Shown here in pieces: positions 1 to 64,000 of a stretch of 64,000 bases of DNA. A program made the translations under genes and the position numbers. The notes beneath the pieces were generated by a model. The model worked only from the letters and a program-made list of their open reading frames with translations. It searched no databases and was not told where the DNA came from. Source of the stretch: Methylophilus sp. TWE2 (GTDB lineage: Bacteria; Pseudomonadota; Gammaproteobacteria; Burkholderiales; Methylophilaceae); assembly GCF_001183865.1 (NCBI RefSeq), contig NZ_CP012020.1, positions 310,001 to 374,000 of the forward strand, given 5' to 3'. Every line of letters starts with the position of its first letter. Position 1 is the stretch's first letter.

Positions 1-649
1 GGTCGCTGGGCGTAAAATCCCCAAGTAGCCAGAGGTGTACATCTTCTTCTTGGCTGTAGCCAGCTTTCGGGTCCGCCAGGCGATAGGCATGGTCTATCCT
101 GGCCTGGTTTTCAACTTCTTTCGGGTCACCATAGGCGACTTCGTAGTATTTTACTTTGGCGGTGAGTAGCGAGGTCGGGCCATCAATCGGCACCTGGCCG
201 ACCGCATGATAGCCAGCAATGGCGCGCAAGCTTTTTAAATGATGCTCCTTGCCAACAAAGTGGATGGTTTCGCCACGGGCTTGCAACGCTTTGATGCCTG
301 CTGCCATATCTTTGGTGGCCGCGTAAATGAAGGCGGCGCCATACGCTGCCGTTTTTTGGGCAAGACTGTAGTTGATCATGGCCGTGCCATTGCGATATAA
401 CTCCATCGCGCTGGCGGCCGCTGCCTCAGCTTGTGCATCCAGCACCACTGAAACAGCCATTTTGGTGCCGTTTTCATTGCCAGTGGCCAAGGCTGCGAGC
501 CAGTTTTGCAATTGCTCCGCAGGCCATTCAGGGTATTGCTCGCTGGCCATGGCAAACACTTGCGGTAGCAACCGGGTTTGTTCGGCCAGGCTCAGGTCTT
601 GCAGCCGCAACGTGTTGTAGCCAGGCGGCAGGTTGAAATCTTCTCTCAT
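1..649 (-). CDS. Unrecognised protein, C-terminus cut by window edge
   Basis: An open minus-strand frame of 216 codons starts with ATG at 649 and runs off the left edge. The protein begins MREDFNLPPGYNTLRL and contains an alanine-rich stretch around residues 70-90. It has no signal peptide and no clear membrane segment. I do not recognise the family. It lies 18 bases downstream of the DUF2789 gene, so the two are probably co-transcribed. The ribosome-binding site is weak, which fits coupling to the upstream gene. The reading frame has ordinary codon use and no stops over 648 bases. Confidence 0.6.
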   Translation of the reverse strand, partial: MREDFNLPPGYNTLRLQDLSLAEQTRLLPQVFAMASEQYPEWPAEQLQNWLAALATGNENGTKMAVSVVLDAQAEAAAASAMELYRNGTAMINYSLAQKTAAYGAAFIYAATKDMAAGIKALQARGETIHFVGKEHHLKSLRAIAGYHAVGQVPIDGPTSLLTAKVKYYEVAYGDPKEVENQARIDHAYRLADPKAGYSQEEDVHLWLLGDFTPSD

Positions 650-667
650 TAAAATGCCATGCCCTGT

Positions 668-904
668 TTACTTCTTGTGCAGCCTCGTATTCAACTGGTC
701 TATCACTTCCGCCCAGTCTGCGTCTTTCAAAATCTCTTCACGCAGGAATGCGGCTTGGGCCGGTGTCCAGTAAGGAGCTTCAGCGAGTGAAACATAGCCA
801 GCCAGATGGCTATGTGTTTGTATAAATGCGTCGATCTCTGCATCGCTATTCGGCAAACCGAGTTGTGCAAACAGGTTGTTGAGGGTGTGTAGTGAAGCTT
901 CCAT
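668..904 (-). CDS. DUF2789 family protein
   Basis: This 78-residue soluble protein starts MEASLHTLNNLFAQLGL and has the DUF2789 pattern: an N-terminal HTLNNLF helix, a central AEAPYWTPAQAAFLREE stretch and a DADWAEVIDQLN tail. The family is short, widespread in proteobacteria and has no known function. It sits 22 bases downstream of the ClC channel gene on the same strand, so it may be co-transcribed with it. Family assignment is by pattern recognition; no biochemical role can be given. Confidence 0.8.
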   Translation of the reverse strand: MEASLHTLNNLFAQLGLPNSDAEIDAFIQTHSHLAGYVSLAEAPYWTPAQAAFLREEILKDADWAEVIDQLNTRLHKK

Positions 905-926
905 GATGCGGTCTCCTTAGGGATGG

Positions 927-2243
927 TCATTGTTTTGGCGTATGACTGCCTGGGCCAAACTGGCCAGCCAGTACCGAGTAGAGCGGGCGGCTGAAGATTC
1001 TGGAGGTGACAGTGGCAATGAGTGAAACGGCCATCAGGCTGATGACCATTTCGTGGCCGTCTATCATTTCCATGACAATAATAAAGGAGGTAATGGGCGC
1101 CTGGGTGACGCCTGCCAGAAAACCTGCCATGCATAAGGCACTGAATGCAATGGCGATCTCGTGGTAGTGAAAGATGGTCGACAGGTCGTAACCGATGCCA
1201 GCGCCTATCGACAGTGCCGGGGCAAAGATGCCGCCGGGGATGCCGCTGAGATAAGTGAAAATGGTGGAGAGGTATTTGACGATAGGGTAATACCAGGTTT
1301 CATTGAGGGTGCCATCTAGCATGGCTTTGGTCATTGAGTAGCCCGAGCCGTTAGCGGCACCGTGGCTGACAATCCTCAGGCCTGCCACGAGTAGTGCGCA
1401 AAAGCCTGTCCAGTAAAGGGGGTGGCGGGTACGGAATGCCGTGATTCTGCCAGGCAGGTTTTCAGAGAATTCGATCAGCGTCCGGCTGAAGATGCCGCCA
1501 GACATGCCGCAAACCAGCCCGCAGATGAGCACGGGCAACAGGATCTCGGTGTGGATGGCGCCGACATTCAGGCTGCCGAAATAGGTGTAATTGCCTTGTA
1601 ATGAAATGGAAACCAGGCCGGACAAGACAATGGCGGTGATCATGACGCCATTGGTTTTTTGTTCAAACTTGCGGCTCAGTTCCTCAATCGCAAATACAAT
1701 CCCTGCCAGGGGGGTGTTAAATGCCGCCGAAATACCTGCTGCGCCGCCCGCCAGAATCAAGTGTCTGGGATACACATGAAAGTGCGCCGGGAAATATCTG
1801 CGGAAACCATGCATGATGCTTGCGCCTACCTGCACCGAGGGACCCTCCCTGCCTGCAGAGAATCCGGCGGCCAGCCCCAGCGTGACAAACAGCATTTTGG
1901 TGACGGCGATTTTAATCGACACCAAATGGCTAATGGACTGGTGTTCTTCGTATTTGAGGGCGGCAATGGTTTGCGGGATGCCGCTACCGGCGGCACCGGC
2001 AAGCCAGGTGCGGGTCACCCAGACAATCAAGATGCCCACCATGGGCATGATCAGGATAGGTAACCACCAGACCGCGGATTGCATGCCATAAAACCAGGCA
2101 ATCGCCTGCTCTGTGGCACGCGCAAATAATACAATCATCAGCCCGGTAATGGCCGCTGCGGACCAGATGATCAACCTGCCCAGCCAGGCATGTAGGTCAG
2201 TCATCTTGATGGATAAGGCGATTCTCCTGAGCTTTTTCAGCAT
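927..2243 (-). CDS. ClC family chloride channel or H+/Cl- antiporter
   Basis: This 438-residue integral membrane protein carries the three ClC signature stretches in order: GSGIPQ (about residue 85), GREGPSVQ (about 130) and GGIFAP (about 340). The glutamate in GREGP corresponds to the gating glutamate of ClC proteins. FAIEE (about 185) holds the residue that acts as the internal proton glutamate in the antiporters, so coupled H+/Cl- exchange is plausible but not certain. There is no C-terminal CBS domain. The ATG at 2243 gives a basic N-terminus before the first membrane helix; an alternative ATG lies 13 codons later. A small DUF2789 gene follows. Confidence 0.9.
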   Translation of the reverse strand: MLKKLRRIALSIKMTDLHAWLGRLIIWSAAAITGLMIVLFARATEQAIAWFYGMQSAVWWLPILIMPMVGILIVWVTRTWLAGAAGSGIPQTIAALKYEEHQSISHLVSIKIAVTKMLFVTLGLAAGFSAGREGPSVQVGASIMHGFRRYFPAHFHVYPRHLILAGGAAGISAAFNTPLAGIVFAIEELSRKFEQKTNGVMITAIVLSGLVSISLQGNYTYFGSLNVGAIHTEILLPVLICGLVCGMSGGIFSRTLIEFSENLPGRITAFRTRHPLYWTGFCALLVAGLRIVSHGAANGSGYSMTKAMLDGTLNETWYYPIVKYLSTIFTYLSGIPGGIFAPALSIGAGIGYDLSTIFHYHEIAIAFSALCMAGFLAGVTQAPITSFIIVMEMIDGHEMVISLMAVSLIATVTSRIFSRPLYSVLAGQFGPGSHTPKQ

Positions 2244-2539
2244 GCTTGGATTGCTTTCATTGATTCATGTTGGGTGAGCGGCAGCATCCATCCGCTAATC
2301 ACTATCAGTCCATAGTCTAACTGAAGCATGGACCAATCCTAAATAAAGTGACCATCCCTGTTGCAGATGTTTCAATTTTTTCTACCTGTTCACAGATCTC
2401 CGGTGTTGTGGAAAAGCCGTTTATAAAAATTTTCAACCTATTTGAAAAATACATGTAAGTAATTTCTTTCTCGTCAGACTAAAGGTGGCAGTCCTCATGG
2501 GCTGGTTCATTTTTTTGATTGTTACTTTTAGGAGATGTG

Positions 2540-2809
2540 ATGAAAACGACTAACAAATTAGCTGCTGCAGCACTTTTGGGCCTGTTTACCGCCAGTGTGA
2601 TGACTGCCACCCCGGCATTCGCAGGCGAAGAGAGCAAGTCTGGCTGTCATGGCAAAGACGATGCCAAGATGGAAAAAGCCAATTGCAAAACGGCAGATGG
2701 TAAAGAGAAGCATGCGTGTAAAGGTAAAAACGCCTGTAAAGGCCAGGGTGGCGATGGCAAGAATGCTTGTAAAGGCCATGGTTCCTGCGCCACGGATGGT
2801 AGCAAGTAA
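2540..2809 (+). CDS. Bufferin-like Cys-rich RiPP precursor, secreted
   Basis: This 89-residue protein has a signal peptide (MKTTNKLAAAALLGLF, likely cleaved after AFA at residue 28). A short lysine- and glycine-rich mature part holds six cysteines at residues 36, 49, 60, 66, 77 and 83. Three of them lie in repeated ACKG units. The ATG at 2540 is chosen over a TTG seven codons earlier because AGGAG lies at 2530-2534. The next gene encodes an MNIO enzyme with its partner domain. In characterised systems such enzymes modify cysteines of secreted peptides that bind copper or other metals (bufferins, HvfA). The precursor role is inferred from this context and the repeats; the modification itself cannot be seen. 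Confidence 0.75.
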   Translation: MKTTNKLAAAALLGLFTASVMTATPAFAGEESKSGCHGKDDAKMEKANCKTADGKEKHACKGKNACKGQGGDGKNACKGHGSCATDGSK

Positions 2810-2840
2810 TCTAGAAACTATCTCAACCAGATTCAAAAAG

Positions 2841-2864
2841 GCAGGGCAGTCACCCTGCTTTTTT
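2841..2864 (+). terminator. Hairpin with T-run between precursor and MNIO genes
   Basis: GCAGGG (2841-2846) and CCCTGC (2853-2858) form a six-pair stem with a six-base loop, followed at once by six T residues. This is a Rho-independent terminator shape. It lies 31 bases after the precursor stop and 15 bases before the start of the maturase gene. A partial terminator here would give more precursor transcript than enzyme transcript, a common arrangement in peptide operons. Confidence 0.7.
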
Positions 2865-2879
2865 GAAAGGAATTTTTAA

Positions 2880-4526
2880 ATGGGCTTAGATTTAGATCAT
2901 CCATCACTCGGTTTCGGACTCGGGCTCAGGCCTCAGCACTATCCCTATATTTTCGAGCATCAACCCAGCGTGGACTGGTTTGAAATTATTTCTGAAAATT
3001 TTATGGATACTGACGGCAAGCCCAAACGCAATCTAGCGCGTATCAAGGAACAGTACCCGGTCGTCATGCACGGAGTGTCCCTGTCGATAGGGAGTATGGA
3101 TCCGCTGAATTCTGAATATTTGACCAAGCTGAAAGCGCTGATGGACTGGGTGAATCCGGCCTGGATTTCCGACCACCTGTGCTGGACTGGCGTGGCGCAT
3201 AAAAATACGCATGATTTGTTGCCGCTGCCTTATACCGAAGAATCGCTCAAGCATATTGTCCACCGTATCCAGCAGGTGCAGGACCGGCTGGGGCGCAGAA
3301 TTGCGCTGGAAAATCCTTCGACGTATCTTGAGTTCAAGCATTCCAAGATGCCGGAAGCCGAGTTTATTGCAGCCATGGCTAATGAAGCTGACTGCCATTT
3401 GCTGCTGGATGTGAATAATGTCTATGTGACCTGTTTTAACCACCGGCTGGACCCGCAAGCCTACCTGGATGCACTGCCTCTGGACAGGGTAATACAGATG
3501 CATCTCTCAGGTCACAGTAATAAAGGTAATCATATTGTGGATACCCACGATGACCATGTGATTGATGAGGTGTGGAACCTCTACAAGTATGTGGTGCATA
3601 GGGCCGGGCGTGTGCCGAATACCATGATTGAGTGGGATGACCGTATCCCAGAATTTCCGGTGTTATCTGCAGAACTGGATAAAGCCAGGGAAGCCGCCAG
3701 GCATGCCGCCGCATTTGCCTTGCCGCAGATTGCGCATGATGAAAGCGTCGTTCCGGTTGAAGAAAGCGTGCCGCTCTTAACGGCACAAACTCATATGCAG
3801 CAGGCGGTGACGTTGGGTGACCGGTTTGATAGTGTGCCTGAGCAGTGGATACGGGCAAAAAATGCCTTTGCGCCGCACGAGCAACTCTCGGTGTATATCA
3901 ATGCTTACCGCTACCGTTTATACGACGTGGTGGCAGATGACTATCCGGTATTGCAGCATTACCTGACCGACAAAAAATTCTCGGACCTGATGTGGGCATT
4001 TGTGGGCGAGGTATTGCCGGACCACTTTAATATTGGCCGCTTTGCACTCAAGCTCCCGGCCTTTATTCAACAGGCTTTACCTGACGATGCCTTTGCGCAT
4101 GCCTTGTGCCAGTTGGAAACCGCGGTGGCGCAAATGACGGACCCTACCGAAACCCAGCCACTGGATGAAGTGGATATTCAGGGGCTGACAGCCGAGACAT
4201 TGTTAGACCTGATACTGTATCCACGCCAGGCGCTGGCCTTGATGCAGTTTGATCAACAAGTGAATGCTTATTACCAGGCCGTGATGGATGGCGAGGTTGC
4301 GGTGCCAGTGGGTGAAGCCCTTTACCTGGCCGTGTTCAGGCACGAGGATGTGGTCTGGCGCATGGAGCTGGAGGCGCAGGAGTTTGGCTTGCTCAGCAAA
4401 TTATTTAGTGGCTCAAGCATAGGCGAGACCTTGGTTGATGTGCAGGAAGAGGCGCAATACAAGATCACTGAATATTTTTCAAAATGGATGCGTAACGGCT
4501 TGCTCGCATCGCATCAATACGCGTAA
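2880..4526 (+). CDS. MNIO (DUF692) maturase fused to DUF2063 partner domain
   Basis: This 548-residue protein has two parts. Residues 1-285 are a DUF692 TIM-barrel of the multinuclear non-haem iron oxidase family. Likely iron ligands are visible at H64 (HGVSLSIG), H99 (SDHLCW), E144 (ENPS), D177 (DVNN), H208 and H212 (HLSGH) and E251 (IEWD). Residues about 320-540 match the DUF2063 (HvfC/BufC-like) partner that recognises the precursor; in the described systems it is usually a separate protein. A glutamate-rich linker joins them. AAAGG at 2866-2870 precedes the ATG. The enzyme is expected to oxidise cysteines of the upstream peptide in the cytoplasm. The exact chemistry (oxazolone-thioamide, thiooxazole or other) cannot be predicted. 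Confidence 0.88.
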
Positions 4527-4553
4527 ACATACACACTGAAAGGGGAAATACCA

Positions 4554-5006
4554 ATGAACGCATTACTGAACCTGTTGATCTGGTGGCCTAAACGCATCGC
4601 CGCGCATTTTGAATGGGCTGGCCCGCTGGTCGCGCGTATCGTGGTTGGCTATACATTTATGCTGACTGGTTGGGCCAAGCTCAATAACTTACCAGCCATC
4701 ATAGAAAACTTCAAAAGCTGGGGTATTCCATTCCCAGAATTGCTGACACCGTTTGTCGCCGGCTGGGAATTTCTTGGCGGGCTTGGCTTGATACTCGGGT
4801 TGATGACGAGAGTGCTGGGCGGAGGATTGGCCGTGGTCATGATCGTCGCCATTATTTCCGCCAAGCTGGCGGATATTGATTCGCTGGAAACCTTGCTGGG
4901 GTTTGAAGAAGCGACTTACTTTGCCGTATTCACCTGGCTGGCGATTTGTGGGGCGGGCAAGGCCTCGCTGGATTATTTTCTAGAGCGCAAACAGTCTGAT
5001 AAGTAA
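4554..5006 (+). CDS. DoxX family membrane protein
   Basis: This 150-residue protein has about four hydrophobic segments and the DoxX pattern: ARIVVGYTFMLTGWAKL near residue 27, then GWEFLGGLGLILGL near 70. It follows the MNIO fusion gene by 27 bases, with an AAAGGGGA ribosome-binding site. DoxX proteins recur in bufferin and HvfABC-type clusters. Their role there is unsettled; a redox or membrane-stress function is often suggested. Co-transcription with the maturase is likely from spacing. Confidence 0.85.
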   Translation: MNALLNLLIWWPKRIAAHFEWAGPLVARIVVGYTFMLTGWAKLNNLPAIIENFKSWGIPFPELLTPFVAGWEFLGGLGLILGLMTRVLGGGLAVVMIVAIISAKLADIDSLETLLGFEEATYFAVFTWLAICGAGKASLDYFLERKQSDK

Positions 5007-5013
5007 ACTAAAA

Positions 5014-5037
5014 CGGTGGCTCCCGCAGGAGCCACCG
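5014..5037. terminator. Perfect 10-bp hairpin between convergent genes
   Basis: CGGTGGCTCC (5014-5023) pairs perfectly with GGAGCCACCG (5028-5037) around a four-base loop. Read on the minus strand it is followed by TTTTAGTTT, so it best fits termination of the SDR gene coming from the right. On the plus strand it lacks a T-run but lies 8 bases after the DoxX stop and may still stabilise that transcript's end. Confidence 0.65.
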
Positions 5038-5170
5038 CTGTGCTGATGACCATTTGTGAGATTTAGCCCCAGGTGGGCTTAAACGCTTGGTATCAACGAT
5101 TCCAGAATACTGCCAATCTCATGCCGGATTCATCGGTCATTTTCTGGTTGGCTTGTCAGAATATCCAAGC

Positions 5171-6070
5171 CTAATGCGTGACGATGCCACCGCTACCGTG
5201 AATATGGCCGTCACCACTGGGCGCATATAAAGTCCCATCGGGGTCTCTGGGCGCTTCTGCGTACTGTTGCCGGTTAGCCTGTTTGGCCGACATTTTCTCC
5301 GCCAGTGTCGGCATCAGGTTTTGCAGGGTGGTATTGACCTTGGACATCATGCCCACCTTGATGTGATGGGTAATGCTGGTGGCGGCCTCCAGAATCGCAT
5401 TGGTCACATCGGCAGGATCAATCTGCGGGGTAGGCAGTTTGGGTTCCTTGTTCATGTAGTTTTTGGCATGCTGTGGATAAGGCGTATTCACCGCCGTGGG
5501 CTGGATTAGAGTGATTGAAATCGGTGCGTGGTCCAGTTCTTGCACTTCTACGCGCAAGGCATCGGTAAAGCCTTTCACCGCATGCTTGGTGGCAGAATAC
5601 ATGCCCTGTAATGGCAGTACCGCTTCAGATACTTCACTACCCAAATTAATCAACGTGCCTTCACTTTTAATCAAATGTGGCAACGCAACCAGAGAGCCAT
5701 ACACCACGCCCCAAAAGTTGATGTCGAATAGTCGGCGATGGTCTTCGTCACTCACTTCATCCAATCGGCCATAGATAGAGACGCCTGCATTATTAACCCA
5801 GGTATCTATGCTACCAAATCGCTCAATAGCGATCTGCGCAACTCTTTCCAACTCCTCACGTTGGCTCACGTCTGCCACGACATACATGGCTTCACCGCCA
5901 TTCTCAATAATCAAATCGACCACATTCATTAATATGTCTTCACTGCGGGCAACCAATACCAGCCTTGCACCTTGCTCTGCCGCAGCATAGGCCGTTGCCA
6001 ACCCGATGCCACTGGAGGCGCCAGTGATCACAATCACTTGTTCGCTGATGGGCGTCATAAGTTTACTCAT
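5171..6070 (-). CDS. SDR family oxidoreductase
   Basis: This 299-residue protein is a classical short-chain dehydrogenase. The cofactor motif TGASSGIG is near residue 17, NNAG near 93, and the catalytic YSATK tyrosine and lysine near residue 158. The first 250 residues form the Rossmann domain. The tail is longer than usual and ends in a glycine/histidine-rich stretch (GDGHIHGSGGIVTH). Substrate is unknown; related proteins are often annotated as general stress or ketoacyl-type reductases. It stands alone and is convergent with the DoxX gene. Confidence 0.85.
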   Translation of the reverse strand: MSKLMTPISEQVIVITGASSGIGLATAYAAAEQGARLVLVARSEDILMNVVDLIIENGGEAMYVVADVSQREELERVAQIAIERFGSIDTWVNNAGVSIYGRLDEVSDEDHRRLFDINFWGVVYGSLVALPHLIKSEGTLINLGSEVSEAVLPLQGMYSATKHAVKGFTDALRVEVQELDHAPISITLIQPTAVNTPYPQHAKNYMNKEPKLPTPQIDPADVTNAILEAATSITHHIKVGMMSKVNTTLQNLMPTLAEKMSAKQANRQQYAEAPRDPDGTLYAPSGDGHIHGSGGIVTH

Positions 6071-6338
6071 GATTTCTTCTCCTTCACTGATAACAGAAAC
6101 GGCGTTTTAAACCGTTAAAGTAACGTGTAGGAAGCAAAGAAATCATCCGGCTAAGACTGATTAAAGCGTCGGAATTTCACATGAGCGTAAATAAGAGTAT
6201 TGTGACTTATAAATGCAGCTTCTTCTGCCGTTATATACAACTAACCGCTGACAAACGAGGTCTATTAGACAAAGGGTGATTTTCAACAGTGCGTTCTGGT
6301 GCAGCTAATCAAATAAACATTGTTGCGGAGGAAATGTG

Positions 6339-8903
6339 ATGCCAGTTGCAAAAGGAGAGAATTTTCCGGATTTTGAGTTGTTTTCACGTTTCTCGCTTGA
6401 TAAGGTTCAAGATTGGATTACCTGGCTAAATGCGGCGGGTGATCTCGTTTATGTCAATGAGGCGGCGTACAGGGCCTTGGGCTATAGCAAAGAAGAGTTC
6501 TATGGGTTGAATATTTTTCAGATTGATGAAAGTTATTCACCTGCATCATGGGCCGCGCATTTTGCCAGTTTAAAAACATTAGGCGCTAAAACGTTTGAAA
6601 CGCAACATCGAAAAAAAGATGGCAGTGTATTGCCCGTGGAAATCAATTCAAATTATATTGAATACAACGGCCATGAATATAACTGTGCCATCGTCAGGCC
6701 CATCATAGAGCGCAAGCGTGCAGAAACACGGGAGCACATCAAAAATCATGTGCTGGATCTGGTTGCCCGCAATGCACCTTTAAAAAGTATTCTCGGCTAC
6801 CTTGTACAAGGGGTGGAAGAAGAAAATCCGGAGCGGTTATGCTCGATTCTGCTACTGGATAAAACCAACCAGGTGCTTAAAAACTATGTGGCGCCCAGTT
6901 TGCCCAAGGGTTATTGCGAGGCCATAGAAAACCTGGAGGTGGGACCCAGTGTGGGTTCATGCGGTACGGCTGCGTTTAGAGGTAAGCCAGTCATTGTGGA
7001 GAACATCCAGACAGATCCCTTGTGGGAGGGTTACCATGCGCTGGCTGCCCAGTATGGGTTGGCGTCGTGCTGGTCTATGCCGATTATTGTTGACCATCAT
7101 GAAGTGATCGGCACCTTCGGGATTTATCACAAAACACCCAAAGTGCCTACGCAAGCCGATCTTGAGCAAATGGAATATCTTTCCAACCTGGCCAGGATTG
7201 CGATCGAGAGGCATCGCGCTGCGGAAGAACTACGGTTATCGGACTCCATTTTCAAGAACACCAGTGAAGCCATGCTAGTGTTGGATATTGATGGTTTGAT
7301 CATCGCGACTAACCCGGCGTTTAGCAGAATCTCCGGCTACACTGCTGAAGAGGTCATTGGGCATCACCCGATGGCGTTTGGCTCACCGCGGCATGACCAG
7401 GATTTTTATAGCGCGATACGCAATGATCTTGAAGAAAATGGATCCTGGCGAGGTGAAATATACGGCGTTAAAAAAAACGGTGAAGAATATATCAACTGGG
7501 TGACAGTGAACACCACCAATGATGAAAAAGGGCAGCCATTCAGACGCGTGGTGTTGTTTTCTGACATTACCGAAAAGAAAAAACACGAAGAAAGTATCTG
7601 GTACGAAGCGAATTACGATGCCTTGACGCATTTGCCGAATCGCCGCTTGTTCCAGGAGCGCCTGCAACAAGAAGTGTTTCGAGCCAACCGCGTGGGCGCT
7701 AAAGTGGTCTTGTTATACTTGGACCTGGATGGTTTCAAGGAGGTGAATGATGCCTTGGGGCATCAAGGCGGAGACCAGTTGCTCATTGAGGTGGCAAGGC
7801 GGCTCATGCATGTGGTCAGGATTACCGACTGCATTTCGCGCCTGGGCGGTGATGAATTTACCGTGACCCTGGTAGATGTCCAGGATTCACAAGCCGCGAC
7901 CAAGGTGGCAACCTCTATCCTGGAGCTATTACAAGCCCCGATCATGATTGATACGCATGCCACTTACATCTCCGCCAGTATTGGGATTACGGTGTACCCT
8001 GACGATGCGGAAAGTGCATCCAGCCTGATAAAGAATGCCGACCAGGCGATGTATGAAGCCAAAAAGCGTGGTCGTAACCAGTATTCTTTTTATACGCAGG
8101 AAATGCAGTATTTGGCGCAACGGCGCACTGAGCAAAAGCGGGAACTCAGGCATGCATTGGCCAATCATGAGTTTGAAATTTATTACCAGCCGGTGGTAGA
8201 GCCCAAGTCTGGGATGGTGACGAAGGCAGAGGCATTACTGCGGTGGCGGCATGGCACCATGGGGATTGTCAGTCCGGCAGAATTCATCCCCTTGGCTGAG
8301 GATGCAGGCCTGATCCATGAAATCGGTAGCTGGGTATTTATACAATGCCTGGAACAGGCACTTCAGTGGCGTAGCCAGTTTCATCCCGACTTTCAAATCA
8401 GTGTCAATGTCTCCCCGGTCCAGTTTAAAAATACGGCTTACTTTGATCACTGGTTCAATTTGCTTGCGTCAACGGCCACCAGTAAACATTGCCTATGCGT
8501 CGAAATTACAGAAGGCGTGTTGTTAGATGCTTCGGACAAGACGTCAGCGCAATTATTACGTTTCCGGGAAGCCGGAGTGGAGGTGGCCATCGATGATTTT
8601 GGCACCGGGTATTCTTCACTGGCTTACATCAAGCGCATCAATGTGGACTATCTCAAAATCGATCGTACTTTTATCACACATCTCGCCAGCGAATCTGCCG
8701 ATTACCCCCTGGTTGAGGCGATCATCATGATGGCCCACAAACTGGGACTCAAGGTCATTGCAGAGGGGGTGGAAACAGAGACACAACTTGCATTACTCAC
8801 CCAGATCGGTTGCGATTATATCCAGGGCTACTGGTACTCCAGACCTTTGTCAGCCGACGCATTCGAGGACTGGCTGACGACGCGGGTACAGCATCGCGCG
8901 TAA
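6339..8903 (+). CDS. PAS-GAF-PAS-GGDEF-EAL cyclic-di-GMP protein
   Basis: This 854-residue cytoplasmic protein has PAS (about 10-130), GAF (135-295), PAS (300-420), GGDEF (430-590) and EAL (605-850) domains. The cyclase signature is intact (RLGGDEF), as are the phosphodiesterase residues (EALLRW and DDFGTGYSSL). Either synthesis or hydrolysis of cyclic di-GMP is therefore possible. No membrane segments are seen, so the signals are probably intracellular. ATG at 6339 is preferred to the GTG one codon earlier because GGAGG lies at 6327-6331. The gene stands alone between an SDR gene and a convergent bestrophin gene. Confidence 0.9.
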   Translation: MPVAKGENFPDFELFSRFSLDKVQDWITWLNAAGDLVYVNEAAYRALGYSKEEFYGLNIFQIDESYSPASWAAHFASLKTLGAKTFETQHRKKDGSVLPVEINSNYIEYNGHEYNCAIVRPIIERKRAETREHIKNHVLDLVARNAPLKSILGYLVQGVEEENPERLCSILLLDKTNQVLKNYVAPSLPKGYCEAIENLEVGPSVGSCGTAAFRGKPVIVENIQTDPLWEGYHALAAQYGLASCWSMPIIVDHHEVIGTFGIYHKTPKVPTQADLEQMEYLSNLARIAIERHRAAEELRLSDSIFKNTSEAMLVLDIDGLIIATNPAFSRISGYTAEEVIGHHPMAFGSPRHDQDFYSAIRNDLEENGSWRGEIYGVKKNGEEYINWVTVNTTNDEKGQPFRRVVLFSDITEKKKHEESIWYEANYDALTHLPNRRLFQERLQQEVFRANRVGAKVVLLYLDLDGFKEVNDALGHQGGDQLLIEVARRLMHVVRITDCISRLGGDEFTVTLVDVQDSQAATKVATSILELLQAPIMIDTHATYISASIGITVYPDDAESASSLIKNADQAMYEAKKRGRNQYSFYTQEMQYLAQRRTEQKRELRHALANHEFEIYYQPVVEPKSGMVTKAEALLRWRHGTMGIVSPAEFIPLAEDAGLIHEIGSWVFIQCLEQALQWRSQFHPDFQISVNVSPVQFKNTAYFDHWFNLLASTATSKHCLCVEITEGVLLDASDKTSAQLLRFREAGVEVAIDDFGTGYSSLAYIKRINVDYLKIDRTFITHLASESADYPLVEAIIMMAHKLGLKVIAEGVETETQLALLTQIGCDYIQGYWYSRPLSADAFEDWLTTRVQHRA

Positions 8904-8986
8904 GTCGCTTATTGTGGCGTCAGGCCGCTACATCCTTGTGTCAGATAGTTGTGTTTGGTGACGATTTTATAAGGCTGACTGCTGTT

Positions 8987-9850
8987 TTAAAGCAACTCCT
9001 CCACATGTTTTTTAATGTTGGCAGCCATTTTGGGTGTGGGTAAATCGTTGGTGTCGGTGCCAAACGGATCTTCAATTTCTTCGGCAATCAACTCCAGGCT
9101 GGCTAACACATAAAAAATAAACACCACTACAGGGATAACGTAATAACCCAGGTTAAACACAAAGCCAAACGGCAGGGTCATGACATAAAAGAAGATGAAT
9201 TTCTTGATAAACGCGCTGTAGGAATACGGGATAGGCGTATTTTTGATCCGTTCGCAGACCCCGCATATATCAGTGAAGGCTTTGAGTTCTTCGTGGATGA
9301 TAAAAAACTGATCCCCTGTGATGTGGCCTGCGGTATAGAGTTCATTGGCTTTCTGGAATATGCGTTGTGCGATCTGGTTGGGATGGTGTTCATGGTGGTC
9401 GATCTCCAAATCCAGGCCATCAAACAGCATTTTACTGACGTCCTCATTCATCAGATGTTTGGATAACACCGCCGCATAAGTCGGGATAATTTTCCTGAAA
9501 AAGTCACGGTCAGCTTGATTGGTCAGGTAGGCCGACAATTTAATCGCCAGGTTGCGGCTGTTGTTGACCAGTGCGCCCCAGGCTTTGCGGCCTTCCCACC
9601 AGCGGTCATAAGCAGTGTTGGTGCGGTATGCCAGTAATAATGACAAGACAAAACCGACAGTGGTATGGATTAACGAGAGGTTTTTCACATGGCTGCTATC
9701 GGCCAGTTTCCAGTATTCCAGCTCAAGATAGGCAATGCCACCTGCGTAGCAGCCGATCAGTATCATCATGGGCATCAGTTGCCGGAAGGTATCAGACTCG
9801 TGAAAGCGGAAAATGAAGGTGAGCCAGTCTTTGGGGTTATATTGAATCAT
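8987..9850 (-). CDS. Bestrophin family ion channel
   Basis: This 287-residue membrane protein matches the bacterial bestrophin (former UPF0187) family. It has a hydrophobic N-terminal pair of helices, then LLAYRTNTAYDRWWEGRKAW (about 80-100) and the conserved NNSRNLA. Two later hydrophobic helices (about 215-255) precede an acidic EEIEDPFG motif near residue 265. Bestrophins are pentameric anion or cation channels in the inner membrane. The ion is not predictable here. The gene is monocistronic and convergent with the preceding cyclic-di-GMP gene. Confidence 0.85.
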   Translation of the reverse strand: MIQYNPKDWLTFIFRFHESDTFRQLMPMMILIGCYAGGIAYLELEYWKLADSSHVKNLSLIHTTVGFVLSLLLAYRTNTAYDRWWEGRKAWGALVNNSRNLAIKLSAYLTNQADRDFFRKIIPTYAAVLSKHLMNEDVSKMLFDGLDLEIDHHEHHPNQIAQRIFQKANELYTAGHITGDQFFIIHEELKAFTDICGVCERIKNTPIPYSYSAFIKKFIFFYVMTLPFGFVFNLGYYVIPVVVFIFYVLASLELIAEEIEDPFGTDTNDLPTPKMAANIKKHVEELL

Positions 9851-9965
9851 GATTGCGGAAGCCGTTGAGAGACTGGCACGAGTGTATCACGGCGGCATGA
9901 TCACGGTTGACTTTGCACACCCGGTCTCAAAGGATGGCTTGGTCTTTTTCCATGGGGCAGCATAG

Positions 9966-9994
9966 AAAAACCGCCAACGTTACATCGTTGGCGG
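9966..9994 (-). terminator. Rho-independent terminator of the catalase gene
   Basis: CCGCCAACG (9971-9979) pairs perfectly with CGTTGGCGG (9986-9994) around a six-base loop. Read on the minus strand the stem is followed by five T residues (9970-9966). It lies about 50 bases downstream of the catalase stop codon. Confidence 0.8.
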
Positions 9995-10045
9995 GCTGCA
10001 ATGACTTCTTACACATGCGCATGTTGCGAGCGCATGTATCGTCAG

Positions 10046-12442
10046 CTAAACCAATGGCGGATCTATTTCGCGAGCATGGTCGCGGGGCTTGGCCAGCGTC
10101 ATGAGGAACATTTCAATCTCATCAGATAGCCTGTCTTCGGCAATGATCAGCCCGGGGTCAGGGTTGCCGTCTGGCAGCATGGCCTCGATACCGGCTTTTC
10201 GCAATAAATGGCTCGCACCCCTGGGGACGAGGATAGGCTTGCAATGACGGTATTGGTCACGCAGGAATTCCACAGTGCGGCCATCCAGCGCCAGATTGGC
10301 AATAGAGCGTTCGCCGTCCGCAATGACCATGGCATCAAACAATACGTTAGGCATGGTTTCCAGTGTCGCTTCTGCATCTAATGCACTCCCTTGGGCTGTT
10401 TCCACCTTGCCGAGTTTGATGCTTAACAGACGGGGGACACCGCCTTGCGACAGGATGGCGTCATAGATGGCATTGACGCTGATTGCGTCCACCCCATTGG
10501 CAGCGAGGATGGCCACTTTCCTGGTTTTGATTGAACCATCGCCCGGGTAATGCGTTTCTGACAGGGCGGGGGAGGCTAGCAACACCGGGAAAGGCTGGTC
10601 GCTGGCTAATGGCGCGGGTGCTGGCAGCGGGATACCCAGGCCATCCGCGACGGCTTGCGCCAGGGTGGCGTCGACATTGACCAGGAGTGACACCATGCGT
10701 TCTCGAATAGCGGGCGTTTGCACACGTGTCAGCTCAAACCGGTAAGCGTTAATAATATGTTGCTTTTCGGCCGCTGACTGACTGTTCCAGAACAGGGTGG
10801 CCTGAGAGTAATGGTCAGCAAACTTTTCCGGTTTACCGCGTACTTTATCTTCACTGATGTGTTCGGGAAAACTGGTAAAGCCATTCATGCCCGCCTGGAA
10901 TGGACATCCACCGCCCAGCGAGTTGGGCTCATAGGACACTCTTCCGCGAGGGATGTTTTGCCTGTGCATGCCATCGCGCTGATTATTGTGGATTTCCTTC
11001 AGCGGCGCATTGATCGGGATTTCATGGAAGTTGGGGCCGCCCAACCGCGTTAATTGTGTATCGACATAGGAGTGGATACGGCCTTGCAATAGTGGGTCAT
11101 TGCTAAAGTCTATGCCTGGAATAATATGCGCGGTGCAAAAGGCTACCTGCTCGGTTTCGGCAAAGAAATTATCCGGGTTGCGGTTGAGCACCATTTTGCC
11201 GACCGGGGTTAGCGGTACCAGTTCCACAGGGATGATTTTGGTCGGGTCCAATACGTCAAAATCGAATGAGTCGGCTTGTTCTTCAGTGAATATTTGCAGG
11301 CTCAGTTCCCATTCCGGGTAGGCGCCCGCTTCAATGGCTTCCCACAAATCGCGACGGTGGAAATCAGGATCGGCACCGCTGATTTTTACTGCCTCATCCC
11401 AAATCAACGAGTGTGTGCCGGCCATGGGGGTCCAGTGGAATTTACAGAACACCGACTCATTATCTGCATTCACCAACCTGAAGGTATGTACACCAAACCC
11501 TTGCATCATGCGGTAGCTACGCGGGATGGCGCGATCTGACATTTGCCACATCACCATATGTGTGGATTCTGGCATCAGCGAGATAAAATCCCAGAAAGTA
11601 TCGTGAGCCGAAGAAGCTTGTGGAATCGCATTGTGCGGCTCTGGTTTGACCGCATGCACCAGATCAGGAAACTTCATGGCGTCCTGGATAAAAAATACCG
11701 GGATATTGTTGCCGACCAGGTCCCAGTTGCCTTCATCAGTATAAAATTTGACAGCAAACCCGCGCACATCGCGGGCAGTGTCGGTGGAGCCACGCTCGCC
11801 CGCCACCGTCGAAAAACGCACAAATACAGGTGTTTGTTTGCCTGCCTCACTGAACGGTGTCGCTTTGGTGACTGCGGTGAGTGGCTGGTAGTTTTCAAAA
11901 TAGCCATGCGCGGCAGAGCCACGGGCATGCACCACGCGCTCGGGGATACGTTCATGGTCAAAATGGGTGAGTTTTTCACGCAGGATAAAATCTTCTAATG
12001 CCGTAGGGCCGCGCAGGCCTATTTTGAGTGAGTGCTGGTTGTCGCCGACGGTTACTCCCTGGTTGGTGGTTAATGCCTGCAAATTGGAATCGGAGCGCAC
12101 GCGGTCCAGATCGCCCTTGAGCATATTTTCGCCCTCGGTGGCCCCTTCGCCGGTTTTTTCATTGGGATTGTCCTCGGTAATGGTACTGGCCCTCACCACA
12201 GCGTCATCGGCTTCACGAGCTATCCCTGTCATGGGACATCTGGCCTTTTTCCCGTATTCCGCCGCCTTGGTCTCGTTGTAGGGAAACGCTTGTGACAACA
12301 CATCACCACCGACCACTTTGTCAATCAAGTCCGGAGGAACGGCCCCTTCCATGGATGACATCGGTGGCTCATGGGTAGAAGGCCCGGAGACAGTGGATAA
12401 AATGGAGCCGAGGCCTACTTGAGTCTTTGATGCTTTTGCCAT
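10046..12442 (-). CDS. katE: Large-subunit catalase (HPII type)
   Basis: This roughly 798-residue haem catalase decomposes hydrogen peroxide. The core has [20 protein letters not shown] with the active-site histidine, the VGNNIPVFF region, and HSYVDTQ, which supplies the haem-ligand tyrosine. The last ~150 residues form the extra flavodoxin-like domain ([11 protein letters not shown] onwards) that marks large-subunit KatE enzymes. The N-terminal extension is long compared with E. coli KatE (753 residues). The start MAKASKTQ at 12442 is preferred over an in-frame TTG 14 codons earlier, although the ribosome-binding site is weak. The gene is divergent from a DUF72 gene. Confidence 0.9.
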
Positions 12443-12653
12443 GATTGTTTTTCCCGAAAATGAAAGTGCAAGAATGCAACGCAAAAATGAAGTAAAAGTA
12501 CGAAACGATTATCGGGATATCACCATGGGGTGGATATAAGCGCTCTCCGATTTGATTGTAGGAGAATCACTGCTGAGTGCCCGCCAAATTCACTCATCTG
12601 CAAGCGAATATTCCGCGCCCTGAACTTCTGCCAGAGTCTATAAACAAACCGAT

Positions 12654-13637
12654 ATGGCTCATGCTCACATCCTGATTGGCATCTCTGGCTGGCGTTATGC
12701 GCCCTGGCGGAAAGTCTTTTACCCTGAAGGCTTGACGCAGAAACGCGAGCTCGCATTTGCCTCACGCGCCTTGCCGACCATAGAACTCAATGGTTCTTTT
12801 TATGCCCTGCAGCGCCCGAGCAGCTATCAACAATGGTACGCACAGACGCCAGCGGATTTTGTATTCAGCATCAAGGCGACGCGTTATATCACCCACATTT
12901 TGCGGTTGGAAAATATTGAAACAGCCATGGCAAACTTTTTTGCTTCCGGCCTTCTGGCGCTTAAGGAAAAGTTGGGCCCCATTCTCTGGCAGTTTCCGCC
13001 CAGCTTTCGTTTTGATGCAGACTTGTTTGAAGGTTTTCTCAAGCAATTACCACACGATACTCAGACTGCGGCCAACCTGGCAACACACCGTGATGCCACC
13101 ATGCATGGCCGCGAATTTCTCAGAACGGATAAAAAACGACCGTTGCGCCACGCGGTTGAAATCCGCAACAAAAGCTTTGAAGACCCTGCATTTATTCAAT
13201 TGCTACGAAAATATAAGGTGGCGCTAGTGATTGCGGATACGGCAGGCAAATGGCCGTATAAGGAAGATATCACCGCAGACTTTACTTACTTGCGTCTGCA
13301 TGGGGATGCAGTGCTGTATAGCAGTGGCTACAGCGATCAGGCGCTGGATGGTTGGGCTGCACGCATCACGGCATGGAGCAAAGGCGGGCAACCGCAAGAT
13401 CCACAGCTGATCTCGCATCAGGCGCCTGCTCTCCGTAAATCGCGCGATGTGTACTGCTATTTTGATAACGATATCAAGGTGAAAGCCCCTTTTGATGCAC
13501 GCAAACTGTTAAGGCGGCTTCATCTGGAGACCGGCCTGGCAGAACTGGATTGGTCGCATGCCGATGCACCGGGAGAGATGAATCCGAGCAAAACGCGTGG
13601 CCTGAAAAAGCAGGCAACCGGACTGAAAAAACGGTAG
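12654..13637 (+). CDS. DUF72 family (YecE-like) protein
   Basis: This 327-residue protein has the DUF72 TIM-barrel pattern: GISGWRYAPWRKVFYPEGL at the start, ELNGSFYALQRPSSYQQW near residue 45, FVFSIKATRYITH near 70 and AVEIRNKSFEDP near 165. A basic tail ends in KKQATGLKKR. The family is widespread and its activity is not established. The gene is divergent from the catalase and convergent with the next operon. Confidence 0.85.
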   Translation: MAHAHILIGISGWRYAPWRKVFYPEGLTQKRELAFASRALPTIELNGSFYALQRPSSYQQWYAQTPADFVFSIKATRYITHILRLENIETAMANFFASGLLALKEKLGPILWQFPPSFRFDADLFEGFLKQLPHDTQTAANLATHRDATMHGREFLRTDKKRPLRHAVEIRNKSFEDPAFIQLLRKYKVALVIADTAGKWPYKEDITADFTYLRLHGDAVLYSSGYSDQALDGWAARITAWSKGGQPQDPQLISHQAPALRKSRDVYCYFDNDIKVKAPFDARKLLRRLHLETGLAELDWSHADAPGEMNPSKTRGLKKQATGLKKR

Positions 13638-13681
13638 TATGCACTGACACGCTTGGAATGAAGGTGTCGTTTGGCAACTCT

Positions 13682-15418
13682 TCAGGAAAGGCTCAGGCAA
13701 TAGGATTGCGGGTCATGTCCGCTTACGAACCGCGCAAAGTCATCGGGGGGGAGCGGTTTGGAGAACAGGTATCCTTGCAACATATCGGCCCCTAATTCAC
13801 GGCATAACCTGGCTTGCTCCAGGGTTTCTACCCCTTCAACAATCACTTCAAGATCCAGGCTTTTTGCCATGGCAATCAGCGCTTTCAGTATGCGGCTGTC
13901 GGCTTCGCTTGCAGGCACGTTTTGGACGAAGGATCGATCCACTTTTAAAATAGAGGCGGGCAACCATTTCAGATACGACATGGACGAGTAGCCGATGCCA
14001 AAATCATCCAGCGCGATCGTGATACCTAATGTTTTGAGTTGCTTCAGCAATAGCGAGGTCTTGTCAAAATCCGATACCAGGACGCTTTCCGTCACTTCTA
14101 TGGTGAGGCAGCCACCGGGCAGGCCTGTGCTTTCGAGATCGCGTTGAATGTCATGGCACATTGTCTCTTGTTGTAACAGTTGCTCACTGGCATTGACCGC
14201 CAACACAAAATGCTCGTTAATCAAGCGGTCTTCGCGCCACTGGGCCACCTGCCTGCATGCCAATTCCCTGTTTTTGGTATCGATGGCAGCCATAAAGCCC
14301 AGCTCTTCCACCACATCGATAAACACAACAGGCGGTAACAGACCCCTGGTTGGATGGTTCCAGCGGATGAGCATTTCTGCACCGCATATCTCCAAGGTTT
14401 TGGCATGGATGACCGGCTGGTAATATTGCACCAGCTGGTTCTGTAAGCGTTGCGAGCGCAGTTCGGCTTCCATCATAATGCGGTGCAAAATCTGGTCTTG
14501 CAGCTCTTCGCTAAAAAAATGAAAGCCATTGCGACCCTGGCGCTTGACCTGATACATGGCGAGATCGGCATGTTTTTGCATGTTTTCGGCATTGAGCGCA
14601 CAACGTGGATAGGTTGAAATGCCGATACTGCAGGTAATAAAGTGCTCGGCATTGTTGAGTGTAATCGGTTCGCGCACGCTTTCGAGTATACGTTGTGCCA
14701 GTGCGCCCACTGAGGTTTCGGTATCGAGGTCGTGTACGACAATGGCGAACTCATCGCCACCTAAGCGGCAGACCACATCGCCATCTCTCACCACTTGTAG
14801 CAAGCGTTGGGCGATCTGCTGCAATAATTGGTCGCCTGAGTCATGACCCAGGCTGTCGTTGATCAGTTTGAAGTTATCAATATCCAGATAGATCAGGCCC
14901 AATTGAGCGTTGAGCCGCTGTGCCCGTTGAATGGCGCTGTTCAAATGTTCTTCAAAGAAATAGCGGTTAGGCAAGCCGGTCATGGGGTCATTTTCGGCCA
15001 GGTATTTGAGGCGTTTGTGTGTGTCGATTAGCTTGCTGTTGAGCGCATGCCGTGCCTGGGCATGGAGCAGTGCCTTGGTCAAGTGACGTTCAGAGAGTTC
15101 TTTTTTCAATAAAAAATCCTGAGCACCGGCGAAGATACAGTTGCGCTCTATGATTTCGTTGTCCTCCATGCCGGTGAGGATAACGACCGCGGCCTGTTTC
15201 TCTGCGTGCTGGGTCAGTTGATTAAGCACATCCAGGCATTCCATATCCGGCAGGCGGTAATCGAGCAGCACAATGTCAAAGGTATCCTCATCAAATAGCT
15301 TCAGTGCTCTCACTGCCGTATTGGCTTGTACGATGTCTTTGACCAGGCTTGGATTTTTCAGGACCCTGATGACGGCCTGCCTGTCCAGTTCGTCATCATC
15401 AACGAGTAGCAATCGCAT
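13682..15418 (-). CDS. Response regulator with GGDEF and EAL domains
   Basis: This 578-residue protein has an N-terminal receiver domain (MRLLLVDDDELD, phospho-acceptor aspartate in LLDYRLPD near residue 53), then GGDEF (about 150-300, RLGGDEF intact) and EAL (about 325-565). The EAL motif itself reads EML (GAEMLIRW); the catalytic glutamate is kept, and DDFGIGYSSM is present. It starts 3 bases after the stop of the single-domain response regulator, so it is translationally coupled. It is probably the output of the upstream histidine kinase, converting a phosphorelay signal into cyclic di-GMP change. Confidence 0.9.
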   Translation of the reverse strand: MRLLLVDDDELDRQAVIRVLKNPSLVKDIVQANTAVRALKLFDEDTFDIVLLDYRLPDMECLDVLNQLTQHAEKQAAVVILTGMEDNEIIERNCIFAGAQDFLLKKELSERHLTKALLHAQARHALNSKLIDTHKRLKYLAENDPMTGLPNRYFFEEHLNSAIQRAQRLNAQLGLIYLDIDNFKLINDSLGHDSGDQLLQQIAQRLLQVVRDGDVVCRLGGDEFAIVVHDLDTETSVGALAQRILESVREPITLNNAEHFITCSIGISTYPRCALNAENMQKHADLAMYQVKRQGRNGFHFFSEELQDQILHRIMMEAELRSQRLQNQLVQYYQPVIHAKTLEICGAEMLIRWNHPTRGLLPPVVFIDVVEELGFMAAIDTKNRELACRQVAQWREDRLINEHFVLAVNASEQLLQQETMCHDIQRDLESTGLPGGCLTIEVTESVLVSDFDKTSLLLKQLKTLGITIALDDFGIGYSSMSYLKWLPASILKVDRSFVQNVPASEADSRILKALIAMAKSLDLEVIVEGVETLEQARLCRELGADMLQGYLFSKPLPPDDFARFVSGHDPQSYCLSLS

Positions 15419-15421
15419 CCT

Positions 15422-15865
15422 TTACTCCTTTGTGATTGGTAGTTCGACCAGCCGCCAGTAATGCTCAATTAAACCAACTACCTCCAGAAAATCTCTGTCC
15501 ATGTGCTGTTTGAACACATAACCAGCGACATGTTGACGGTAGGCCGCGACCAGATCTTCATCTGACTTGGACGTCGTCAATACAAACACGACGGCATGAG
15601 TCAGTAAGGGATCTGTGCGCAAACTCTCCAGAAACTCCAGGCCATTCATGCGCGGCATATTCAGGTCGAGCAGGATCATATAGGGGGAAGACACTTTGCC
15701 TGCGCGCAGCAGATCGAGTGCTTCACGCCCATCTCTGGCCCGTATCACCGTATTTAGCAGGCGTAATTTGCGCAATGCACGTTCCAGTGCAATGGCATCA
15801 ATGTCATCATCATCCACAATGAATAAAGTGGCTTCCTTATAGTTTTGCTTCTGCAGGATTTGCAC
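15422..15865 (-). CDS. Single-domain response regulator (Rcp1-like)
   Basis: This 147-residue protein is only a receiver domain: acidic pocket VDDDDID near residue 19, phospho-acceptor aspartate in ILLDLNMP near 70, and threonine/lysine switch residues in LTTSKSDED. It resembles receivers paired with phytochrome-type or PAS histidine kinases. A GTG start at 15865 is used, with GGAGAAAGG just upstream, and it overlaps the end of the kinase gene by 29 bases. It likely shuttles phosphate between the kinase and the downstream REC-GGDEF-EAL protein. Confidence 0.88.
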   Translation of the reverse strand: MQILQKQNYKEATLFIVDDDDIDAIALERALRKLRLLNTVIRARDGREALDLLRAGKVSSPYMILLDLNMPRMNGLEFLESLRTDPLLTHAVVFVLTTSKSDEDLVAAYRQHVAGYVFKQHMDRDFLEVVGLIEHYWRLVELPITKE

Positions 15866-17348
15866 GGATCAGCCTTTCTCCAATATTGATTGGCCAGGTA
15901 AAACGGATGGTCGTCCCACGTATACCATCAGAAACAATACTAGTCGTACCGCCATAGGCTTCCACAATTTTCTTCACCAGCGCCAGCCCCATGCCACTAC
16001 CCTCGACTTCATCGCGCGGACGCAGGGTCTGGAACATGAGGTACACCCGCTCCTGGTACTCGGGTGAAATGCCAGGGCCATCGTCAGTGACACTAAACTC
16101 ATGATACGTTTTACTGGCGGCCCGCCAATCCAGACGAATACGGCCTTGAGGACGGTCATGGTGCTTGATCGCATTCGTAAACAGGTTGCGCAGGACCTGC
16201 TCCAGCGGCGTAGCAAGCGTGGTCAGGGTGGGTAGATCGGCGGCTACCTCAAGCGTGAAGCCTTCAGGCGGTGCTTGCATCTCGAAGATGTTCTGGGCCC
16301 ATTTGCCAAGTGCTACCTGGCTCACGCTGCCTTCTAACCGCCCGGCGCGTGAATAGGCCAGCAAGTCATCCAGCAGGCGCTCCATACGGCGCAGACGCCC
16401 ACGTAACAGGCTCATATGTTGGGGAATCGCGTCGGTTTGCCCGTTGTTCAGGTCCTCTTCTATCCAGTGTGAGATCTGGAAGATGCCGCGTAATGGAGAT
16501 TTCAAGTCGTGGGAGGCCACATAGGCAAACGTGGCCAGTTCTTTATTGCTGCGTTCTAGTTCATCCCTGTGCTCAGCCAGTTTTTCGCTGGCTTTGACGC
16601 GTGCAGTAATGTCAGTGATGGCCGAGAGTACTTTGACGCCATCATCGGTTTCAATCGGGTTGAGGCCCACTTCCACCGGAAATTCGCTGCCATCCTTGCG
16701 ACGGCCATAGAGGTCACGGCCAGTCCCCATCGCGCGCGGACTAAGGTCGGAGAAAAAAGAGGCTCGGTGAGCGGGATGCTGGTGGCGGAAGCGTTCTGGC
16801 AGCAAAATATCAATCAGTTGCCCTAACAGCTCGGCACGGGAGTAGCCGAAAATCCGTTCTGCCTGGGTATTCACCATCTCGATGATCCCCTTCTTATTGA
16901 CCATCACCATGGCGTTCGGGGCGGCCTCTACCACTTGGCGAAAGCGCTCTTCCATGCGCTTGCGTGCGGAAATATCGGTAATGGCCGAGAGCACTTTGAC
17001 GCCATCATCGGTTTCAATCGGGTTGAGGCCCACTTCCACCGGGAACTCGCTGCCATCCTTGCGGCGGCCATAGAGGTCACGGCCAGTCCCCATGGCGCGC
17101 GGACTGAGGTCGGAGAAAAAAGAGGCTCGGTGATGCGGGTGCTGGTGGCGGAAGCGTTCAGGAAGCAAGATGTCGATCAACTGGCCTAATAGCTCTGCAC
17201 GCGAGTAACCAAAAATGAGTTCGGTTTGCGTGTTCACCATTTCAATGACGCCAGCCTTGTTCACCATCACCATCGCAGTAGGCGCAGCTTCTACCACCTG
17301 GCGAAAAGGCAGGTTGGCAGGTTCGATCTCCCCAGTTTCCTCACTCAT
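15837..17348 (-). CDS. PAS-PAS sensor histidine kinase with duplicated PAS
   Basis: This 503-residue soluble kinase has PAS domain 1 (residues 15-134), PAS domain 2 (136-255), a dimerisation and phospho-acceptor helix (H280 in SHDLKSPLRG) and a HATPase domain (about 370-490, with FTNAIKH, DDGPGI and GSGMGLALVKK). The two PAS domains differ at only about 7 of the first 113 aligned positions and lie exactly 121 codons apart, which shows a recent in-frame duplication. No membrane segment is present, so the signal is cytoplasmic. It heads an operon with two response-regulator genes. Confidence 0.9.
   Translation of the reverse strand: MSEETGEIEPANLPFRQVVEAAPTAMVMVNKAGVIEMVNTQTELIFGYSRAELLGQLIDILLPERFRHQHPHHRASFFSDLSPRAMGTGRDLYGRRKDGSEFPVEVGLNPIETDDGVKVLSAITDISARKRMEERFRQVVEAAPNAMVMVNKKGIIEMVNTQAERIFGYSRAELLGQLIDILLPERFRHQHPAHRASFFSDLSPRAMGTGRDLYGRRKDGSEFPVEVGLNPIETDDGVKVLSAITDITARVKASEKLAEHRDELERSNKELATFAYVASHDLKSPLRGIFQISHWIEEDLNNGQTDAIPQHMSLLRGRLRRMERLLDDLLAYSRAGRLEGSVSQVALGKWAQNIFEMQAPPEGFTLEVAADLPTLTTLATPLEQVLRNLFTNAIKHHDRPQGRIRLDWRAASKTYHEFSVTDDGPGISPEYQERVYLMFQTLRPRDEVEGSGMGLALVKKIVEAYGGTTSIVSDGIRGTTIRFTWPINIGERLIRANPAEAKL
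16581..17306 (-). repeat. Tandem 363-bp duplication encoding two PAS domains
   Basis: Two direct units, 16944-17306 and 16581-16943, each 363 bases long, encode nearly identical PAS domains. Long identical DNA stretches are visible, for example around 16632-16672 and 16995-17035, with scattered silent changes. The period is an exact multiple of three, so the reading frame is kept. Confidence 0.9.
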
Positions 17349-17557
17349 GACGACAGCCCCCTTTTTTGTTCCCGCAAAAAATCTGTCTGGCGAATAGTTT
17401 GTTGCTATTTACTTGAAACCTGGATGTGGCATGGCATGCTGCATGTATTGCCAGCACTGCCATGGTGTCCTTTTTGAACGATAAGTCATCATAACAAACG
17501 GCCATCGGCTGGGCAATCTGCCATTAAATAGCCTTGTTTGATAGCAGATTTCTCTCG

Positions 17558-17737
17558 CTAGGGGATGCCGATGATCTTGAGGTATTCTTCAAGCGTGAGT
17601 GCCAGCGCCTGCAAGGATTCATTAACTTCATCCAGATGCTGGTTGTTATTCAAGTGCAGCTTTTCCAGCAATGCCTGGTGTTTTTCCAATGCCTGGCGAT
17701 GAGCCTGCAAGGTTGCCATTTTCAGATCTTCGCTCAT
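17558..17737 (-). CDS. Small 59-residue helical protein
   Basis: A 59-codon frame starts MSEDLKMATLQAHRQ at 17737 and ends EEYLKIIGIP. AAAGGAG lies about 6 bases before the ATG, a strong ribosome-binding site. The sequence is rich in leucine, glutamate, glutamine and histidine with heptad-like spacing, suggesting a long helix or coiled coil. It has no signal peptide or cysteines. I do not recognise the family. It lies about 200 bases downstream of the histidine kinase start, on the same strand but outside that operon. Confidence 0.6.
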   Translation of the reverse strand: MSEDLKMATLQAHRQALEKHQALLEKLHLNNNQHLDEVNESLQALALTLEEYLKIIGIP

Positions 17738-17961
17738 GACGACTCCTTTCTAACTTTACTATCAGTCTACCGGATAACGGAGGGTAGATGTCCGGTATCA
17801 GAACCATGATAGTGAGATTTAGGACATGCCATTAAGTTTACTCCTTGCCAGCCTTACCATGGTCTTAATCCGATGTCTGAATAAAGTGAATCTTTCCTAT
17901 TGTCTGTCGCCAGCCCTTTGCCTAGGCTTGTAACAGATGATCCCCACTAGTGAGAAGATGC

Positions 17962-18201
17962 ATGAAATACAGGATGGTTGTCACGGGACTGGTTTTGCTC
18001 ATGAGCTTGCAGTCCGTTGCCGGACAAGTTGTAGATGAGCGTGCGCGTGAACAGCTTTCCGCTGATCAGGTGAATGCTTTGAGCCCGACAGAACAACACA
18101 CCACGGAAGACCAGAAAGGCAGTCTGCCTGAGTCGCAGTCCACCTATCAGGAGCAGACCGGGCCCAATACCATGGATTTATCTTCTGATTTTTCGATGTA
18201 A
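17962..18201 (+). CDS. Small secreted protein, unknown
   Basis: This 79-residue protein starts MKYRMVVTGLVLLMSLQSVAG, a good signal peptide, likely cleaved after VAG at about residue 21. The mature part is polar, rich in glutamine, glutamate, serine and threonine, and has no cysteine. ATG at 17962 is preferred over an in-frame GTG four codons earlier; GAGAAG precedes it. The family is not recognised and a periplasmic location is inferred from the signal alone. Confidence 0.5.
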   Translation: MKYRMVVTGLVLLMSLQSVAGQVVDERAREQLSADQVNALSPTEQHTTEDQKGSLPESQSTYQEQTGPNTMDLSSDFSM

Positions 18202-18237
18202 TGCAGTCATGCTGGCATAGCCATATACAATGGCTAC

Positions 18238-18762
18238 ATGTCAGCCATGCTCATCCAACAGTTTTTACCTCATTACCCAGCGCATTTGCGTGAACAGATC
18301 GCTTCCTTGCACGCAAAGGGGCAGCTCGGGCACTACCTGCAACAGCGCTATCCAGAGGAACATAGAGTACAGAGCGACAAGTCATTGTATGACTTTTGCA
18401 TGGAGCTCAAAAACCGCTACCTGAAAAATGCGCCCATGCTGGACAAGGTGTATTTTGATAACCGGTTGACCATAGAAAAACAGACGCTAGGCTTGAATAC
18501 AGCCATCTCGCGTGTGCAGGGTGGCAAACTCAAAGCCAAGAAAGAAATTCGTATTTCTGCATTTTTCAAGACAGCCCCGCTGGCGTTTTTGCAGATGATT
18601 GTGGTGCATGAGCTGGCACATCTCAAGGAGCGCGATCACGACAAGGCGTTTTACCAATTGTGTTTGCATATGGAGCCCAACTACATGCAATATGAATTTG
18701 ATTGCCGGGTCTATCTGCTATGGCTGGCTACTGGTAAACTCACTGCTGAAAGTGTGCGCTAA
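18238..18762 (+). CDS. YgjP-like zinc metallopeptidase family protein
   Basis: This 174-residue cytoplasmic protein carries the zinc motif HELAH (H124, E125, H128) followed by a third histidine at H134 (ERDHDKAFY), the pattern of the YgjP/M48-related metallopeptidase domain (former DUF45). The N-terminal half is helical. Substrates of this family are not well known. The gene ends 15 bases before the convergent methyltransferase gene. Confidence 0.82.
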   Translation: MSAMLIQQFLPHYPAHLREQIASLHAKGQLGHYLQQRYPEEHRVQSDKSLYDFCMELKNRYLKNAPMLDKVYFDNRLTIEKQTLGLNTAISRVQGGKLKAKKEIRISAFFKTAPLAFLQMIVVHELAHLKERDHDKAFYQLCLHMEPNYMQYEFDCRVYLLWLATGKLTAESVR

Positions 18763-18777
18763 CTATTTTAGTTCTTT

Positions 18778-19737
18778 TCACGGTTTTTGTACTTGCAGCC
18801 AGACAGCAGCGATTCTCTCGGCCTCAAAATAGGCTTCGTTCATCAGTTCTTCACTAAAAATATCAGGATCGATTTCGATATAGCTGTAAGTGGCGCCCGC
18901 GCTTTTAATTTTTGGGCTGATGGCATGGATAAAAGGGTCCTCCCCAGCCAGCATGGCGACACCGGTATACAGCATTAACGTCCCCCTGGGGGCCAGTCGG
19001 GCCAGTGCGGTATCCACAATATCCAGCGAAAGTTGTGCCCCTAACGCTCCGTTGCCATGTCGGTAAGCGCGTTCCAGCGGGTCAACCAGGTAAGGCGGAT
19101 TGGCAACGATGAGGTCAAAATGGCCGTCGATATCATTGAGCAGGTTGCTGTACTGGAAGCGGACATTATTGACCCCGTTGGCCTCGGCGTTGCTGGCTGC
19201 GATTGTCAGCGCGTTTTCGTTGATATCCACGCCCCACACTTCCGTTTCAGGCAGCATGCTGGCCAGTAAAATGGCGGCTGTGCCAGGCCCGGTGCCGATA
19301 TCAACACAGCGTTGAATCGGCTTGTGCAGGCCTGGCAGTGCCTGATCTAACGCACGTATAAACCGGTAAGTGTCCGGCCCCAGAAAAACAGCATCACTGG
19401 CGTCGGTAGGGAAAGGCGAGTGTGCAAACAGGGTATTGTTGAGACTGGATACGCGTATGAGTGATTGCCACCCCTGGGCAAACGGCCGCACGATGCCAGC
19501 CGCCTGCATCAGCTCAAATAATTCGGCATCGGGTGTGCTGGCTGCAAACGGCCGATTCCAGCCAAAAATATCCTGCAAGGAACGCGACCAGCGATTCTCT
19601 GGCCGCTGATTAACCAGCCGATGCGTGGTCGGTGTGACGGTCACAAAATGATAATCGCGGGCTTGTAATGCCTGCAGCACTTTCACCAAGGGCGCATTTA
19701 TTTGTGGCAGGACTGCTGTCTTTACAGTGTTTTTCAT
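18778..19737 (-). CDS. Class I SAM-dependent methyltransferase with NPPY motif
   Basis: This 319-residue protein has an N-terminal helical part (to about residue 125), then a Rossmann methyltransferase domain. The SAM-binding glycine loop reads VDIGTGPGTAAI (near 147), the acidic residue is in VWGVDINENAL, and VANPPYLVDP (near 215) is the catalytic motif of enzymes that methylate amide or exocyclic amino nitrogens. It resembles PrmC and RlmG relatives, so the target may be a protein glutamine or an RNA/DNA base. It is divergent from the diiron-protein gene. Confidence 0.8.
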   Translation of the reverse strand: MKNTVKTAVLPQINAPLVKVLQALQARDYHFVTVTPTTHRLVNQRPENRWSRSLQDIFGWNRPFAASTPDAELFELMQAAGIVRPFAQGWQSLIRVSSLNNTLFAHSPFPTDASDAVFLGPDTYRFIRALDQALPGLHKPIQRCVDIGTGPGTAAILLASMLPETEVWGVDINENALTIAASNAEANGVNNVRFQYSNLLNDIDGHFDLIVANPPYLVDPLERAYRHGNGALGAQLSLDIVDTALARLAPRGTLMLYTGVAMLAGEDPFIHAISPKIKSAGATYSYIEIDPDIFSEELMNEAYFEAERIAAVWLQVQKP

Positions 19738-19874
19738 GGAAACAAGCTCTTGAAGAAAGGTGGCTTTTAGCTTAGCAGAACCTCGGTTTTTCTCTTATAA
19801 GCGTATTCCTACAATGCGCTCATGGATTGTCTGATAGGGATTTTGATCACATCTGCGTAACGTATCTGCTTTCT

Positions 19875-19896
19875 ACTTGCAATGACACCTGCAAGT
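19875..19896. promoter_or_regulatory. Inverted repeat upstream of the diiron-protein gene
   Basis: ACTTGCA (19875-19881) and TGCAAGT (19890-19896) form a perfect seven-base inverted repeat separated by eight bases. It ends 8 bases before the GGAGG ribosome-binding site. It could be a repressor operator or a small leader hairpin. Confidence 0.4.
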
Positions 19897-19917
19897 TAAT
19901 CTTTGGAGGCAGAAGAA

Positions 19918-21387
19918 ATGTCGGTCATCAGCAATGAAGTTGAAAAACGGGCAAGAACGGTCAATGACTGGTCGGCAAGGGACATGTATTTTTCACTGCT
20001 TTCGCCCTCTGGCTTTAGCAAGGGCAGGGCAGATAGTGCAGGTTTCCTCACAGCGCATCTCAAGGAAACAAGCCAGCATTTTAACAATATGCCAGCACAT
20101 CCGGAACAGCTTGAAGCCTGGCTGGATGAGCACACTCAAGTGGTTGGGCGACAGTTTCAGGAGTACCTGGCGGTTCGTCAAGAAGGTGGGCGGCGTTGGT
20201 ACTTCAGTAGCAAGGCACATGCGTTATATTTTTTGAGAGCGGTCGCCCCGACAAAAATGGTAGATGGTGCCTGGCTTTATGGCATCACCCGGCACTGGCA
20301 TGATGCGCGATTTGCCTCTTTGCTTAAAATTTATCTAGAAGAGTTAGGGAATGGCGTGGAGGCGATGAACCATGTTGTCCTCTACCGCAAGCTGCTTAAA
20401 GTCAATGAATGTGAAGACTGGAAAAACCTGGACGACAAGTTTTTCACGCAAGGTGCGCTTCAACTGGCCCTGGCTGCGAACACTGAAACGCATTTGCCAG
20501 AAGTCATCGGCTTTAACTTGGGGTATGAACAATTACCCCTGCATTTGCTGATCACGGCTTATGAGCTCAAAGAGCTGAATATTGACCCTTATTACTTTAC
20601 CTTACACACCACCATCGATAACCCCCACAGCGGGCATGCACGCGCGGCAATTGATGCAGTGACTGAGGCATTGCCCACTTTCGGTTCTGTCCGACGTTAC
20701 ATGGAGCGCATCATGGCTGGTGTGAAATTGAATGACGCCGGGCTGGGCACGCTGGATATCATTAATCATTTTGACTTGCACGGGGAAGTGATACGTGTGC
20801 TACAAAACAAGGCGGACATCGGCCGATACATGCATTCCAACCGCTGCGTGATTGAAGGCAAAACCATGAATGAGTGGTTGGCGGACCCGGATCAGGTGGC
20901 CAAATTGCTGTATATCATGCAGAAAACAGGTTGGATCAAACGTCACCAGGATCCGGAACAAAGCCGTTTCTGGCAAGTAATTGCTGCCGAAAAAGCGCCG
21001 ATGTTCGGCGTGTTTACGGCTTATGAGCGGCAGGTGATTTATGACTGGATTGCTGGCGATGTGTTGGAGACTCTGCCCAGGGTGTCCCGTTTAGGCCCTC
21101 CGTGGCGGATGGCTGAACATCCCATGACACAACCTGAGAAACAACGCGGAAACGTCTATGATTTGCGTTCCGGGCTGCGCCTGGCGGAGCTTGGCCTCCC
21201 GGATGACGATTTTAACCAGGAGCAGCTATCGCTGGAACGTTACCTGCACGGCTTAGGCCCAAAACGGATGGACTTCCTGATTGACTGGTTGTCACCTGCC
21301 AAGCACCACACCGCGCTCGGCTTGTGTGCAACCCGTTACTTCAAAGCCTATATGGATGCGCCCTATTCGCAATACAGTCGAACATAA
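19918..21387 (+). CDS. Iron-containing redox enzyme, haem-oxygenase-like diiron family
   Basis: This 489-residue protein resembles the haem-oxygenase-like diiron oxidase/oxygenase superfamily. Candidate metal ligands are E142 (EELGNG), H152 (MNHVV), E204 (GYEQLP) and the cluster D234, H237, H240 (DNPHSGHA). That pattern follows family descriptions, but which residues bind iron is inference. Members of the superfamily act in fatty-acid, amino-acid or natural-product oxidation. No biosynthetic partner is adjacent, so the substrate is unknown. ATG at 19918 is chosen because GGAGG lies at 19905-19909. The C-terminal ~200 residues are not covered by the recognisable domain. Confidence 0.75.
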   Translation: MSVISNEVEKRARTVNDWSARDMYFSLLSPSGFSKGRADSAGFLTAHLKETSQHFNNMPAHPEQLEAWLDEHTQVVGRQFQEYLAVRQEGGRRWYFSSKAHALYFLRAVAPTKMVDGAWLYGITRHWHDARFASLLKIYLEELGNGVEAMNHVVLYRKLLKVNECEDWKNLDDKFFTQGALQLALAANTETHLPEVIGFNLGYEQLPLHLLITAYELKELNIDPYYFTLHTTIDNPHSGHARAAIDAVTEALPTFGSVRRYMERIMAGVKLNDAGLGTLDIINHFDLHGEVIRVLQNKADIGRYMHSNRCVIEGKTMNEWLADPDQVAKLLYIMQKTGWIKRHQDPEQSRFWQVIAAEKAPMFGVFTAYERQVIYDWIAGDVLETLPRVSRLGPPWRMAEHPMTQPEKQRGNVYDLRSGLRLAELGLPDDDFNQEQLSLERYLHGLGPKRMDFLIDWLSPAKHHTALGLCATRYFKAYMDAPYSQYSRT

Positions 21388-21412
21388 GTTGGCGATAAAC
21401 TGCAGTTAATCT

Positions 21413-21676
21413 TTACGTTGGACCAAACAAATCATCCAGCGGGTTTTTGCCGGAGGGTGCCTTGTTTGAGACACGGTGCACCGTGAATTCGTCTTCAATA
21501 TTGTCACGGTAATAACTCCACTGTGCGCTGGCATTCTTTAAGTTGCGCCATAGGCTTTCGCCCACGTTAAGGTGCTCTAGTGTACAGCCATCTTCAAGCT
21601 CCACTCTCAGTATGCGTTTGCTCGCATCATAGCCAATCGCACGTAATTTGCCGGAATGGATGCGGATCATGTCCAT
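21413..21676 (-). CDS. KTSC domain protein
   Basis: This 87-residue protein has the KTSC domain: an IRIHSGKLRAIGYDA start, then LRVELEDGCTLEHLNV and YYRDNIEDEF. The domain is short and found alone or next to nucleic-acid enzymes; it has been suggested to bind RNA or lysyl-tRNA synthetase partners, but function is not established. ATG at 21676 is preferred to the GTG one codon earlier. It begins 9 bases after the upstream small Cys-rich gene, so the two form an operon. Confidence 0.8.
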   Translation of the reverse strand: MDMIRIHSGKLRAIGYDASKRILRVELEDGCTLEHLNVGESLWRNLKNASAQWSYYRDNIEDEFTVHRVSNKAPSGKNPLDDLFGPT

Positions 21677-21685
21677 CACAGACGC

Positions 21686-21931
21686 CTAGCCACAGCACCC
21701 TGTCTTTGTCTTGCAACCACAGGACTTTCCGCCGCTCGTGAGGCCTTGTTTCTGCCAGGCTTTTAAAAAGGCCTCTTTGCTCATGGGCTGTATATTCAGC
21801 GATTGCTGTAATTCTGAATTCACCACCTGTGCCTGATAATGCTGAAAATGCGCCAGGTATTTGGCATATGCACGCTCTGATCCGCGTAGTTTCTGCCATT
21901 GTGACCATAGCCATTTTTTCAATCTAAACAT
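21686..21931 (-). CDS. Small YbdD/YjiX-like protein with Cys-rich tail
   Basis: This 81-residue protein starts MFRLKKWLWSQWQKLRG, continues with ERAYAKYLAHFQ and PMSKEAFLKAW, and ends in a cysteine cluster (SCGCKTKTGCCG). The general layout of helix, YLxH, then a CC tail resembles the YbdD/YjiX (DUF466) family, which is often beside the CstA carbon-starvation transporter. No cstA gene is nearby, so the assignment is tentative. ATG at 21931 is supported by AAAGGATAGGG upstream. The tail could bind a metal. Confidence 0.55.
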   Translation of the reverse strand: MFRLKKWLWSQWQKLRGSERAYAKYLAHFQHYQAQVVNSELQQSLNIQPMSKEAFLKAWQKQGLTSGGKSCGCKTKTGCCG

Positions 21932-22091
21932 GACCCTATCCTTTGCTAAAAATGGTTTGACCACCATTTGGATGATTGTATCCTCAGAGGAAACGACTGC
22001 CTATACATCTTGTTACGTTTGGTGCCTCCATTTTCTTGCAGCGTCATGCTAATCTGGCAACCTGTCTGTCACTAACACCCTTCTGCAGTCA

Positions 22092-23666
22092 ATGTCCAAC
22101 GCGTTTTATTTCAATCTGATTTTATTTTTCCTAGTCGCCATTATTGCGCTGGAGGTGCTGGCAAAGAAACTACGCTGGCCGCCTGCCGTGGCGCAATTAA
22201 TGGGTGGGGCCATCATTGCGTTTATTCCAGGATTACCCGCATTTGAAATCGACCCTGCGCTGGTGCTCGTGGTGTTCTTGCCACCACTGTTGATGGCAGG
22301 GGCTTATTTTACGGTATGGCATGAGTTCCGTCGGCATCTGGGGGGGATTTTGCTGCTGGCCGTGGGGGCGGTGCTATTCACGACACTGGTTGTCGGGCTG
22401 GCGCTTCATGCATTGACGCCGTCGTTACCTTGGGCAGCCTGTTTTGCTTTGGGCGCTATTGTCTCTCCGCCTGATGCTATTGCCGCCAAGGCGGTATTGC
22501 AACGTGTTGCATTGCCGCGCAAATTGCTGGTGTTACTCGAAGGTGAAAGTTTGCTCAATGATGCAACGGGATTAGTGTTGTACAAGTTCTCGTTGGTCGC
22601 CGTGCTGACAGGGGCGTTTTCCATGACGGCTGCGCTCGAAGAGTTTGCCTGGTTGAGCATAGGCGGCATAATGCTTGGCGGGGCATTTGGCTATTTCGTT
22701 TATAAAACCTTGCGCTATTTGCAGGATACCGAGTTGATGATACTGGCCTCTGCGTTACCCGGCTGGATATGTTACGTCGTAGGTGAGCATATTGGCGTCT
22801 CAGGGGTGATAGCCACCGTCACCTACGGCATGATGCTGGGCTGGCACCAGCATGAAATCATGACTGCTACGGCGCGTCGCCGCGGCACAGCCTTTTGGCA
22901 AATCATGATCTTTGTGTTTGAGTCACTGGTGTTTATCCTGATTGGCCTATCGTTGCGCGGCGTGTGGGAGCGTATTTTGCATGCCGACACATCGCTGACA
23001 GATTACAGCTTGCAGGTATTGCTGGTGTTGGCCGTGGTGATTGTGTCGCGTTTTGTCTGGGTGTTTGCGCTAGAGGGTGTGTCCAGGCTATTTAGCTCAT
23101 CTACGTCTGACTTTCATCATGGCTGGCGAGAATCTTTCGTAAAAAGTTGGGCTGGTATGCGTGGGGTGGTGACGCTGGCGGCGGCGCTGGCTGTGCCTGC
23201 TGAAGTGCCTGGCCGCGATTTGATGTTGCTGTGCGCCTTTGCGGTAATCCTGGTGACGGTATTGTTCCAGGGGACCACCATAGGCTGGGTGATCCGCGTG
23301 CTCAAATTAAAGGCCACACACGAACGTACCTACCTCAATGAGCCCCAAACTTGGGCACGGATTGAGCAGGCGCAATATGCCGTGGTAAGCAAGTTGGCTT
23401 ACGACGAGCAAGGTCAGCTATTACATCCGCGTTTGCTAGAGCAATACAGCTACCGGCAAAGCCTGTCTGACAAACATAAAAATGATGCCATGTTACCTGA
23501 CCACATTCGCAAGGCACATTTTAGTGTGATTTTGGCTGCTGTCGCGGCGGGGCGGGAAGAGTTACTCAAACTGCATCGTTCCGGCCAGATTCATGATGAA
23601 TTACTCCATGTCATGGAGCGCGATCTGGATATCCAGGAAATCGCAGCCTTGCATAGTCGAGGTTAA
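22092..23666 (+). CDS. Na+/H+ antiporter, CPA1 family
   Basis: This 524-residue protein has about twelve hydrophobic segments covering residues 1-400, then a soluble tail. CPA1 motifs are present: SPPDAIAAKAVL (near 125) with the ion-binding aspartate, and GESLLNDATGLVLY (near 155). RGVVTLAAALAVP (near 355) matches the conserved arginine region. It exchanges Na+ or K+ for protons across the inner membrane. The ribosome-binding site before ATG 22092 is weak. It stands alone. Confidence 0.88.
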   Translation: MSNAFYFNLILFFLVAIIALEVLAKKLRWPPAVAQLMGGAIIAFIPGLPAFEIDPALVLVVFLPPLLMAGAYFTVWHEFRRHLGGILLLAVGAVLFTTLVVGLALHALTPSLPWAACFALGAIVSPPDAIAAKAVLQRVALPRKLLVLLEGESLLNDATGLVLYKFSLVAVLTGAFSMTAALEEFAWLSIGGIMLGGAFGYFVYKTLRYLQDTELMILASALPGWICYVVGEHIGVSGVIATVTYGMMLGWHQHEIMTATARRRGTAFWQIMIFVFESLVFILIGLSLRGVWERILHADTSLTDYSLQVLLVLAVVIVSRFVWVFALEGVSRLFSSSTSDFHHGWRESFVKSWAGMRGVVTLAAALAVPAEVPGRDLMLLCAFAVILVTVLFQGTTIGWVIRVLKLKATHERTYLNEPQTWARIEQAQYAVVSKLAYDEQGQLLHPRLLEQYSYRQSLSDKHKNDAMLPDHIRKAHFSVILAAVAAGREELLKLHRSGQIHDELLHVMERDLDIQEIAALHSRG

Positions 23667-23885
23667 AAGGCACTGTCCACATTTTTTGTGGATAACTTTT
23701 GGGTTGTGTTGTGGGTGGGTGGTGTAAGTGTATGATTCAATGATGTAAATAGCGGTTGATTAAAATCTGTACGCTAAAATTATTTGCTGAAAATGCTTGC
23801 TGACAGCTGTTTTTTGTGTATTGCCAGCTGCCAAGAGCCAGCGTAGCATTAAGCGCATCATTGTCGCCAATATGGGGAGTGTATG

Positions 23886-24107
23886 ATGAAGAGACTGTTT
23901 TATATCGATTATCCGCAAGAGCATTTTGAAGGCCAGGCACACCGTTACCGTTGTGCTTTTTGCAAACAGGAAACGACCAAAATTAATGGGCGCCTGGAAG
24001 GGCACCTGCCGACGTGTGATTACCGGATAGCGTTGGAAAAGGCTGGTTTTGAATGTAACCGTCATTCATCTGTTCCACATGAAGACAGGGCAGATGAAGT
24101 GGATTAA
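23886..24107 (+). CDS. Small zinc-finger-like protein, unknown
   Basis: This 73-residue protein starts MKRLFYIDYPQEHF and holds CAFC near residue 25, then H and C in GHLPTC, a C2HC arrangement that probably binds zinc. ATG at 23886 is preferred over the ATG one codon earlier because GGAG ends at 23879. It has no signal peptide. I do not recognise the family. It lies 54 bases before the YeeE/YedE pair on the same strand but no functional link is evident. Confidence 0.6.
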   Translation: MKRLFYIDYPQEHFEGQAHRYRCAFCKQETTKINGRLEGHLPTCDYRIALEKAGFECNRHSSVPHEDRADEVD

Positions 24108-24161
24108 CAGCTGGGGGGCTATATCCTTTGGCTTCAGAAAAACTGAACAATTAGAAAACAT

Positions 24162-24587
24162 ATGTCTGACTTTACTCCGTTGCAATCATTGATCGGTGGC
24201 TTACTGATCGGTTTCTCAACCTTATTGATGATACTTTTACTCGGCAAAATTGCCGGCATCAGCGGCATTGTTGGCCAACTCTGGTCAGCTGCTAGCGGTG
24301 ACCGTGCATGGCGCTTTGCTTTTGTGGTGGGTTTATTGGTATCGCCAATGTTATATGCACAGTTCACTTCTTTGCCCGAGATCGTTGTGATGACAAGCAC
24401 GTCCTGGCTGGTTGTGGCGGGGTTGCTGGTGGGCTTTGGTAGCCGTTTAGGCAGTGGCTGTACCAGCGGGCACGGCGTGTGTGGCTTGTCGCGTTTGTCA
24501 TTACGTTCCCTGGTCGCTACCGTGACCTTTATGGCGACGGCGATGCTCGTCGTGTGGCTGGTTCGTCATGTGTTGTTGATAGGGTAG
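24162..24587 (+). CDS. YeeE/YedE family transporter, first half
   Basis: This 141-residue membrane protein has four hydrophobic helices and the family motif [19 protein letters not shown] (near residue 95) with two cysteines. YeeE/YedE proteins move thiosulfate or related sulfur species; cysteines line the path in the structurally known homologue. Here the transporter is split over two adjacent genes, as in PmpA/PmpB-type pairs. The partner follows 6 bases later. The pair is convergent with the FisR-like regulator and beside the persulfide dioxygenase operon, which supports a sulfur role. Confidence 0.88.
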
Positions 24588-24593
24588 GAAAAA

Positions 24594-25013
24594 ATGGTCG
24601 TATTGATCGCATTATTAGCGGGTGTCATTTTTGGCTTGGGATTGATTGTGGGTGGGATGACCAACCCGGCTAAAGTACTGGCTTTTTTGGATATTACTGG
24701 GGATTGGGATCCCTCGCTGGCATTTGTCATGCTGGGGGCCATTGCAGTGGGTTTTTTTGCTTTCCGGGCTGCGGCAAGAAAGTCTGAAAGTGTGTTGGGG
24801 ATGCCAGTGCAATTGCCAGGAACCCGCACGATTGATCGCAAGTTGCTACTCGGTGCCGTGCTGTTTGGCACAGGCTGGGGAATAGCCGGATTCTGCCCTG
24901 GTCCTGCAGTCACCTCAGTCTTCACTGGCGGCATCTCTGTCTGGCTGTTTGTCGCCAGCATGCTGGCCGGGATGGCGGTACATACTCTGGCAGTACGTCG
25001 CGGCTGGTTGTGA
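24594..25013 (+). CDS. YeeE/YedE family transporter, second half
   Basis: This 139-residue membrane protein begins MVVLIALLAGVIFGLGLI and holds GGMTNPAKVLAFLDI (near 19) and GTGWGIAGFCPGPAV (near 85), the second-half signature of YeeE/YedE transporters (DUF6691 type), including one conserved cysteine. It probably forms a complex with the preceding half in the inner membrane to take up or export a sulfur compound. Its stop lies 5 bases from the stop of the convergent regulator gene. Confidence 0.88.
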   Translation: MVVLIALLAGVIFGLGLIVGGMTNPAKVLAFLDITGDWDPSLAFVMLGAIAVGFFAFRAAARKSESVLGMPVQLPGTRTIDRKLLLGAVLFGTGWGIAGFCPGPAVTSVFTGGISVWLFVASMLAGMAVHTLAVRRGWL

Positions 25014-25018
25014 CAGCA

Positions 25019-26383
25019 TTATTCTTTTTGCCATAATTTACGGTAACGCCACAGCGTGGTGCGGCCTATCCCGAGCTGTTTGGCTGCTTGCGTCAGGTTG
25101 CCCCGGCAGTCAGCCACCGCCTGCAAGATGGCTGCTTCTGATGGCGCCTGCCTTCCGGATTTTGCGGGTCCGGTGACCTGCATCTGAGGTATGGTTGACT
25201 GCGCTTGTAATTCTGGCGGCAAATCTCCCACGTCCAACTGTTTGCCATCCGACATCACCAGTGCGTAATTCAGCACATTGCGCAGCTCACGCACATTGCC
25301 CGGCCAGTCGTACGCCATCAGTTGCTGCATCGCGGCTGCGGTCACCACAGGTAGTTGTTCCCCGGTAAATTGCTGTTTCAGGAAGTGACGCAGTATGAGC
25401 GGAATGTCCTGCTTGCGGGTCTGTAGGCTCGGTAAGAAAATCGGCACCACGCGCAAGCGGAACAATAAGTCTTGCCGGAAACGCCCGGCTTTAACCTCTT
25501 CACGCAAGGCTTTATGGGTGGCGGCCACGATGCGGACATTGGCTTGCATGGGTTGGCTGGCCCCCACTGGCAGGTACTCGCCAGTTTCAAGCACACGCAA
25601 TAATTTGGCCTGCAACTCATACGGCAGCTCAGCGATTTCATCCAGAAACAGCGTGCCACCCTCCGCGCGCCCAAACAGGCCTTGGTGATCGCGAATGGCG
25701 CCGGTAAAAGCACCTTTAACATGGCCGAACAATTCACTTTCCAGCATGCCCGCATTGAGAGTGGCGCAGTTGATGGCGACAAAAGGCGCAAGATGACGCG
25801 GGCTTTCACCATGGATCGCGCGTGCTACCAGTTCTTTACCCGTGCCTGAGTCGCCGCGGATCAAGACTGGAATTTCAGTGGGGGCGACGCGCCGTATCAT
25901 CTCAAACACTTTTTGCATCTCGGGTGCGTGACTGATCAGTCCATACTTTTCGCCCAAGGAAGCAGGCCCGCTAGTTTTTGTCTGCTCGGGCTGTTGTGGC
26001 AGCAGGATTTCCAAACCGCCAGCAAATACGCCATCCTCTTGCTGGTAGGCCATGGCATATTTCAATACAGCCTGTTGTGTGCCATCTACCCGGTGCAGCA
26101 GTAATGGCGCACCTTCTACCTTGCCGGATTCGGTCAAGCCGCAGCTACGCATACATTGCTCACAACGGTTGGCAGTCAGGCAGTTTTCGCCCAGTAGTGT
26201 TTGTTGCTTGAAGCCTAGCAATTTCTCTGCGCCTGGACTCCAGTAGCTAATGCATTTGTGTGCGTCTACGGTAAATACGGCAGCGTCCGGCATGATCAAC
26301 GAAATCATGCGAGCCAGGGATTCCCCCTGAGTGCGCGACAAGCCTGCATGCTGACTGAAAAAGTCTGGGGTGGTATGTTCCAT
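25019..26383 (-). CDS. FisR-like sigma-54 activator with sensory cysteines
   Basis: This 454-residue protein has an N-terminal PAS-like domain (about 20-130), an AAA+ sigma-54 activation domain (about 145-385; Walker A GDSGTGKE, GAFTGA, Walker B GGTLFLDEIAELP) and a Fis-type helix-turn-helix (about 415-450). The sensor domain has clustered cysteines at 44, 68, 74, 77 and 81. FisR of Cupriavidus senses sulfane sulfur through such cysteines and activates persulfide dioxygenase and sulfide:quinone oxidoreductase genes. The divergent neighbour here is a persulfide dioxygenase gene with a sigma-54 promoter, so the same role is strongly suggested. No sqr gene is in the window. Confidence 0.87.
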   Translation of the reverse strand: MEHTTPDFFSQHAGLSRTQGESLARMISLIMPDAAVFTVDAHKCISYWSPGAEKLLGFKQQTLLGENCLTANRCEQCMRSCGLTESGKVEGAPLLLHRVDGTQQAVLKYAMAYQQEDGVFAGGLEILLPQQPEQTKTSGPASLGEKYGLISHAPEMQKVFEMIRRVAPTEIPVLIRGDSGTGKELVARAIHGESPRHLAPFVAINCATLNAGMLESELFGHVKGAFTGAIRDHQGLFGRAEGGTLFLDEIAELPYELQAKLLRVLETGEYLPVGASQPMQANVRIVAATHKALREEVKAGRFRQDLLFRLRVVPIFLPSLQTRKQDIPLILRHFLKQQFTGEQLPVVTAAAMQQLMAYDWPGNVRELRNVLNYALVMSDGKQLDVGDLPPELQAQSTIPQMQVTGPAKSGRQAPSEAAILQAVADCRGNLTQAAKQLGIGRTTLWRYRKLWQKE

Positions 26384-26391
26384 GATGAGTT

Positions 26392-26433
26392 TTGAAACGT
26401 TTCAATTTGAGATAAGGTGTTTCATTGAAACAC
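26392..26433. promoter_or_regulatory. Two palindromes, likely upstream activator sites
   Basis: TTGAAACGTTTCAA (26392-26405) is a perfect 14-base palindrome. GTGTTTCATTGAAACAC (26417-26433) is a 17-base palindrome with one central base. Both share GTTTCA/TGAAAC half-sites, and a further TGAAAC lies at 26501. They lie 75-115 bases upstream of a -24/-12 promoter, where enhancer sites of sigma-54 activators are found. The likely binder is the adjacent FisR-like protein. Confidence 0.75.
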
Positions 26434-26507
26434 TGTAGGCGGGATAACGCAAGCGAAAAAATAGTTTAACTCTATGATTTTAATAGGCTTAAATCCTGAA
26501 TGAAACA

Positions 26508-26524
26508 TTGGCATCCCTTTTGCT
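26508..26524 (+). promoter_or_regulatory. Sigma-54 (-24/-12) promoter
   Basis: TTGGCATCCCTTTTGCT matches the RpoN consensus, with GG and GC separated by exactly ten bases. Transcription would start near 26535, 20 or so bases before the persulfide dioxygenase ATG. It faces that gene and lies beside a sigma-54 activator gene and its candidate sites. Confidence 0.88.
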
Positions 26525-26556
26525 CAACACATATTGTCGTTTTCAGGAGAGCCATC

Positions 26557-27261
26557 ATGATCTTTGAGCAATTTTTTGAGCCGGACAGTAGTACTTTTAC
26601 TTATCTTCTCGGTTGCGAGCACACCAGGCAGGCGGTGCTGATTGACACTGTGGAATGCGATGTTGAGAAGTATTTGACTGCTTTGCATCAGCATGGCCTC
26701 ACCCTCGTCTATACACTGGAGACCCATGTACATGCAGATCATGTCACGGCGGCAGACGCCCTGCGTAAACGGCTAGGTAGCAAAAGTGTGGTGCACCGTG
26801 ATGCAGGTGCCATGTGTGGTGATTTGCTAGTGACCGATGGCATTCATGTGCAGGTGGGCTCTCTGGATATTGAAGTGCGCTACACCCCTGGCCATACCAA
26901 TGGCTGTGTTAGCTACTACGTGGGTGACCGTATTTTTACAGGCGATGCTTTGTTGATCGGGGGCTGTGGCCGTACTGATTTTCAGCAGGGCAATGCCGGG
27001 CAGTTGTATGACAGCATACACAAGCAGATTTTCAGTTTGCCGGATGACACCTTGATTTACCCCGGTCACGACTACAACGGCAACACAGTCTCTACGGTCA
27101 GCCAGGAAAAGCGTGACAACAAGCGCTTGGGTGGCCATAAGTCTCGTCAAGACTTTATAGAAATCATGGCGAATTTAAAACTGGCTTATCCAAAACAGAT
27201 TGATATTGCACTACCTGCCAACCAGGCGTGCGGCAATATTGCGGTCAAGCAATCTGCCTGA
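26557..27261 (+). CDS. ETHE1-like persulfide dioxygenase
   Basis: This 234-residue metallo-beta-lactamase-fold protein has THVHADH (H57, H59, D61, H62), TPGHTNGC (near 110), TGDALLIGGCGRTDFQ (near 130) and YPGHDY (near 168), the ETHE1-type mononuclear iron site and glutathione persulfide pocket. The known reaction is oxidation of glutathione persulfide to sulfite plus glutathione. ATG 26557 is supported by AGGAGA; an earlier ATG would sit inside the promoter region. Its stop codon overlaps the SulP start (TGATG), so the two are coupled. Confidence 0.88.
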   Translation: MIFEQFFEPDSSTFTYLLGCEHTRQAVLIDTVECDVEKYLTALHQHGLTLVYTLETHVHADHVTAADALRKRLGSKSVVHRDAGAMCGDLLVTDGIHVQVGSLDIEVRYTPGHTNGCVSYYVGDRIFTGDALLIGGCGRTDFQQGNAGQLYDSIHKQIFSLPDDTLIYPGHDYNGNTVSTVSQEKRDNKRLGGHKSRQDFIEIMANLKLAYPKQIDIALPANQACGNIAVKQSA

Positions 27262-28970
27262 TGAAACTGGCCCAGTATTTTCCGGTCCTGCGTTGGGGGC
27301 GACACTATCAACCCCAACAAGCATTGCATGACCTGACTGCAGCCGTGATTGTCACCTTAATGCTGGTGCCGCAAGCCCTGGCGTACGCCATTCTTGCCGG
27401 TTTGCCGCCTGAGGTGGGCCTGTATGCCAGCATGTTACCCCTGGCCGTGTATGCCCTGATGGGCACCAGTGCCACCCTGGCAGTGGGGCCAGTGGCAGTG
27501 GCGGCGCTAATGACTGCCAGTGCCATTGCACCTTACTCGGCCGTAGACTCTGCTCTGGGCCTGCAGGCTGCCATCATCCTCGCCTGCCTGTCAGGCATGT
27601 TTCTGGGGCTGGCAGGCTTGTTAAGGCTGGGCTTCCTGGCCAACTTCCTGTCACATCCCGTGATTGCCGGTTTTATCAGTGCCGCCAGCCTGCTGATTGC
27701 CAGCAGCCAGCTCCCAGCATTGCTAGGCATCAAGGCAGGTGGTGACAATATGCTCAGCCTCTGGCAGGGCGTTCTTCAGCATGCCAGCCGAGCCCATCTG
27801 CCTACAGCCATTCTCTCCGGCCTGACTATCCTGATACTGGTGGCAAGCAGGAAATATGGCGTTCGCCTGTTGCAGGTCATGGGGTTAACACCTTTTTGGG
27901 CGCAGGCAATGTGCCGCTCCGTGCCAGCCATGCTGGTGATTGTTGGCACCCTTGCCGTGCAATGGGCGTGTGCATGCATGCAAGGGGTGGTAACGGTAGG
28001 CGATATTCCGGCAGGCTTGCCTGCATTGACGTTGCCTGAGGGGTCGTACACCATGTGGCAATCATTGCTGATGCCCGCCATTTTCATTTCCATTGTCGGC
28101 TATGTCGAATCCATTTCCGTGGCGCAGAGTCTGGCCATGAAACGCCGTCAGCGCATAGATCCAGACCAGGAGCTGATCGCGCTGGGCGCGGCAAATCTGG
28201 CTGCTAGTTTTACAGCTGGTCAACCAGTCACTGGTGGCGTTTCGCGCTCGGTCGTCAATCGGGATGCGGGTGCCGAAACCCCAGCTGCCGGCCTGTTCAC
28301 TGCGCTAGGCATGCTACTCGCCACCGTGTTTCTAGCTAGCTGGCTGAGTCAGCTGCCCCGTTTTATTCTGGCCGCTACCATCATTGTGGCTGTCATGAGC
28401 TTGTTCGACTGGCGGATGTTTGCCGATAGCTGGCGCCGCAACCGAAGTGACTTTATTGCTTTACTCATGACATTCGCCATCACACTGCTGGTCGATGTAG
28501 AGCACGGCATCAGTGCGGGCGTGTTGATCTCGATTGCCATGCATGTTTACCGGAGCAGTCGCCCGCATATTGCCGTGGTGGGGCAGGTGCCCGGCACTGA
28601 ACATTTCAGAAACGTTACTCGGCATGCGGTCAACGTCTGCCCTGATGTGGTGACACTGCGCGTGGATGAGAGTTTGTATTTTGCCAATGCGCGCTATCTC
28701 GAACAAAAAGTGCTGGAAGTGGTGGCAGACAATCCGTCCCTCAAACATGTGATCCTGATGTGCTCGGCCGTCAACGAGGTAGATGGCAGCGCTATGGAAG
28801 TACTTGAGGCAGTAAATCACCATCTATCTGCGCTGGGAATTGGCTTTCATTTGTCCGAGGTCAAAGGGCCGGTGATGGATATGGTGCAACATTCCACACT
28901 GAGGCAGCAGCTCAATGGCAAGATTTATCTCACCCAGTACCAGGCTTATGCTGCGCTGGCCTGTCATTAA
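27261..28970 (+). CDS. SulP family anion transporter with STAS domain
   Basis: This 569-residue membrane protein starts MKLAQYFPVLRWG at the ATG overlapping the previous stop. Hydrophobic helices cover residues 20-430, including the SulP signature region LMLVPQALAYAILAGLPPEVGLYAS. A STAS domain occupies about 450-560. SulP proteins carry sulfate, sulfite-like oxyanions, bicarbonate or other anions. Coupling to a persulfide dioxygenase suggests handling of sulfite, sulfate or thiosulfate, either export of the product or uptake. Confidence 0.88.
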   Translation: MKLAQYFPVLRWGRHYQPQQALHDLTAAVIVTLMLVPQALAYAILAGLPPEVGLYASMLPLAVYALMGTSATLAVGPVAVAALMTASAIAPYSAVDSALGLQAAIILACLSGMFLGLAGLLRLGFLANFLSHPVIAGFISAASLLIASSQLPALLGIKAGGDNMLSLWQGVLQHASRAHLPTAILSGLTILILVASRKYGVRLLQVMGLTPFWAQAMCRSVPAMLVIVGTLAVQWACACMQGVVTVGDIPAGLPALTLPEGSYTMWQSLLMPAIFISIVGYVESISVAQSLAMKRRQRIDPDQELIALGAANLAASFTAGQPVTGGVSRSVVNRDAGAETPAAGLFTALGMLLATVFLASWLSQLPRFILAATIIVAVMSLFDWRMFADSWRRNRSDFIALLMTFAITLLVDVEHGISAGVLISIAMHVYRSSRPHIAVVGQVPGTEHFRNVTRHAVNVCPDVVTLRVDESLYFANARYLEQKVLEVVADNPSLKHVILMCSAVNEVDGSAMEVLEAVNHHLSALGIGFHLSEVKGPVMDMVQHSTLRQQLNGKIYLTQYQAYAALACH

Positions 28971-29006
28971 CAAGAATATTTCGATCAACAGTAAGGAGAG
29001 ACAGTG

Positions 29007-29177
29007 ATGGCAGATAACATCAATCAGTTGGAGCGATATTTAAGAGTGATCGTTGGGGGAGGCTTGTTGCTATGGACGCTGTTTTTTGAGGGGGCGGTCT
29101 GGGGCTGGTTAGGCGTCGTACCGTTAGCAACCGGGCTGATTGGCTGGTGCCCGGTGTACTCACTGTTTCGCAAGTAA
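29007..29177 (+). CDS. YgaP-like (DUF2892) small membrane protein
   Basis: This 56-residue protein starts MADNINQLERYLRVIVGGGL and has two short hydrophobic segments ending in LIGWCPVYSLF, the DUF2892/YgaP transmembrane pattern with its single cysteine. AAGGAG at 28993-28998 precedes the ATG. In YgaP this membrane part is fused to a rhodanese domain that carries sulfane sulfur; here it stands alone, between the SulP and cydP genes. Confidence 0.8.
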   Translation: MADNINQLERYLRVIVGGGLLLWTLFFEGAVWGWLGVVPLATGLIGWCPVYSLFRK

Positions 29178-29213
29178 CGCATCCGGCAATTTTTCCCTTA
29201 ACCAGGCCTGGTG

Positions 29214-29423
29214 ATGAACATGAAAAAACTGGTGACGCATTATCGCAGCAGCGCCCTGTTTCGTCATTTGACGTGGGTATTGCTGATCAAAGTGATTCTG
29301 TTGTGGGCGCTTTGGCTATGCATCGTCAAGCCGCAGAAGCAACATCCGGATATTGAAAGTGTGTTCAGGCATTTGGTCAGTGTGTCGGCGCAAACCCCTG
29401 CAAAGACTGGAGGTTCAAAATGA
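29214..29423 (+). CDS. cydP: CydP-type small subunit of cytochrome bd oxidase
   Basis: This 69-residue protein has one membrane helix (FRHLTWVLLIKVILLWALW) and a short polar tail. Its length, single helix and position directly before cydA match CydP, a putative accessory subunit found in beta- and gammaproteobacteria. Its stop overlaps the cydA ATG by four bases. The start could be ATG 29214 or ATG 29220. Confidence 0.75.
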   Translation: MNMKKLVTHYRSSALFRHLTWVLLIKVILLWALWLCIVKPQKQHPDIESVFRHLVSVSAQTPAKTGGSK

Positions 29424-30973
29424 TTTCTCACGAACTGGTGGACTTGTCGCGGCTGCAATTTGCCGCCACCGCCATGTACCACTTTTTGTTTGTGCCGCTG
29501 ACACTGGGCATGGTCTGGCTACTAGTGATCATGGAAAGCGTCTACGTCATGACCGGCAAGGTGATCTGGAAAGACATGACACGCTTTTGGGGCAAGCTGT
29601 TTGGTATCAACTTTGCCCTGGGTGTCACTACGGGTATCACCATGGAGTTCCAGTTTGGCACCAATTGGGCCTATTACTCGCATTATGTGGGGGATATTTT
29701 CGGCGCACCGCTGGCGATTGAAGGCCTGATGGCGTTCTTTCTCGAATCTACCTTTATTGGCCTGTTTTTCTTTGGTTGGGACAAATTATCCAAACCCAAG
29801 CATCTGATGGTGACACTGCTCATGGCCATAGGCACCAACTTGTCTGCGTTGTGGATATTGATTGCGAATGGCTGGATGCAAAACCCGGTTGGCGCCGAGT
29901 TTAACTGGCACACCATGCGCATGGAAATGACCAATTTCTGGGATATTCTGATGAATCCGGATGCGCAGGTGAAGTTTGTGCATACTGTGTCTGCCGGTTA
30001 TGTTACCGGCGCCATGTTTGTCCTTTCCATTTCGAGCTGGTACCTGCTCAAAAAACGCAATGTAGAGTTTGCCAAACGCAGCTTTAGTGTCGCCGCCGCG
30101 TTTGGTCTAGCCGCTTCAGCCAGTGTGATTGTGCTGGGGGATGAGTCCGGTTATACCGTAGGCGAAGCGCAGCAAACCAAAATGGCAGCGATAGAAGCGA
30201 TGTGGGAAACCAAGCCTGCCCCGGCCGGACTGACTTTGCTGGCGGGCATCAACGAGGCCGAGCACAAAAACAACTGGGAAATCGAGCTGCCTTATGTGAT
30301 GGGCGTGATCGGTACCCGCTCGCTGAGTAAAACTATCCCCGGTATAGACGAAATCAAGGACAAAAACCGTGAACGTATTCTGAATGGTATCCCCGCGGTA
30401 GTCGCGCTGGAACAACTGCGTGCCGATCGTAATAACACTGAGGCAGAAACGACGCTCAAGGCGCATATGCATGACTTGGGCTTTGGTTTGCTTCTCAAGC
30501 GTTATACCGAACATGTCGCTGAAGCGACCCCTGCCATGATTGCGCAGGCCGTGGATGACACCGTGCCGCATGTGGCGCCGATGTTCTGGTCGTTCCGCAT
30601 CATGGTGGGCCTGGGCTTTGCCATGCTGGCGCTGTTTGCGCTGGCTATGTGGAGCAGTCTCAAAGGCTGTTTTACCGAAAAACCATGGTTGCTGAAGTGG
30701 TCGGTGTTGATGCTGCCCATGCCATGGATCGCCGCCGAACTGGGCTGGTTTGTGGCCGAATACGGCCGCCAGCCCTGGACCATTTACGGCGTGCTGCCTA
30801 CCCATTTATCGGTGTCCACGCTGAGCCCCGCCAGCTTGTATGGTTCATTGATCGGCTTTGTTGGCTTTTACACGGTGTTGCTGGTGGTCGAGTTATATCT
30901 GATGGTCAAATTTGCCCGGCAAGGGCCAGGCTCTCTGGGCACTGGCCGTTATGATCAGGAAGTACATGCTTAG
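29420..30973 (+). CDS. cydA: Cytochrome bd ubiquinol oxidase subunit I
   Basis: This 517-residue protein starts MISHELVDLSRLQFAATAM. H21 corresponds to the high-spin haem b595 ligand (H19 in E. coli). The haem b558 ligand histidine is in KFVHTVSAGY near residue 190, and the GRQPW motif of the quinol site is near 450. Its length and the extended loop between residues ~250 and 390 suggest the long Q-loop subfamily. The enzyme reduces oxygen to water with quinol electrons without pumping protons and is known in E. coli to resist sulfide. Confidence 0.95.
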   Translation: MISHELVDLSRLQFAATAMYHFLFVPLTLGMVWLLVIMESVYVMTGKVIWKDMTRFWGKLFGINFALGVTTGITMEFQFGTNWAYYSHYVGDIFGAPLAIEGLMAFFLESTFIGLFFFGWDKLSKPKHLMVTLLMAIGTNLSALWILIANGWMQNPVGAEFNWHTMRMEMTNFWDILMNPDAQVKFVHTVSAGYVTGAMFVLSISSWYLLKKRNVEFAKRSFSVAAAFGLAASASVIVLGDESGYTVGEAQQTKMAAIEAMWETKPAPAGLTLLAGINEAEHKNNWEIELPYVMGVIGTRSLSKTIPGIDEIKDKNRERILNGIPAVVALEQLRADRNNTEAETTLKAHMHDLGFGLLLKRYTEHVAEATPAMIAQAVDDTVPHVAPMFWSFRIMVGLGFAMLALFALAMWSSLKGCFTEKPWLLKWSVLMLPMPWIAAELGWFVAEYGRQPWTIYGVLPTHLSVSTLSPASLYGSLIGFVGFYTVLLVVELYLMVKFARQGPGSLGTGRYDQEVHA

Positions 30974-30982
30974 GAGAACACC

Positions 30983-32125
30983 ATGCTGGATTACCCAACC
31001 CTGAAAATCATCTGGTGGCTGCTGGTCGGCGTCTTGCTGGTCGGATTTGCCATCATGGACGGCCACGACATGGGCGTGGGCACACTGCTGCCGTTTGTCG
31101 GTAAAAACGATGATGAACGACGCGTGGTGATTAATACGGTCGGTCCGCACTGGGATGGCAATCAAGTCTGGTTTATTACCGGAGGCGGGGCCATTTTTGC
31201 CGCCTGGCCACTGGTGTATGCCACGGCCTTCAGCGGTTTTTACTGGGCCATGCTGGCGGTGTTGTGGGCTTTGTTCTTCCGCCCGGTGGGCTTTGATTAC
31301 CGTAGTAAAATCCATGATCCTCGCTGGCGCAGTACCTGGGATTGGGGCCTGTTTGTCGGTGGTGCCGTACCACCGCTGATTTTCGGCGTGGCTTTTGGCA
31401 ACCTTTTGCAAGGCGTCCCTTTTAGCTTGGATAATAATCTGGTGTCGCACTACAGCGGCAGCTTTTGGGCGTTACTCAACCCATTTGCGCTGCTGTGTGG
31501 CGTGGTTTCGAGCGCCATGATCACCATGCAGGGCGGGATGTATCTGGCGCATCGTACCGAAGGCCGCATACAGGTGCGCAGTATCACGCTGGCAGCATAC
31601 TGCGCTTGGGTCATGGTGGCGGCTTTTGTGCTGGCCGGGTTATGGTTGCGTTTTGGTCATATCGATGGCTATGTCATCACCTCTAGTGTGGATGCGGCAG
31701 CTTTACCGGATCCACTGGCCAAAACCGTGGCACGTTCAGCCGAAGGCTGGTGGCAGAATTATCGGGCGCAGCCCATGTTATGGCTGTTGCCTGGGCTGGC
31801 GATCTGTGGCGCTTTACTGGCCACCTGGCTGGTGCAATCAGGTCGGACCTTACGCGCATTTGTGGCTTCCTCGCTGAGTATACTGGGTGTGATTGGTACT
31901 GCAGGTGCCGCCATGTTCCCGTTTGTGATGCCGTCTTCGACCCAGCCCAACGCCAGTTTGACCGTGTGGGACAGTGTCTCCAGTCACCTGACATTGCAGT
32001 TGATGTTTTTTGCCACGGTGATTTTTATGCCGCTGATTATTTTTTATACCAGCTGGGCCTATCACGTCATGCGCGGCAAAGTCACCGTGGCCGATATACA
32101 GGCCAACAGTCATCAGGCTTACTAA
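30983..32125 (+). CDS. cydB: Cytochrome bd ubiquinol oxidase subunit II
   Basis: This 380-residue membrane protein has the CydB start MLDYPTLKIIWWLLVGVLL, the DGHDMGVGTLLPF motif near residue 28 and GPHWDGNQVWF near 53. It has about nine helices. AGGAGA precedes the ATG, 9 bases after cydA. Together with CydA it forms the bd oxidase core. Confidence 0.95.
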   Translation: MLDYPTLKIIWWLLVGVLLVGFAIMDGHDMGVGTLLPFVGKNDDERRVVINTVGPHWDGNQVWFITGGGAIFAAWPLVYATAFSGFYWAMLAVLWALFFRPVGFDYRSKIHDPRWRSTWDWGLFVGGAVPPLIFGVAFGNLLQGVPFSLDNNLVSHYSGSFWALLNPFALLCGVVSSAMITMQGGMYLAHRTEGRIQVRSITLAAYCAWVMVAAFVLAGLWLRFGHIDGYVITSSVDAAALPDPLAKTVARSAEGWWQNYRAQPMLWLLPGLAICGALLATWLVQSGRTLRAFVASSLSILGVIGTAGAAMFPFVMPSSTQPNASLTVWDSVSSHLTLQLMFFATVIFMPLIIFYTSWAYHVMRGKVTVADIQANSHQAY

Positions 32126-32137
32126 AGGAGAATACAC

Positions 32138-32215
32138 ATGTGGTACTTTACCTGGTTGTTAGGCGTCGGTTTTGCCGTACTACTGGCGATCCTCAATGCC
32201 ATGTGGCTGGAGTAG
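32138..32215 (+). CDS. cydX: CydX small subunit of cytochrome bd oxidase
   Basis: This 25-residue peptide reads MWYFTWLLGVGFAVLLAIL then NAMWLE, the classical CydX pattern with its single helix and conserved Trp and Glu. AAAGGAG lies about 7 bases before ATG 32138, which is 12 bases after cydB. CydX is needed for stability and activity of bd oxidase in E. coli. Confidence 0.93.
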   Translation: MWYFTWLLGVGFAVLLAILNAMWLE

Positions 32216-32324
32216 GGTGGCTGCGATCAGTGTCGTCACCCAGAGCAATGATAGGTTGAACGAGACCATGGCTTTTTGGATGGGCGCCGGACTGGGCTAC
32301 CACCATGTGTTGCGAAATGATGAG

Positions 32325-32762
32325 CTAAGGCCGGAGCGAAGATTTTAGAATCAATACCGACGCTTTGCCAAACCCATAAGAGGTCGTGATCAGGCTGGCA
32401 AACAGGTAAACCTGGAACAGCATGGGTGGCGGTAATTCAGGATTGTCCAGCGACGGAAAAATGGACATCAGCAGGAAAAGGCTGGAATTGGTAAAGGCCC
32501 CGATGACCATGGCCCAGCGTACCGTCCAGGGCAAGCGCACGCGGGAGGCCGCAATGCCTAAAATCAACGCTGTCATGAGCAAGAAATCAATATGTGCCTG
32601 CAACAGGCGGGTGAATTTTCCGGCAAAAATTGTTTTGAGTGGCGTCACGCCAAAGTTCAGGCCTACCATGCACCATGCCAGTAATAGCGCCATCAATAGC
32701 CAAAGGCCCGCTCCACCGAGCAGCATACGATGTTCCGTGTCACTGGATTGATGATCAGTCAT
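32325..32762 (-). CDS. Four-helix membrane protein, unknown
   Basis: This 145-residue protein has four hydrophobic helices (about 12-35, 52-72, 80-100, 113-140), and LLQAHIDFLLMTALILG stands out in the second. The layout is a little like small membrane isomerases of the styrene-oxide isomerase/HabA type, but I cannot establish that. It is convergent with the cyd operon and divergent from the AraC-type gene. The coding frame has ordinary codon use. Confidence 0.6.
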   Translation of the reverse strand: MTDHQSSDTEHRMLLGGAGLWLLMALLLAWCMVGLNFGVTPLKTIFAGKFTRLLQAHIDFLLMTALILGIAASRVRLPWTVRWAMVIGAFTNSSLFLLMSIFPSLDNPELPPPMLFQVYLFASLITTSYGFGKASVLILKSSLRP

Positions 32763-32922
32763 ACAGCCTCCTATTTCCCATCATTGGATTTCTTTTTTAA
32801 GCATAAAACATTGCTTTGCTCTGGCTTGGTTGTGCTGGAGTCAAAACTTGACTGAAACGGAGGTCGCTCACTTGCCTGGACCATGACTTATGACTTAATC
32901 TGGGGGCAGGAAAGGAGGCAGT

Positions 32923-33900
32923 GTGCAAACCAGACAGCGAGGAACAGAGAGCGGTCGCCGGTTTAGTACCGAAGATATCCAGCCCTGGCATCGCAAGGCT
33001 TGGCTATGTGAAGTCATCGGCAGGGAATATGCTGAGGTTGAAATCATACCGCCTGCCGACATGCCACTCTTCAATGAAATGACGCTGTATCCCTGGCAGG
33101 ATTTGCAGTTATCCGTCATCCGTTCGAATGGCATTACTATCCAGCGGGGTACGCGCGAGATCAGCCAGGCCAGCCTGGATAATTATTTTGCGGTGGTGTT
33201 GCTTGAGGGGACTTACAGCTTGCAACAGCAGGGACGGGAGGTGTTTCTGCAACCGGGAGATATGACGCTTTATGATGCCACGCGGCCGCATCGCATTTAT
33301 TGTCCCCAGGCATTTTCAAAATTGATCGTTTCTATTCCTCGCTCAGTGATGCATCAGGTACAGCCAGCCGCCGGGCATTTAACGGCCATGCGTATGGATG
33401 GAAGGCAAGGCCTGGCAGCAGTTCTCTCGCCATTGATCCGTCAGGTCGCTGCACAGATGCCACAACTTTCCGGCAGCAGTTTTGCCGCCAGTGCTCCCAG
33501 TGTGGTCGAGTTGCTGGGATTAAGTTTGCGTGAACTGGATGGCTCGGGGCTGGCGCAATCTGGCAGTGGTGCCGTGTCGTTGCTCAAGGTCAAGCAATGG
33601 ATAGTTGATCATGTGCAGGATGGCGAGCTGAATAGCGACATCATTGCAGCAGCGACCGGTCTCAGCAGTCGCTATATTAATCAGCTGTTTGCACGGGAGG
33701 GCACGTCGCTGATGCGGTATGTCTGGCAACAACGACTGGCCTTGAGCGCGCAAAGCCTGACACGTCCTGCATGGCGTCACCGCAGTATTTCCGAGATTGC
33801 ACTGGCCTGCGGTTTCAATGATTTTTCGCATTTTAGCCGCGCTTTCAAACAGCAGTTTGGCATATCGCCGCGCATCTACCGCCAACAGTCCTTGCTTTAA
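32923..33900 (+). CDS. AraC family transcriptional regulator
   Basis: This 325-residue protein has an N-terminal cupin-like ligand domain (FeaR/AraC-binding-like, about 30-190) and a C-terminal double helix-turn-helix (about 220-320: IIAAATGLSSRYINQLF, then ISEIALACGFNDFSHFSRAF). A GTG at 32923 follows AAAGGAGG closely. It lies 160 bases upstream of the molybdenum hydroxylase genes in the same direction and probably controls them in response to an aromatic or aldehyde-type substrate. That last point is inference. Confidence 0.87.
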   Translation: MQTRQRGTESGRRFSTEDIQPWHRKAWLCEVIGREYAEVEIIPPADMPLFNEMTLYPWQDLQLSVIRSNGITIQRGTREISQASLDNYFAVVLLEGTYSLQQQGREVFLQPGDMTLYDATRPHRIYCPQAFSKLIVSIPRSVMHQVQPAAGHLTAMRMDGRQGLAAVLSPLIRQVAAQMPQLSGSSFAASAPSVVELLGLSLRELDGSGLAQSGSGAVSLLKVKQWIVDHVQDGELNSDIIAAATGLSSRYINQLFAREGTSLMRYVWQQRLALSAQSLTRPAWRHRSISEIALACGFNDFSHFSRAFKQQFGISPRIYRQQSLL

Positions 33901-33971
33901 ATGCGCTGGCAGGTCAGCGATAAAAACTTAACAAATTTAAATCTTTGGGTGAATAGCAGATCACCAGTCAT

Positions 33972-33989
33972 ACATACAATGGTGTATGT
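33972..33989. promoter_or_regulatory. Inverted repeat upstream of the hydroxylase genes
   Basis: ACATACA (33972-33978) and TGTATGT (33983-33989) form a perfect seven-base inverted repeat around ATGG. It lies about 70 bases before the iron-sulfur subunit ATG, in the gap after the AraC gene, and could be an operator. Confidence 0.4.
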
Positions 33990-34060
33990 TAGTATATTTA
34001 AGTCAAATGGATGTTATGGGTCCAGCTGCATCAACAACAATTCAACAAGGAACAACCCCT

Positions 34061-34516
34061 ATGAAACTGAATATCAATGGCAAGGATACAGAACTCAATG
34101 TGAGTGACGATATGCCTATTTTGTGGGCAATCCGGGATGTGGCGGGCATGACAGGCACCAAGTTTGGCTGTGGCATGGCGCAGTGCGGTGCCTGTACGGT
34201 GCATCTGGATGGGCAGGCGATTCGATCCTGCGTGACGCCAGTGAGTGCGGCCGTTGGCAAGAAAATCACCACCATAGAAGCCATGCAGGAAGATAAGGTC
34301 GGGCAGGTGGTGCAGGCCGCATGGCAGCAGATTGATGTCGTGCAATGCGGTTACTGCCAGTCCGGGCAGATCATGTCAGCAACCTCGTTACTGAAACAGA
34401 ATCCTAAACCCAGCGATGCTGATATTGATGCCGCCATGAGTGGCAATATCTGCCGTTGTGGGACTTACCAACGCATCCGGGCAGCGATTCACGAAGCCGC
34501 TGCCAAACTCGCTTAA
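34061..34516 (+). CDS. Molybdenum hydroxylase [2Fe-2S] subunit
   Basis: This 151-residue protein has a ferredoxin-like domain with cysteines in [16 protein letters not shown] and a later single C (IRSC), then a helical domain with CGYCQSGQ and [11 protein letters not shown]. These are the two [2Fe-2S] clusters of xanthine-oxidase-family small subunits such as IorA. ATG 34061 is preceded by AAGGA and matches the family start MKLNINGK. It passes electrons from the molybdenum subunit encoded 11 bases downstream. Confidence 0.92.
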
Positions 34517-34527
34517 GGAGAGACACC

Positions 34528-36690
34528 ATGAACGATATGATCAATCTCTCTCGCCGTACTTTCATCAAAAGCACTGCGCTGGTGGCTGGTGGCCTGGTTG
34601 TGGCATTCAGTATTCCGCAAGCCAAACGTTTTATGGGTGTAGCCAATGCTGCAGAAGCCATGCCATTGCCCGCCCCCAATGCTTTCTTGCGTATAGGCGC
34701 GGATGACAGTATCACTGTATTGCTGGCCCATAGTGAAATGGGCCAGGGCGTATGGACCACCTTGCCGATGCTGATTGCCGATGAGCTGGATGCAGACTGG
34801 AACAAGGTGAAGGTGGAGCATGCCCCAGCAGCCCCGGCGTATATCCATACCGCGTATGGACTCCAGATTACAGGTGGCTCTACAACCACCTGGTCAGAGT
34901 TTGATCGTTACCGCCAGGCAGGTGCACTGACCCGTGCTTTATTGATGCAGGCCGCGGCCAAACAGTGGAATGTCCCTGTGGATAGCTTGCGCACTGAAAA
35001 CGGTGCCGTGGTTAACGGCCACAAAACGTTGAGCTATGGTCAACTGGTGGAGACTGCCAGCCAACTGCCGACGCCGACCACAGTCAACCTCAAAAAACCA
35101 GAACAATGGAAGTTTATTGGCAAGGCCACCAAGCGTCTGGATAGTGCAGAGAAAATTAATGGCAGTGCCAAGTTTGGCCAGGATATACAGTTTGATGGCC
35201 TGAAAATCGCCATGGTGGCGCGAGCCCCCGTGTTCGGTACCAAGCTCAAAAGCGTGAACGACAGTGAAACGCGCAAAATACCAGGGGTGATCAAAGTGGT
35301 CAAAGTACCTACCGGGGTCGCCGTGATTGCTGAACATTACTGGGCCGCCAAGCAAGGTCGCGAAGCGCTCAAACTGGAATGGGACCTGGCAGGGCATGAC
35401 AAACCTGATTCCGCGGCCCTGTTGAAACAATACCAGGCCCTGGCGCAACAGCCGGGCGTGCAGGCAGCCAAAGCCGGTGATGTTGCTGGTGCCAGCAAGC
35501 AGGCCAAACAGATGGTAAGTGCAGAGTACGTGTTGCCATACCTGTCACATGCGCCTATGGAACCATTGAATTGCGCGGTAAAAATTTCGGACCACGGCTG
35601 CGATATCTGGACCGGGACCCAGATGCAGACTACAGACCAGGCGTCTGCAGCCAAGATCCTGGGTCTCAAACCAGAACAGGTCAATATCCATACCCAATTC
35701 TTAGGCGGTGGTTTCGGCCGTCGTGCCAATCCGCGGGCGGATTTTGTGTCTGAAGCGGTGGAGGTGGCTAAAGCCGCCGGATTACCTGTTAAAACAGTCT
35801 GGAGCCGTGAAGATGACATCAAAGGCGGCTTTTATCGCCCGATGTTTGTGCATAGAGCCAATGTGGCATTAGACAAGCAAGGCAAGCCACTGGCATGGCA
35901 GCATACCCTGGTCGGTCAGTCCATTATCAAGGGTACCCCGTTTGAAGGCGTCATGATTAAAGACGGCATTGATGCGACCTCGGTGGAGGGCGTAGCAGAT
36001 TCGCCTTATGTCAAAGGCACGGCCAATCATCAGGTGCATCTGCATTCGGTGCCAAGTGAAGTACCAGTGTTGTGGTGGCGTTCGGTCGGGCATAGCCATT
36101 CCGGGTTTGTCATGGAAAGCCTGATTGATGAGCTGGCGCATGCCAGCAAGCAGGATCCGCTGGCCTATAGACGTCAGTTACTCAAGGATCATCCGCGCCA
36201 TCTGGCTGCGCTCAACCTCGCTGCCGACAAGGCCAACTGGGGTAAACCACTGCCTGCGGGGATATCCCGCGGCATTGCGGTGCATGAATCGTTTGGCAGT
36301 TATGTGGCAGAAGTTGCCGAAGTGTCGGTGAAAGACGGCGAGGTCAAGGTGCATCGCGTCGTTGTCGCGATTGATTGCGGCCTGGCGGTCAACCCTGATG
36401 GTGTGAAAGCGCAGATGGAATCTTGTGTGGCTTTTGCGCTCGGTGCGGCCCTGAGCAGTGAAATCAGCTTCAAGGATGGCCAGGTCGTACAGTCCAACTT
36501 CCATGACTACCAGGTATTGCGCATGAAAGACATGCCCAAAGTCGAGGTGCATATTGTGCCTAGTACAGAAAAAATGGGCGGTGTTGGCGAACCTGGCGTA
36601 CCACCACTGGCACCTGCGGTGACCAATGCCATCTTTGCTGCGACGGGCAAGCGTATCCGTCGCCTGCCAATTGGCGACCAACTGGCTTAG
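34528..36690 (+). CDS. Molybdenum hydroxylase large subunit, Tat-exported
   Basis: This 720-residue protein starts MNDMINLSRRTFIKSTALV, a twin-arginine signal with RRTFIK, so it is exported folded to the periplasm, probably with the iron-sulfur subunit. The molybdopterin domains include GGGFGRR (near 395) and the catalytic glutamate in GGVGEPGVPP (near 690). It resembles isoquinoline 1-oxidoreductase beta and periplasmic aldehyde dehydrogenases. There is no FAD subunit gene, so electrons probably pass to a cytochrome. Substrate is unknown; aldehydes or N-heteroaromatics are likely classes. Confidence 0.9.
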   Translation: MNDMINLSRRTFIKSTALVAGGLVVAFSIPQAKRFMGVANAAEAMPLPAPNAFLRIGADDSITVLLAHSEMGQGVWTTLPMLIADELDADWNKVKVEHAPAAPAYIHTAYGLQITGGSTTTWSEFDRYRQAGALTRALLMQAAAKQWNVPVDSLRTENGAVVNGHKTLSYGQLVETASQLPTPTTVNLKKPEQWKFIGKATKRLDSAEKINGSAKFGQDIQFDGLKIAMVARAPVFGTKLKSVNDSETRKIPGVIKVVKVPTGVAVIAEHYWAAKQGREALKLEWDLAGHDKPDSAALLKQYQALAQQPGVQAAKAGDVAGASKQAKQMVSAEYVLPYLSHAPMEPLNCAVKISDHGCDIWTGTQMQTTDQASAAKILGLKPEQVNIHTQFLGGGFGRRANPRADFVSEAVEVAKAAGLPVKTVWSREDDIKGGFYRPMFVHRANVALDKQGKPLAWQHTLVGQSIIKGTPFEGVMIKDGIDATSVEGVADSPYVKGTANHQVHLHSVPSEVPVLWWRSVGHSHSGFVMESLIDELAHASKQDPLAYRRQLLKDHPRHLAALNLAADKANWGKPLPAGISRGIAVHESFGSYVAEVAEVSVKDGEVKVHRVVVAIDCGLAVNPDGVKAQMESCVAFALGAALSSEISFKDGQVVQSNFHDYQVLRMKDMPKVEVHIVPSTEKMGGVGEPGVPPLAPAVTNAIFAATGKRIRRLPIGDQLA

Positions 36691-36695
36691 GTGCG

Positions 36696-37676
36696 ATGCA
36701 ATCGTCTGATTGGGAAGTGCTGCAACGTGCCAGTGAATGGCTGCAACAGGGTTACCGTGCACACCTGTTCACGGTGATCCAGACCTGGGGGTCTGCACCA
36801 AGGTTACCAGGTGCCATTCTGGTGGTACGTGAAGATGGTCATCTGGTGGGCTCAGTGTCGGGCGGCTGCATTGAAGATGATCTGGCTGACAAAGCCAGGC
36901 ATCAGCAATTGCCCACACAACCTGCCATTCTGGAATATGGCATCAACCAGGCCGAAGCACAGCGTTTTGGCATCCCGTGTGGCGGGCAACTCAAGATTTT
37001 TGCCGAGCCGCTGGCGCGTGCCACGCAACTGGCACCCATGCTTGATAGCTTGTCGCAACGGCGTTTGTTAAAGCGCTCGGTGCATTTGCACAGTGGCGAG
37101 GTGCGTCACACCATGGTGTTGCCTGAAGGCATGCCTTACCTGGAAGATGACTGGTTCCATAGCTATTTTGGCCCGCAATGGCGCTTGCTGATCATTGGCG
37201 CCAACCAGTTGGGCTCGGTGCTGGCGGCGATGGCACAAGCGCTGGATTTTCATGTCATGATCTGTGACCCGCGTGAAGAAATGCGTGCCGAATGGCATGT
37301 GGAAGGCGCTGACTGGCTACCCGGCATGCCTGATGATGTGGTGCTGGACATTGCGCCAGACACGCACACTGCCATTGTCGCCGTCACGCATGACCCCAAG
37401 CTGGATGATATGGCCTTGCTCGAAGCGCTGAAATCAGAGGCTTTTTATATTGGTGCACTGGGGTCGGTCAAAAACCAGGAAAAGCGCAAGCAGCGTTTGC
37501 GCAGTTTTGACCTCACCGAGCAGGAAGTGAACCGCCTGCATGGGCCGGTCGGGTTGCGCATCGGGAGCCGTACCCCGGCCGAAATTGCGGTCTCTATCCT
37601 GGCCGAACTGATTCAGGTGCGCTCGCAATTGCAACAGGTGGGTGTCGCGCAAATGACAGCGCGTGCCGTTGCCTGA
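36696..37676 (+). CDS. XdhC/CoxF family molybdenum-cofactor insertion protein
   Basis: This 326-residue protein has an N-terminal XdhC domain (TWGSAPRLPGA near 29, SVSGGCIEDDL near 52) and a C-terminal Rossmann domain (IIGANQLGSVLAAMA near 165, YIGALGSVKNQEKR near 248). XdhC proteins bind the molybdenum cofactor, promote its sulfuration and hand it to the hydroxylase. The start is 5 bases after the large-subunit stop, so it is co-translated. Confidence 0.9.
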   Translation: MQSSDWEVLQRASEWLQQGYRAHLFTVIQTWGSAPRLPGAILVVREDGHLVGSVSGGCIEDDLADKARHQQLPTQPAILEYGINQAEAQRFGIPCGGQLKIFAEPLARATQLAPMLDSLSQRRLLKRSVHLHSGEVRHTMVLPEGMPYLEDDWFHSYFGPQWRLLIIGANQLGSVLAAMAQALDFHVMICDPREEMRAEWHVEGADWLPGMPDDVVLDIAPDTHTAIVAVTHDPKLDDMALLEALKSEAFYIGALGSVKNQEKRKQRLRSFDLTEQEVNRLHGPVGLRIGSRTPAEIAVSILAELIQVRSQLQQVGVAQMTARAVA

Positions 37677-37677
37677 T

Positions 37678-38277
37678 TCAGCCTAAATCTGCAGGCGTAT
37701 CAATGTCCTTTAAAATGCCGGGATCCTGGCATTCCAACCGCAATATGTTGGCTTGATGCGCACGTAATACCTCACGTGCGCCCTGGTCGCCTTCAATCGC
37801 CAGTAATTCAGGTATCAAGCGCGAAGCAAAGGCGACCGGATGCCCAGGTTGTCCCTGCATGACTGGCTGCACAATGCTGGCCTGGGCCAGTCCGGCGGTC
37901 ACCTGCCTGATGGTTTCCACCTGAATGTATGGCATGTCCGCCAGCGCAATTACCAGGCCTGTCAGATGCGGAAAAACAGCCTGCGCAGACTGGATGCCCA
38001 GTTTCAGGCTGTCTGCCATCAGCGCATGTTGCATGTGGCAAAGCACCACATGGTAACCCAGGGCGGCCAGGCTTACAGTGAAATCGGGGTCATTCTCACG
38101 TACCACAGCAATCGCCACAGGCAAGGCAGCAATGAGTGTTCTCGCCGAGCGTATTCCTATCATTTCGCCATCGGTTAAGCGTTGCGTGAGCTTGTTTTGG
38201 GGGCCAAAGCGGCGTGAAAAACCGCCTGCAAGCAGGATACCTACGGTGGATGAGGGGACAGGGCTGGCAGCTAGCAT
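37678..38277 (-). CDS. MocA-like molybdenum cofactor cytidylyltransferase
   Basis: This roughly 199-residue nucleotidyltransferase has the LLAGGFSRRFG motif (near 15) and ALADMPYIQ (near 107). It adds a nucleotide, probably CMP, to molybdopterin for xanthine-oxidase-family enzymes. The start ATG 38277 is preferred over a TTG nine codons earlier, though neither has a strong ribosome site. Its stop is one base from the convergent xdhC-type stop, so it serves the neighbouring hydroxylase. Confidence 0.82.
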   Translation of the reverse strand: MLAASPVPSSTVGILLAGGFSRRFGPQNKLTQRLTDGEMIGIRSARTLIAALPVAIAVVRENDPDFTVSLAALGYHVVLCHMQHALMADSLKLGIQSAQAVFPHLTGLVIALADMPYIQVETIRQVTAGLAQASIVQPVMQGQPGHPVAFASRLIPELLAIEGDQGAREVLRAHQANILRLECQDPGILKDIDTPADLG

Positions 38278-38362
38278 GTTTTTATCAGGATCACTGGTCA
38301 ACAAAGCCTGCCACAGGCGCGTTTAAGCAGGCTGATCATTCGTTTATCCGGGAGAGTCTAAG

Positions 38363-39277
38363 ATGTTGTCTAAACGTTTATATTACAGCCTGTTGCTGAG
38401 TTTGCTCTGTTTTCCTGCGTATGTGCTGGCAAATCTGGCAGCAGGAGATTATGAGTTCGCCGTCAACGTCAATGGCGATAAACGTCCTTACCTGGTGCAC
38501 ATCCCCACGCAATCGCAAGCAGACCAGGCCTTGCCCATGGTATTGGCCTTGCATGGCGGACTGGGCAATATGCATGTACAGGCCAGCGAGCGGTTTTATC
38601 ACCAAGTGTCTGCGGCAGAAAAATACGGTTATATCGTCGTTTTTCCCAACGGCTACAGCCGTTTGCCAGGTGGCAAGTTTGCCACTTGGAACGCAGGCCT
38701 TTGCTGTGGACCTGCCGTTAAGAAACAAAGCGATGATGTGGCGGTGATCCGTGCCATCATTGAGGACATGCAGCAGCGCGCCCAGGTCGATGCAAAACGT
38801 ATTTTCGTGGATGGCATGTCTAACGGCGGCATGATGAGCTATCGTTTGGCTTGTGAGTTATCTGGCACAGTCAGTGCCATCGCCGCGGTGGCGGGCACTG
38901 ACAATACGCAGCGTTGCCAACCGGCCAAGCCGGTGGCGGTATTACATATCCACGCAAAAGATGATGACCATGTGCCATTCGAGGGTGGTAAAGGCCAGCA
39001 ATCCATGGCAGATATGAGTTTTAATTCCGTGCCTGCCACTATCCAAAAGTGGGTGGAAATCAATCAGGCCAACCCACAGGCGGAACGCATTCTGGAGGTG
39101 CCGGGTGCTTACTGCGAAATTCACCGTGGCGGCCTGGCTCCTGTGCAACTATGTGTCACAGAAACCGGCGGCCATTCCTGGCCTGGCGGCAGCAAGCCTC
39201 GCGGGGGCCAGGCCCGTTCCAGCGCCATTTCAGCCAATGATGTGATCTGGCAGTTTTTTAATGGTCAGGGCCGCTAG
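38363..39277 (+). CDS. Secreted PHB-depolymerase/feruloyl-esterase-like hydrolase
   Basis: This 304-residue alpha/beta hydrolase has a signal peptide (about 1-24), an oxyanion region LHGGLGN, the nucleophile S153 in GMSNGG, and a catalytic histidine in GGHSWPGG near 272. An aspartate in the DDDHVPFEGG region completes the triad. It belongs to the esterase, PHB depolymerase family (LpqC-like). Two adjacent cysteines (GLCCGP) are typical of the family. A secreted esterase acting on polyesters or feruloyl esters is likely; the substrate is not known. Confidence 0.82.
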   Translation: MLSKRLYYSLLLSLLCFPAYVLANLAAGDYEFAVNVNGDKRPYLVHIPTQSQADQALPMVLALHGGLGNMHVQASERFYHQVSAAEKYGYIVVFPNGYSRLPGGKFATWNAGLCCGPAVKKQSDDVAVIRAIIEDMQQRAQVDAKRIFVDGMSNGGMMSYRLACELSGTVSAIAAVAGTDNTQRCQPAKPVAVLHIHAKDDDHVPFEGGKGQQSMADMSFNSVPATIQKWVEINQANPQAERILEVPGAYCEIHRGGLAPVQLCVTETGGHSWPGGSKPRGGQARSSAISANDVIWQFFNGQGR

Positions 39278-39287
39278 ACATCATAAA

Positions 39288-40082
39288 TTAAAACGGGATG
39301 CTGTAACCTACATAGGCCAAGGGCTGGATTCTGGTTTCGGTAATCGGGCTGTCATTTTGCTCATTACTGAGGCGAGTGACAAATGCGCCAAACAGCAAGG
39401 AATGATTTTGAAAGGCAGGCATCATGCCATTGATGCCAAGCTGCCACTCAACGCCTGAACCTGCGCGGTAAAACGGCCGGTTGGGAGTGACTTCATCGCG
39501 GCGTACACCAAAATAGTAGTCATTGAATTTCTGGCTGTTCCAGGTTGCACCGACCAGCCCGTTCAGGCGTAGTTGCGGTGAGCGGACCAGGCTCTTGATA
39601 TATTGCACCTGGAACTGCTGGCCATCGCTGTTGCCACTGGCGTCTGTCGTCCATTGCGCATTAAATGTGCCATAGTCGGTTTGCCAACGAAGCAGCGGGC
39701 CGACAAAAATTGAAAAGTCTCTGTCGTCCATGCCGCGCGTGCGGTCGCCTTTGCTGGCATCCCAACCAAACTTTGCTTCGGCCGACAAGCCAAACCGCAA
39801 ACGCTGGTCTTCACTGTCCAGCAACCAGGCGCCCGCCTGCAATGCGTTGATAAAAAAACGGTCACCGTAGTTGGCATTGATAATCGGTAACACCAGCGCG
39901 CGGTATTCGTCCGAGCCGGAAGTCTTTGGCAGGACACCGACGCCAATACCATACAGGTTTTGTGACCTGGGCACCGCGGTTTCGGTTTGACGGTCTATGC
40001 GCGATTCTGCAGTGGCCGTATTGCTCTGCAACGTCAGGGCCAGGCAGGCACCTGCCAGAAAATAAGCATGATATGAGGTCAT
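39288..40082 (-). CDS. MipA/OmpV family outer-membrane protein
   Basis: This 264-residue protein has a signal peptide (cleavage near ATA-ES at 25), alternating beta-strand pattern, and a C-terminus ending in GYSIPF with the terminal aromatic residue of outer-membrane barrels. GIGVGVLPKTSGSDEYRALVLPIINANYG is the family's opening stretch, here given in part. MipA/OmpV proteins are barrels involved in envelope or osmotic and antibiotic response. It is monocistronic and convergent with the esterase. Confidence 0.83.
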   Translation of the reverse strand: MTSYHAYFLAGACLALTLQSNTATAESRIDRQTETAVPRSQNLYGIGVGVLPKTSGSDEYRALVLPIINANYGDRFFINALQAGAWLLDSEDQRLRFGLSAEAKFGWDASKGDRTRGMDDRDFSIFVGPLLRWQTDYGTFNAQWTTDASGNSDGQQFQVQYIKSLVRSPQLRLNGLVGATWNSQKFNDYYFGVRRDEVTPNRPFYRAGSGVEWQLGINGMMPAFQNHSLLFGAFVTRLSNEQNDSPITETRIQPLAYVGYSIPF

Positions 40083-40227
40083 TGTGTGTATCCGTAATTA
40101 TTATATGCAGCTTGCTTGAGCAGTCTATCAGGGATTTAGTTCCCACATCACTGACATGCTTTTTTAACTGGTTAAAAAACCAAAAGGATTGAGAACGGTC
40201 ACATCGCTGCAAAGAGGAGAAATCAAC

Positions 40228-40662
40228 ATGCGATCAGCACATATTCAACTGGCCAAAACCTTGGCTTTTATGGGCGCGTTGCCCTTTATTGGCGCAGTTG
40301 TCGCGCAATCACAGGGCATGGCGCATTATCACAGCGGTTACCTTGCCTTAACGTATGGTGCCGTCATTATTTCGTTTTTATGTGGTATTCACTGGGGTTT
40401 GTTTTTAAGCCATGCCCACGAAATTCGGCTTAATTTGCTGGTAACTAGCAACCTGTTAGCGGTAATTGCCTGGGCCACGCTTTTTTTTGTGGTCCCGGTG
40501 ACGCAATACCTTGTGCAAATAGCAGCGTTTATTGCGCTATGGCTGATTGACCGCAGACTGGTCGCCGAGGGCGTGATTGAGCGCTGGTTTTACCAGTTGC
40601 GTAAGCAAGTCACGCTGATAGTCCTGGGCTGTTTGTGCGTGATGCTGGTGTTGCAATTTTAG
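40228..40662 (+). CDS. DUF3429 family membrane protein
   Basis: This 144-residue protein has about five hydrophobic segments, LTYGAVIISFLCGIHWGLFL being the characteristic stretch of DUF3429. ATG 40228 follows GAGGAG, which favours it over a start 13 codons earlier. The function of the family is unknown. It is convergent with the protease gene and lies about 145 bases from the divergent MipA gene. Confidence 0.8.
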   Translation: MRSAHIQLAKTLAFMGALPFIGAVVAQSQGMAHYHSGYLALTYGAVIISFLCGIHWGLFLSHAHEIRLNLLVTSNLLAVIAWATLFFVVPVTQYLVQIAAFIALWLIDRRLVAEGVIERWFYQLRKQVTLIVLGCLCVMLVLQF

Positions 40663-40674
40663 CGTCGAGTCAGC

Positions 40675-41694
40675 TTAAGGCGTGGCCTGTCGCAGTGTCA
40701 GGATTTGTTGTGCGACTTTTTCGCCCTCTGCCGGATCTATCGCCTGGATGCCTGGCTGAAGGGTTTCCAGCGTCGCCAGATCTTTTTGCAGGAAGGCCAC
40801 TCGTGACAAGGCCAGCAAGGCATCATAATCCCGCTGGTTTAGCGCATATGCCCGTTTTAAATCCTGTTCGGCCTGGGCATAGTGTTGCAAGCCTTCTTCT
40901 GCGAGACCAAGAAAATACCAGGCATCGGCAGAGGCTGGTTCTTTTTTAGACCAGTTGGCTGCAATCGTTTGCAGTGATGGCCAGTCAGCATTCTGGTAAG
41001 GGAGGACGACTTGCATAAAGTAAGGGCGCTCCTCCAATGGTAGCGCCCAGAAGGGAACATCATTTGTTTTCAGGGAGGTGACTTCCGGTGCCTCCATGAG
41101 CTCCTTGATCCACTCCACGGGCAAGCTGTAATAAAACGCCTGATGCCCGGGACTCTTAAAAGTGGTCAGGCCAATCAAGTTGAAATTCTGGTCAAACAGG
41201 GCGCCGCCGCTAGACCCCATATAAAAAGAGGCATTTGAGCGCACAACTAGGCTACCATCAAACGGATAAATGCCCTTGATCGCCCCATAAGAAAGCTGCG
41301 GCACCGGCGCCCCGGCCGGAAAACTCATGCTAAAGACCTCCTCCTCATATTGCAGGCTTTTGCTGTCCCGCATGGGGATAGGTTTGAACGGTAAAGGATC
41401 AAACTTGAGCAGGCAGACATCCCGTTTCCAGTTGGCTTTCAAGGCAATGGGCTGATAGCCATCCCTGAACTTGGCAATATTGACGCCTTTGCTATTGGCA
41501 ATCACATGGCAGTTGGTCGCGACATATTCCGGACTCACCACCACTCCAGAACCTCGCCCGTTAGAGCCATCTGGCAGGTCAGTGGTCACCATCACAATTG
41601 AGTGGCCAAGCTCCAGCGTATCTACAATGGTAGGTTGCGCCTGCGCATCAGCAATAGTCAATAAAACGATAGGAAATAGCAGTAATGGCTTCAT
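40675..41694 (-). CDS. Secreted trypsin-like serine protease with TPR-like tail
   Basis: This 339-residue protein has a signal peptide (about 1-20), a chymotrypsin-fold protease with H63 (NCHV), D92 (DVCLLKF) and S162 (GSSGG), and after about residue 230 a helical region with two TPR-like units (AWYFLGLAEEGLQHYAQAE and YDALLALSRVAFLQ). There is no PDZ domain, unlike DegP. ATG 41694 follows AAGGAAG. It is probably periplasmic; the repeats may bind partners. Confidence 0.8.
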   Translation of the reverse strand: MKPLLLFPIVLLTIADAQAQPTIVDTLELGHSIVMVTTDLPDGSNGRGSGVVVSPEYVATNCHVIANSKGVNIAKFRDGYQPIALKANWKRDVCLLKFDPLPFKPIPMRDSKSLQYEEEVFSMSFPAGAPVPQLSYGAIKGIYPFDGSLVVRSNASFYMGSSGGALFDQNFNLIGLTTFKSPGHQAFYYSLPVEWIKELMEAPEVTSLKTNDVPFWALPLEERPYFMQVVLPYQNADWPSLQTIAANWSKKEPASADAWYFLGLAEEGLQHYAQAEQDLKRAYALNQRDYDALLALSRVAFLQKDLATLETLQPGIQAIDPAEGEKVAQQILTLRQATP

Positions 41695-41876
41695 CAATTC
41701 TTCCTTATTAAGCGGAAATCGGGAGCATCATGCGCCCACACTTGTCGTCTGACCAACTTTGCGCGTAAATGTTTTATGCGGCAGCTTTTTGTAAGGATTT
41801 TCTGACAGCTAATTAAGCGCTCGCCTACTTATTCTGTCAGACCCAACCTCTACCATACGCGGAGAAAGGAAATAAA

Positions 41877-42236
41877 ATGCGACACACAAAATCCTATATG
41901 GTCCCCAAGCTAGTCTGCCTGAACGTGCTGGCATTGATGATGTTCTCCTTTGAACACACTACTACTGCGAATGACCAGCCTTTAATGAAAACTGCCAAGG
42001 TTAAACAACCTGCCCCTGCTGACCAGGGTGCCTTCATGCCGGCATCTGTCGCTACATCTGCGGCTGAGCCACAGCATGCGATCACAGAGAACAGGCCGAT
42101 GGCAGTGAAAAAAACAGCCGCATATAAAAAACCTATGCAGCATCATGCCAGGTCGAAGAGCCAATCCATATTGATCAAGGCAACATATACGGCAAACTCT
42201 GCTGTGGATTGTTGCTTCCGTGGCAATCGCACCTAG
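41877..42236 (+). CDS. Small secreted basic protein, unknown
   Basis: This 119-residue protein has an N-terminal hydrophobic segment (about 10-30) compatible with a signal peptide, then a polar, lysine- and histidine-rich body and a C-terminal NSAVDCCFRGNRT. GAGAAAGGAAA precedes ATG 41877. A clear terminator follows at 42273, so it is transcribed alone. I do not recognise the family. An inverted repeat (TCTGACAG at 41801-41808 with CTGTCAGA at 41834-41841) lies upstream. Confidence 0.5.
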   Translation: MRHTKSYMVPKLVCLNVLALMMFSFEHTTTANDQPLMKTAKVKQPAPADQGAFMPASVATSAAEPQHAITENRPMAVKKTAAYKKPMQHHARSKSQSILIKATYTANSAVDCCFRGNRT

Positions 42237-42272
42237 TCTTTATTTGAACCACTACATTTAAACCCGTGCAAA

Positions 42273-42295
42273 AGCCTCCATCTGGAGGCTTTTTT
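42273..42295 (+). terminator. Rho-independent terminator
   Basis: AGCCTCCA (42273-42280) pairs with TGGAGGCT (42283-42290), followed by a run of T residues to 42295. It ends the transcript of the small secreted protein gene and separates it from the SbmA gene. Confidence 0.85.
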
Positions 42296-42378
42296 GTTGC
42301 AGGTGTGGGAAAGAGGCAATACACTCACGGGGTATTTGTCGCAACAATCATTTGAAAATATTCTATAAAGAAAAACTT

Positions 42379-43605
42379 ATGTTCAAGTCCTTTTTTCCCG
42401 ATTCCCGCTGGTTTTGGCCTTCAGTCATCGTCTGGTCTGTGATTTGCTGCGGTGTGTGGTTTGAGTATTCTACCGTCATGGGTACGGCATTCGGCTTTAC
42501 CATGTCCGAAGAACCCCCTGTCATTGGTCTGGGCCACTTTGTCACCGACTCATTCAAGCTGTTTTATGCGTATTATGCTGTGAGTGTCGCCTTGTTTGCC
42601 CTGTTCTGGTTTCTGTTCAAGCCCAGCCGCTGGCAGTGGTGGTCCATTGTCGGTTCGGCGTTTGTATTGTTCTCCACCTATTACTCGGTGCAGGTGTCGG
42701 TGGCGCTGAATAATTGGCGCAGACCTTTTTTTGATGCGGTGCAGGCGGCATTGTCTCCGAACTCTAAAGTGACGACCACTGAGTTATATACCTTGATGCT
42801 GCAGTTTTCCGAAATCGCTTTTGTAGCGATTTTTATCTATGTGATTACCCGTTTTTTTGTCAGCCACTATATCTTCCGTTGGCGCACGGCCATGAACGAT
42901 TTTTATACCAGCCAATGGCCGCAGGTGCGTGGTATTGAGGGTGCTTCCCAGCGTGTACAGGAAGATACCATGCGTTTTGCCACCATCATGGAAGGTTTGG
43001 GTGTGTCCATGGTAGAGGCAATCATGACGCTATTTGCATTCTTGCCTGTGCTATGGAGCTTGTCTTCTTACGTCAGTGAGTTGCCAGTGTTTGGTGCGGT
43101 ACCGGCGCCATTATTTACGTCAGCCATTGCCTGGTCAGTGTTTGGGACCTTACTGCTCGCGGCGGTGGGAATCAAATTGCCAGGACTGGAGTTCAGAAAC
43201 CAGCGTGTAGAAGCGGCTTACCGTAAGGAGCTGGTCTATGGTGAGGATAATGCAGAGCGCGCGCAACCCGCGACCTTGAAAGTGCTGTTTGCGGATGTTC
43301 GTAAAAATTACTTTCGCCTGTACTTTCACTATATGTACTTTAATGTGGCGCGCAGCCTGTACCTGCAGGCTGACAATATCTTTGCTTACCTGATTCTGGT
43401 GCCGACCATTGCCGCCGGAAAAATCACCTTTGGTATCCTGCAGCAAATCCTGACCGCGTTTTCACAGGTCAGCAATTCGTTTCAGTACCTGGTCAATTCC
43501 TGGACCACTATCGTTGAGTTGTTGTCGGTATATAAACGGTTAACGGCTTTTGAGGCAGCCATCAAGCATGAAGCCTTGCCGGAAATAGAACAAACAGTGG
43601 CCTGA
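42379..43605 (+). CDS. sbmA: SbmA/BacA-like peptide transporter
   Basis: This 408-residue membrane protein starts MFKSFFPDSRWFWPS, the family's start, at ATG 42379. It has about seven hydrophobic helices and the SbmA stretch VSVALNNWRRPFFDAVQAAL (near 107), plus FRWRTAMNDFY (near 165). SbmA proteins are proton-driven importers of proline-rich peptides, microcins and similar antibiotics, without an ATPase domain. The ribosome-binding site is weak. It is convergent with the cyclic-di-GMP gene. Confidence 0.9.
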   Translation: MFKSFFPDSRWFWPSVIVWSVICCGVWFEYSTVMGTAFGFTMSEEPPVIGLGHFVTDSFKLFYAYYAVSVALFALFWFLFKPSRWQWWSIVGSAFVLFSTYYSVQVSVALNNWRRPFFDAVQAALSPNSKVTTTELYTLMLQFSEIAFVAIFIYVITRFFVSHYIFRWRTAMNDFYTSQWPQVRGIEGASQRVQEDTMRFATIMEGLGVSMVEAIMTLFAFLPVLWSLSSYVSELPVFGAVPAPLFTSAIAWSVFGTLLLAAVGIKLPGLEFRNQRVEAAYRKELVYGEDNAERAQPATLKVLFADVRKNYFRLYFHYMYFNVARSLYLQADNIFAYLILVPTIAAGKITFGILQQILTAFSQVSNSFQYLVNSWTTIVELLSVYKRLTAFEAAIKHEALPEIEQTVA

Positions 43606-43617
43606 TGCACCCTTATG

Positions 43618-43651
43618 CTAAAAACAGAAGTGACCAGCGTTACCTGGTCAC
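43618..43651 (-). terminator. Terminator hairpin overlapping the stop codon
   Basis: GTGACCAG (43630-43637) pairs with CTGGTCAC (43644-43651). The TAA stop of the minus-strand gene (43640-43642) lies in the loop. Read on the minus strand the stem is followed by TTCTGTTTTTAG. It probably ends that operon. Confidence 0.55.
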
Positions 43652-45805
43652 CTGTTGCAAGTGATCAAATTTGGGCCGCTGGTCACGCATGAATTCTGCC
43701 AGTGCTTCCTCAGAGAGCGGTCGGCTGTAGTAATAGCCCTGGCCCACATCGCAACCACTGTGTAGCAAAAAGCGATGCTGGTATTCAGTTTCTATGCCTT
43801 CAGCCGTGACTGATTTATGCAGGCTTTTGCCAAGGTTGATCAATGCCAGCAAAATGTTGCCATTGGTCACACTTTGCTCCAGATCTTGCACAAAGGCCTT
43901 GTCGATTTTTAATTCGTCGATGGGATAGTTTTTGAGGTAGGCCATGTTGGAATAGCCAATACCGAAATCATCAATGGCAATACATACGCCCAGCCGTTTC
44001 AACTGCTCCAGCGTGCGCGTAAACATGGCCTCATCTTTGAAGCGTGCATTTTCCGTGACTTCCAATGTAATCAGGTGTGGTGGAACGCGCTCTTGCCGCA
44101 ACACGCGCTGCACCGTTTCCACCAGGTTGCCACGCAAGAATTGTATGGGCGAGACGTTAATGGCAATCGGGACCAGGTAGCCCCATTCCGTCTGCATGGA
44201 CTTGATTTTCTGGCAGGCGGTTTGGAGTACCCATTCGCCAATCGCAAGAATATGACCAGTTTCTTCCGCCACCGGGATAAACTGATCGGGTGGAATCAAT
44301 CCCTTTTCCGGATGTTGCCAGCGGATCAGGGCCTCCAATGCGCTGATATTGCCATGTTGCATATTGATTTGCGGCTGGTAATACAGCATCAGCTCCTGCC
44401 GTTGCAAGGCATGGCCAAGACCGTATTCAATTTCGTTGCGTTCGCCCAGTTGTTGAGCCAGCACACCGCTGAACATCTGTACCTTGTTTTTGCCGGCATT
44501 TTTGGCGCTGTATAGAGCCGAGTCGGCACAAGTGAGCAGGCTATCAATTTCTTGGGCGTGGTCAGGGTAAATGCTTACGCCCACGCTACAAGTCATATTG
44601 AAAACATAGTCGCCAATTGCAATCGGTTGTGAAATGGCTTTCATCACGCGTTCCAGCAAAGGTTCGGCATCTTCAGCAGAGCGCAGCCCCGGGTAAAGCA
44701 TGACAAATTCATCGCCGCCAAAACGCACAATGGCATCGGTGGGACGAGTGCTTTGGATCAGGCGCTGCGCCACATTTTCCAGTAGCTTGTCACCGGCACG
44801 ATGTCCCAGGGTGTCGTTAATCAGTTTGAAGTGGTCCAGGTCGATAAAAGCAATTGCAATTTTGCGTTGCATTTTATCTGCTTCAGCAATCAGGCTGGCC
44901 AGCTTGCCGCTAAAAGCATGACGGTTAAGCAGACCGGTCAGATTGTCTGTCACCGCCAGTTGGCGGATTTGCAGTTCATGATTTTTACGTTCAGTAATGT
45001 CTTCTACTGTGCCTTCGTAATAAAGGATATTGCCGTCTGCGTCATACACAGCATGCGCATTCTCCGAGATCCAGATCGCGCCGCCATCGAGCCGGTAAAC
45101 CTCCGATTCAAAGTTTTGCACCCGCCCTTGAGCCCTGATGGCTTCAGTAAAGTCACCACGGCGTGCTTCGGATACATACAACTGGCTGCTGATATTATTA
45201 AGGTCGCTAATGAGGGCAGCAGGGGAGGCGTAACCATACAGTTTGGCCAGGGCAGGATTGGCGTTAAGGTAGGTGCCTGACTCTGTGGTCTGGAACATGC
45301 CCAGCGTGGAGTTTTCGAACATGGAGCGGTATTTTTGCTCGGTACTGAATAACTCGTGCTCTATGCGTTTACGGCTGCTGATATCTTGAATAATGCCTTC
45401 TAGCGCCACCGGTTGCCCGGCTGGATCAAGCACTGCACTGCCACGTTCGTTCACCCACACCACTTCACCATCTGCACGGATAATGCGGTACTCGAGTTCA
45501 TAACGCTCCCCCCTTGCAACGGCTTCGGCAATGGCGGCACGTGATTTCTGCCTGTCTTCAGGATGTGTGATGTTTTCGTAGGAAATTTCTTTGTTGAGCA
45601 GTAAGTCATGTGCCGGATAGCCCGTCAGGCTATCGCAGCCCTTACTGACATAAATCATGGTCCAGCTGCTGTCATACAGGCAGCGGTAAATCATGCCATC
45701 CAGATTGTCCAGCAGGGTATCCAGCAATCGCTGTTGCTGTGCTGTCAGTAAGGATTCCAGGATTTCGTTTTGCATGATGCCAAGAATGGTCGTCTGGCTA
45801 TTCAT
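43640..45805 (-). CDS. PAS-PAS-GGDEF-EAL cyclic-di-GMP protein
   Basis: This 721-residue soluble protein has PAS domains (about 25-150 and 155-280), GGDEF (about 290-445, RFGGDEF intact) and EAL (about 460-710, EALIRW and DDFGIGYSNM intact). It may make or degrade cyclic di-GMP. Its ATG overlaps the stop of the upstream Cache/CheW gene by one base (TGATG), so expression is coupled. The upstream protein is therefore a likely sensory partner. Confidence 0.9.
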   Translation of the reverse strand: MNSQTTILGIMQNEILESLLTAQQQRLLDTLLDNLDGMIYRCLYDSSWTMIYVSKGCDSLTGYPAHDLLLNKEISYENITHPEDRQKSRAAIAEAVARGERYELEYRIIRADGEVVWVNERGSAVLDPAGQPVALEGIIQDISSRKRIEHELFSTEQKYRSMFENSTLGMFQTTESGTYLNANPALAKLYGYASPAALISDLNNISSQLYVSEARRGDFTEAIRAQGRVQNFESEVYRLDGGAIWISENAHAVYDADGNILYYEGTVEDITERKNHELQIRQLAVTDNLTGLLNRHAFSGKLASLIAEADKMQRKIAIAFIDLDHFKLINDTLGHRAGDKLLENVAQRLIQSTRPTDAIVRFGGDEFVMLYPGLRSAEDAEPLLERVMKAISQPIAIGDYVFNMTCSVGVSIYPDHAQEIDSLLTCADSALYSAKNAGKNKVQMFSGVLAQQLGERNEIEYGLGHALQRQELMLYYQPQINMQHGNISALEALIRWQHPEKGLIPPDQFIPVAEETGHILAIGEWVLQTACQKIKSMQTEWGYLVPIAINVSPIQFLRGNLVETVQRVLRQERVPPHLITLEVTENARFKDEAMFTRTLEQLKRLGVCIAIDDFGIGYSNMAYLKNYPIDELKIDKAFVQDLEQSVTNGNILLALINLGKSLHKSVTAEGIETEYQHRFLLHSGCDVGQGYYYSRPLSEEALAEFMRDQRPKFDHLQQVTR

Positions 45806-48387
45806 CAGGCGTATACCTGCGCTTCAGGCTGGGTGCGACCCGTCAACACCTTTTCCCACAGGCTGCTGGCAGTGATCAGTGTCAGCATGCTGTGCTGGGC
45901 CAGATTGGCAATCGCAACGCCAGGATTGTTGCTGGCTCCTCTGAAAAAGGTATTCATGGGCTGGATCTGCTGAGTAGTCAAATAGGGAATTTCACCCAGT
46001 GCCGATACAAACACGCCGAACTTGAGGGACTGGTCTTTGTCTTCTATGACGACAATTTGCCGGTAATCGGTAAAGTAATGAGGATGTCCTAGCATGCGGG
46101 CCAGGTCAATCACCGGGATCACACCCTCACGATAGGTATGCATGCCGGCGATAAACGGCGCTGACTCCGGCAATGTGCGTAATTGTTCTTCATCGATGGC
46201 CTCGCGTACAAACCGCGCCTCAATGCCCAGCCAGGAATCCCCTACATAAAAGGTGGCATATTCCTGGCTCTCCTGTCCGGACTGTGAGAACAGGCTGGGG
46301 TTGAATTTATTATGGATGACTTGCGCTTCGGCATGAATGCGCTGGTTAATTTCATCCACTTTGCCCAACGGTGTGAAGATCAGGGCGACGATCTTGTTGC
46401 GGTAGCTGTCCTGTTCGCTCTTGAATTCACGGTAACCATAAGCTGCACGCGCACCCACCGCATAATAAGTGTTTTGGTAAACTGCAATATCAAACAGTTG
46501 GTCACCTTCTTTGAGTTTGGTGATGGCTGGCATCAGCTCAAACGTATCACTGGTGTTGAAGTCGGGGTGTGTACTCGCAATGACACTGAGCTGCTCATTC
46601 ACAAATAAAGTGAAGCTGCCTTTGACGGGCGTATCTGTCTTGTCGCGCGGAATCACATCCTGCAACATGGCCTGGAACTGGGGGCTACTATCGAACACGA
46701 TGGCGATGCCACCAACGATGCTGTTGCCATCCAGGTGGCGGATAGGGGCGGCGTAAATATAGGTCGGTTTGTCATTGTAGAGAGGGGTTGGTTCAAACTG
46801 CGAAACAACATAATCTTGCGTCGAGTTACAGCTACGCGTTCGACCGACCCATTCATCGGCCAATGGCTGACCAACCAAATGGGCATATTGCATATTTGAT
46901 ACGGCCATGACTTCGCCCTTGCGATCAAAGATGATCAGGTTGTCATAAACCGTATACAGGCTGTTGATGTAGCGCAAGACTGCCGTCATTTTGCTTTTAT
47001 CTTCATCAGCCAGGTGACTCTGTGCCAGCATTTCCCTGAAAACGTGTGTGAGCGCCCACCAACGTACATCATTGGCGCGCTCGTACAAGTTGCGATCCAT
47101 GATTTCTACCGCCAGCTGCGCATAAAAACTGGAGTTCTCCAGCATGACAGATACTACCGTCTGGTACAGCTCAGACACCATGTTTTCAATGATCTTCTGC
47201 GTTTTGTGACCGGTATGGCTGATCTCCGAAAGCAGGCTTTTGGAGAAGTTTTTCTGCTGCGTATTCACATAATTGCTTTGCCAGATATTACCGTTCCAAA
47301 CGGATTGGTTAAGCTTGCTCTGGATGTTGGCTGCCTGTTTGGGGATATTGAGCAGGCTTTCGGAAAAAATCAGCGGACTACGCATGACTTTGCGCAGGGT
47401 GTCCGCATCAATGTTGTTGATGGTGTCGTGTATGCTCTGGTTGAACGCATGTTCTAGAGGAATCATGGCCTGGCCCAGCCAGCCCGGCCCCTGGTAGCCC
47501 TGATAGCCTTCAGACTGTTTGGTGACACACAGGTATTCCCGACCACTGAAGCGAGTGATAAACCAATCGGTATCCGTATTTACACAAAGATTGATCCCGG
47601 GGGGGATCTGATAGGGATCGCTGGAAGCAATCACATTGCGCTCTTCATCAAGCAGGACACCTATGGTCCAGTCATTGGGGGAAATCAGGTTGCGGAAAAT
47701 AGTATCCAGCTCGTTGACGAATTTAAAGCACAGGCAAAGGACCCCTAACGAACGGCTGTCATCTTTGCTACGTACTTCGTGCGCATACACCAGTGATTTA
47801 CGCATCCTGCCATTGATCTCGGTTTCATAAAAGCGCTCCACATAAGGGTCTGTGGATTGCTGTGCCAGTTCAACAATCGGGTGGTAATGGAATAACGTGG
47901 TTTGCGTATCATCCAGTTGATGTAAAAGATGTCCTTGCGCATCAAACAGCACAATATTCTCGTAAACCGTATATTTCTTCTGGTACTCCTGGAAGCGAAA
48001 CTCTATCCGGTGCTGATCTCCTGCGTCCAGGCTATCTGCAGCCTGCATCTCCAGATATTCACGTAGGTCATCATCGGTGGCGAAAAAGCCAATATCAGCC
48101 GTTCGTTCAAACAGGTTGCGGACGAGCAGGTTAATAATCTCAAAGGCTTTGGAAGAGAGTTGTGCTGCCGTTTTATGCAGGGTTTCCTGCGATAGATGGC
48201 GTAATACATCGTTTGAGATGGTGTTGAATGCGCTACGGGTTTCTTCCATCTCAGACCCTGTTCCCGACAGCTGGGCCATCAATGCCAGGCTATCCCAGGC
48301 ATGTTGCAGTTGGTAAATGTGGGTTCGAAAATCATTGACCTTCTTGAAGTGGCTAGCTAAATCCTCAGTTAAAGGTTGCGGGTGCAT
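45805..48387 (-). CDS. Soluble double-Cache protein with C-terminal CheW domain
   Basis: This 860-residue protein has no signal peptide or membrane segment. Residues about 85-320 and 425-690 are two copies of a similar sensory unit, each opening with a helix (NLFERTADIGFF and NLYERANDVRWW) followed by YTVYENIVLFDAQG and YTVYDNLIIFDRKG; they look like Cache-type domains. Residues about 705-845 form a CheW-like domain (YATFYVGDSWLGIEA, REGVIPVIDLARMLG). Cache domains are normally periplasmic, so a cytoplasmic tandem joined to CheW is unusual. It probably links small-molecule sensing to a chemosensory array or to the coupled GGDEF-EAL protein. Confidence 0.8.
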   Translation of the reverse strand: MHPQPLTEDLASHFKKVNDFRTHIYQLQHAWDSLALMAQLSGTGSEMEETRSAFNTISNDVLRHLSQETLHKTAAQLSSKAFEIINLLVRNLFERTADIGFFATDDDLREYLEMQAADSLDAGDQHRIEFRFQEYQKKYTVYENIVLFDAQGHLLHQLDDTQTTLFHYHPIVELAQQSTDPYVERFYETEINGRMRKSLVYAHEVRSKDDSRSLGVLCLCFKFVNELDTIFRNLISPNDWTIGVLLDEERNVIASSDPYQIPPGINLCVNTDTDWFITRFSGREYLCVTKQSEGYQGYQGPGWLGQAMIPLEHAFNQSIHDTINNIDADTLRKVMRSPLIFSESLLNIPKQAANIQSKLNQSVWNGNIWQSNYVNTQQKNFSKSLLSEISHTGHKTQKIIENMVSELYQTVVSVMLENSSFYAQLAVEIMDRNLYERANDVRWWALTHVFREMLAQSHLADEDKSKMTAVLRYINSLYTVYDNLIIFDRKGEVMAVSNMQYAHLVGQPLADEWVGRTRSCNSTQDYVVSQFEPTPLYNDKPTYIYAAPIRHLDGNSIVGGIAIVFDSSPQFQAMLQDVIPRDKTDTPVKGSFTLFVNEQLSVIASTHPDFNTSDTFELMPAITKLKEGDQLFDIAVYQNTYYAVGARAAYGYREFKSEQDSYRNKIVALIFTPLGKVDEINQRIHAEAQVIHNKFNPSLFSQSGQESQEYATFYVGDSWLGIEARFVREAIDEEQLRTLPESAPFIAGMHTYREGVIPVIDLARMLGHPHYFTDYRQIVVIEDKDQSLKFGVFVSALGEIPYLTTQQIQPMNTFFRGASNNPGVAIANLAQHSMLTLITASSLWEKVLTGRTQPEAQVYA

Positions 48388-48713
48388 CTATTATCTCTTC
48401 TCTATACTTAATTCGTTAATGCTGGTGATTACCACAAGGCGTAGAGCAAGAATGGTTCCCGTTTTCATAGGTCAAATTGCAAAACAATGGCAAGAAAAAT
48501 GCTTTTATTGCAATATGAGCGCCTTAAATGCGTCTAACCTGGCGTAAAAATCGCTTATCAATCCCTGAATTGGCAGCGAACTCCCTTCTTTTTTGCAAAA
48601 TTGATTTTTCTGTGCATTTTTAAGGTGCATCAATCTCCAAAATAGTGCGGAATCTGGCAAAGTCATCTTATCAACCGCGATAGCGCTTTTTAGTTTTTTT
48701 GAGATCAGTTTCC
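48388..48713. other. 326-base intergenic region between divergent genes
   Basis: This AT-rich stretch separates the Cache/CheW gene (minus) from the DUF2721 gene (plus). It must hold both promoters. I see no convincing coding frame, RNA gene or strong palindrome. Confidence 0.6.
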
Positions 48714-49169
48714 ATGATCAATACCATGATTGAAATTCACAGTGTGTCTGATGCCATTCGGGATGCGGTGGCGCCAGTGTTTTTGTTAACCGGCATAGGC
48801 TCTATTCTCGGCGTGTTGATTGGCCGCCTGGGCCGCTCGATAGACCGTGCTCGCTTTTTGACCGATGTACCGGAGGAGAAGCGCGAGCGTTTTAAGGATG
48901 AGCTGAAGATTATTGTGCGCCGGACCAAATGGCTGCGGCGGGCGATTGGGCTGGCCACCTTTGCGGCATTGTGTATTTGTGTCTCGATTGCGAGTATGTT
49001 CATCTCGGTGGAGACCGGTCTGCGGTTGCCGCACCTGGTGATGGTCTCCTTCATTATTTCCATGGCCTCGCTCATTCTGGGCCTGTTGTGTTTTTTACGC
49101 GAGATCGTACTGGCTTCGCGTGAGGTGATTGTGCCTTTTCAGCAGCAGGAAAAGTCAGGTAGGCATTAA
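48714..49169 (+). CDS. DUF2721 family membrane protein
   Basis: This 151-residue protein has three hydrophobic helices (about 20-35, 80-100 and 110-135) and the DUF2721 pattern: AVAPVFLLTGIGSILGVLIGRL, RFLTDVP and a basic cytoplasmic loop with RRTKWLRRAI. Function is unknown. ATG 48714 is preferred over a TTG five codons earlier. Its end overlaps the convergent HPP gene by four bases. Confidence 0.8.
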   Translation: MINTMIEIHSVSDAIRDAVAPVFLLTGIGSILGVLIGRLGRSIDRARFLTDVPEEKRERFKDELKIIVRRTKWLRRAIGLATFAALCICVSIASMFISVETGLRLPHLVMVSFIISMASLILGLLCFLREIVLASREVIVPFQQQEKSGRH

Positions 49170-50308
49170 CGGTAAAGCGCGCGTATGACGTCGGTCTGGG
49201 TGAGGATGCCGACCAGCTTATTGGTGTGGTCAACGACAGGCAGCAGCTGTAAATGATGGCTGGTCATGAGCGGGATGGTATGCATGAGGTGCATATTTTC
49301 GGAGATGGTCAGGGCGGGCGTGGTCATGATCTGCCCAACCACTTCCGGTTTGTCGCTGTGCGTGGTGGGTGACCAGCGGATCAGGCGCTTGAGGGCAGGC
49401 GCCACTTCGCGGTAGCTTTCCGCCTTGGCATGGCGCACAAAGTCGGAAACACTGAGCAGGCCAATCACCAGTTGCGCCTTGTTGACCACCGGGATGGCGG
49501 GCTCTGTCTGCTTGAGAATCACTTGCCATGCCATTTCCAGCGCATCTCCAAACTCAAAAGTGGTGGTCACCGGCCGCATGATTTGCCGGCACTCAATGGC
49601 TTCCAGTTTGCGTTTGTAGGCGATGAGTTCGGTTTTCTCCAGCAGACTTTGTAGCTGTTCGGGGTTGATGTCCAGCACTTCGTGAAATTGCCCCAGCGCG
49701 GCTTGCAAATCTTCCTGCTTGAAACCGAACTGGTAATGCATGTGCGTCGGTGTATTCGGTGTGTGGTCATGATGCACGGCAGGGTAACGGTAGCCGGTCA
49801 AGGTGTGGTAGAGCCAGGCAGCCAAGACCAGTAATGCACTGTTTGCCAATACCGGCCACCAGACAAAGTCATAACCCAACTGGTGAATGGCATCCCCACC
49901 CAATACGGCGGTCAATGCCACGGCACCACTGGGGGGGTGCAAACAGCGTAGCGCAAACATGAGTCCAATGGCCGTGAGCATGGCCAATGCCGCCGCTAAT
50001 ACTAGCTGGTCAGCCAGCAGTTGCGTAAAACACACCCCTGCTAATGCGGCAACAGTATTCCCGGCCAGGATGGCCCATGGTTGCGCCAGCGGGCTGGAAG
50101 GCAAGCAGAACAGAATCACGGCAGAAGCGCCCATGGGCGCGATCAGGAAGATCACCCCATGCCAATCGCCAGAGACGGCGGCCAGAGAGATCAGGCCGGT
50201 AGACAAAATCCCTAATCCCGCCCCTATCGCCGCCCGCGCATAGTCGCGCAGGGTGCCAGTCATGCGTTGAGGCCAGTAGGGCTTCAGGAAAGACGGTAAA
50301 TCTGCCAT
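49166..50308 (-). CDS. HPP family membrane protein with CBS pair
   Basis: This 380-residue protein has an HPP domain of four helices (about 20-170; signature CLHPPSGAVAL near 123) and a C-terminal pair of CBS domains (about 240-375; IMRPVTT and IMTTPALTIS). HPP proteins have been linked to nitrite transport in some bacteria and plants. CBS pairs usually bind adenine nucleotides, so the transport could be energy-gated. It is transcribed alone and is divergent from the protease gene. Confidence 0.85.
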   Translation of the reverse strand: MADLPSFLKPYWPQRMTGTLRDYARAAIGAGLGILSTGLISLAAVSGDWHGVIFLIAPMGASAVILFCLPSSPLAQPWAILAGNTVAALAGVCFTQLLADQLVLAAALAMLTAIGLMFALRCLHPPSGAVALTAVLGGDAIHQLGYDFVWWPVLANSALLVLAAWLYHTLTGYRYPAVHHDHTPNTPTHMHYQFGFKQEDLQAALGQFHEVLDINPEQLQSLLEKTELIAYKRKLEAIECRQIMRPVTTTFEFGDALEMAWQVILKQTEPAIPVVNKAQLVIGLLSVSDFVRHAKAESYREVAPALKRLIRWSPTTHSDKPEVVGQIMTTPALTISENMHLMHTIPLMTSHHLQLLPVVDHTNKLVGILTQTDVIRALYR

Positions 50309-50509
50309 TGCATGTCAAAAAAGCAAAAAACTCAGTGTATCACGACGGGCAATGGATTCAGTTTTCGTTAGCCGCTGCCAGGCAATTGATGCCGATACAA
50401 TCGAGATACAAAAACAGTGAAACTTCGAGGCAACTTTAGCGCTCATATGCGCAGAAACCGCAGTTTGATAGCGGGATGCATTGACTGATACGCAAGAAAG
50501 GAAACTGTG

Positions 50510-51970
50510 ATGCAAGCATTTTTACACTCCAGGATCACCCACTGGGTGACTGTTCCACTGGCCGTGGCCGCCTTGTTTGGCGCCGGTTATTGGGTCAAGG
50601 GCGATACGCTGGTCAATCATGCGCAGGCGACCGCGCCCGTTTCAGCAAAAACCATGACCGCTCCCAGTGCTTATATTACCTTGCCTAATTTCGCCAGTAT
50701 TGCGAATAGCCAGGGCGCGGCTGTGGTCAATATCAGTGTGACGGGCACGGTGAAAACGGCAGGGATTCCGGGCGTTGATCCCAATGACCCGATGTTTGAA
50801 CTGTTCCGCCGCTTCCAGCCTAACCTGCCGCAAACTGAAACACCAATGAATGGCCTGGGTTCAGGGTTTATCGTCAAGTCAGATGGTGTGGTGCTGACCA
50901 ATGCCCATGTTGTCGATAAGGCGGATGTCGTGACCGTAAAACTGTCTGATAAGCGCGAGTTCCAGGCCAAAGTGGTGGGCGTAGACAAGTTGACCGATGT
51001 GGCCGTGTTGAAGATTGATGCCAAGGATTTGCCAACAGTGAATATCGGCAGTACCAAAAATAGCAACGTTGGTGACTGGGTGGTGGCCATTGGCTCCCCG
51101 TTTGGCTTTGAGAATACAGTCACGGCAGGGATTATCTCGGCCAAGTCACGTGCCTTGCCAGATGAAGGCTATGTGCCATTCCTGCAAACCGATGTGGCCA
51201 TCAACCCCGGTAATTCTGGTGGCCCGCTGTTTAACCTGAATGGCGAGGTGATCGGGATTAACTCACAAATTTACAGCCGTAGCGGCGGGTATCAAGGCCT
51301 GTCGTTTGCCATCCCGATTGATGTGGCGATGAACATTGAGCAACAATTATTGGAAACAGGTAAAGTCAGCCGTGGCCGTCTGGGCATCGGTGTGCAGGCG
51401 ATTAATCAGGATTTGGCGAGCTCCTTTGGTTTGAAGTCGCCGAGTGGTGCGCTGGTCAGCAACATCGAAAAAAATGGTCCGGCAGATAAGGCGGGCCTGG
51501 AACCTGGTGATGTGATTGTCAGCTTTAATGGCCAAAGCATAGACCGCTCAAGTGATTTGCCACCCATGGTGGCCAGTGTGAAACCTGGCAGTACGGTTAA
51601 CATTGAAGTTTGGCGCAACAAGCAACTGAAAAAATTGTCCGTACGTGTGGCCGAAATGCAAACGGCTCAGGCTGGGCCTGCAGCATTGCCGGATAGCCAG
51701 CAACCTAGTTTAGGGGTGAGTGTGCGTCCTTTGACTTCGCAAGAGTTGGCACAAACACAGCTCAAGCAGGGCTTGTTGGTTGAGGAAGTGGCTAAAGGCC
51801 CTGCCGCCGCCGCAGGCATTCAACCTGGCGATGTGATTTTGGCGGTGAATGGCGATCAGGTGAAAAGTGTGGCGCAATTGCGGGATGAGTTGTCTAAAAA
51901 TGGCAAGAACGTTGCGTTACTGGTGATGCGTGGGGAAAGCAAGATTTACGTCCCGGTCAAGATTGGCTGA
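50510..51970 (+). CDS. Do family periplasmic serine endopeptidase (DegP/MucD type)
   Basis: This 486-residue protein has an N-terminal hydrophobic anchor or signal (about 12-28), a protease domain with triad H133 (TNAHVV), D163 (TDVAVLK) and S236 (GNSGGP), and two PDZ domains (about 275-370 and 385-480). It degrades or refolds misfolded envelope proteins. AAAGGAAA precedes ATG 50510. A strong terminator follows at 51999. Confidence 0.92.
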   Translation: MQAFLHSRITHWVTVPLAVAALFGAGYWVKGDTLVNHAQATAPVSAKTMTAPSAYITLPNFASIANSQGAAVVNISVTGTVKTAGIPGVDPNDPMFELFRRFQPNLPQTETPMNGLGSGFIVKSDGVVLTNAHVVDKADVVTVKLSDKREFQAKVVGVDKLTDVAVLKIDAKDLPTVNIGSTKNSNVGDWVVAIGSPFGFENTVTAGIISAKSRALPDEGYVPFLQTDVAINPGNSGGPLFNLNGEVIGINSQIYSRSGGYQGLSFAIPIDVAMNIEQQLLETGKVSRGRLGIGVQAINQDLASSFGLKSPSGALVSNIEKNGPADKAGLEPGDVIVSFNGQSIDRSSDLPPMVASVKPGSTVNIEVWRNKQLKKLSVRVAEMQTAQAGPAALPDSQQPSLGVSVRPLTSQELAQTQLKQGLLVEEVAKGPAAAAGIQPGDVILAVNGDQVKSVAQLRDELSKNGKNVALLVMRGESKIYVPVKIG

Positions 51971-51998
51971 TTTTTGCGTGTGTAATCCTTAGAGCCTT

Positions 51999-52022
51999 GC
52001 CCCGCGATCGCGGGGCTTTTTT
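51999..52022 (+). terminator. Strong Rho-independent terminator
   Basis: GCCCCGCGATCGCGGGGC (51999-52016) is a perfect palindrome followed by six T residues. It lies about 30 bases after the DegP-type stop. Confidence 0.9.
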
Positions 52023-52033
52023 ATGGGCACTTC

Positions 52034-52107
52034 CAGACATTCAAATGTCTGTCGCGATACGGCGTTGCGCATATAGTGTGTTAAGCAGGCCATGCGTGAA
52101 ACGCATG
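52034..52107. repeat. Two small inverted repeats upstream of cobT
   Basis: CAGACAT (52034-52040) pairs with ATGTCTG (52045-52051), and CATGCGT (52091-52097) pairs with ACGCATG (52101-52107). They lie in the 200-base gap between the protease terminator and cobT. They do not resemble a cobalamin riboswitch. Function is unknown. Confidence 0.5.
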
Positions 52108-52226
52108 CTGGCAAATTTTTAATCGTGCCTTATCTGGCTTAGGAATTTGAATTTATAGAAACGCCCTTATGCGTGAATCAGCAGATTATTTTGATACGCT
52201 TCAGTTTTGATCGGTAGAATAACAAT

Positions 52227-53273
52227 ATGCAGACATTCCAGATTACACCCATCCACAACGAAACCTTGCAAGCGGCACTTGTCCAACGCATCAACCAGAA
52301 AACCAAACCTTTGGGTGCGCTTGGTCGCCTTGAAAGCCTGGCGATGCAGATCGGGCTAGTGCAGCAAACTGAACATCCTGTGTTGCAGCAGCCAGCCATG
52401 CTGGTATTTGCCGGAGACCATGGCATTGTGGCTGAGGGTGTCAGTCCTTATCCGCAGGCAGTCACTGCACAAATGGTGCTCAATTTTTTAAATGGCGGCG
52501 CAGCCATTAATGTGTTTGCCAGGCAGCATGGATTTGATCTGCATGTCGTGGATAGCGGTGTGAATGCTGTACTGCAGCCACATCCCATGCTGATTGATGC
52601 CAAGTTAGGCATGGGCACAGCCAACTTCTTGCAACAGCCAGCCATGACCGCGGCGCAATGTGCAGAAGCGATTCGCACTGGGGCCGAGATTGCGCGTGAT
52701 GTGGTGATGCAGGGCACGAATGTACTGGCGCTGGGCGAAATGGGGATAGGCAATACCTCCAGTGCCAGTTGCCTCATGAGCGTGTTGTGTGGGCAGCCTA
52801 TGCACCAGTGTGTGGGGCGCGGTACAGGGCTCAGTGACAAGGGCTTGCAACATAAACTGTCAGTCCTGACCTCCGCCTTGCAGCATCATCACGTTTCCGG
52901 TGATGATCCCTTGCAAGTGCTGGCCGTATTTGGCGGCTTTGAAATTGCCATGATGGTAGGCGCTTTACTGGCTGCGGCAGAGGCCAGGGCCACGCTCCTG
53001 ATTGATGGGTTTATTGCAACTTCCGCTTTGCTGGTGGCGGCCAAACTCTATCCCCAAGTGGTCGATTATTGTGTGTTTGCACATTGTTCGGATGAAAGCG
53101 GGCATCGCATGATGCTGGATCATCTCAAGGCACAACCTTTGTTGCACCTTGCCTTGCGATTAGGCGAAGGCACGGGCGCGGTGCTGGCTTATCCCTTGCT
53201 GCAGTCATCCGTCGCTTTCTTGCATGAAATGGCCAGCTTTGACAGCGCTGGCGTCAGTGGGCAAGTACAGTGA
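52227..53273 (+). CDS. cobT: Nicotinate-nucleotide:dimethylbenzimidazole phosphoribosyltransferase
   Basis: This 348-residue enzyme makes alpha-ribazole phosphate from 5,6-dimethylbenzimidazole and nicotinate mononucleotide for the lower ligand of cobalamin. Family stretches are clear: [14 protein letters not shown] (near 26), [18 protein letters not shown] (near 61), [12 protein letters not shown] (near 170) and the catalytic glutamate in [12 protein letters not shown] (near 315). It heads a plus-strand run with cobS and cobC. Confidence 0.94.
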
Positions 53274-53301
53274 GGGTCATCAAGTCAGCGAGGATGGATC
53301 A

Positions 53302-54093
53302 GTGAAGCTGCAATGGCGCTATTTTCTGCTGGCCGTGGGTTTTTTCACGCGGCTGCCGGTCCCGGCGTTGCCGGATTTTCAGGAGGCTGAGCTCAATCAT
53401 GCTGCCAGGTATTTCCCCATGGTGGGGTTGCTGGTTGGTTTAATGGCAGCCGTGACGTGGTGGCTGGCAAGTTGGGTCCTGCCACCTGCGTTAGCCGTAT
53501 TGTGTAGTATGGCCGCCACGATTTATGTGACAGGGGCCTTTCATGAAGATGGCCTGGCCGACAGTGCGGATGGTCTGGGTGGCGGTATAGACCGCGCACG
53601 ACAACTGGAAATCATGCAGGATTCCCGGCTAGGCAGTTATGGGGCGATTGCACTGGTAGGCATGCTGCTATTCAAGTTCCAGGCTTTATCCGCGCTTACC
53701 CCTGCAATCTTGCCGTTTGCCTTGATCTCTGCGCATGCCCTGAGCCGCCTGGCGGCGGTGTATATCATGGCGACGGCAAGTTATGTGCGGTCTGCCGGTA
53801 AATCCAAGCCACTGGCAACGATGCTCACACGGCAAGATCTGTGGTTCGCCAGTGCGTTTGGTTTACTGTGCTGGTTGGGCTTTGCTGCGATGCTGGGTGT
53901 GAATCAATCGATGATGGCTGCGATTAGGTTCCTGCTTGTCACAGCGCTGCCGGTGCTGGGTATCTGGTGGTGGTGGCGTCGCCTGATTTTGCGAAACTTG
54001 CAGGGCTATACCGGCGATACGCTGGGTGCGACCCAGCAATTGACTGAACTGGCATTTTATTTGGGCCTGCTGGCCTGGGAGCATGTCGTATGA
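53302..54093 (+). CDS. cobS: Adenosylcobinamide-GDP ribazoletransferase (cobalamin synthase)
   Basis: This roughly 263-residue membrane enzyme joins adenosylcobinamide-GDP to alpha-ribazole (phosphate). The signature GAFHEDGLADSADGLGGG is present near residue 82, and about six hydrophobic helices follow. A GTG at 53302 (VKLQWRYFLLAVGFFTRLP) with an AGGATGG upstream is preferred, because the earlier in-frame ATG lies inside cobT. It ends overlapping cobC by four bases. Confidence 0.9.
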   Translation: MKLQWRYFLLAVGFFTRLPVPALPDFQEAELNHAARYFPMVGLLVGLMAAVTWWLASWVLPPALAVLCSMAATIYVTGAFHEDGLADSADGLGGGIDRARQLEIMQDSRLGSYGAIALVGMLLFKFQALSALTPAILPFALISAHALSRLAAVYIMATASYVRSAGKSKPLATMLTRQDLWFASAFGLLCWLGFAAMLGVNQSMMAAIRFLLVTALPVLGIWWWWRRLILRNLQGYTGDTLGATQQLTELAFYLGLLAWEHVV

Positions 54094-54656
54094 AGCTGAC
54101 ACTGGTGCGTCATACCAGTTTGCAAATTACCGAGGGCATCTGTTATGGCCAGAGCGATATCGATGTCTCGATTAATTTTGCCAGCGAGTTGTCGCAACTC
54201 AAACAAAAACTCATCCATGAACAGATTGATGCGGTTTACAGTAGCCCCCTCCAACGTTGCAGCAAGCTGGCGCATGCACTGGGGTTTGATGGTATTTTGC
54301 ATGATGAGCGCCTAAAAGAACTGCATTTTGGCGATTGGGAAATGCAATCCTGGAACGATATTCCACGAGAATTATTTGATGTGTGGGCGCAGAACTATGC
54401 CGAACTGGCGCCTCCAAATGGTGAAACCTTTGCCGGTTTGCAGCAGCGAGGCATCGATTTTTTGCAGGAAGTGCAGGCGCGCCATCATGGCCAGCATGTG
54501 TTGGTCGTGACTCATGGCGGGATGATACGCGCCTTGATTGCACATGTGCTGAACATGCAACTCAAAGGCCTTTTCCGCTTTCATGTGGATTACGCCAGCC
54601 TGACGCGGCTGGATCTCTCTGGAACAATTCCAAAGGTGGAGTTTGTAAATAGGTAG
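54090..54656 (+). CDS. cobC: Alpha-ribazole phosphatase, histidine phosphatase family
   Basis: This 188-residue protein has the phosphohistidine motif LVRHTS at the start, CYGQSDIDVS near 20, a catalytic glutamate in KELHFGDWEMQ (near 75) and the second histidine in VVTHGGM (near 140). In the cob context it removes the phosphate from alpha-ribazole phosphate or adenosylcobalamin phosphate. ATG 54090 overlaps the cobS stop (ATGA). Confidence 0.88.
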   Translation: MKLTLVRHTSLQITEGICYGQSDIDVSINFASELSQLKQKLIHEQIDAVYSSPLQRCSKLAHALGFDGILHDERLKELHFGDWEMQSWNDIPRELFDVWAQNYAELAPPNGETFAGLQQRGIDFLQEVQARHHGQHVLVVTHGGMIRALIAHVLNMQLKGLFRFHVDYASLTRLDLSGTIPKVEFVNR

Positions 54657-54759
54657 TTGATCAAATGTGTATGATATAAGCTTAATTGGCTTCTATAAAG
54701 AAATCATTGCACTTGCCCCGTTCTAAAGATGGGCCACCATACTAATCGGATGAACACCA

Positions 54760-55392
54760 ATGTATACGCCAAAACATTTTTCTGCTCCCAGTGATCAAGC
54801 GTTGCAAGATTTAATGCGGGCATACCCGTTTGCTACTCTGGTCATCCATTCCGCCGATGGGTTCAATGCACATCATCTCCCGTTATACTTTGATGGCAAC
54901 AGGACATTAAGCGGTCACGTTGCCCGTGCAAACCCTTTATGGCAAGAGGCGGAAAACGCTCAGGAGGTGCTCGTGATCTTTCATGGGCCCAATGCCTATG
55001 TTTCGCCTTCGTGGTATCCCACCAAGGCTAGCACCGGTAGGGTGGTGCCGACCTGGAATTATGTGGTGGTACATGCGCGCGGCAAATTGCGGGTGATCAA
55101 TGATGTGCACTGGTTACGTTCACATCTTGAAGCGCTGACTGCCCACCACGAGGCCCCCTTTGAGCAGGCGTGGCAGTTGGGCGATGCGCCTGCAGACTTT
55201 ATTGATCAATTGATGCAGTTAGTCGTGGGAATTGAGATTGAAATCACACAATTGACCGGTAAGTGGAAGGTGAGCCAGAATCAGCCGCTGGAAAATCAAT
55301 TGGGTGTAGTGGAAGGCTTGAAAAGCACGGCTAACACTCAAGCCAGCGAAATGGCTGGGATCGTGGAAACGATTAATCGCTTAAAGAGTTAA
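54760..55392 (+). CDS. PaiB-like FMN-binding protein
   Basis: This 210-residue protein matches PaiB: a MYTPKHFSAPSD start, HHLPLYFDGN near 39, GHVARANPLWQ near 54, then YVSPSWYPTK near 84 and VVPTWNYVVVHARG. The fold binds FMN; in Bacillus PaiB is a negative regulator, but FMN-dependent activity is also possible. It lies inside the cobalamin region, 103 bases after cobC, and overlaps the convergent cobD end by 20 bases. A direct link to cobalamin is not shown. Confidence 0.85.
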   Translation: MYTPKHFSAPSDQALQDLMRAYPFATLVIHSADGFNAHHLPLYFDGNRTLSGHVARANPLWQEAENAQEVLVIFHGPNAYVSPSWYPTKASTGRVVPTWNYVVVHARGKLRVINDVHWLRSHLEALTAHHEAPFEQAWQLGDAPADFIDQLMQLVVGIEIEITQLTGKWKVSQNQPLENQLGVVEGLKSTANTQASEMAGIVETINRLKS

Positions 55393-56365
55393 TCGCCAAC
55401 GTCAGTGCATCATCCAGTCTATCCCAATCCTGGGTGGACGCTAGTCCGAAGCGTAAGGCAGCTGGTGCGGCAAAATAACGCGTCCACACCCCATGTTTGG
55501 CCAGCACTTGATGCAATCGCAGACTTTGAGGATGCGGCACATATTGAAATAAATCTGTGCCTCCCGTCGGAGTCAGACCATGCTGGTTGAGTAATTGGGA
55601 CAGTTGCGCTGATTGCGCTGGCAACTCAGCACGCATGTGTTGTTGCCACGCATGATCGGCCAGCGCCAGACTCGCGATATATTGGCTTGGGCCGGTCACT
55701 GACCACGGACCCAACCGTGATTCAACTTGTGCCAGGGCTGTCGGCTCACCCAGTAGAAAACCAACCCTGAGTCCGGCCAGGCCAAAAAACTTGCCTAGTG
55801 ACCTTAACACCCATAAGCCCGCTTGTCCGGTATGGCTGGCCAGGCTGTGTTGTGGCGTAGTGTCCATAAAGGCTTCGTCCACCACCAGCCAGCCACCACG
55901 CGTTGCCAATTGTGCATGCCAGTCTAAAAGCTTGTCAGTTGCATATAAATGCCCGGTGGGATTGTTTGGGTTACACACCAGCAATACGTCCGACTGTTGC
56001 AGGATGCGGCTGTCGGGTGTTTGTTCAAAAAACTGTATCTCATGTCCTGTGCGTTGCCAGGCATGCGCATGTTCCTGATACATGGTGCGCGGCATGGCGA
56101 CACGACATGGCGGGCGCAAGGTGGGTAGTAGTTGCAAGGCTGCTTGTGAGCCTGCACAGGCCAACACATGTTGGCAGCCATAATAAGCGCGGGCTGCGGC
56201 ATGCAATGACTCAGTTACCGGCGGCAGGCGTTGAAACAGTGATGGCTCCAGTGCCGGAATTGGGTAATGTTGCGGATTAATACCTGTGGAGATATCCAGC
56301 CAGTCTGCCAATGGCCTGCCGTATTGCTGCGCTGCCTGCTGTAAGTTGCCGCCGTGTTCAAGCAT
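55373..56365 (-). CDS. cobD: Threonine-phosphate decarboxylase, PLP-dependent
   Basis: This 330-residue fold-type I PLP protein makes (R)-1-amino-2-propanol phosphate for the nucleotide loop. The PLP lysine is in LRSLGKFFGLAGLRVG (near 195), the NPNNPTG motif near 132 and an aspartate in VVDEAFMD near 160. The start overlaps the cbiB end by eight bases. Symbol follows the Salmonella name. Confidence 0.9.
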   Translation of the reverse strand: MLEHGGNLQQAAQQYGRPLADWLDISTGINPQHYPIPALEPSLFQRLPPVTESLHAAARAYYGCQHVLACAGSQAALQLLPTLRPPCRVAMPRTMYQEHAHAWQRTGHEIQFFEQTPDSRILQQSDVLLVCNPNNPTGHLYATDKLLDWHAQLATRGGWLVVDEAFMDTTPQHSLASHTGQAGLWVLRSLGKFFGLAGLRVGFLLGEPTALAQVESRLGPWSVTGPSQYIASLALADHAWQQHMRAELPAQSAQLSQLLNQHGLTPTGGTDLFQYVPHPQSLRLHQVLAKHGVWTRYFAAPAALRFGLASTQDWDRLDDALTLAINSLSD

Positions 56366-57311
56366 AGGTCATCGCCCCAATCAGGACAGCAATCACCAGC
56401 CACCCCAGCATGCCATTGCGCACCAGTTGCAACGCCCTGGGAATATCTTCAGCCGTTGCTGCCACTGTTGTGCCGAGGCGTGGCCGTTCATGCCATTCGC
56501 CGTGATAGCGCGCCGCGCCGCCTAGTTGCACATTGAGTGCGCCCGCCCCTGCGGACATCACAGGGCCTGCGTTCGGGCTATCCCATAACGGCGCTTGTGT
56601 TTGCCAGGATTGCCAGGCCAGTGATGTCTGGCCGAGCAACGCGTAGGTAATGGCCGTGAGCCGTGCCGGGAGGTAGTTCAGTACATCATCCAGCCTAGCG
56701 GCGGCCCAGCCAAAATAAAAATAACGTGGGGTTCTATAGCCCCACATGGCATCGAGGGTATTCACTAAACGATAAGCCAGCGCACCGGGGCCACCAGCGA
56801 CAAAAAACCAGAAGAGGGCACCAAACACACTGTCGTTGCCGTTTTCCAGCACCGACTCGATGGTGGCGCTCACGGGTTCTATCGCCTCCACATCGCGGCT
56901 GACCATATACGAGGTGGCGCGTTGTGCCTGCGCAAATTGCCCGGCTTGCAAAGCCTGATAAACAGCCAGGCCATGCTGGCGTAAGCTACGGTGACCAATG
57001 GCAAAATACAGGCAATACACATGCAGTGCGAGCGCCAGCCAGCTAGATAATTGCATGAGCAACACAACGGTAAAAATGATAGGCAATACCAGCAGGAGTA
57101 CACTCACTAGTCCCCATAGATATTGGATCCGTAATGGCTGCTTGGGTGAAGGGTTGAAGCGCTTTTCAAGCTGCGACACCAAGTGACCAAAGCCAACCAG
57201 GGGATGCCAGCGACGGGGTTCACCCAGCCAGGCATCGAGCAGCACCGCGCCACAGGCAAGCGCGGCGAGTGTGAGATAATCGAATGATGGATAAACAGGC
57301 AGTGAAAACAT
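56358..57311 (-). CDS. cbiB: Adenosylcobinamide-phosphate synthase
   Basis: This 317-residue membrane protein attaches aminopropanol phosphate to adenosylcobyric acid. [19 protein letters not shown] is near residue 20, [12 protein letters not shown] near 135 and [17 protein letters not shown] text near 165. ATG 57311 is chosen; earlier in-frame codons would place the N-terminus deep inside cobQ. It is head-to-head with cobQ with overlapping 5' ends, and followed by cobD. Confidence 0.9.
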
Positions 57312-58765
57312 TAATGGTTCAGGGCACCACGTCGGATGCCGGTAAAAGTACGCTGGTAGCTGGATTGTGCCGCGTATTGTACCGCAGCGGGGTGGCCGTC
57401 GTGCCATTCAAGCCGCAAAACATGGCCTTGAATGCGGCGGTGACTGAAGATGGTGGTGAGATTGGCCGCGCGCAGGCGGTGCAAGCCATGGCCTGCGGAT
57501 TGCCGCCGCATACCGATATGAACCCGGTGCTGCTCAAGCCTAACTCGGACACCGGCTGCCAGGTGATTATTCATGGTAGGGTGGTGGGCAACCAGGAAGC
57601 GAGTACTTACCACGACTACAAAAAAACAGCCATGCAAGCCGTGCTGCAATCATACCAGCGCTTACAGCAACAGTATGCTTGTATCGTAGTCGAAGGCGCA
57701 GGCAGCCCGGCAGAAATCAACCTGCGCGCCAACGATATTGCCAATATGGGCTTTGCTGAGGCAGTTGATTGCCCGGTGATCCTGGTGGCGGATATTGATA
57801 AAGGTGGCGTGTTTGCGCACCTGGTCGGCACATTGGCCTTGTTATCGGAAAGCGAACAGTCCAGGGTAGTTGGCTTTGTGATTAACAAATTCCGCGGTGA
57901 TATTGCCCTGCTGAAACCAGGGCTGGATTGGCTGGAGGAACGCACCGGCAAACCGGTGATCGGTGTGTTACCCTACATGCATGACTTGCACCTGGAAGCC
58001 GAAGATGCGGTCGCCAAAGGCCATACTAAAAAAAACGATATTCAGCTGACCGTGGTCGTCCCCGTATTGCCGCATATCGCCAATCACACTGACTTTGATG
58101 CCCTGCGATTACACCCGCAAGTAGACCTTAAGTTTGTACGTTTCAATGAGCCTATTCCTGCGGCAGATTTAATCATTCTGCCCGGTAGCAAGAATGTACG
58201 TGGCGACCTGGCTGCCTTGCGAGAGCATGGCTGGGAAGCAGTCATTGCCCGACACTTACGTTATGGCGGCAAAGTGCTAGGAATTTGTGGCGGCTTTCAG
58301 ATGTTGGGCGAGCAATTGCATGATCCGTTGGCGATCGAAGGCGAAGCTGGCAGTAGCGCAGGCTTGGGTTGGCTGCCAATGGAAACGACCCTTGAACCCC
58401 ATAAGCAGCTCAAACAAGTTTGTGGCAAGCTGGCTTTTGCCGATGCAGAATTGCAAGGCTATGAGATTCATATGGGGGTGAGCTGCGGGCCAGCCTTGAA
58501 GCATCCGGTACACCTGATAGACGGTCTTGCGGAAGGTGCGCGCTCAGAAGATGGCCAGGTGGCTGGTAGTTACGTACATGGTCTGTTTGACCATCCACAA
58601 GCGTGCGCGGCATGGTTGCAATGGGCGGGGTTAGCTACACAGGTGGATTATGACTACACGCAATTGCGTGAAGAAAGTCTGGAGAAGCTGGCAGACAGCG
58701 TGCAGCAGCACTTCAACTGGTCAGCGCTTGCCCCTTACTTGCCCAAAGACTTTGTGCCAGCTTAA
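57287..58765 (+). CDS. cobQ: Cobyric acid synthase
   Basis: This 492-residue amidotransferase amidates four side chains of adenosylcobyrinic acid diamide. It has a dethiobiotin-synthetase-like ATP domain ([13 protein letters not shown] near 14) and a glutamine amidotransferase domain with the cysteine in [10 protein letters not shown] (near 330) and a histidine in YVHGLFDH (near 430). ATG 57287 is given; ATG 57314 would avoid overlap with cbiB and also fits the family start. GATAAT at 57275-57280 could be a -10 box for a leaderless transcript. It overlaps the convergent S4 gene by four bases. Confidence 0.9.
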
Positions 58766-58980
58766 CCAGCAACGACCTTGATGGTCTGCTCAAACGCCTG
58801 TACCACCTGTCCGGCACGGATTTTGGCGGTTTTCCGACGCTCGATAGCGCCATCTACCTTGATCAAGCCTTCTGCGACCATGGACTTGCCTTGGCCGCCG
58901 CTGTCGGCCACGCCTTCCAGTTTGAGCAAATCACACAGCGCGATATATTCGCCTCTCAGTTGAAAAGTCGTTGTTGCCAT
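58762..58980 (-). CDS. S4-domain RNA-binding protein (YbcJ-like)
   Basis: This 72-residue protein is an S4 domain: [20 protein letters not shown] then [19 protein letters not shown] and a short strand. It resembles E. coli YbcJ, which binds RNA. It follows the DUF4198 gene by 33 bases on the same strand, so it may be the last gene of the cobalamin operon by position only. Confidence 0.88.
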
Positions 58981-59013
58981 GTTTTATCTCATCGATCTTT
59001 TAAAGCAGTCATT

Positions 59014-59829
59014 TTAAGGCTTGTTTGTATTTTCTGGGGGCAAATTCACTTCCAGCGTCAGCGAGGCATTCTGGCTTTCCCACAGATTTTCATTGAGCTG
59101 GTGATGCACCGTCACAAAGAGAAAGGTGAGCCCGGCTTTTTGCGGTTTGAAGGTAAATTCGCCTTGCTGATTGGTATGAAGATTGGACGTCCGCACGTTT
59201 TCAACATCATACAGGTCTTCAATCCGGCGCTTGCTAAAGTGCTCGTTATCGGTGACCACGATAATGCGCGCATTCGGCACCGGCTTGCCATTTTCCAACA
59301 CTTGCAAACTTAACTCACCCCCTAATATCACCCCATTTGGCGAGGCCAAAGGGATGATCTCCAAGCCTTTATTCAAAGGTACGGGCTTGTATTTTTGTTG
59401 CCCTTTGAAAATATAAGTATCGGCATAGCTGTAGTAATTCATGGTGGTTGGCTTACCGCTGACCCGCTTCATATCTGCCGCAAAATACAGTTTTTTATCA
59501 GGCGTCTCCACCGCTTTATAAACAGGCCCTAAACGTTGGCCAGTGCTGATACGGTAAGTGCCTTCCTCCTTGAGTTCCGGTTCCAGGTACACAGCAGCCT
59601 TGGTTTTGGCAATAGGCTTGATGGCCGTGGTTTCGCCACGTGGTGAAGTGATGCTAAAGTTTGGCGAGTCCATGGCAAAGTCAGCCTGGAAAGGGAACTC
59701 GGTAAACGCGGATTCAATGGTCAGCCGATGATGGGTGACGTTGAACTGGTTAGGTTTTAAAAACGGCACATGCGCCTCGGCAGCCAAAGTTGTGACTAAA
59801 GCGATGAGGGCGAGGGAAAGCTTTTTCAT
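59014..59829 (-). CDS. DUF4198 periplasmic protein, possible Co/Ni uptake component
   Basis: This 271-residue protein has a signal peptide (cleavage likely before AHVPFLKP, leaving a histidine near the mature N-terminus) and a beta-rich body. A second domain with NGKPVPNARIIVVTDNE and TNQQGEFTFKPQKAG is typical of DUF4198 (COG5266). The family is annotated as a periplasmic part of cobalt or nickel transport and commonly lies beside such transporters. It starts 14 bases after the cobU stop, inside the cobalamin operon, which supports a cobalt role. Confidence 0.78.
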   Translation of the reverse strand: MKKLSLALIALVTTLAAEAHVPFLKPNQFNVTHHRLTIESAFTEFPFQADFAMDSPNFSITSPRGETTAIKPIAKTKAAVYLEPELKEEGTYRISTGQRLGPVYKAVETPDKKLYFAADMKRVSGKPTTMNYYSYADTYIFKGQQKYKPVPLNKGLEIIPLASPNGVILGGELSLQVLENGKPVPNARIIVVTDNEHFSKRRIEDLYDVENVRTSNLHTNQQGEFTFKPQKAGLTFLFVTVHHQLNENLWESQNASLTLEVNLPPENTNKP

Positions 59830-59843
59830 AAAGGTCTTTCTTG

Positions 59844-60368
59844 TTATTTAAGCTTTAGCGGCAAGCCTGCCGCAATAAAGCTGACGTGATTAGCAACCGC
59901 TGCTACATGCTGGTTTAAACGGCCTTGCTCATCCTGGAACTGGCGGTTGATTTCACCGAGCGGAACGATGCCCATGCCGACCTCGTTACTCACCAGAAAC
60001 ACATGCGCCTGTAGCTGTGGCAGCGCGGCCAGCAAGGCCTGTTTTTCTGCCTGCCAATCCAGCCGTTCCGGTTTGTCGCAATCTGGACAGATGCACTGCG
60101 CCAGCCACAGGGTTAAACAATCGACAATCAGGCAGGTGTCTGGCGCATCGTTGTCGAGTAAAGTCTGCCCAAGGTTGAATGGCGCTTCCACCAGCCCCCA
60201 GTAAGGCGGACGCCGGGTTTTGTGGTGCTCAACACGTTGCGCAAATTCGTCGTCATACACTTGTGCGGTGGCAATATACGTCACCGGTAATTCAAGTGCC
60301 GAGGCCAGGCGCTCGGCATAAACACTTTTGCCACTGCGGGCACCGCCTAAAATCAAATGGGTGCTCAT
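59844..60368 (-). CDS. cobU: Adenosylcobinamide kinase/guanylyltransferase
   Basis: This 174-residue bifunctional enzyme phosphorylates adenosylcobinamide and converts it to the GDP form. The P-loop is GGARSGKSVYAE near residue 8, and VSNEVGMGIVPLG near 125 is the family signature. Its ATG overlaps the upstream BtuF-like stop by four bases (ATGA). Confidence 0.92.
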   Translation of the reverse strand: MSTHLILGGARSGKSVYAERLASALELPVTYIATAQVYDDEFAQRVEHHKTRRPPYWGLVEAPFNLGQTLLDNDAPDTCLIVDCLTLWLAQCICPDCDKPERLDWQAEKQALLAALPQLQAHVFLVSNEVGMGIVPLGEINRQFQDEQGRLNQHVAAVANHVSFIAAGLPLKLK

Positions 60369-61168
60369 GTGTCGCTCCTTTGCTGTTGCCAGCGTTGAAT
60401 AATTGCCTGCAGTTGCGGCAGGCCTTCGCTAAACAGGGCGGGGCCAGGCTGCAAGATATCAACAGATTTGATTTCGTAAACATGCCCGTCACGAATCGCA
60501 GGCATGACTTGCCAGCCTGCGCGTGCTTTGACTTTTTCTGGCTGAAATTTTTTGCCACACCAGGAGCCGATGATGATATCCGGTTGCCTGGCCAGCACTT
60601 GTTCTGCCGTGACTGTGCGGTCACGTGCGCTATGAAAGGGGCTGAGTTCCGGGAAGCAATCCTCACCACCAGCCGCTTCAATCAGCTCAGCCGCCCAGCG
60701 GATACTGCACATCATGGGCACATCCCACTCTTCAAAATACACCTTGGGTTTGCGTGTCCAGGTGGCCGCTTGCTGTCGGGCAGCTGCCAGTTGTGCCTGG
60801 TAAGTGTCCACTAGCTGCTGTGCCTTGTCGCTGGCGCCAACCAGATCGCCGACGGTCAATATCATCTGCAACGTTTCATCCAGGCTGCGCTGGTTAAACA
60901 CATGTACCTGGCAACCGGCTTTGATCAGTGAGGCTGCAATCTCAGCCTGCAAGTTGGAGAAACACAGCACCAGGTCTGGTTGCAGTGCCAGGATTTTTTC
61001 AATATTGGCACTGGTGAAGGCGCTGATCTTGGGTTTCTCTTTGCGCGCAATCGCTGGGCGCGTGGTGAAGCCTGAAATACCCACAATGCGGTCTTGCTCA
61101 CCGAGCAGGTAGAGCACTTCGACGGTTTCAGTGGTCAGGCAAACGATACGCTCAGGCCAGCGTTTCAT
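60365..61168 (-). CDS. BtuF-like corrinoid-binding protein without signal peptide
   Basis: This 267-residue protein has the type III periplasmic binding fold seen in BtuF: RIVCLTTETVEVLYLLGEQ at the start, IEKILALQPDLVLCFSN near 55, and YFEEWDVPMMC near 145. It begins MKRWPERIVCL, directly at the mature fold, so no export signal is visible. It sits between bluB and cobU with four-base overlaps on both sides. A cytoplasmic corrinoid- or precursor-binding role is possible; no BtuCD transporter genes are nearby. Confidence 0.85.
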   Translation of the reverse strand: MKRWPERIVCLTTETVEVLYLLGEQDRIVGISGFTTRPAIARKEKPKISAFTSANIEKILALQPDLVLCFSNLQAEIAASLIKAGCQVHVFNQRSLDETLQMILTVGDLVGASDKAQQLVDTYQAQLAAARQQAATWTRKPKVYFEEWDVPMMCSIRWAAELIEAAGGEDCFPELSPFHSARDRTVTAEQVLARQPDIIIGSWCGKKFQPEKVKARAGWQVMPAIRDGHVYEIKSVDILQPGPALFSEGLPQLQAIIQRWQQQRSDT

Positions 61169-61839
61169 GGTTGCTTTCCTTGCGTGGTCTGCCAGCCGTT
61201 TTCCATCAGCATGTCAGAAAGCGGTTTTTCTGTGGTCCAGCCTTCTTCCACCAGCATGGGTGATTTGTAAAATGTATTCACATAGCCCAGGCATAAAATC
61301 GCTACCGGTTTGGCGCCCTCAGGCATATTCAATAACTGCGCCAATTGTTGCGGGTCAAACAGGCTGACCCAGCCCATGCCTATGCCTTCTGCACGTGCCG
61401 CCAGCCACAAGTTTTGGATCGCACAGCTGACCGAAGCAAGATCCATTTCCGGCAGTGTACGACGGCCAAAAATATGTTGTTCGCGCTGGTCACATAAAGT
61501 GGCGACCAACACTTCACCACAGTCCAGAATGCCTTCCACTTTGAGGCGCATAAACTCGGCCATGCGCGCGGTGTTTTCAACTTCGCCAATGGCTTCGGCT
61601 GTCTGTTTGCGCTCTTCATCAACCAGTTTATGAATGGACTGGCGCAAAGTGGCATCGCTAATTCGGATAAAACGCCAAGGCTGCATGAGACCGACGCTAG
61701 GCGCATGATGTGCGGCGTGGAGCAGTTTTTGCAGTAACTCGGGCGCAATCGGCGTCGGCAGAAAATGCCGCATATCGCGCCGCTCGGCAATTACTTTGTA
61801 AATGGCCGCTTTATCGGCCTCAGAATAAGCAAAACTCAT
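61165..61839 (-). CDS. bluB: 5,6-Dimethylbenzimidazole synthase
   Basis: This 224-residue nitroreductase-fold protein is BluB: ERRDMRHFLPTPI near 15, HAPSVGLMQPWRFI near 45, RRTLPEMDLASVSCAIQNLWLAARAEG region near 145 given in part, and GMGWVSLFDP near 170. It breaks down reduced FMN with oxygen to make the lower ligand base. Its presence indicates aerobic synthesis of true cobalamin rather than pseudocobalamin. Confidence 0.92.
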   Translation of the reverse strand: MSFAYSEADKAAIYKVIAERRDMRHFLPTPIAPELLQKLLHAAHHAPSVGLMQPWRFIRISDATLRQSIHKLVDEERKQTAEAIGEVENTARMAEFMRLKVEGILDCGEVLVATLCDQREQHIFGRRTLPEMDLASVSCAIQNLWLAARAEGIGMGWVSLFDPQQLAQLLNMPEGAKPVAILCLGYVNTFYKSPMLVEEGWTTEKPLSDMLMENGWQTTQGKQP

Positions 61840-63119
61840 GGCAGGAAAAACTGTGCGGCCAGGGCCGGGTTAGATGGGAAGTAAAAGTGCAAAAAGCTGG
61901 CCGTGATGCTGCCTTGTTGATAGACCGGCTCACCGGCGCCATATTTGCCTTTGCCTTGTGCAATCACCGGTAAATCGGTGTCAAAACGCCCATAGTGAAA
62001 GGTATGTGCGCCTATGCTTGCTGGTTCTTTGCCTTCAGCAGCAAATGTGACATGTTGTGTCCCCAGACCTTGTAGTTTGGGTTGAATTTCGGCGGTACCT
62101 GGCAACAGGCCGAATACCGGTTGTCCATTCAGCGTGTCGCTCAGGGCGAGCATACCGCCACATTCGGCCAAGATGGGTTTCTTAGACTGAGCAGCAGCTT
62201 GCAAACCTTCGCGCATGGCGGTGTTGTGTTGCAGTTGATCCAGATGCAGCTCAGGGTAACCGCCCGGGAGCCAGTAAGCATCTGCCTCAGGAAATTGCGC
62301 ATCCTGCAAGGGTGAGAAAAACTGAATGGTTGCACCCAGGGTTTGCAGCAGATCGAGGTTGGCCTGATAAGTGAAGCAGAAGGCTGCATCTTTGGCGACT
62401 GCGATGGTTTTACCCTGTAACAGTGGCGTGACTGTGTGCGGTTCTGGCGCTGAAAATTGCACTGCAGGCGGTAATGGAGTCTCTTGCCCCAGCAGTTGTG
62501 CCGCTGCTTCTATGCGCTGGTCAATATCGCTAATTTCCTGTGCCAGATGCAAACCCAGGTGACGTTCAGGCAAGCTCAGTTGCGGGTCGTTTTTCATGGC
62601 GCCCAGCCAGGGTACATCTGCTGGCAAAGCGGCCTTGATCATATTGGCATGACCTTCGCTGCCGACCTGGTTGGCGATGACGCCAGCGCGTTGTAGCGCG
62701 GGCCGAAACGCGTATAAACCATAAGCAATCGCAGCAAAGGTCTGTGCCATGGCTTTTGCGTTAATGACCAAGGAGACCGGGATACCAAAACGCTCGGCGA
62801 TATCGGCACAAGATGGTGTGCCATCATACAAGCCCATCACACCTTCCAGTAAAATCACGTCATTTTCTTGCGCAGCTTGATAGAGCAAGCGTTGCGCATC
62901 GGTTTCACCACACATGCCAAGGTCGAGGTTATAGACGGGTTTGCCAGTGGCGACTTGCAAGATCATGCCGTCGATAAAATCTGGGCCACATTTGAATGCC
63001 TGTACGCGCAGGCCACGGTTTTTATAGGCCCGTGCCAATGCGGCCGTGGTCATGGTTTTACCTTGCCCCGACGCCGGAGCCGCCATCAGCATGGCATGGC
63101 ATCTTGATGGTTGTTGCAT
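61836..63119 (-). CDS. cobB: Cobyrinate a,c-diamide synthase
   Basis: This 427-residue amidotransferase has an ATP domain (APASGQGKTMTT near 14), EGVMGLYDG near 95, and a C-terminal glutamine amidotransferase with the cysteine in LAECGGMLAL (near 315) and histidine in SFLHFYFPSNP (near 410). It amidates the a and c side chains of cobyrinic or hydrogenobyrinic acid. It overlaps bluB by four bases and cobO by one base. CbiA is the anaerobic-pathway name. Confidence 0.92.
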   Translation of the reverse strand: MQQPSRCHAMLMAAPASGQGKTMTTAALARAYKNRGLRVQAFKCGPDFIDGMILQVATGKPVYNLDLGMCGETDAQRLLYQAAQENDVILLEGVMGLYDGTPSCADIAERFGIPVSLVINAKAMAQTFAAIAYGLYAFRPALQRAGVIANQVGSEGHANMIKAALPADVPWLGAMKNDPQLSLPERHLGLHLAQEISDIDQRIEAAAQLLGQETPLPPAVQFSAPEPHTVTPLLQGKTIAVAKDAAFCFTYQANLDLLQTLGATIQFFSPLQDAQFPEADAYWLPGGYPELHLDQLQHNTAMREGLQAAAQSKKPILAECGGMLALSDTLNGQPVFGLLPGTAEIQPKLQGLGTQHVTFAAEGKEPASIGAHTFHYGRFDTDLPVIAQGKGKYGAGEPVYQQGSITASFLHFYFPSNPALAAQFFLP

Positions 63120-63724
63120 TACAGGTCTATCCCGGCCTGGGCCTTGATGCCTGCGCGCCAGGCATGCTTCACGTCCATGAGTTCAGACACGGTGTCGGCA
63201 GCGTTTCTCAACGCCTCGGACGCGCCACGGCCAGTGATCACCACATGTTGCATGGGTGGGCGGTTGGCTATGGCATCCAGCACCATTTGCTCGTCGAGGT
63301 AACCGTATTTGAAGGTGTAAGTGAGTTCGTCCAACACCACAAGATTGATCGCAGGATCTTGCAGCATCTCGGCCACGATTTGCCAGCCGCGCATGGCCGT
63401 TTCGGTATCGCGCTGGCGGTCTTGCGTGTTCCAGGTGAAGCCTTCGCCCAGCACATGCCAGGTCACCGTTGGGTGTTGGCGGAAAAAGGCTTCTTCGCCG
63501 GTATCTGAGCGGCCTTTGATGAATTGTGCCACGCCGACACGCATGCCGTGGCCCAATGAGCGGGCTACCATGCCAAAAGCGGAAGAGCTTTTGCCTTTGC
63601 CGTTGCCGGTGAGAATGAGGAGCAGGCCTTTTTCCTGATTGGCCTGCTCGATTTTTTCGTCAATGACCGCTTTTTTGCGGATCATGCGCGCCTTGTGGCG
63701 GCTGTCGCGGTCACTGGTCTCCAT
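63119..63724 (-). CDS. cobO: Corrinoid adenosyltransferase, CobA/CobO/BtuR type
   Basis: This 201-residue enzyme transfers adenosyl from ATP to cob(I)alamin or precursors. It has the P-loop LTGNGKGKSSSAFGM near residue 38, QFIKGRSDTGEE near 66 and VLDELTYTFKYGYLD near 130. It is followed by cobB with a one-base overlap. The preceding membrane-protein stop is six bases upstream, so the operon continues to the right. Confidence 0.92.
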   Translation of the reverse strand: METSDRDSRHKARMIRKKAVIDEKIEQANQEKGLLLILTGNGKGKSSSAFGMVARSLGHGMRVGVAQFIKGRSDTGEEAFFRQHPTVTWHVLGEGFTWNTQDRQRDTETAMRGWQIVAEMLQDPAINLVVLDELTYTFKYGYLDEQMVLDAIANRPPMQHVVITGRGASEALRNAADTVSELMDVKHAWRAGIKAQAGIDL

Positions 63725-63730
63725 GAACGT

Positions 63731-64000
63731 TTACGCTTTTTCTTGCACTGAGCGCTTTGCCAGGCCAAACACCACATGCGCGATCAGCGCAACTACCACC
63801 CAGAATGCAATCGCTTCCAATTGTTTAGGGAAGTATTTGACCAAACGTGGTATAAATTCAGCAAAGCTTGGGTCAGGGTAACGGCCACCAAAGAAGTAGA
63901 AACCACCACTTGAGAACAACTCAGCAATCGCTGCTGCAACCACGACGACACCCGTCAGTTTAAACAAGCTGCTAAAAGCCCAGCTTGTGTTGTCTGCCAG
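63731..64000 (-). CDS. Membrane protein at head of cobalamin operon, N-terminus cut off
   Basis: The frame is open from the right edge to a TAA at 63731, giving at least the last 89 residues. It has two hydrophobic helices (LTGVVVVAAAIAELF and AIAFWVVVALIAHVVFGLA) separated by FSSGGFYFFGGRYPDPSFAEF. A TTG at 63967 is not convincing as a start because the frame stays open upstream. The loop motif seems familiar from predicted B12- or cobalt-related membrane transporters, but I cannot name the family with confidence. It is six bases from cobO, so it is in the operon. Confidence 0.6.
   Translation of the reverse strand: MADNTSWAFSSLFKLTGVVVVAAAIAELFSSGGFYFFGGRYPDPSFAEFIPRLVKYFPKQLEAIAFWVVVALIAHVVFGLAKRSVQEKA

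Follow-up and report, generated by a model that had tools for sequence, protein, structure and literature searches.

The window analyzed here, a 64,000-nucleotide stretch of the Methylophilus sp. TWE2 genome, carries a three-gene operon in which a MNIO enzyme and its DUF2063-RRE partner are naturally fused into one maturase chain. We consider it highly probable that this is a bufferin/captophorin-type RiPP operon, a reading that includes the mechanism proposed below, a probable single origin of the fusion and its horizontal transfer. The natural fusion is real and conserved: a variant, so far little described, of a known RiPP system. New here are the phylogenies, which favor one origin and show the Methylophilus copies to be nested, a host-type promoter, and a hairpin in 21 of 24 fused clusters. 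No study of a natural MNIO-DUF2063 fusion was found in a search of open-access main texts. The first-pass annotation of the window had presented the fusion as a notable departure; it is indeed natural and real, but it is no curiosity of this genome, and a DUF692-DUF2063 protein with the same domain order (MNIO N-terminal) was mentioned in passing in 2009 as one among 216 DUF2063 proteins, in a passage that gives neither its organism nor its function (PMC2954202).

The operon lies on the plus strand at 2540-5006, where the ORF list and Pfam identify genes encoding a precursor peptide (2540..2809), the fused maturase (2880..4526), and a DoxX membrane protein (4554..5006), with intergenic gaps of 70 and 27 bases, respectively. 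A predicted ECF-sigma-type promoter (TGTAAGT-N15-AGACTAA; 2454..2482, plus strand) precedes them, and a terminator-like stem-loop of 15 pairs with a T-run (2832..2867, plus strand) lies between the precursor and enzyme genes. A GC-rich stem of 12 pairs directly 3' of doxX (5012..5039), readable from either strand but found on the minus strand, on which the T-run follows, is the probable end of the operon and a putative terminator. The bufferin-type core as defined in PMC12452194, i.e., precursor, MNIO, DUF2063, and DoxX in one operon, is thus present. The set of a six-Cys precursor, a 548-residue fusion, and DoxX that had been proposed earlier was confirmed by the reading frames, Pfam, and the structural model, and its description as a bufferin-like operon with enzyme and partner in a single chain is upheld by domains, family cut-offs, and fold. 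The DoxX protein (150 aa) scored above the Pfam cut-off (PF07681, 73.8 bits vs 23.6) and below that for HvfX (NF050144, 65.2 bits vs 80), and DoxX was found at only 18 of 27 fused loci, several of which have short flanks only; both observations count against our reading. Flanking genes encode a ClC-type chloride channel (930-2243, minus strand) and an SDR oxidoreductase (5171-6070, minus strand), both assigned by Pfam, and an 855-aa frame (6336-8903, plus strand) with diguanylate cyclase/phosphodiesterase-like motifs recognized by eye.

The maturase is a single uninterrupted 548-aa frame. PF05114 matched residues 12-273 (368.8 bits), PF09836 matched residues 303-396 (40.3 bits, cut-off 27.2), and the fusion exceeded the BufB cut-off (NF050167, 375.9 bits vs 310). 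The approximate domain limits are residues 10-275 for the MNIO and 299-546 for the DUF2063-RRE partner, and the joint is marked by a low-confidence stretch at about residues 287-292 of the AlphaFold2 model (pLDDT 86.5, pTM 0.79). With Foldseek, the MNIO half of the model matched 3bww (TM by target 0.87), and the C-terminal half matched the DUF2063-RRE protein 3dee (TM by target 0.73) over 215 alignment columns, which is approximately the whole length of that 200-residue chain. PF09836 and the modeled fold together identify the C-terminal half as a predicted PME type 1 partner, with a DUF2063 domain followed by an RRE-type domain. A sequence search of this half against the PDB gave no match, and a profile search returned only MNIO structures and two nuclear-receptor chains (E about 0.001-0.002), which we took for chance matches. 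PF22106 (NGO1945_C) was not reported in the fusion, and was reported in the split partner of the genome's second MNIO cluster.

Other joined or fused MNIO proteins have been described. The engineered HvfBC of the HvfABC/oxazolin system (PMC13419390, a preprint of July 2026) has the same order, the MNIO C terminus being joined to the DUF2063-RRE N terminus, but it was joined in the laboratory without a linker, whereas the window fusion is natural and has about 20 residues between the domains. According to the same source, MNIO enzymes have little or no activity unless their partner is present, the artificial fusion was markedly more active than the co-expressed pair, and it was needed to obtain homogeneous, active enzyme for spectroscopy. 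With this engineered precedent, the earlier suggestion that fusion fixes a 1:1 stoichiometry appears reasonable. MovX is also an MNIO fusion, but with a C-terminal RRE only (PMC13419390), and in MNIO-nitroreductase fusions the nitroreductase is unrelated to the partner (PMC12452194). The natural clade described here is the counterpart of the 2026 engineered fusion and offers ready single-chain enzymes for structural and mechanistic work. Our comparisons draw on passages of the papers cited and of PMC8692599, PMC12710340, PMC12141560, and PMC13174530.

The precursor gene (ATG at 2540, stop at 2809) encodes 89 aa, with a signal peptide of about residues 1-28, whose cleavage between TPAFA and GE was assigned by eye, and a core with Cys at residues 36, 49, 60, 66, 77, and 83 that contains one CKT and three CKG motifs. 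The peptide is BufA2-like, but at 31.5 bits it lies below the NF050166 cut-off of 60, and it lacks the Cys/GG C terminus seen in canonical Buf2 peptides; both facts count against our reading, and the former led us to reject formal membership of the BufA2 family. When nine proteins were scored against BufA2, the window peptide and its relatives gave 18.6 to 36.7 bits (none for L087), and a canonical split Methylophilaceae precursor gave 100.6 bits. No Pfam family matched the precursor at E 0.001, including DUF2282 (PF10048), and there was no DUF2282 match in the window's genome. The Buf2 bufferins (BufA2/BufB2/BufC2, the Cys-Lys captophorins) share with this operon a Sec signal peptide, ACKG-type Cys sites, and an MNIO with a DUF2063-RRE protein, there adjacent and here in one chain. 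The Cys-Lys class is described in PMC13097082, where the FonBC enzyme left an NACKG variant unprocessed, and the ACKG sites of the window precursor agree with that class in sequence. HvfA differs in having EGKCG repeats.

A homology search with the maturase gave 7858 proteins at E <= 0.001, from 7998 candidates scored, and both Pfam domains were found in 120 of the 120 matches listed. A scan of species genomes yielded 15 loci, in Methylophilus and in records labeled Alphaproteobacteria or Rickettsiales; the frame is fused in all 15 of these independent loci, which excludes a frameshift or assembly artifact, and such homologs rule out a fusion unique to the window's genome. Among 150 Methylophilaceae genomes, 93 had an MNIO match and ten had the fusion, all ten of the genus Methylophilus. 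In a sample of 398 genomes of the phylum, the window's genome had the sole unbroken full-length match among the matches listed by E-value. An uncultured alphaproteobacterial order, hereafter the donor order in view of the transfer discussed below, matched in 34 of 174 genomes at E <= 1e-70; the frame was fused in 13 of them, and the MNIO domains of four of these matched those of named alphaproteobacterial loci exactly. Fused and split forms coexist in this order. The fusion is therefore rare across the phylum, yet it forms a conserved clade rather than a single-genome curiosity, and enzyme and partner are indeed usually separate in the sampled genomes, as the first-pass annotation had stated. 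At L052 and L053 (G156, G439), split MNIO and partner are in the same frame with one TAA between them, showing how small the step between the two forms is. The MNIO frame of L063, which has a separate partner gene, carries about 300 extra residues N-terminal to the enzyme domain, which may represent either an upstream reading frame left open or a further fusion. The partner half of L088 gave a partial match only (294-449), and L013, a metagenome bin with a fused bufferin-like cluster, is titled Rickettsia typhi, probably wrongly.

In an MNIO tree of 82 rows, the fused enzymes share one region with donor-order split enzymes. When 29 DUF2282-associated enzymes were added (111 rows), fused and donor-order enzymes formed a clade (100/97) nested in a larger group with Buf2-type enzymes (99/96). 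L048 is labeled DUF2282 in this tree though no DUF2282 precursor was found beside it; for the other six donor-order split rows the label comes from Pfam in four, from a separate search for L049, and from a sequence pattern only for L093. The ten Methylophilus rows sit together as a tip clade next to L009 and L013, inside the alphaproteobacterial fused clade. The deepest fused branches are from the donor order, and so is the split clade most closely related to the fused one. Forcing native split and fused Methylophilaceae enzymes together (ten fused and 17 of 20 native split rows, leaving out L032, L036, and L040) was rejected by the AU test (p 7.4e-5, lnL difference 142.7), and vertical descent from native Methylophilaceae enzymes was rejected with it. 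From the tip clade and this rejection of native kinship, we read the phylogeny as horizontal transfer of the operon from the alphaproteobacterial group to Methylophilus.

The fusion itself probably arose once, in the donor order. Several origins, through loss of the overlapping stop and start of adjacent genes and with the clade pattern partly due to chance, would be mechanistically easy given that most split genes are neighbors, often with a 4-base overlap, and L087, L088, and L089 are divergent fused rows. The best MNIO tree also requires two fused/split changes, one change occurring in 11% of bootstrap trees, which counts against a single origin. We nevertheless regard several origins as unlikely: the 26 fused rows are united in the partner-domain tree of 70 rows (clade support 98/89, recovered in 99% of 200 bootstrap trees), and a single fused clade in the MNIO tree was not rejected by the AU test (p 0.554), the likelihood being slightly better when so constrained. 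It is very improbable that the fused operon was ancestral to Methylophilus and that the alphaproteobacterial copies are binning errors or reverse transfers. Many of the alphaproteobacterial records are metagenome bins, including the one implausibly named after Rickettsia typhi, but the branching order just described, the confinement of the fusion within the family to a single genus, and its presence on a 2,054,897-base contig annotated Rickettsiales (P0063) all speak against such a history.

The motifs HG, DH, EN, DVNN, HLSGH, DTHD, and EWD are present in the MNIO half, and H64, H99, E144, D177, N180, H208, D221, H223, E251, and D253 are invariant in 45 of 45 aligned fusions, and their roles in a putative active site are assigned from the likeness of these motifs to those of 3bww and HvfB. 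The sequence that surrounds the proposed catalytic base is EWDD. EWD is shared with Buf1 enzymes, whereas Buf2 enzymes have ERD: W252 occurs in 27/27 fused, 7/7 donor-order split, and 22/29 other DUF2282-type enzymes, and position 252 is R in 44/44 Buf2-type enzymes. D253 is found in all 107 rows tallied. D254, which PMC13097082 ties to Cys-Lys substrates, is present in 20 of the 25 fused enzymes that lack a DUF2282 precursor and in 38 of 44 split Buf2-type enzymes, compared with one of 29 DUF2282-type enzymes from elsewhere. The fused enzyme thus mixes two signatures, W252 as in the DUF2282 type and D254 as in the Cys-Lys type. As a clean marker of precursor type, position 254 is spoiled by D in four of the seven split donor-order enzymes that bear DUF2282, which also counts against our reading.

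Donor-order split relatives of the fusion mostly have DUF2282 precursors, as do Buf1 bufferins. So do two, L088 and L089, of the 27 fused loci that differ from one another in the MNIO domain; at 23 others the upstream peptide is Cys-rich without DUF2282, with CKG motifs usual. Alphaproteobacterial fused precursors have signal peptides of the KLAxAALAGL type, and the leaders nearest to these belong to DUF2282 precursors of the donor order (exceeding composition-shuffled sequences by 17.8, vs 5.6 for DUF2282 precursors elsewhere and 3.5 for Buf2), in a comparison of rows chosen by hand (27/42 Buf2, 14/17 DUF2282 elsewhere, and 6 split donor-order) because automatic precursor picking misplaced some starts. 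The result fits a leader that was kept while the core was exchanged, and a shared organism background could add to the closeness. HvfBC prefers the full-length peptide, and PMC13419390, which reports this, also refers to work on the leader role of the bufferin signal peptide. Tentatively, and at slightly less than even chances, we propose that an MNIO-PME1 pair acting on DUF2282 peptides became fused, that the core mostly changed to the CKG-repeat type with the leader kept, and that the operon then entered Methylophilus and a host envelope-stress ECF regulon. If this is true, the leader and core of these RiPPs can be exchanged independently as modules, and fusion spares the operon the need for a matching partner when it enters a new host. 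Since precursor type, host, and promoter would all have changed, the clade is a clear example of such changes in a copper-type RiPP operon, one in which the modularity of leader, core, and maturase is directly testable.

The hairpin at 2832..2867 has a z score of -3.79, and 1% of 100 dinucleotide shuffles were terminator-like. Counting only clusters with an identified precursor, 0.8 terminator-like hairpins were expected among the 24 fused clusters from dinucleotide shuffles, against the 21 seen, and z was below -2 in 23; split clusters had a T-run hairpin in 9 of 50 (1.9 expected) and z below -2 in 40 of 50. These counts suggest partial termination or RNA stabilization that would keep the precursor above the enzyme.

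The TGTAAG...GACTAA promoter motif at 2454-2482 is column-conserved in an alignment of eight Methylophilus upstream regions. It was found upstream of 9/10 fused Methylophilus clusters and 15/20 split Methylophilaceae clusters, with 0.01 expected from mononucleotide shuffles in each case, and in none of the alphaproteobacterial loci. Alphaproteobacterial clusters have instead GTAAC-N16-18-CGA/T in 14 of 21 (8/15 fused and 6/6 split; 0.25 expected from such shuffles), which resembles the Caulobacter sigma-F sequence GTAACC-N16-CGAA (PMC3511200) and was absent from the 10 fused and 20 split Methylophilaceae clusters. A sigma-70 promoter scan gave 3 sites vs 3.5 expected. The four alphaproteobacterial fused clusters tested (L011, L013, L016, and L017) have NrsF upstream. 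Sigma factor and NrsF genes occur in Buf1, often beside its DUF2282 precursor, and not in Buf2 clusters (PMC12452194), so these alphaproteobacterial clusters combine Buf1-like regulation with a Buf2-like core. The window operon differs from Buf1 in both its precursor and its surroundings, where the ORF list has no sigma or NrsF gene. The Methylophilus operon looks as if it was re-promoted after transfer with a host-type, ECF-like promoter.

The genome of strain TWE2 contains the motif twice, at the bufferin operon and at G000:C1:3007543-3007571 (L132, L133), 117 bases upstream of a frame encoding a DsbD N-terminal domain; a control pattern gave one match in this genome, so the DsbD site alone could be chance. 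Across 22 Methylophilus genomes, a stricter pattern, from which the window's own site departs by one base at each end and is therefore excluded, gave 14 sites vs one for the control. Four lie at bufferin operons, four before Oxidored_molyb-type genes (one checked by Pfam), and the remainder before a DoxX gene, DUF1223, EF-hand, and others. Loci with the motif in Methylophilus and Methylophilaceae (L138, L140-L148, L018, and L030) include Oxidored_molyb-type, DoxX, thioredoxin, DUF1223, and EF-hand genes, the thioredoxin gene being followed by a frame that looks CcdA/DsbD-like by eye. Genes with the motif form a candidate envelope-stress ECF regulon, which would tie Methylophilaceae bufferin operons to DsbD, thioredoxin, and molybdopterin-oxidoreductase genes. 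This history of transfer plus rewiring, together with the natural fusion, is what makes the operon of interest.

In the mechanism we propose, the predicted ECF-type promoter would drive the operon under envelope or metal stress, and many transcripts would end at the hairpin behind the precursor gene, leaving precursor in excess. The RRE/DUF2063 half would hold the signal peptide as leader in the cytoplasm while the MNIO half, by analogy with its family, would oxidize core Cys at C-K-G/T sites to 5-thiooxazoles. The modified peptide would then be exported by Sec and bind Cu(I) in the periplasm, with DoxX in a supporting role at the inner membrane. Product and metal had been described as open; they are less so, given that 5-thiooxazole is the modification made by characterized MNIO-PME1 systems, which in general bind copper (PMC13097082), and by this analogy the peptide is probably copper-binding.

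A product serving mainly periplasmic thiol or oxidative-stress protection, or another metal, rather than copper buffering would suit the motif upstream of DsbD in this genome and of Oxidored_molyb, DoxX, and DUF1223 genes in other Methylophilus, and a passage of PMC12538549 reports related Microbulbifer genes without detectable expression under copper. We hold it to be rather doubtful, given the copper binding general to characterized products and the improved growth that bufferins confer under copper stress (PMC12452194). That the fused chain serves an unrelated precursor elsewhere in the genome, the CKG peptide being a bystander metallothionein, is scarcely credible. Fusions lying consistently away from Cys-rich peptides, named in the first-pass annotation as counter-evidence, were not what we found: a Cys-rich signal-peptide gene is directly upstream at 25 of the 27 fused loci, which come from two bacterial classes, the exceptions being L083 and L084, which lack one in the DNA examined. 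The only other MNIO of the genome, moreover, comes with a split partner and a Cys-rich peptide gene of its own. This second cluster (L002 / L134; G000:C1, about 671000-673700) encodes an ECF sigma factor, a small Cys-containing ORF that is anti-sigma-like by eye, a repeat precursor with KEGKC/KEGxC motifs, a split MNIO, and a split DUF2063-RRE partner.
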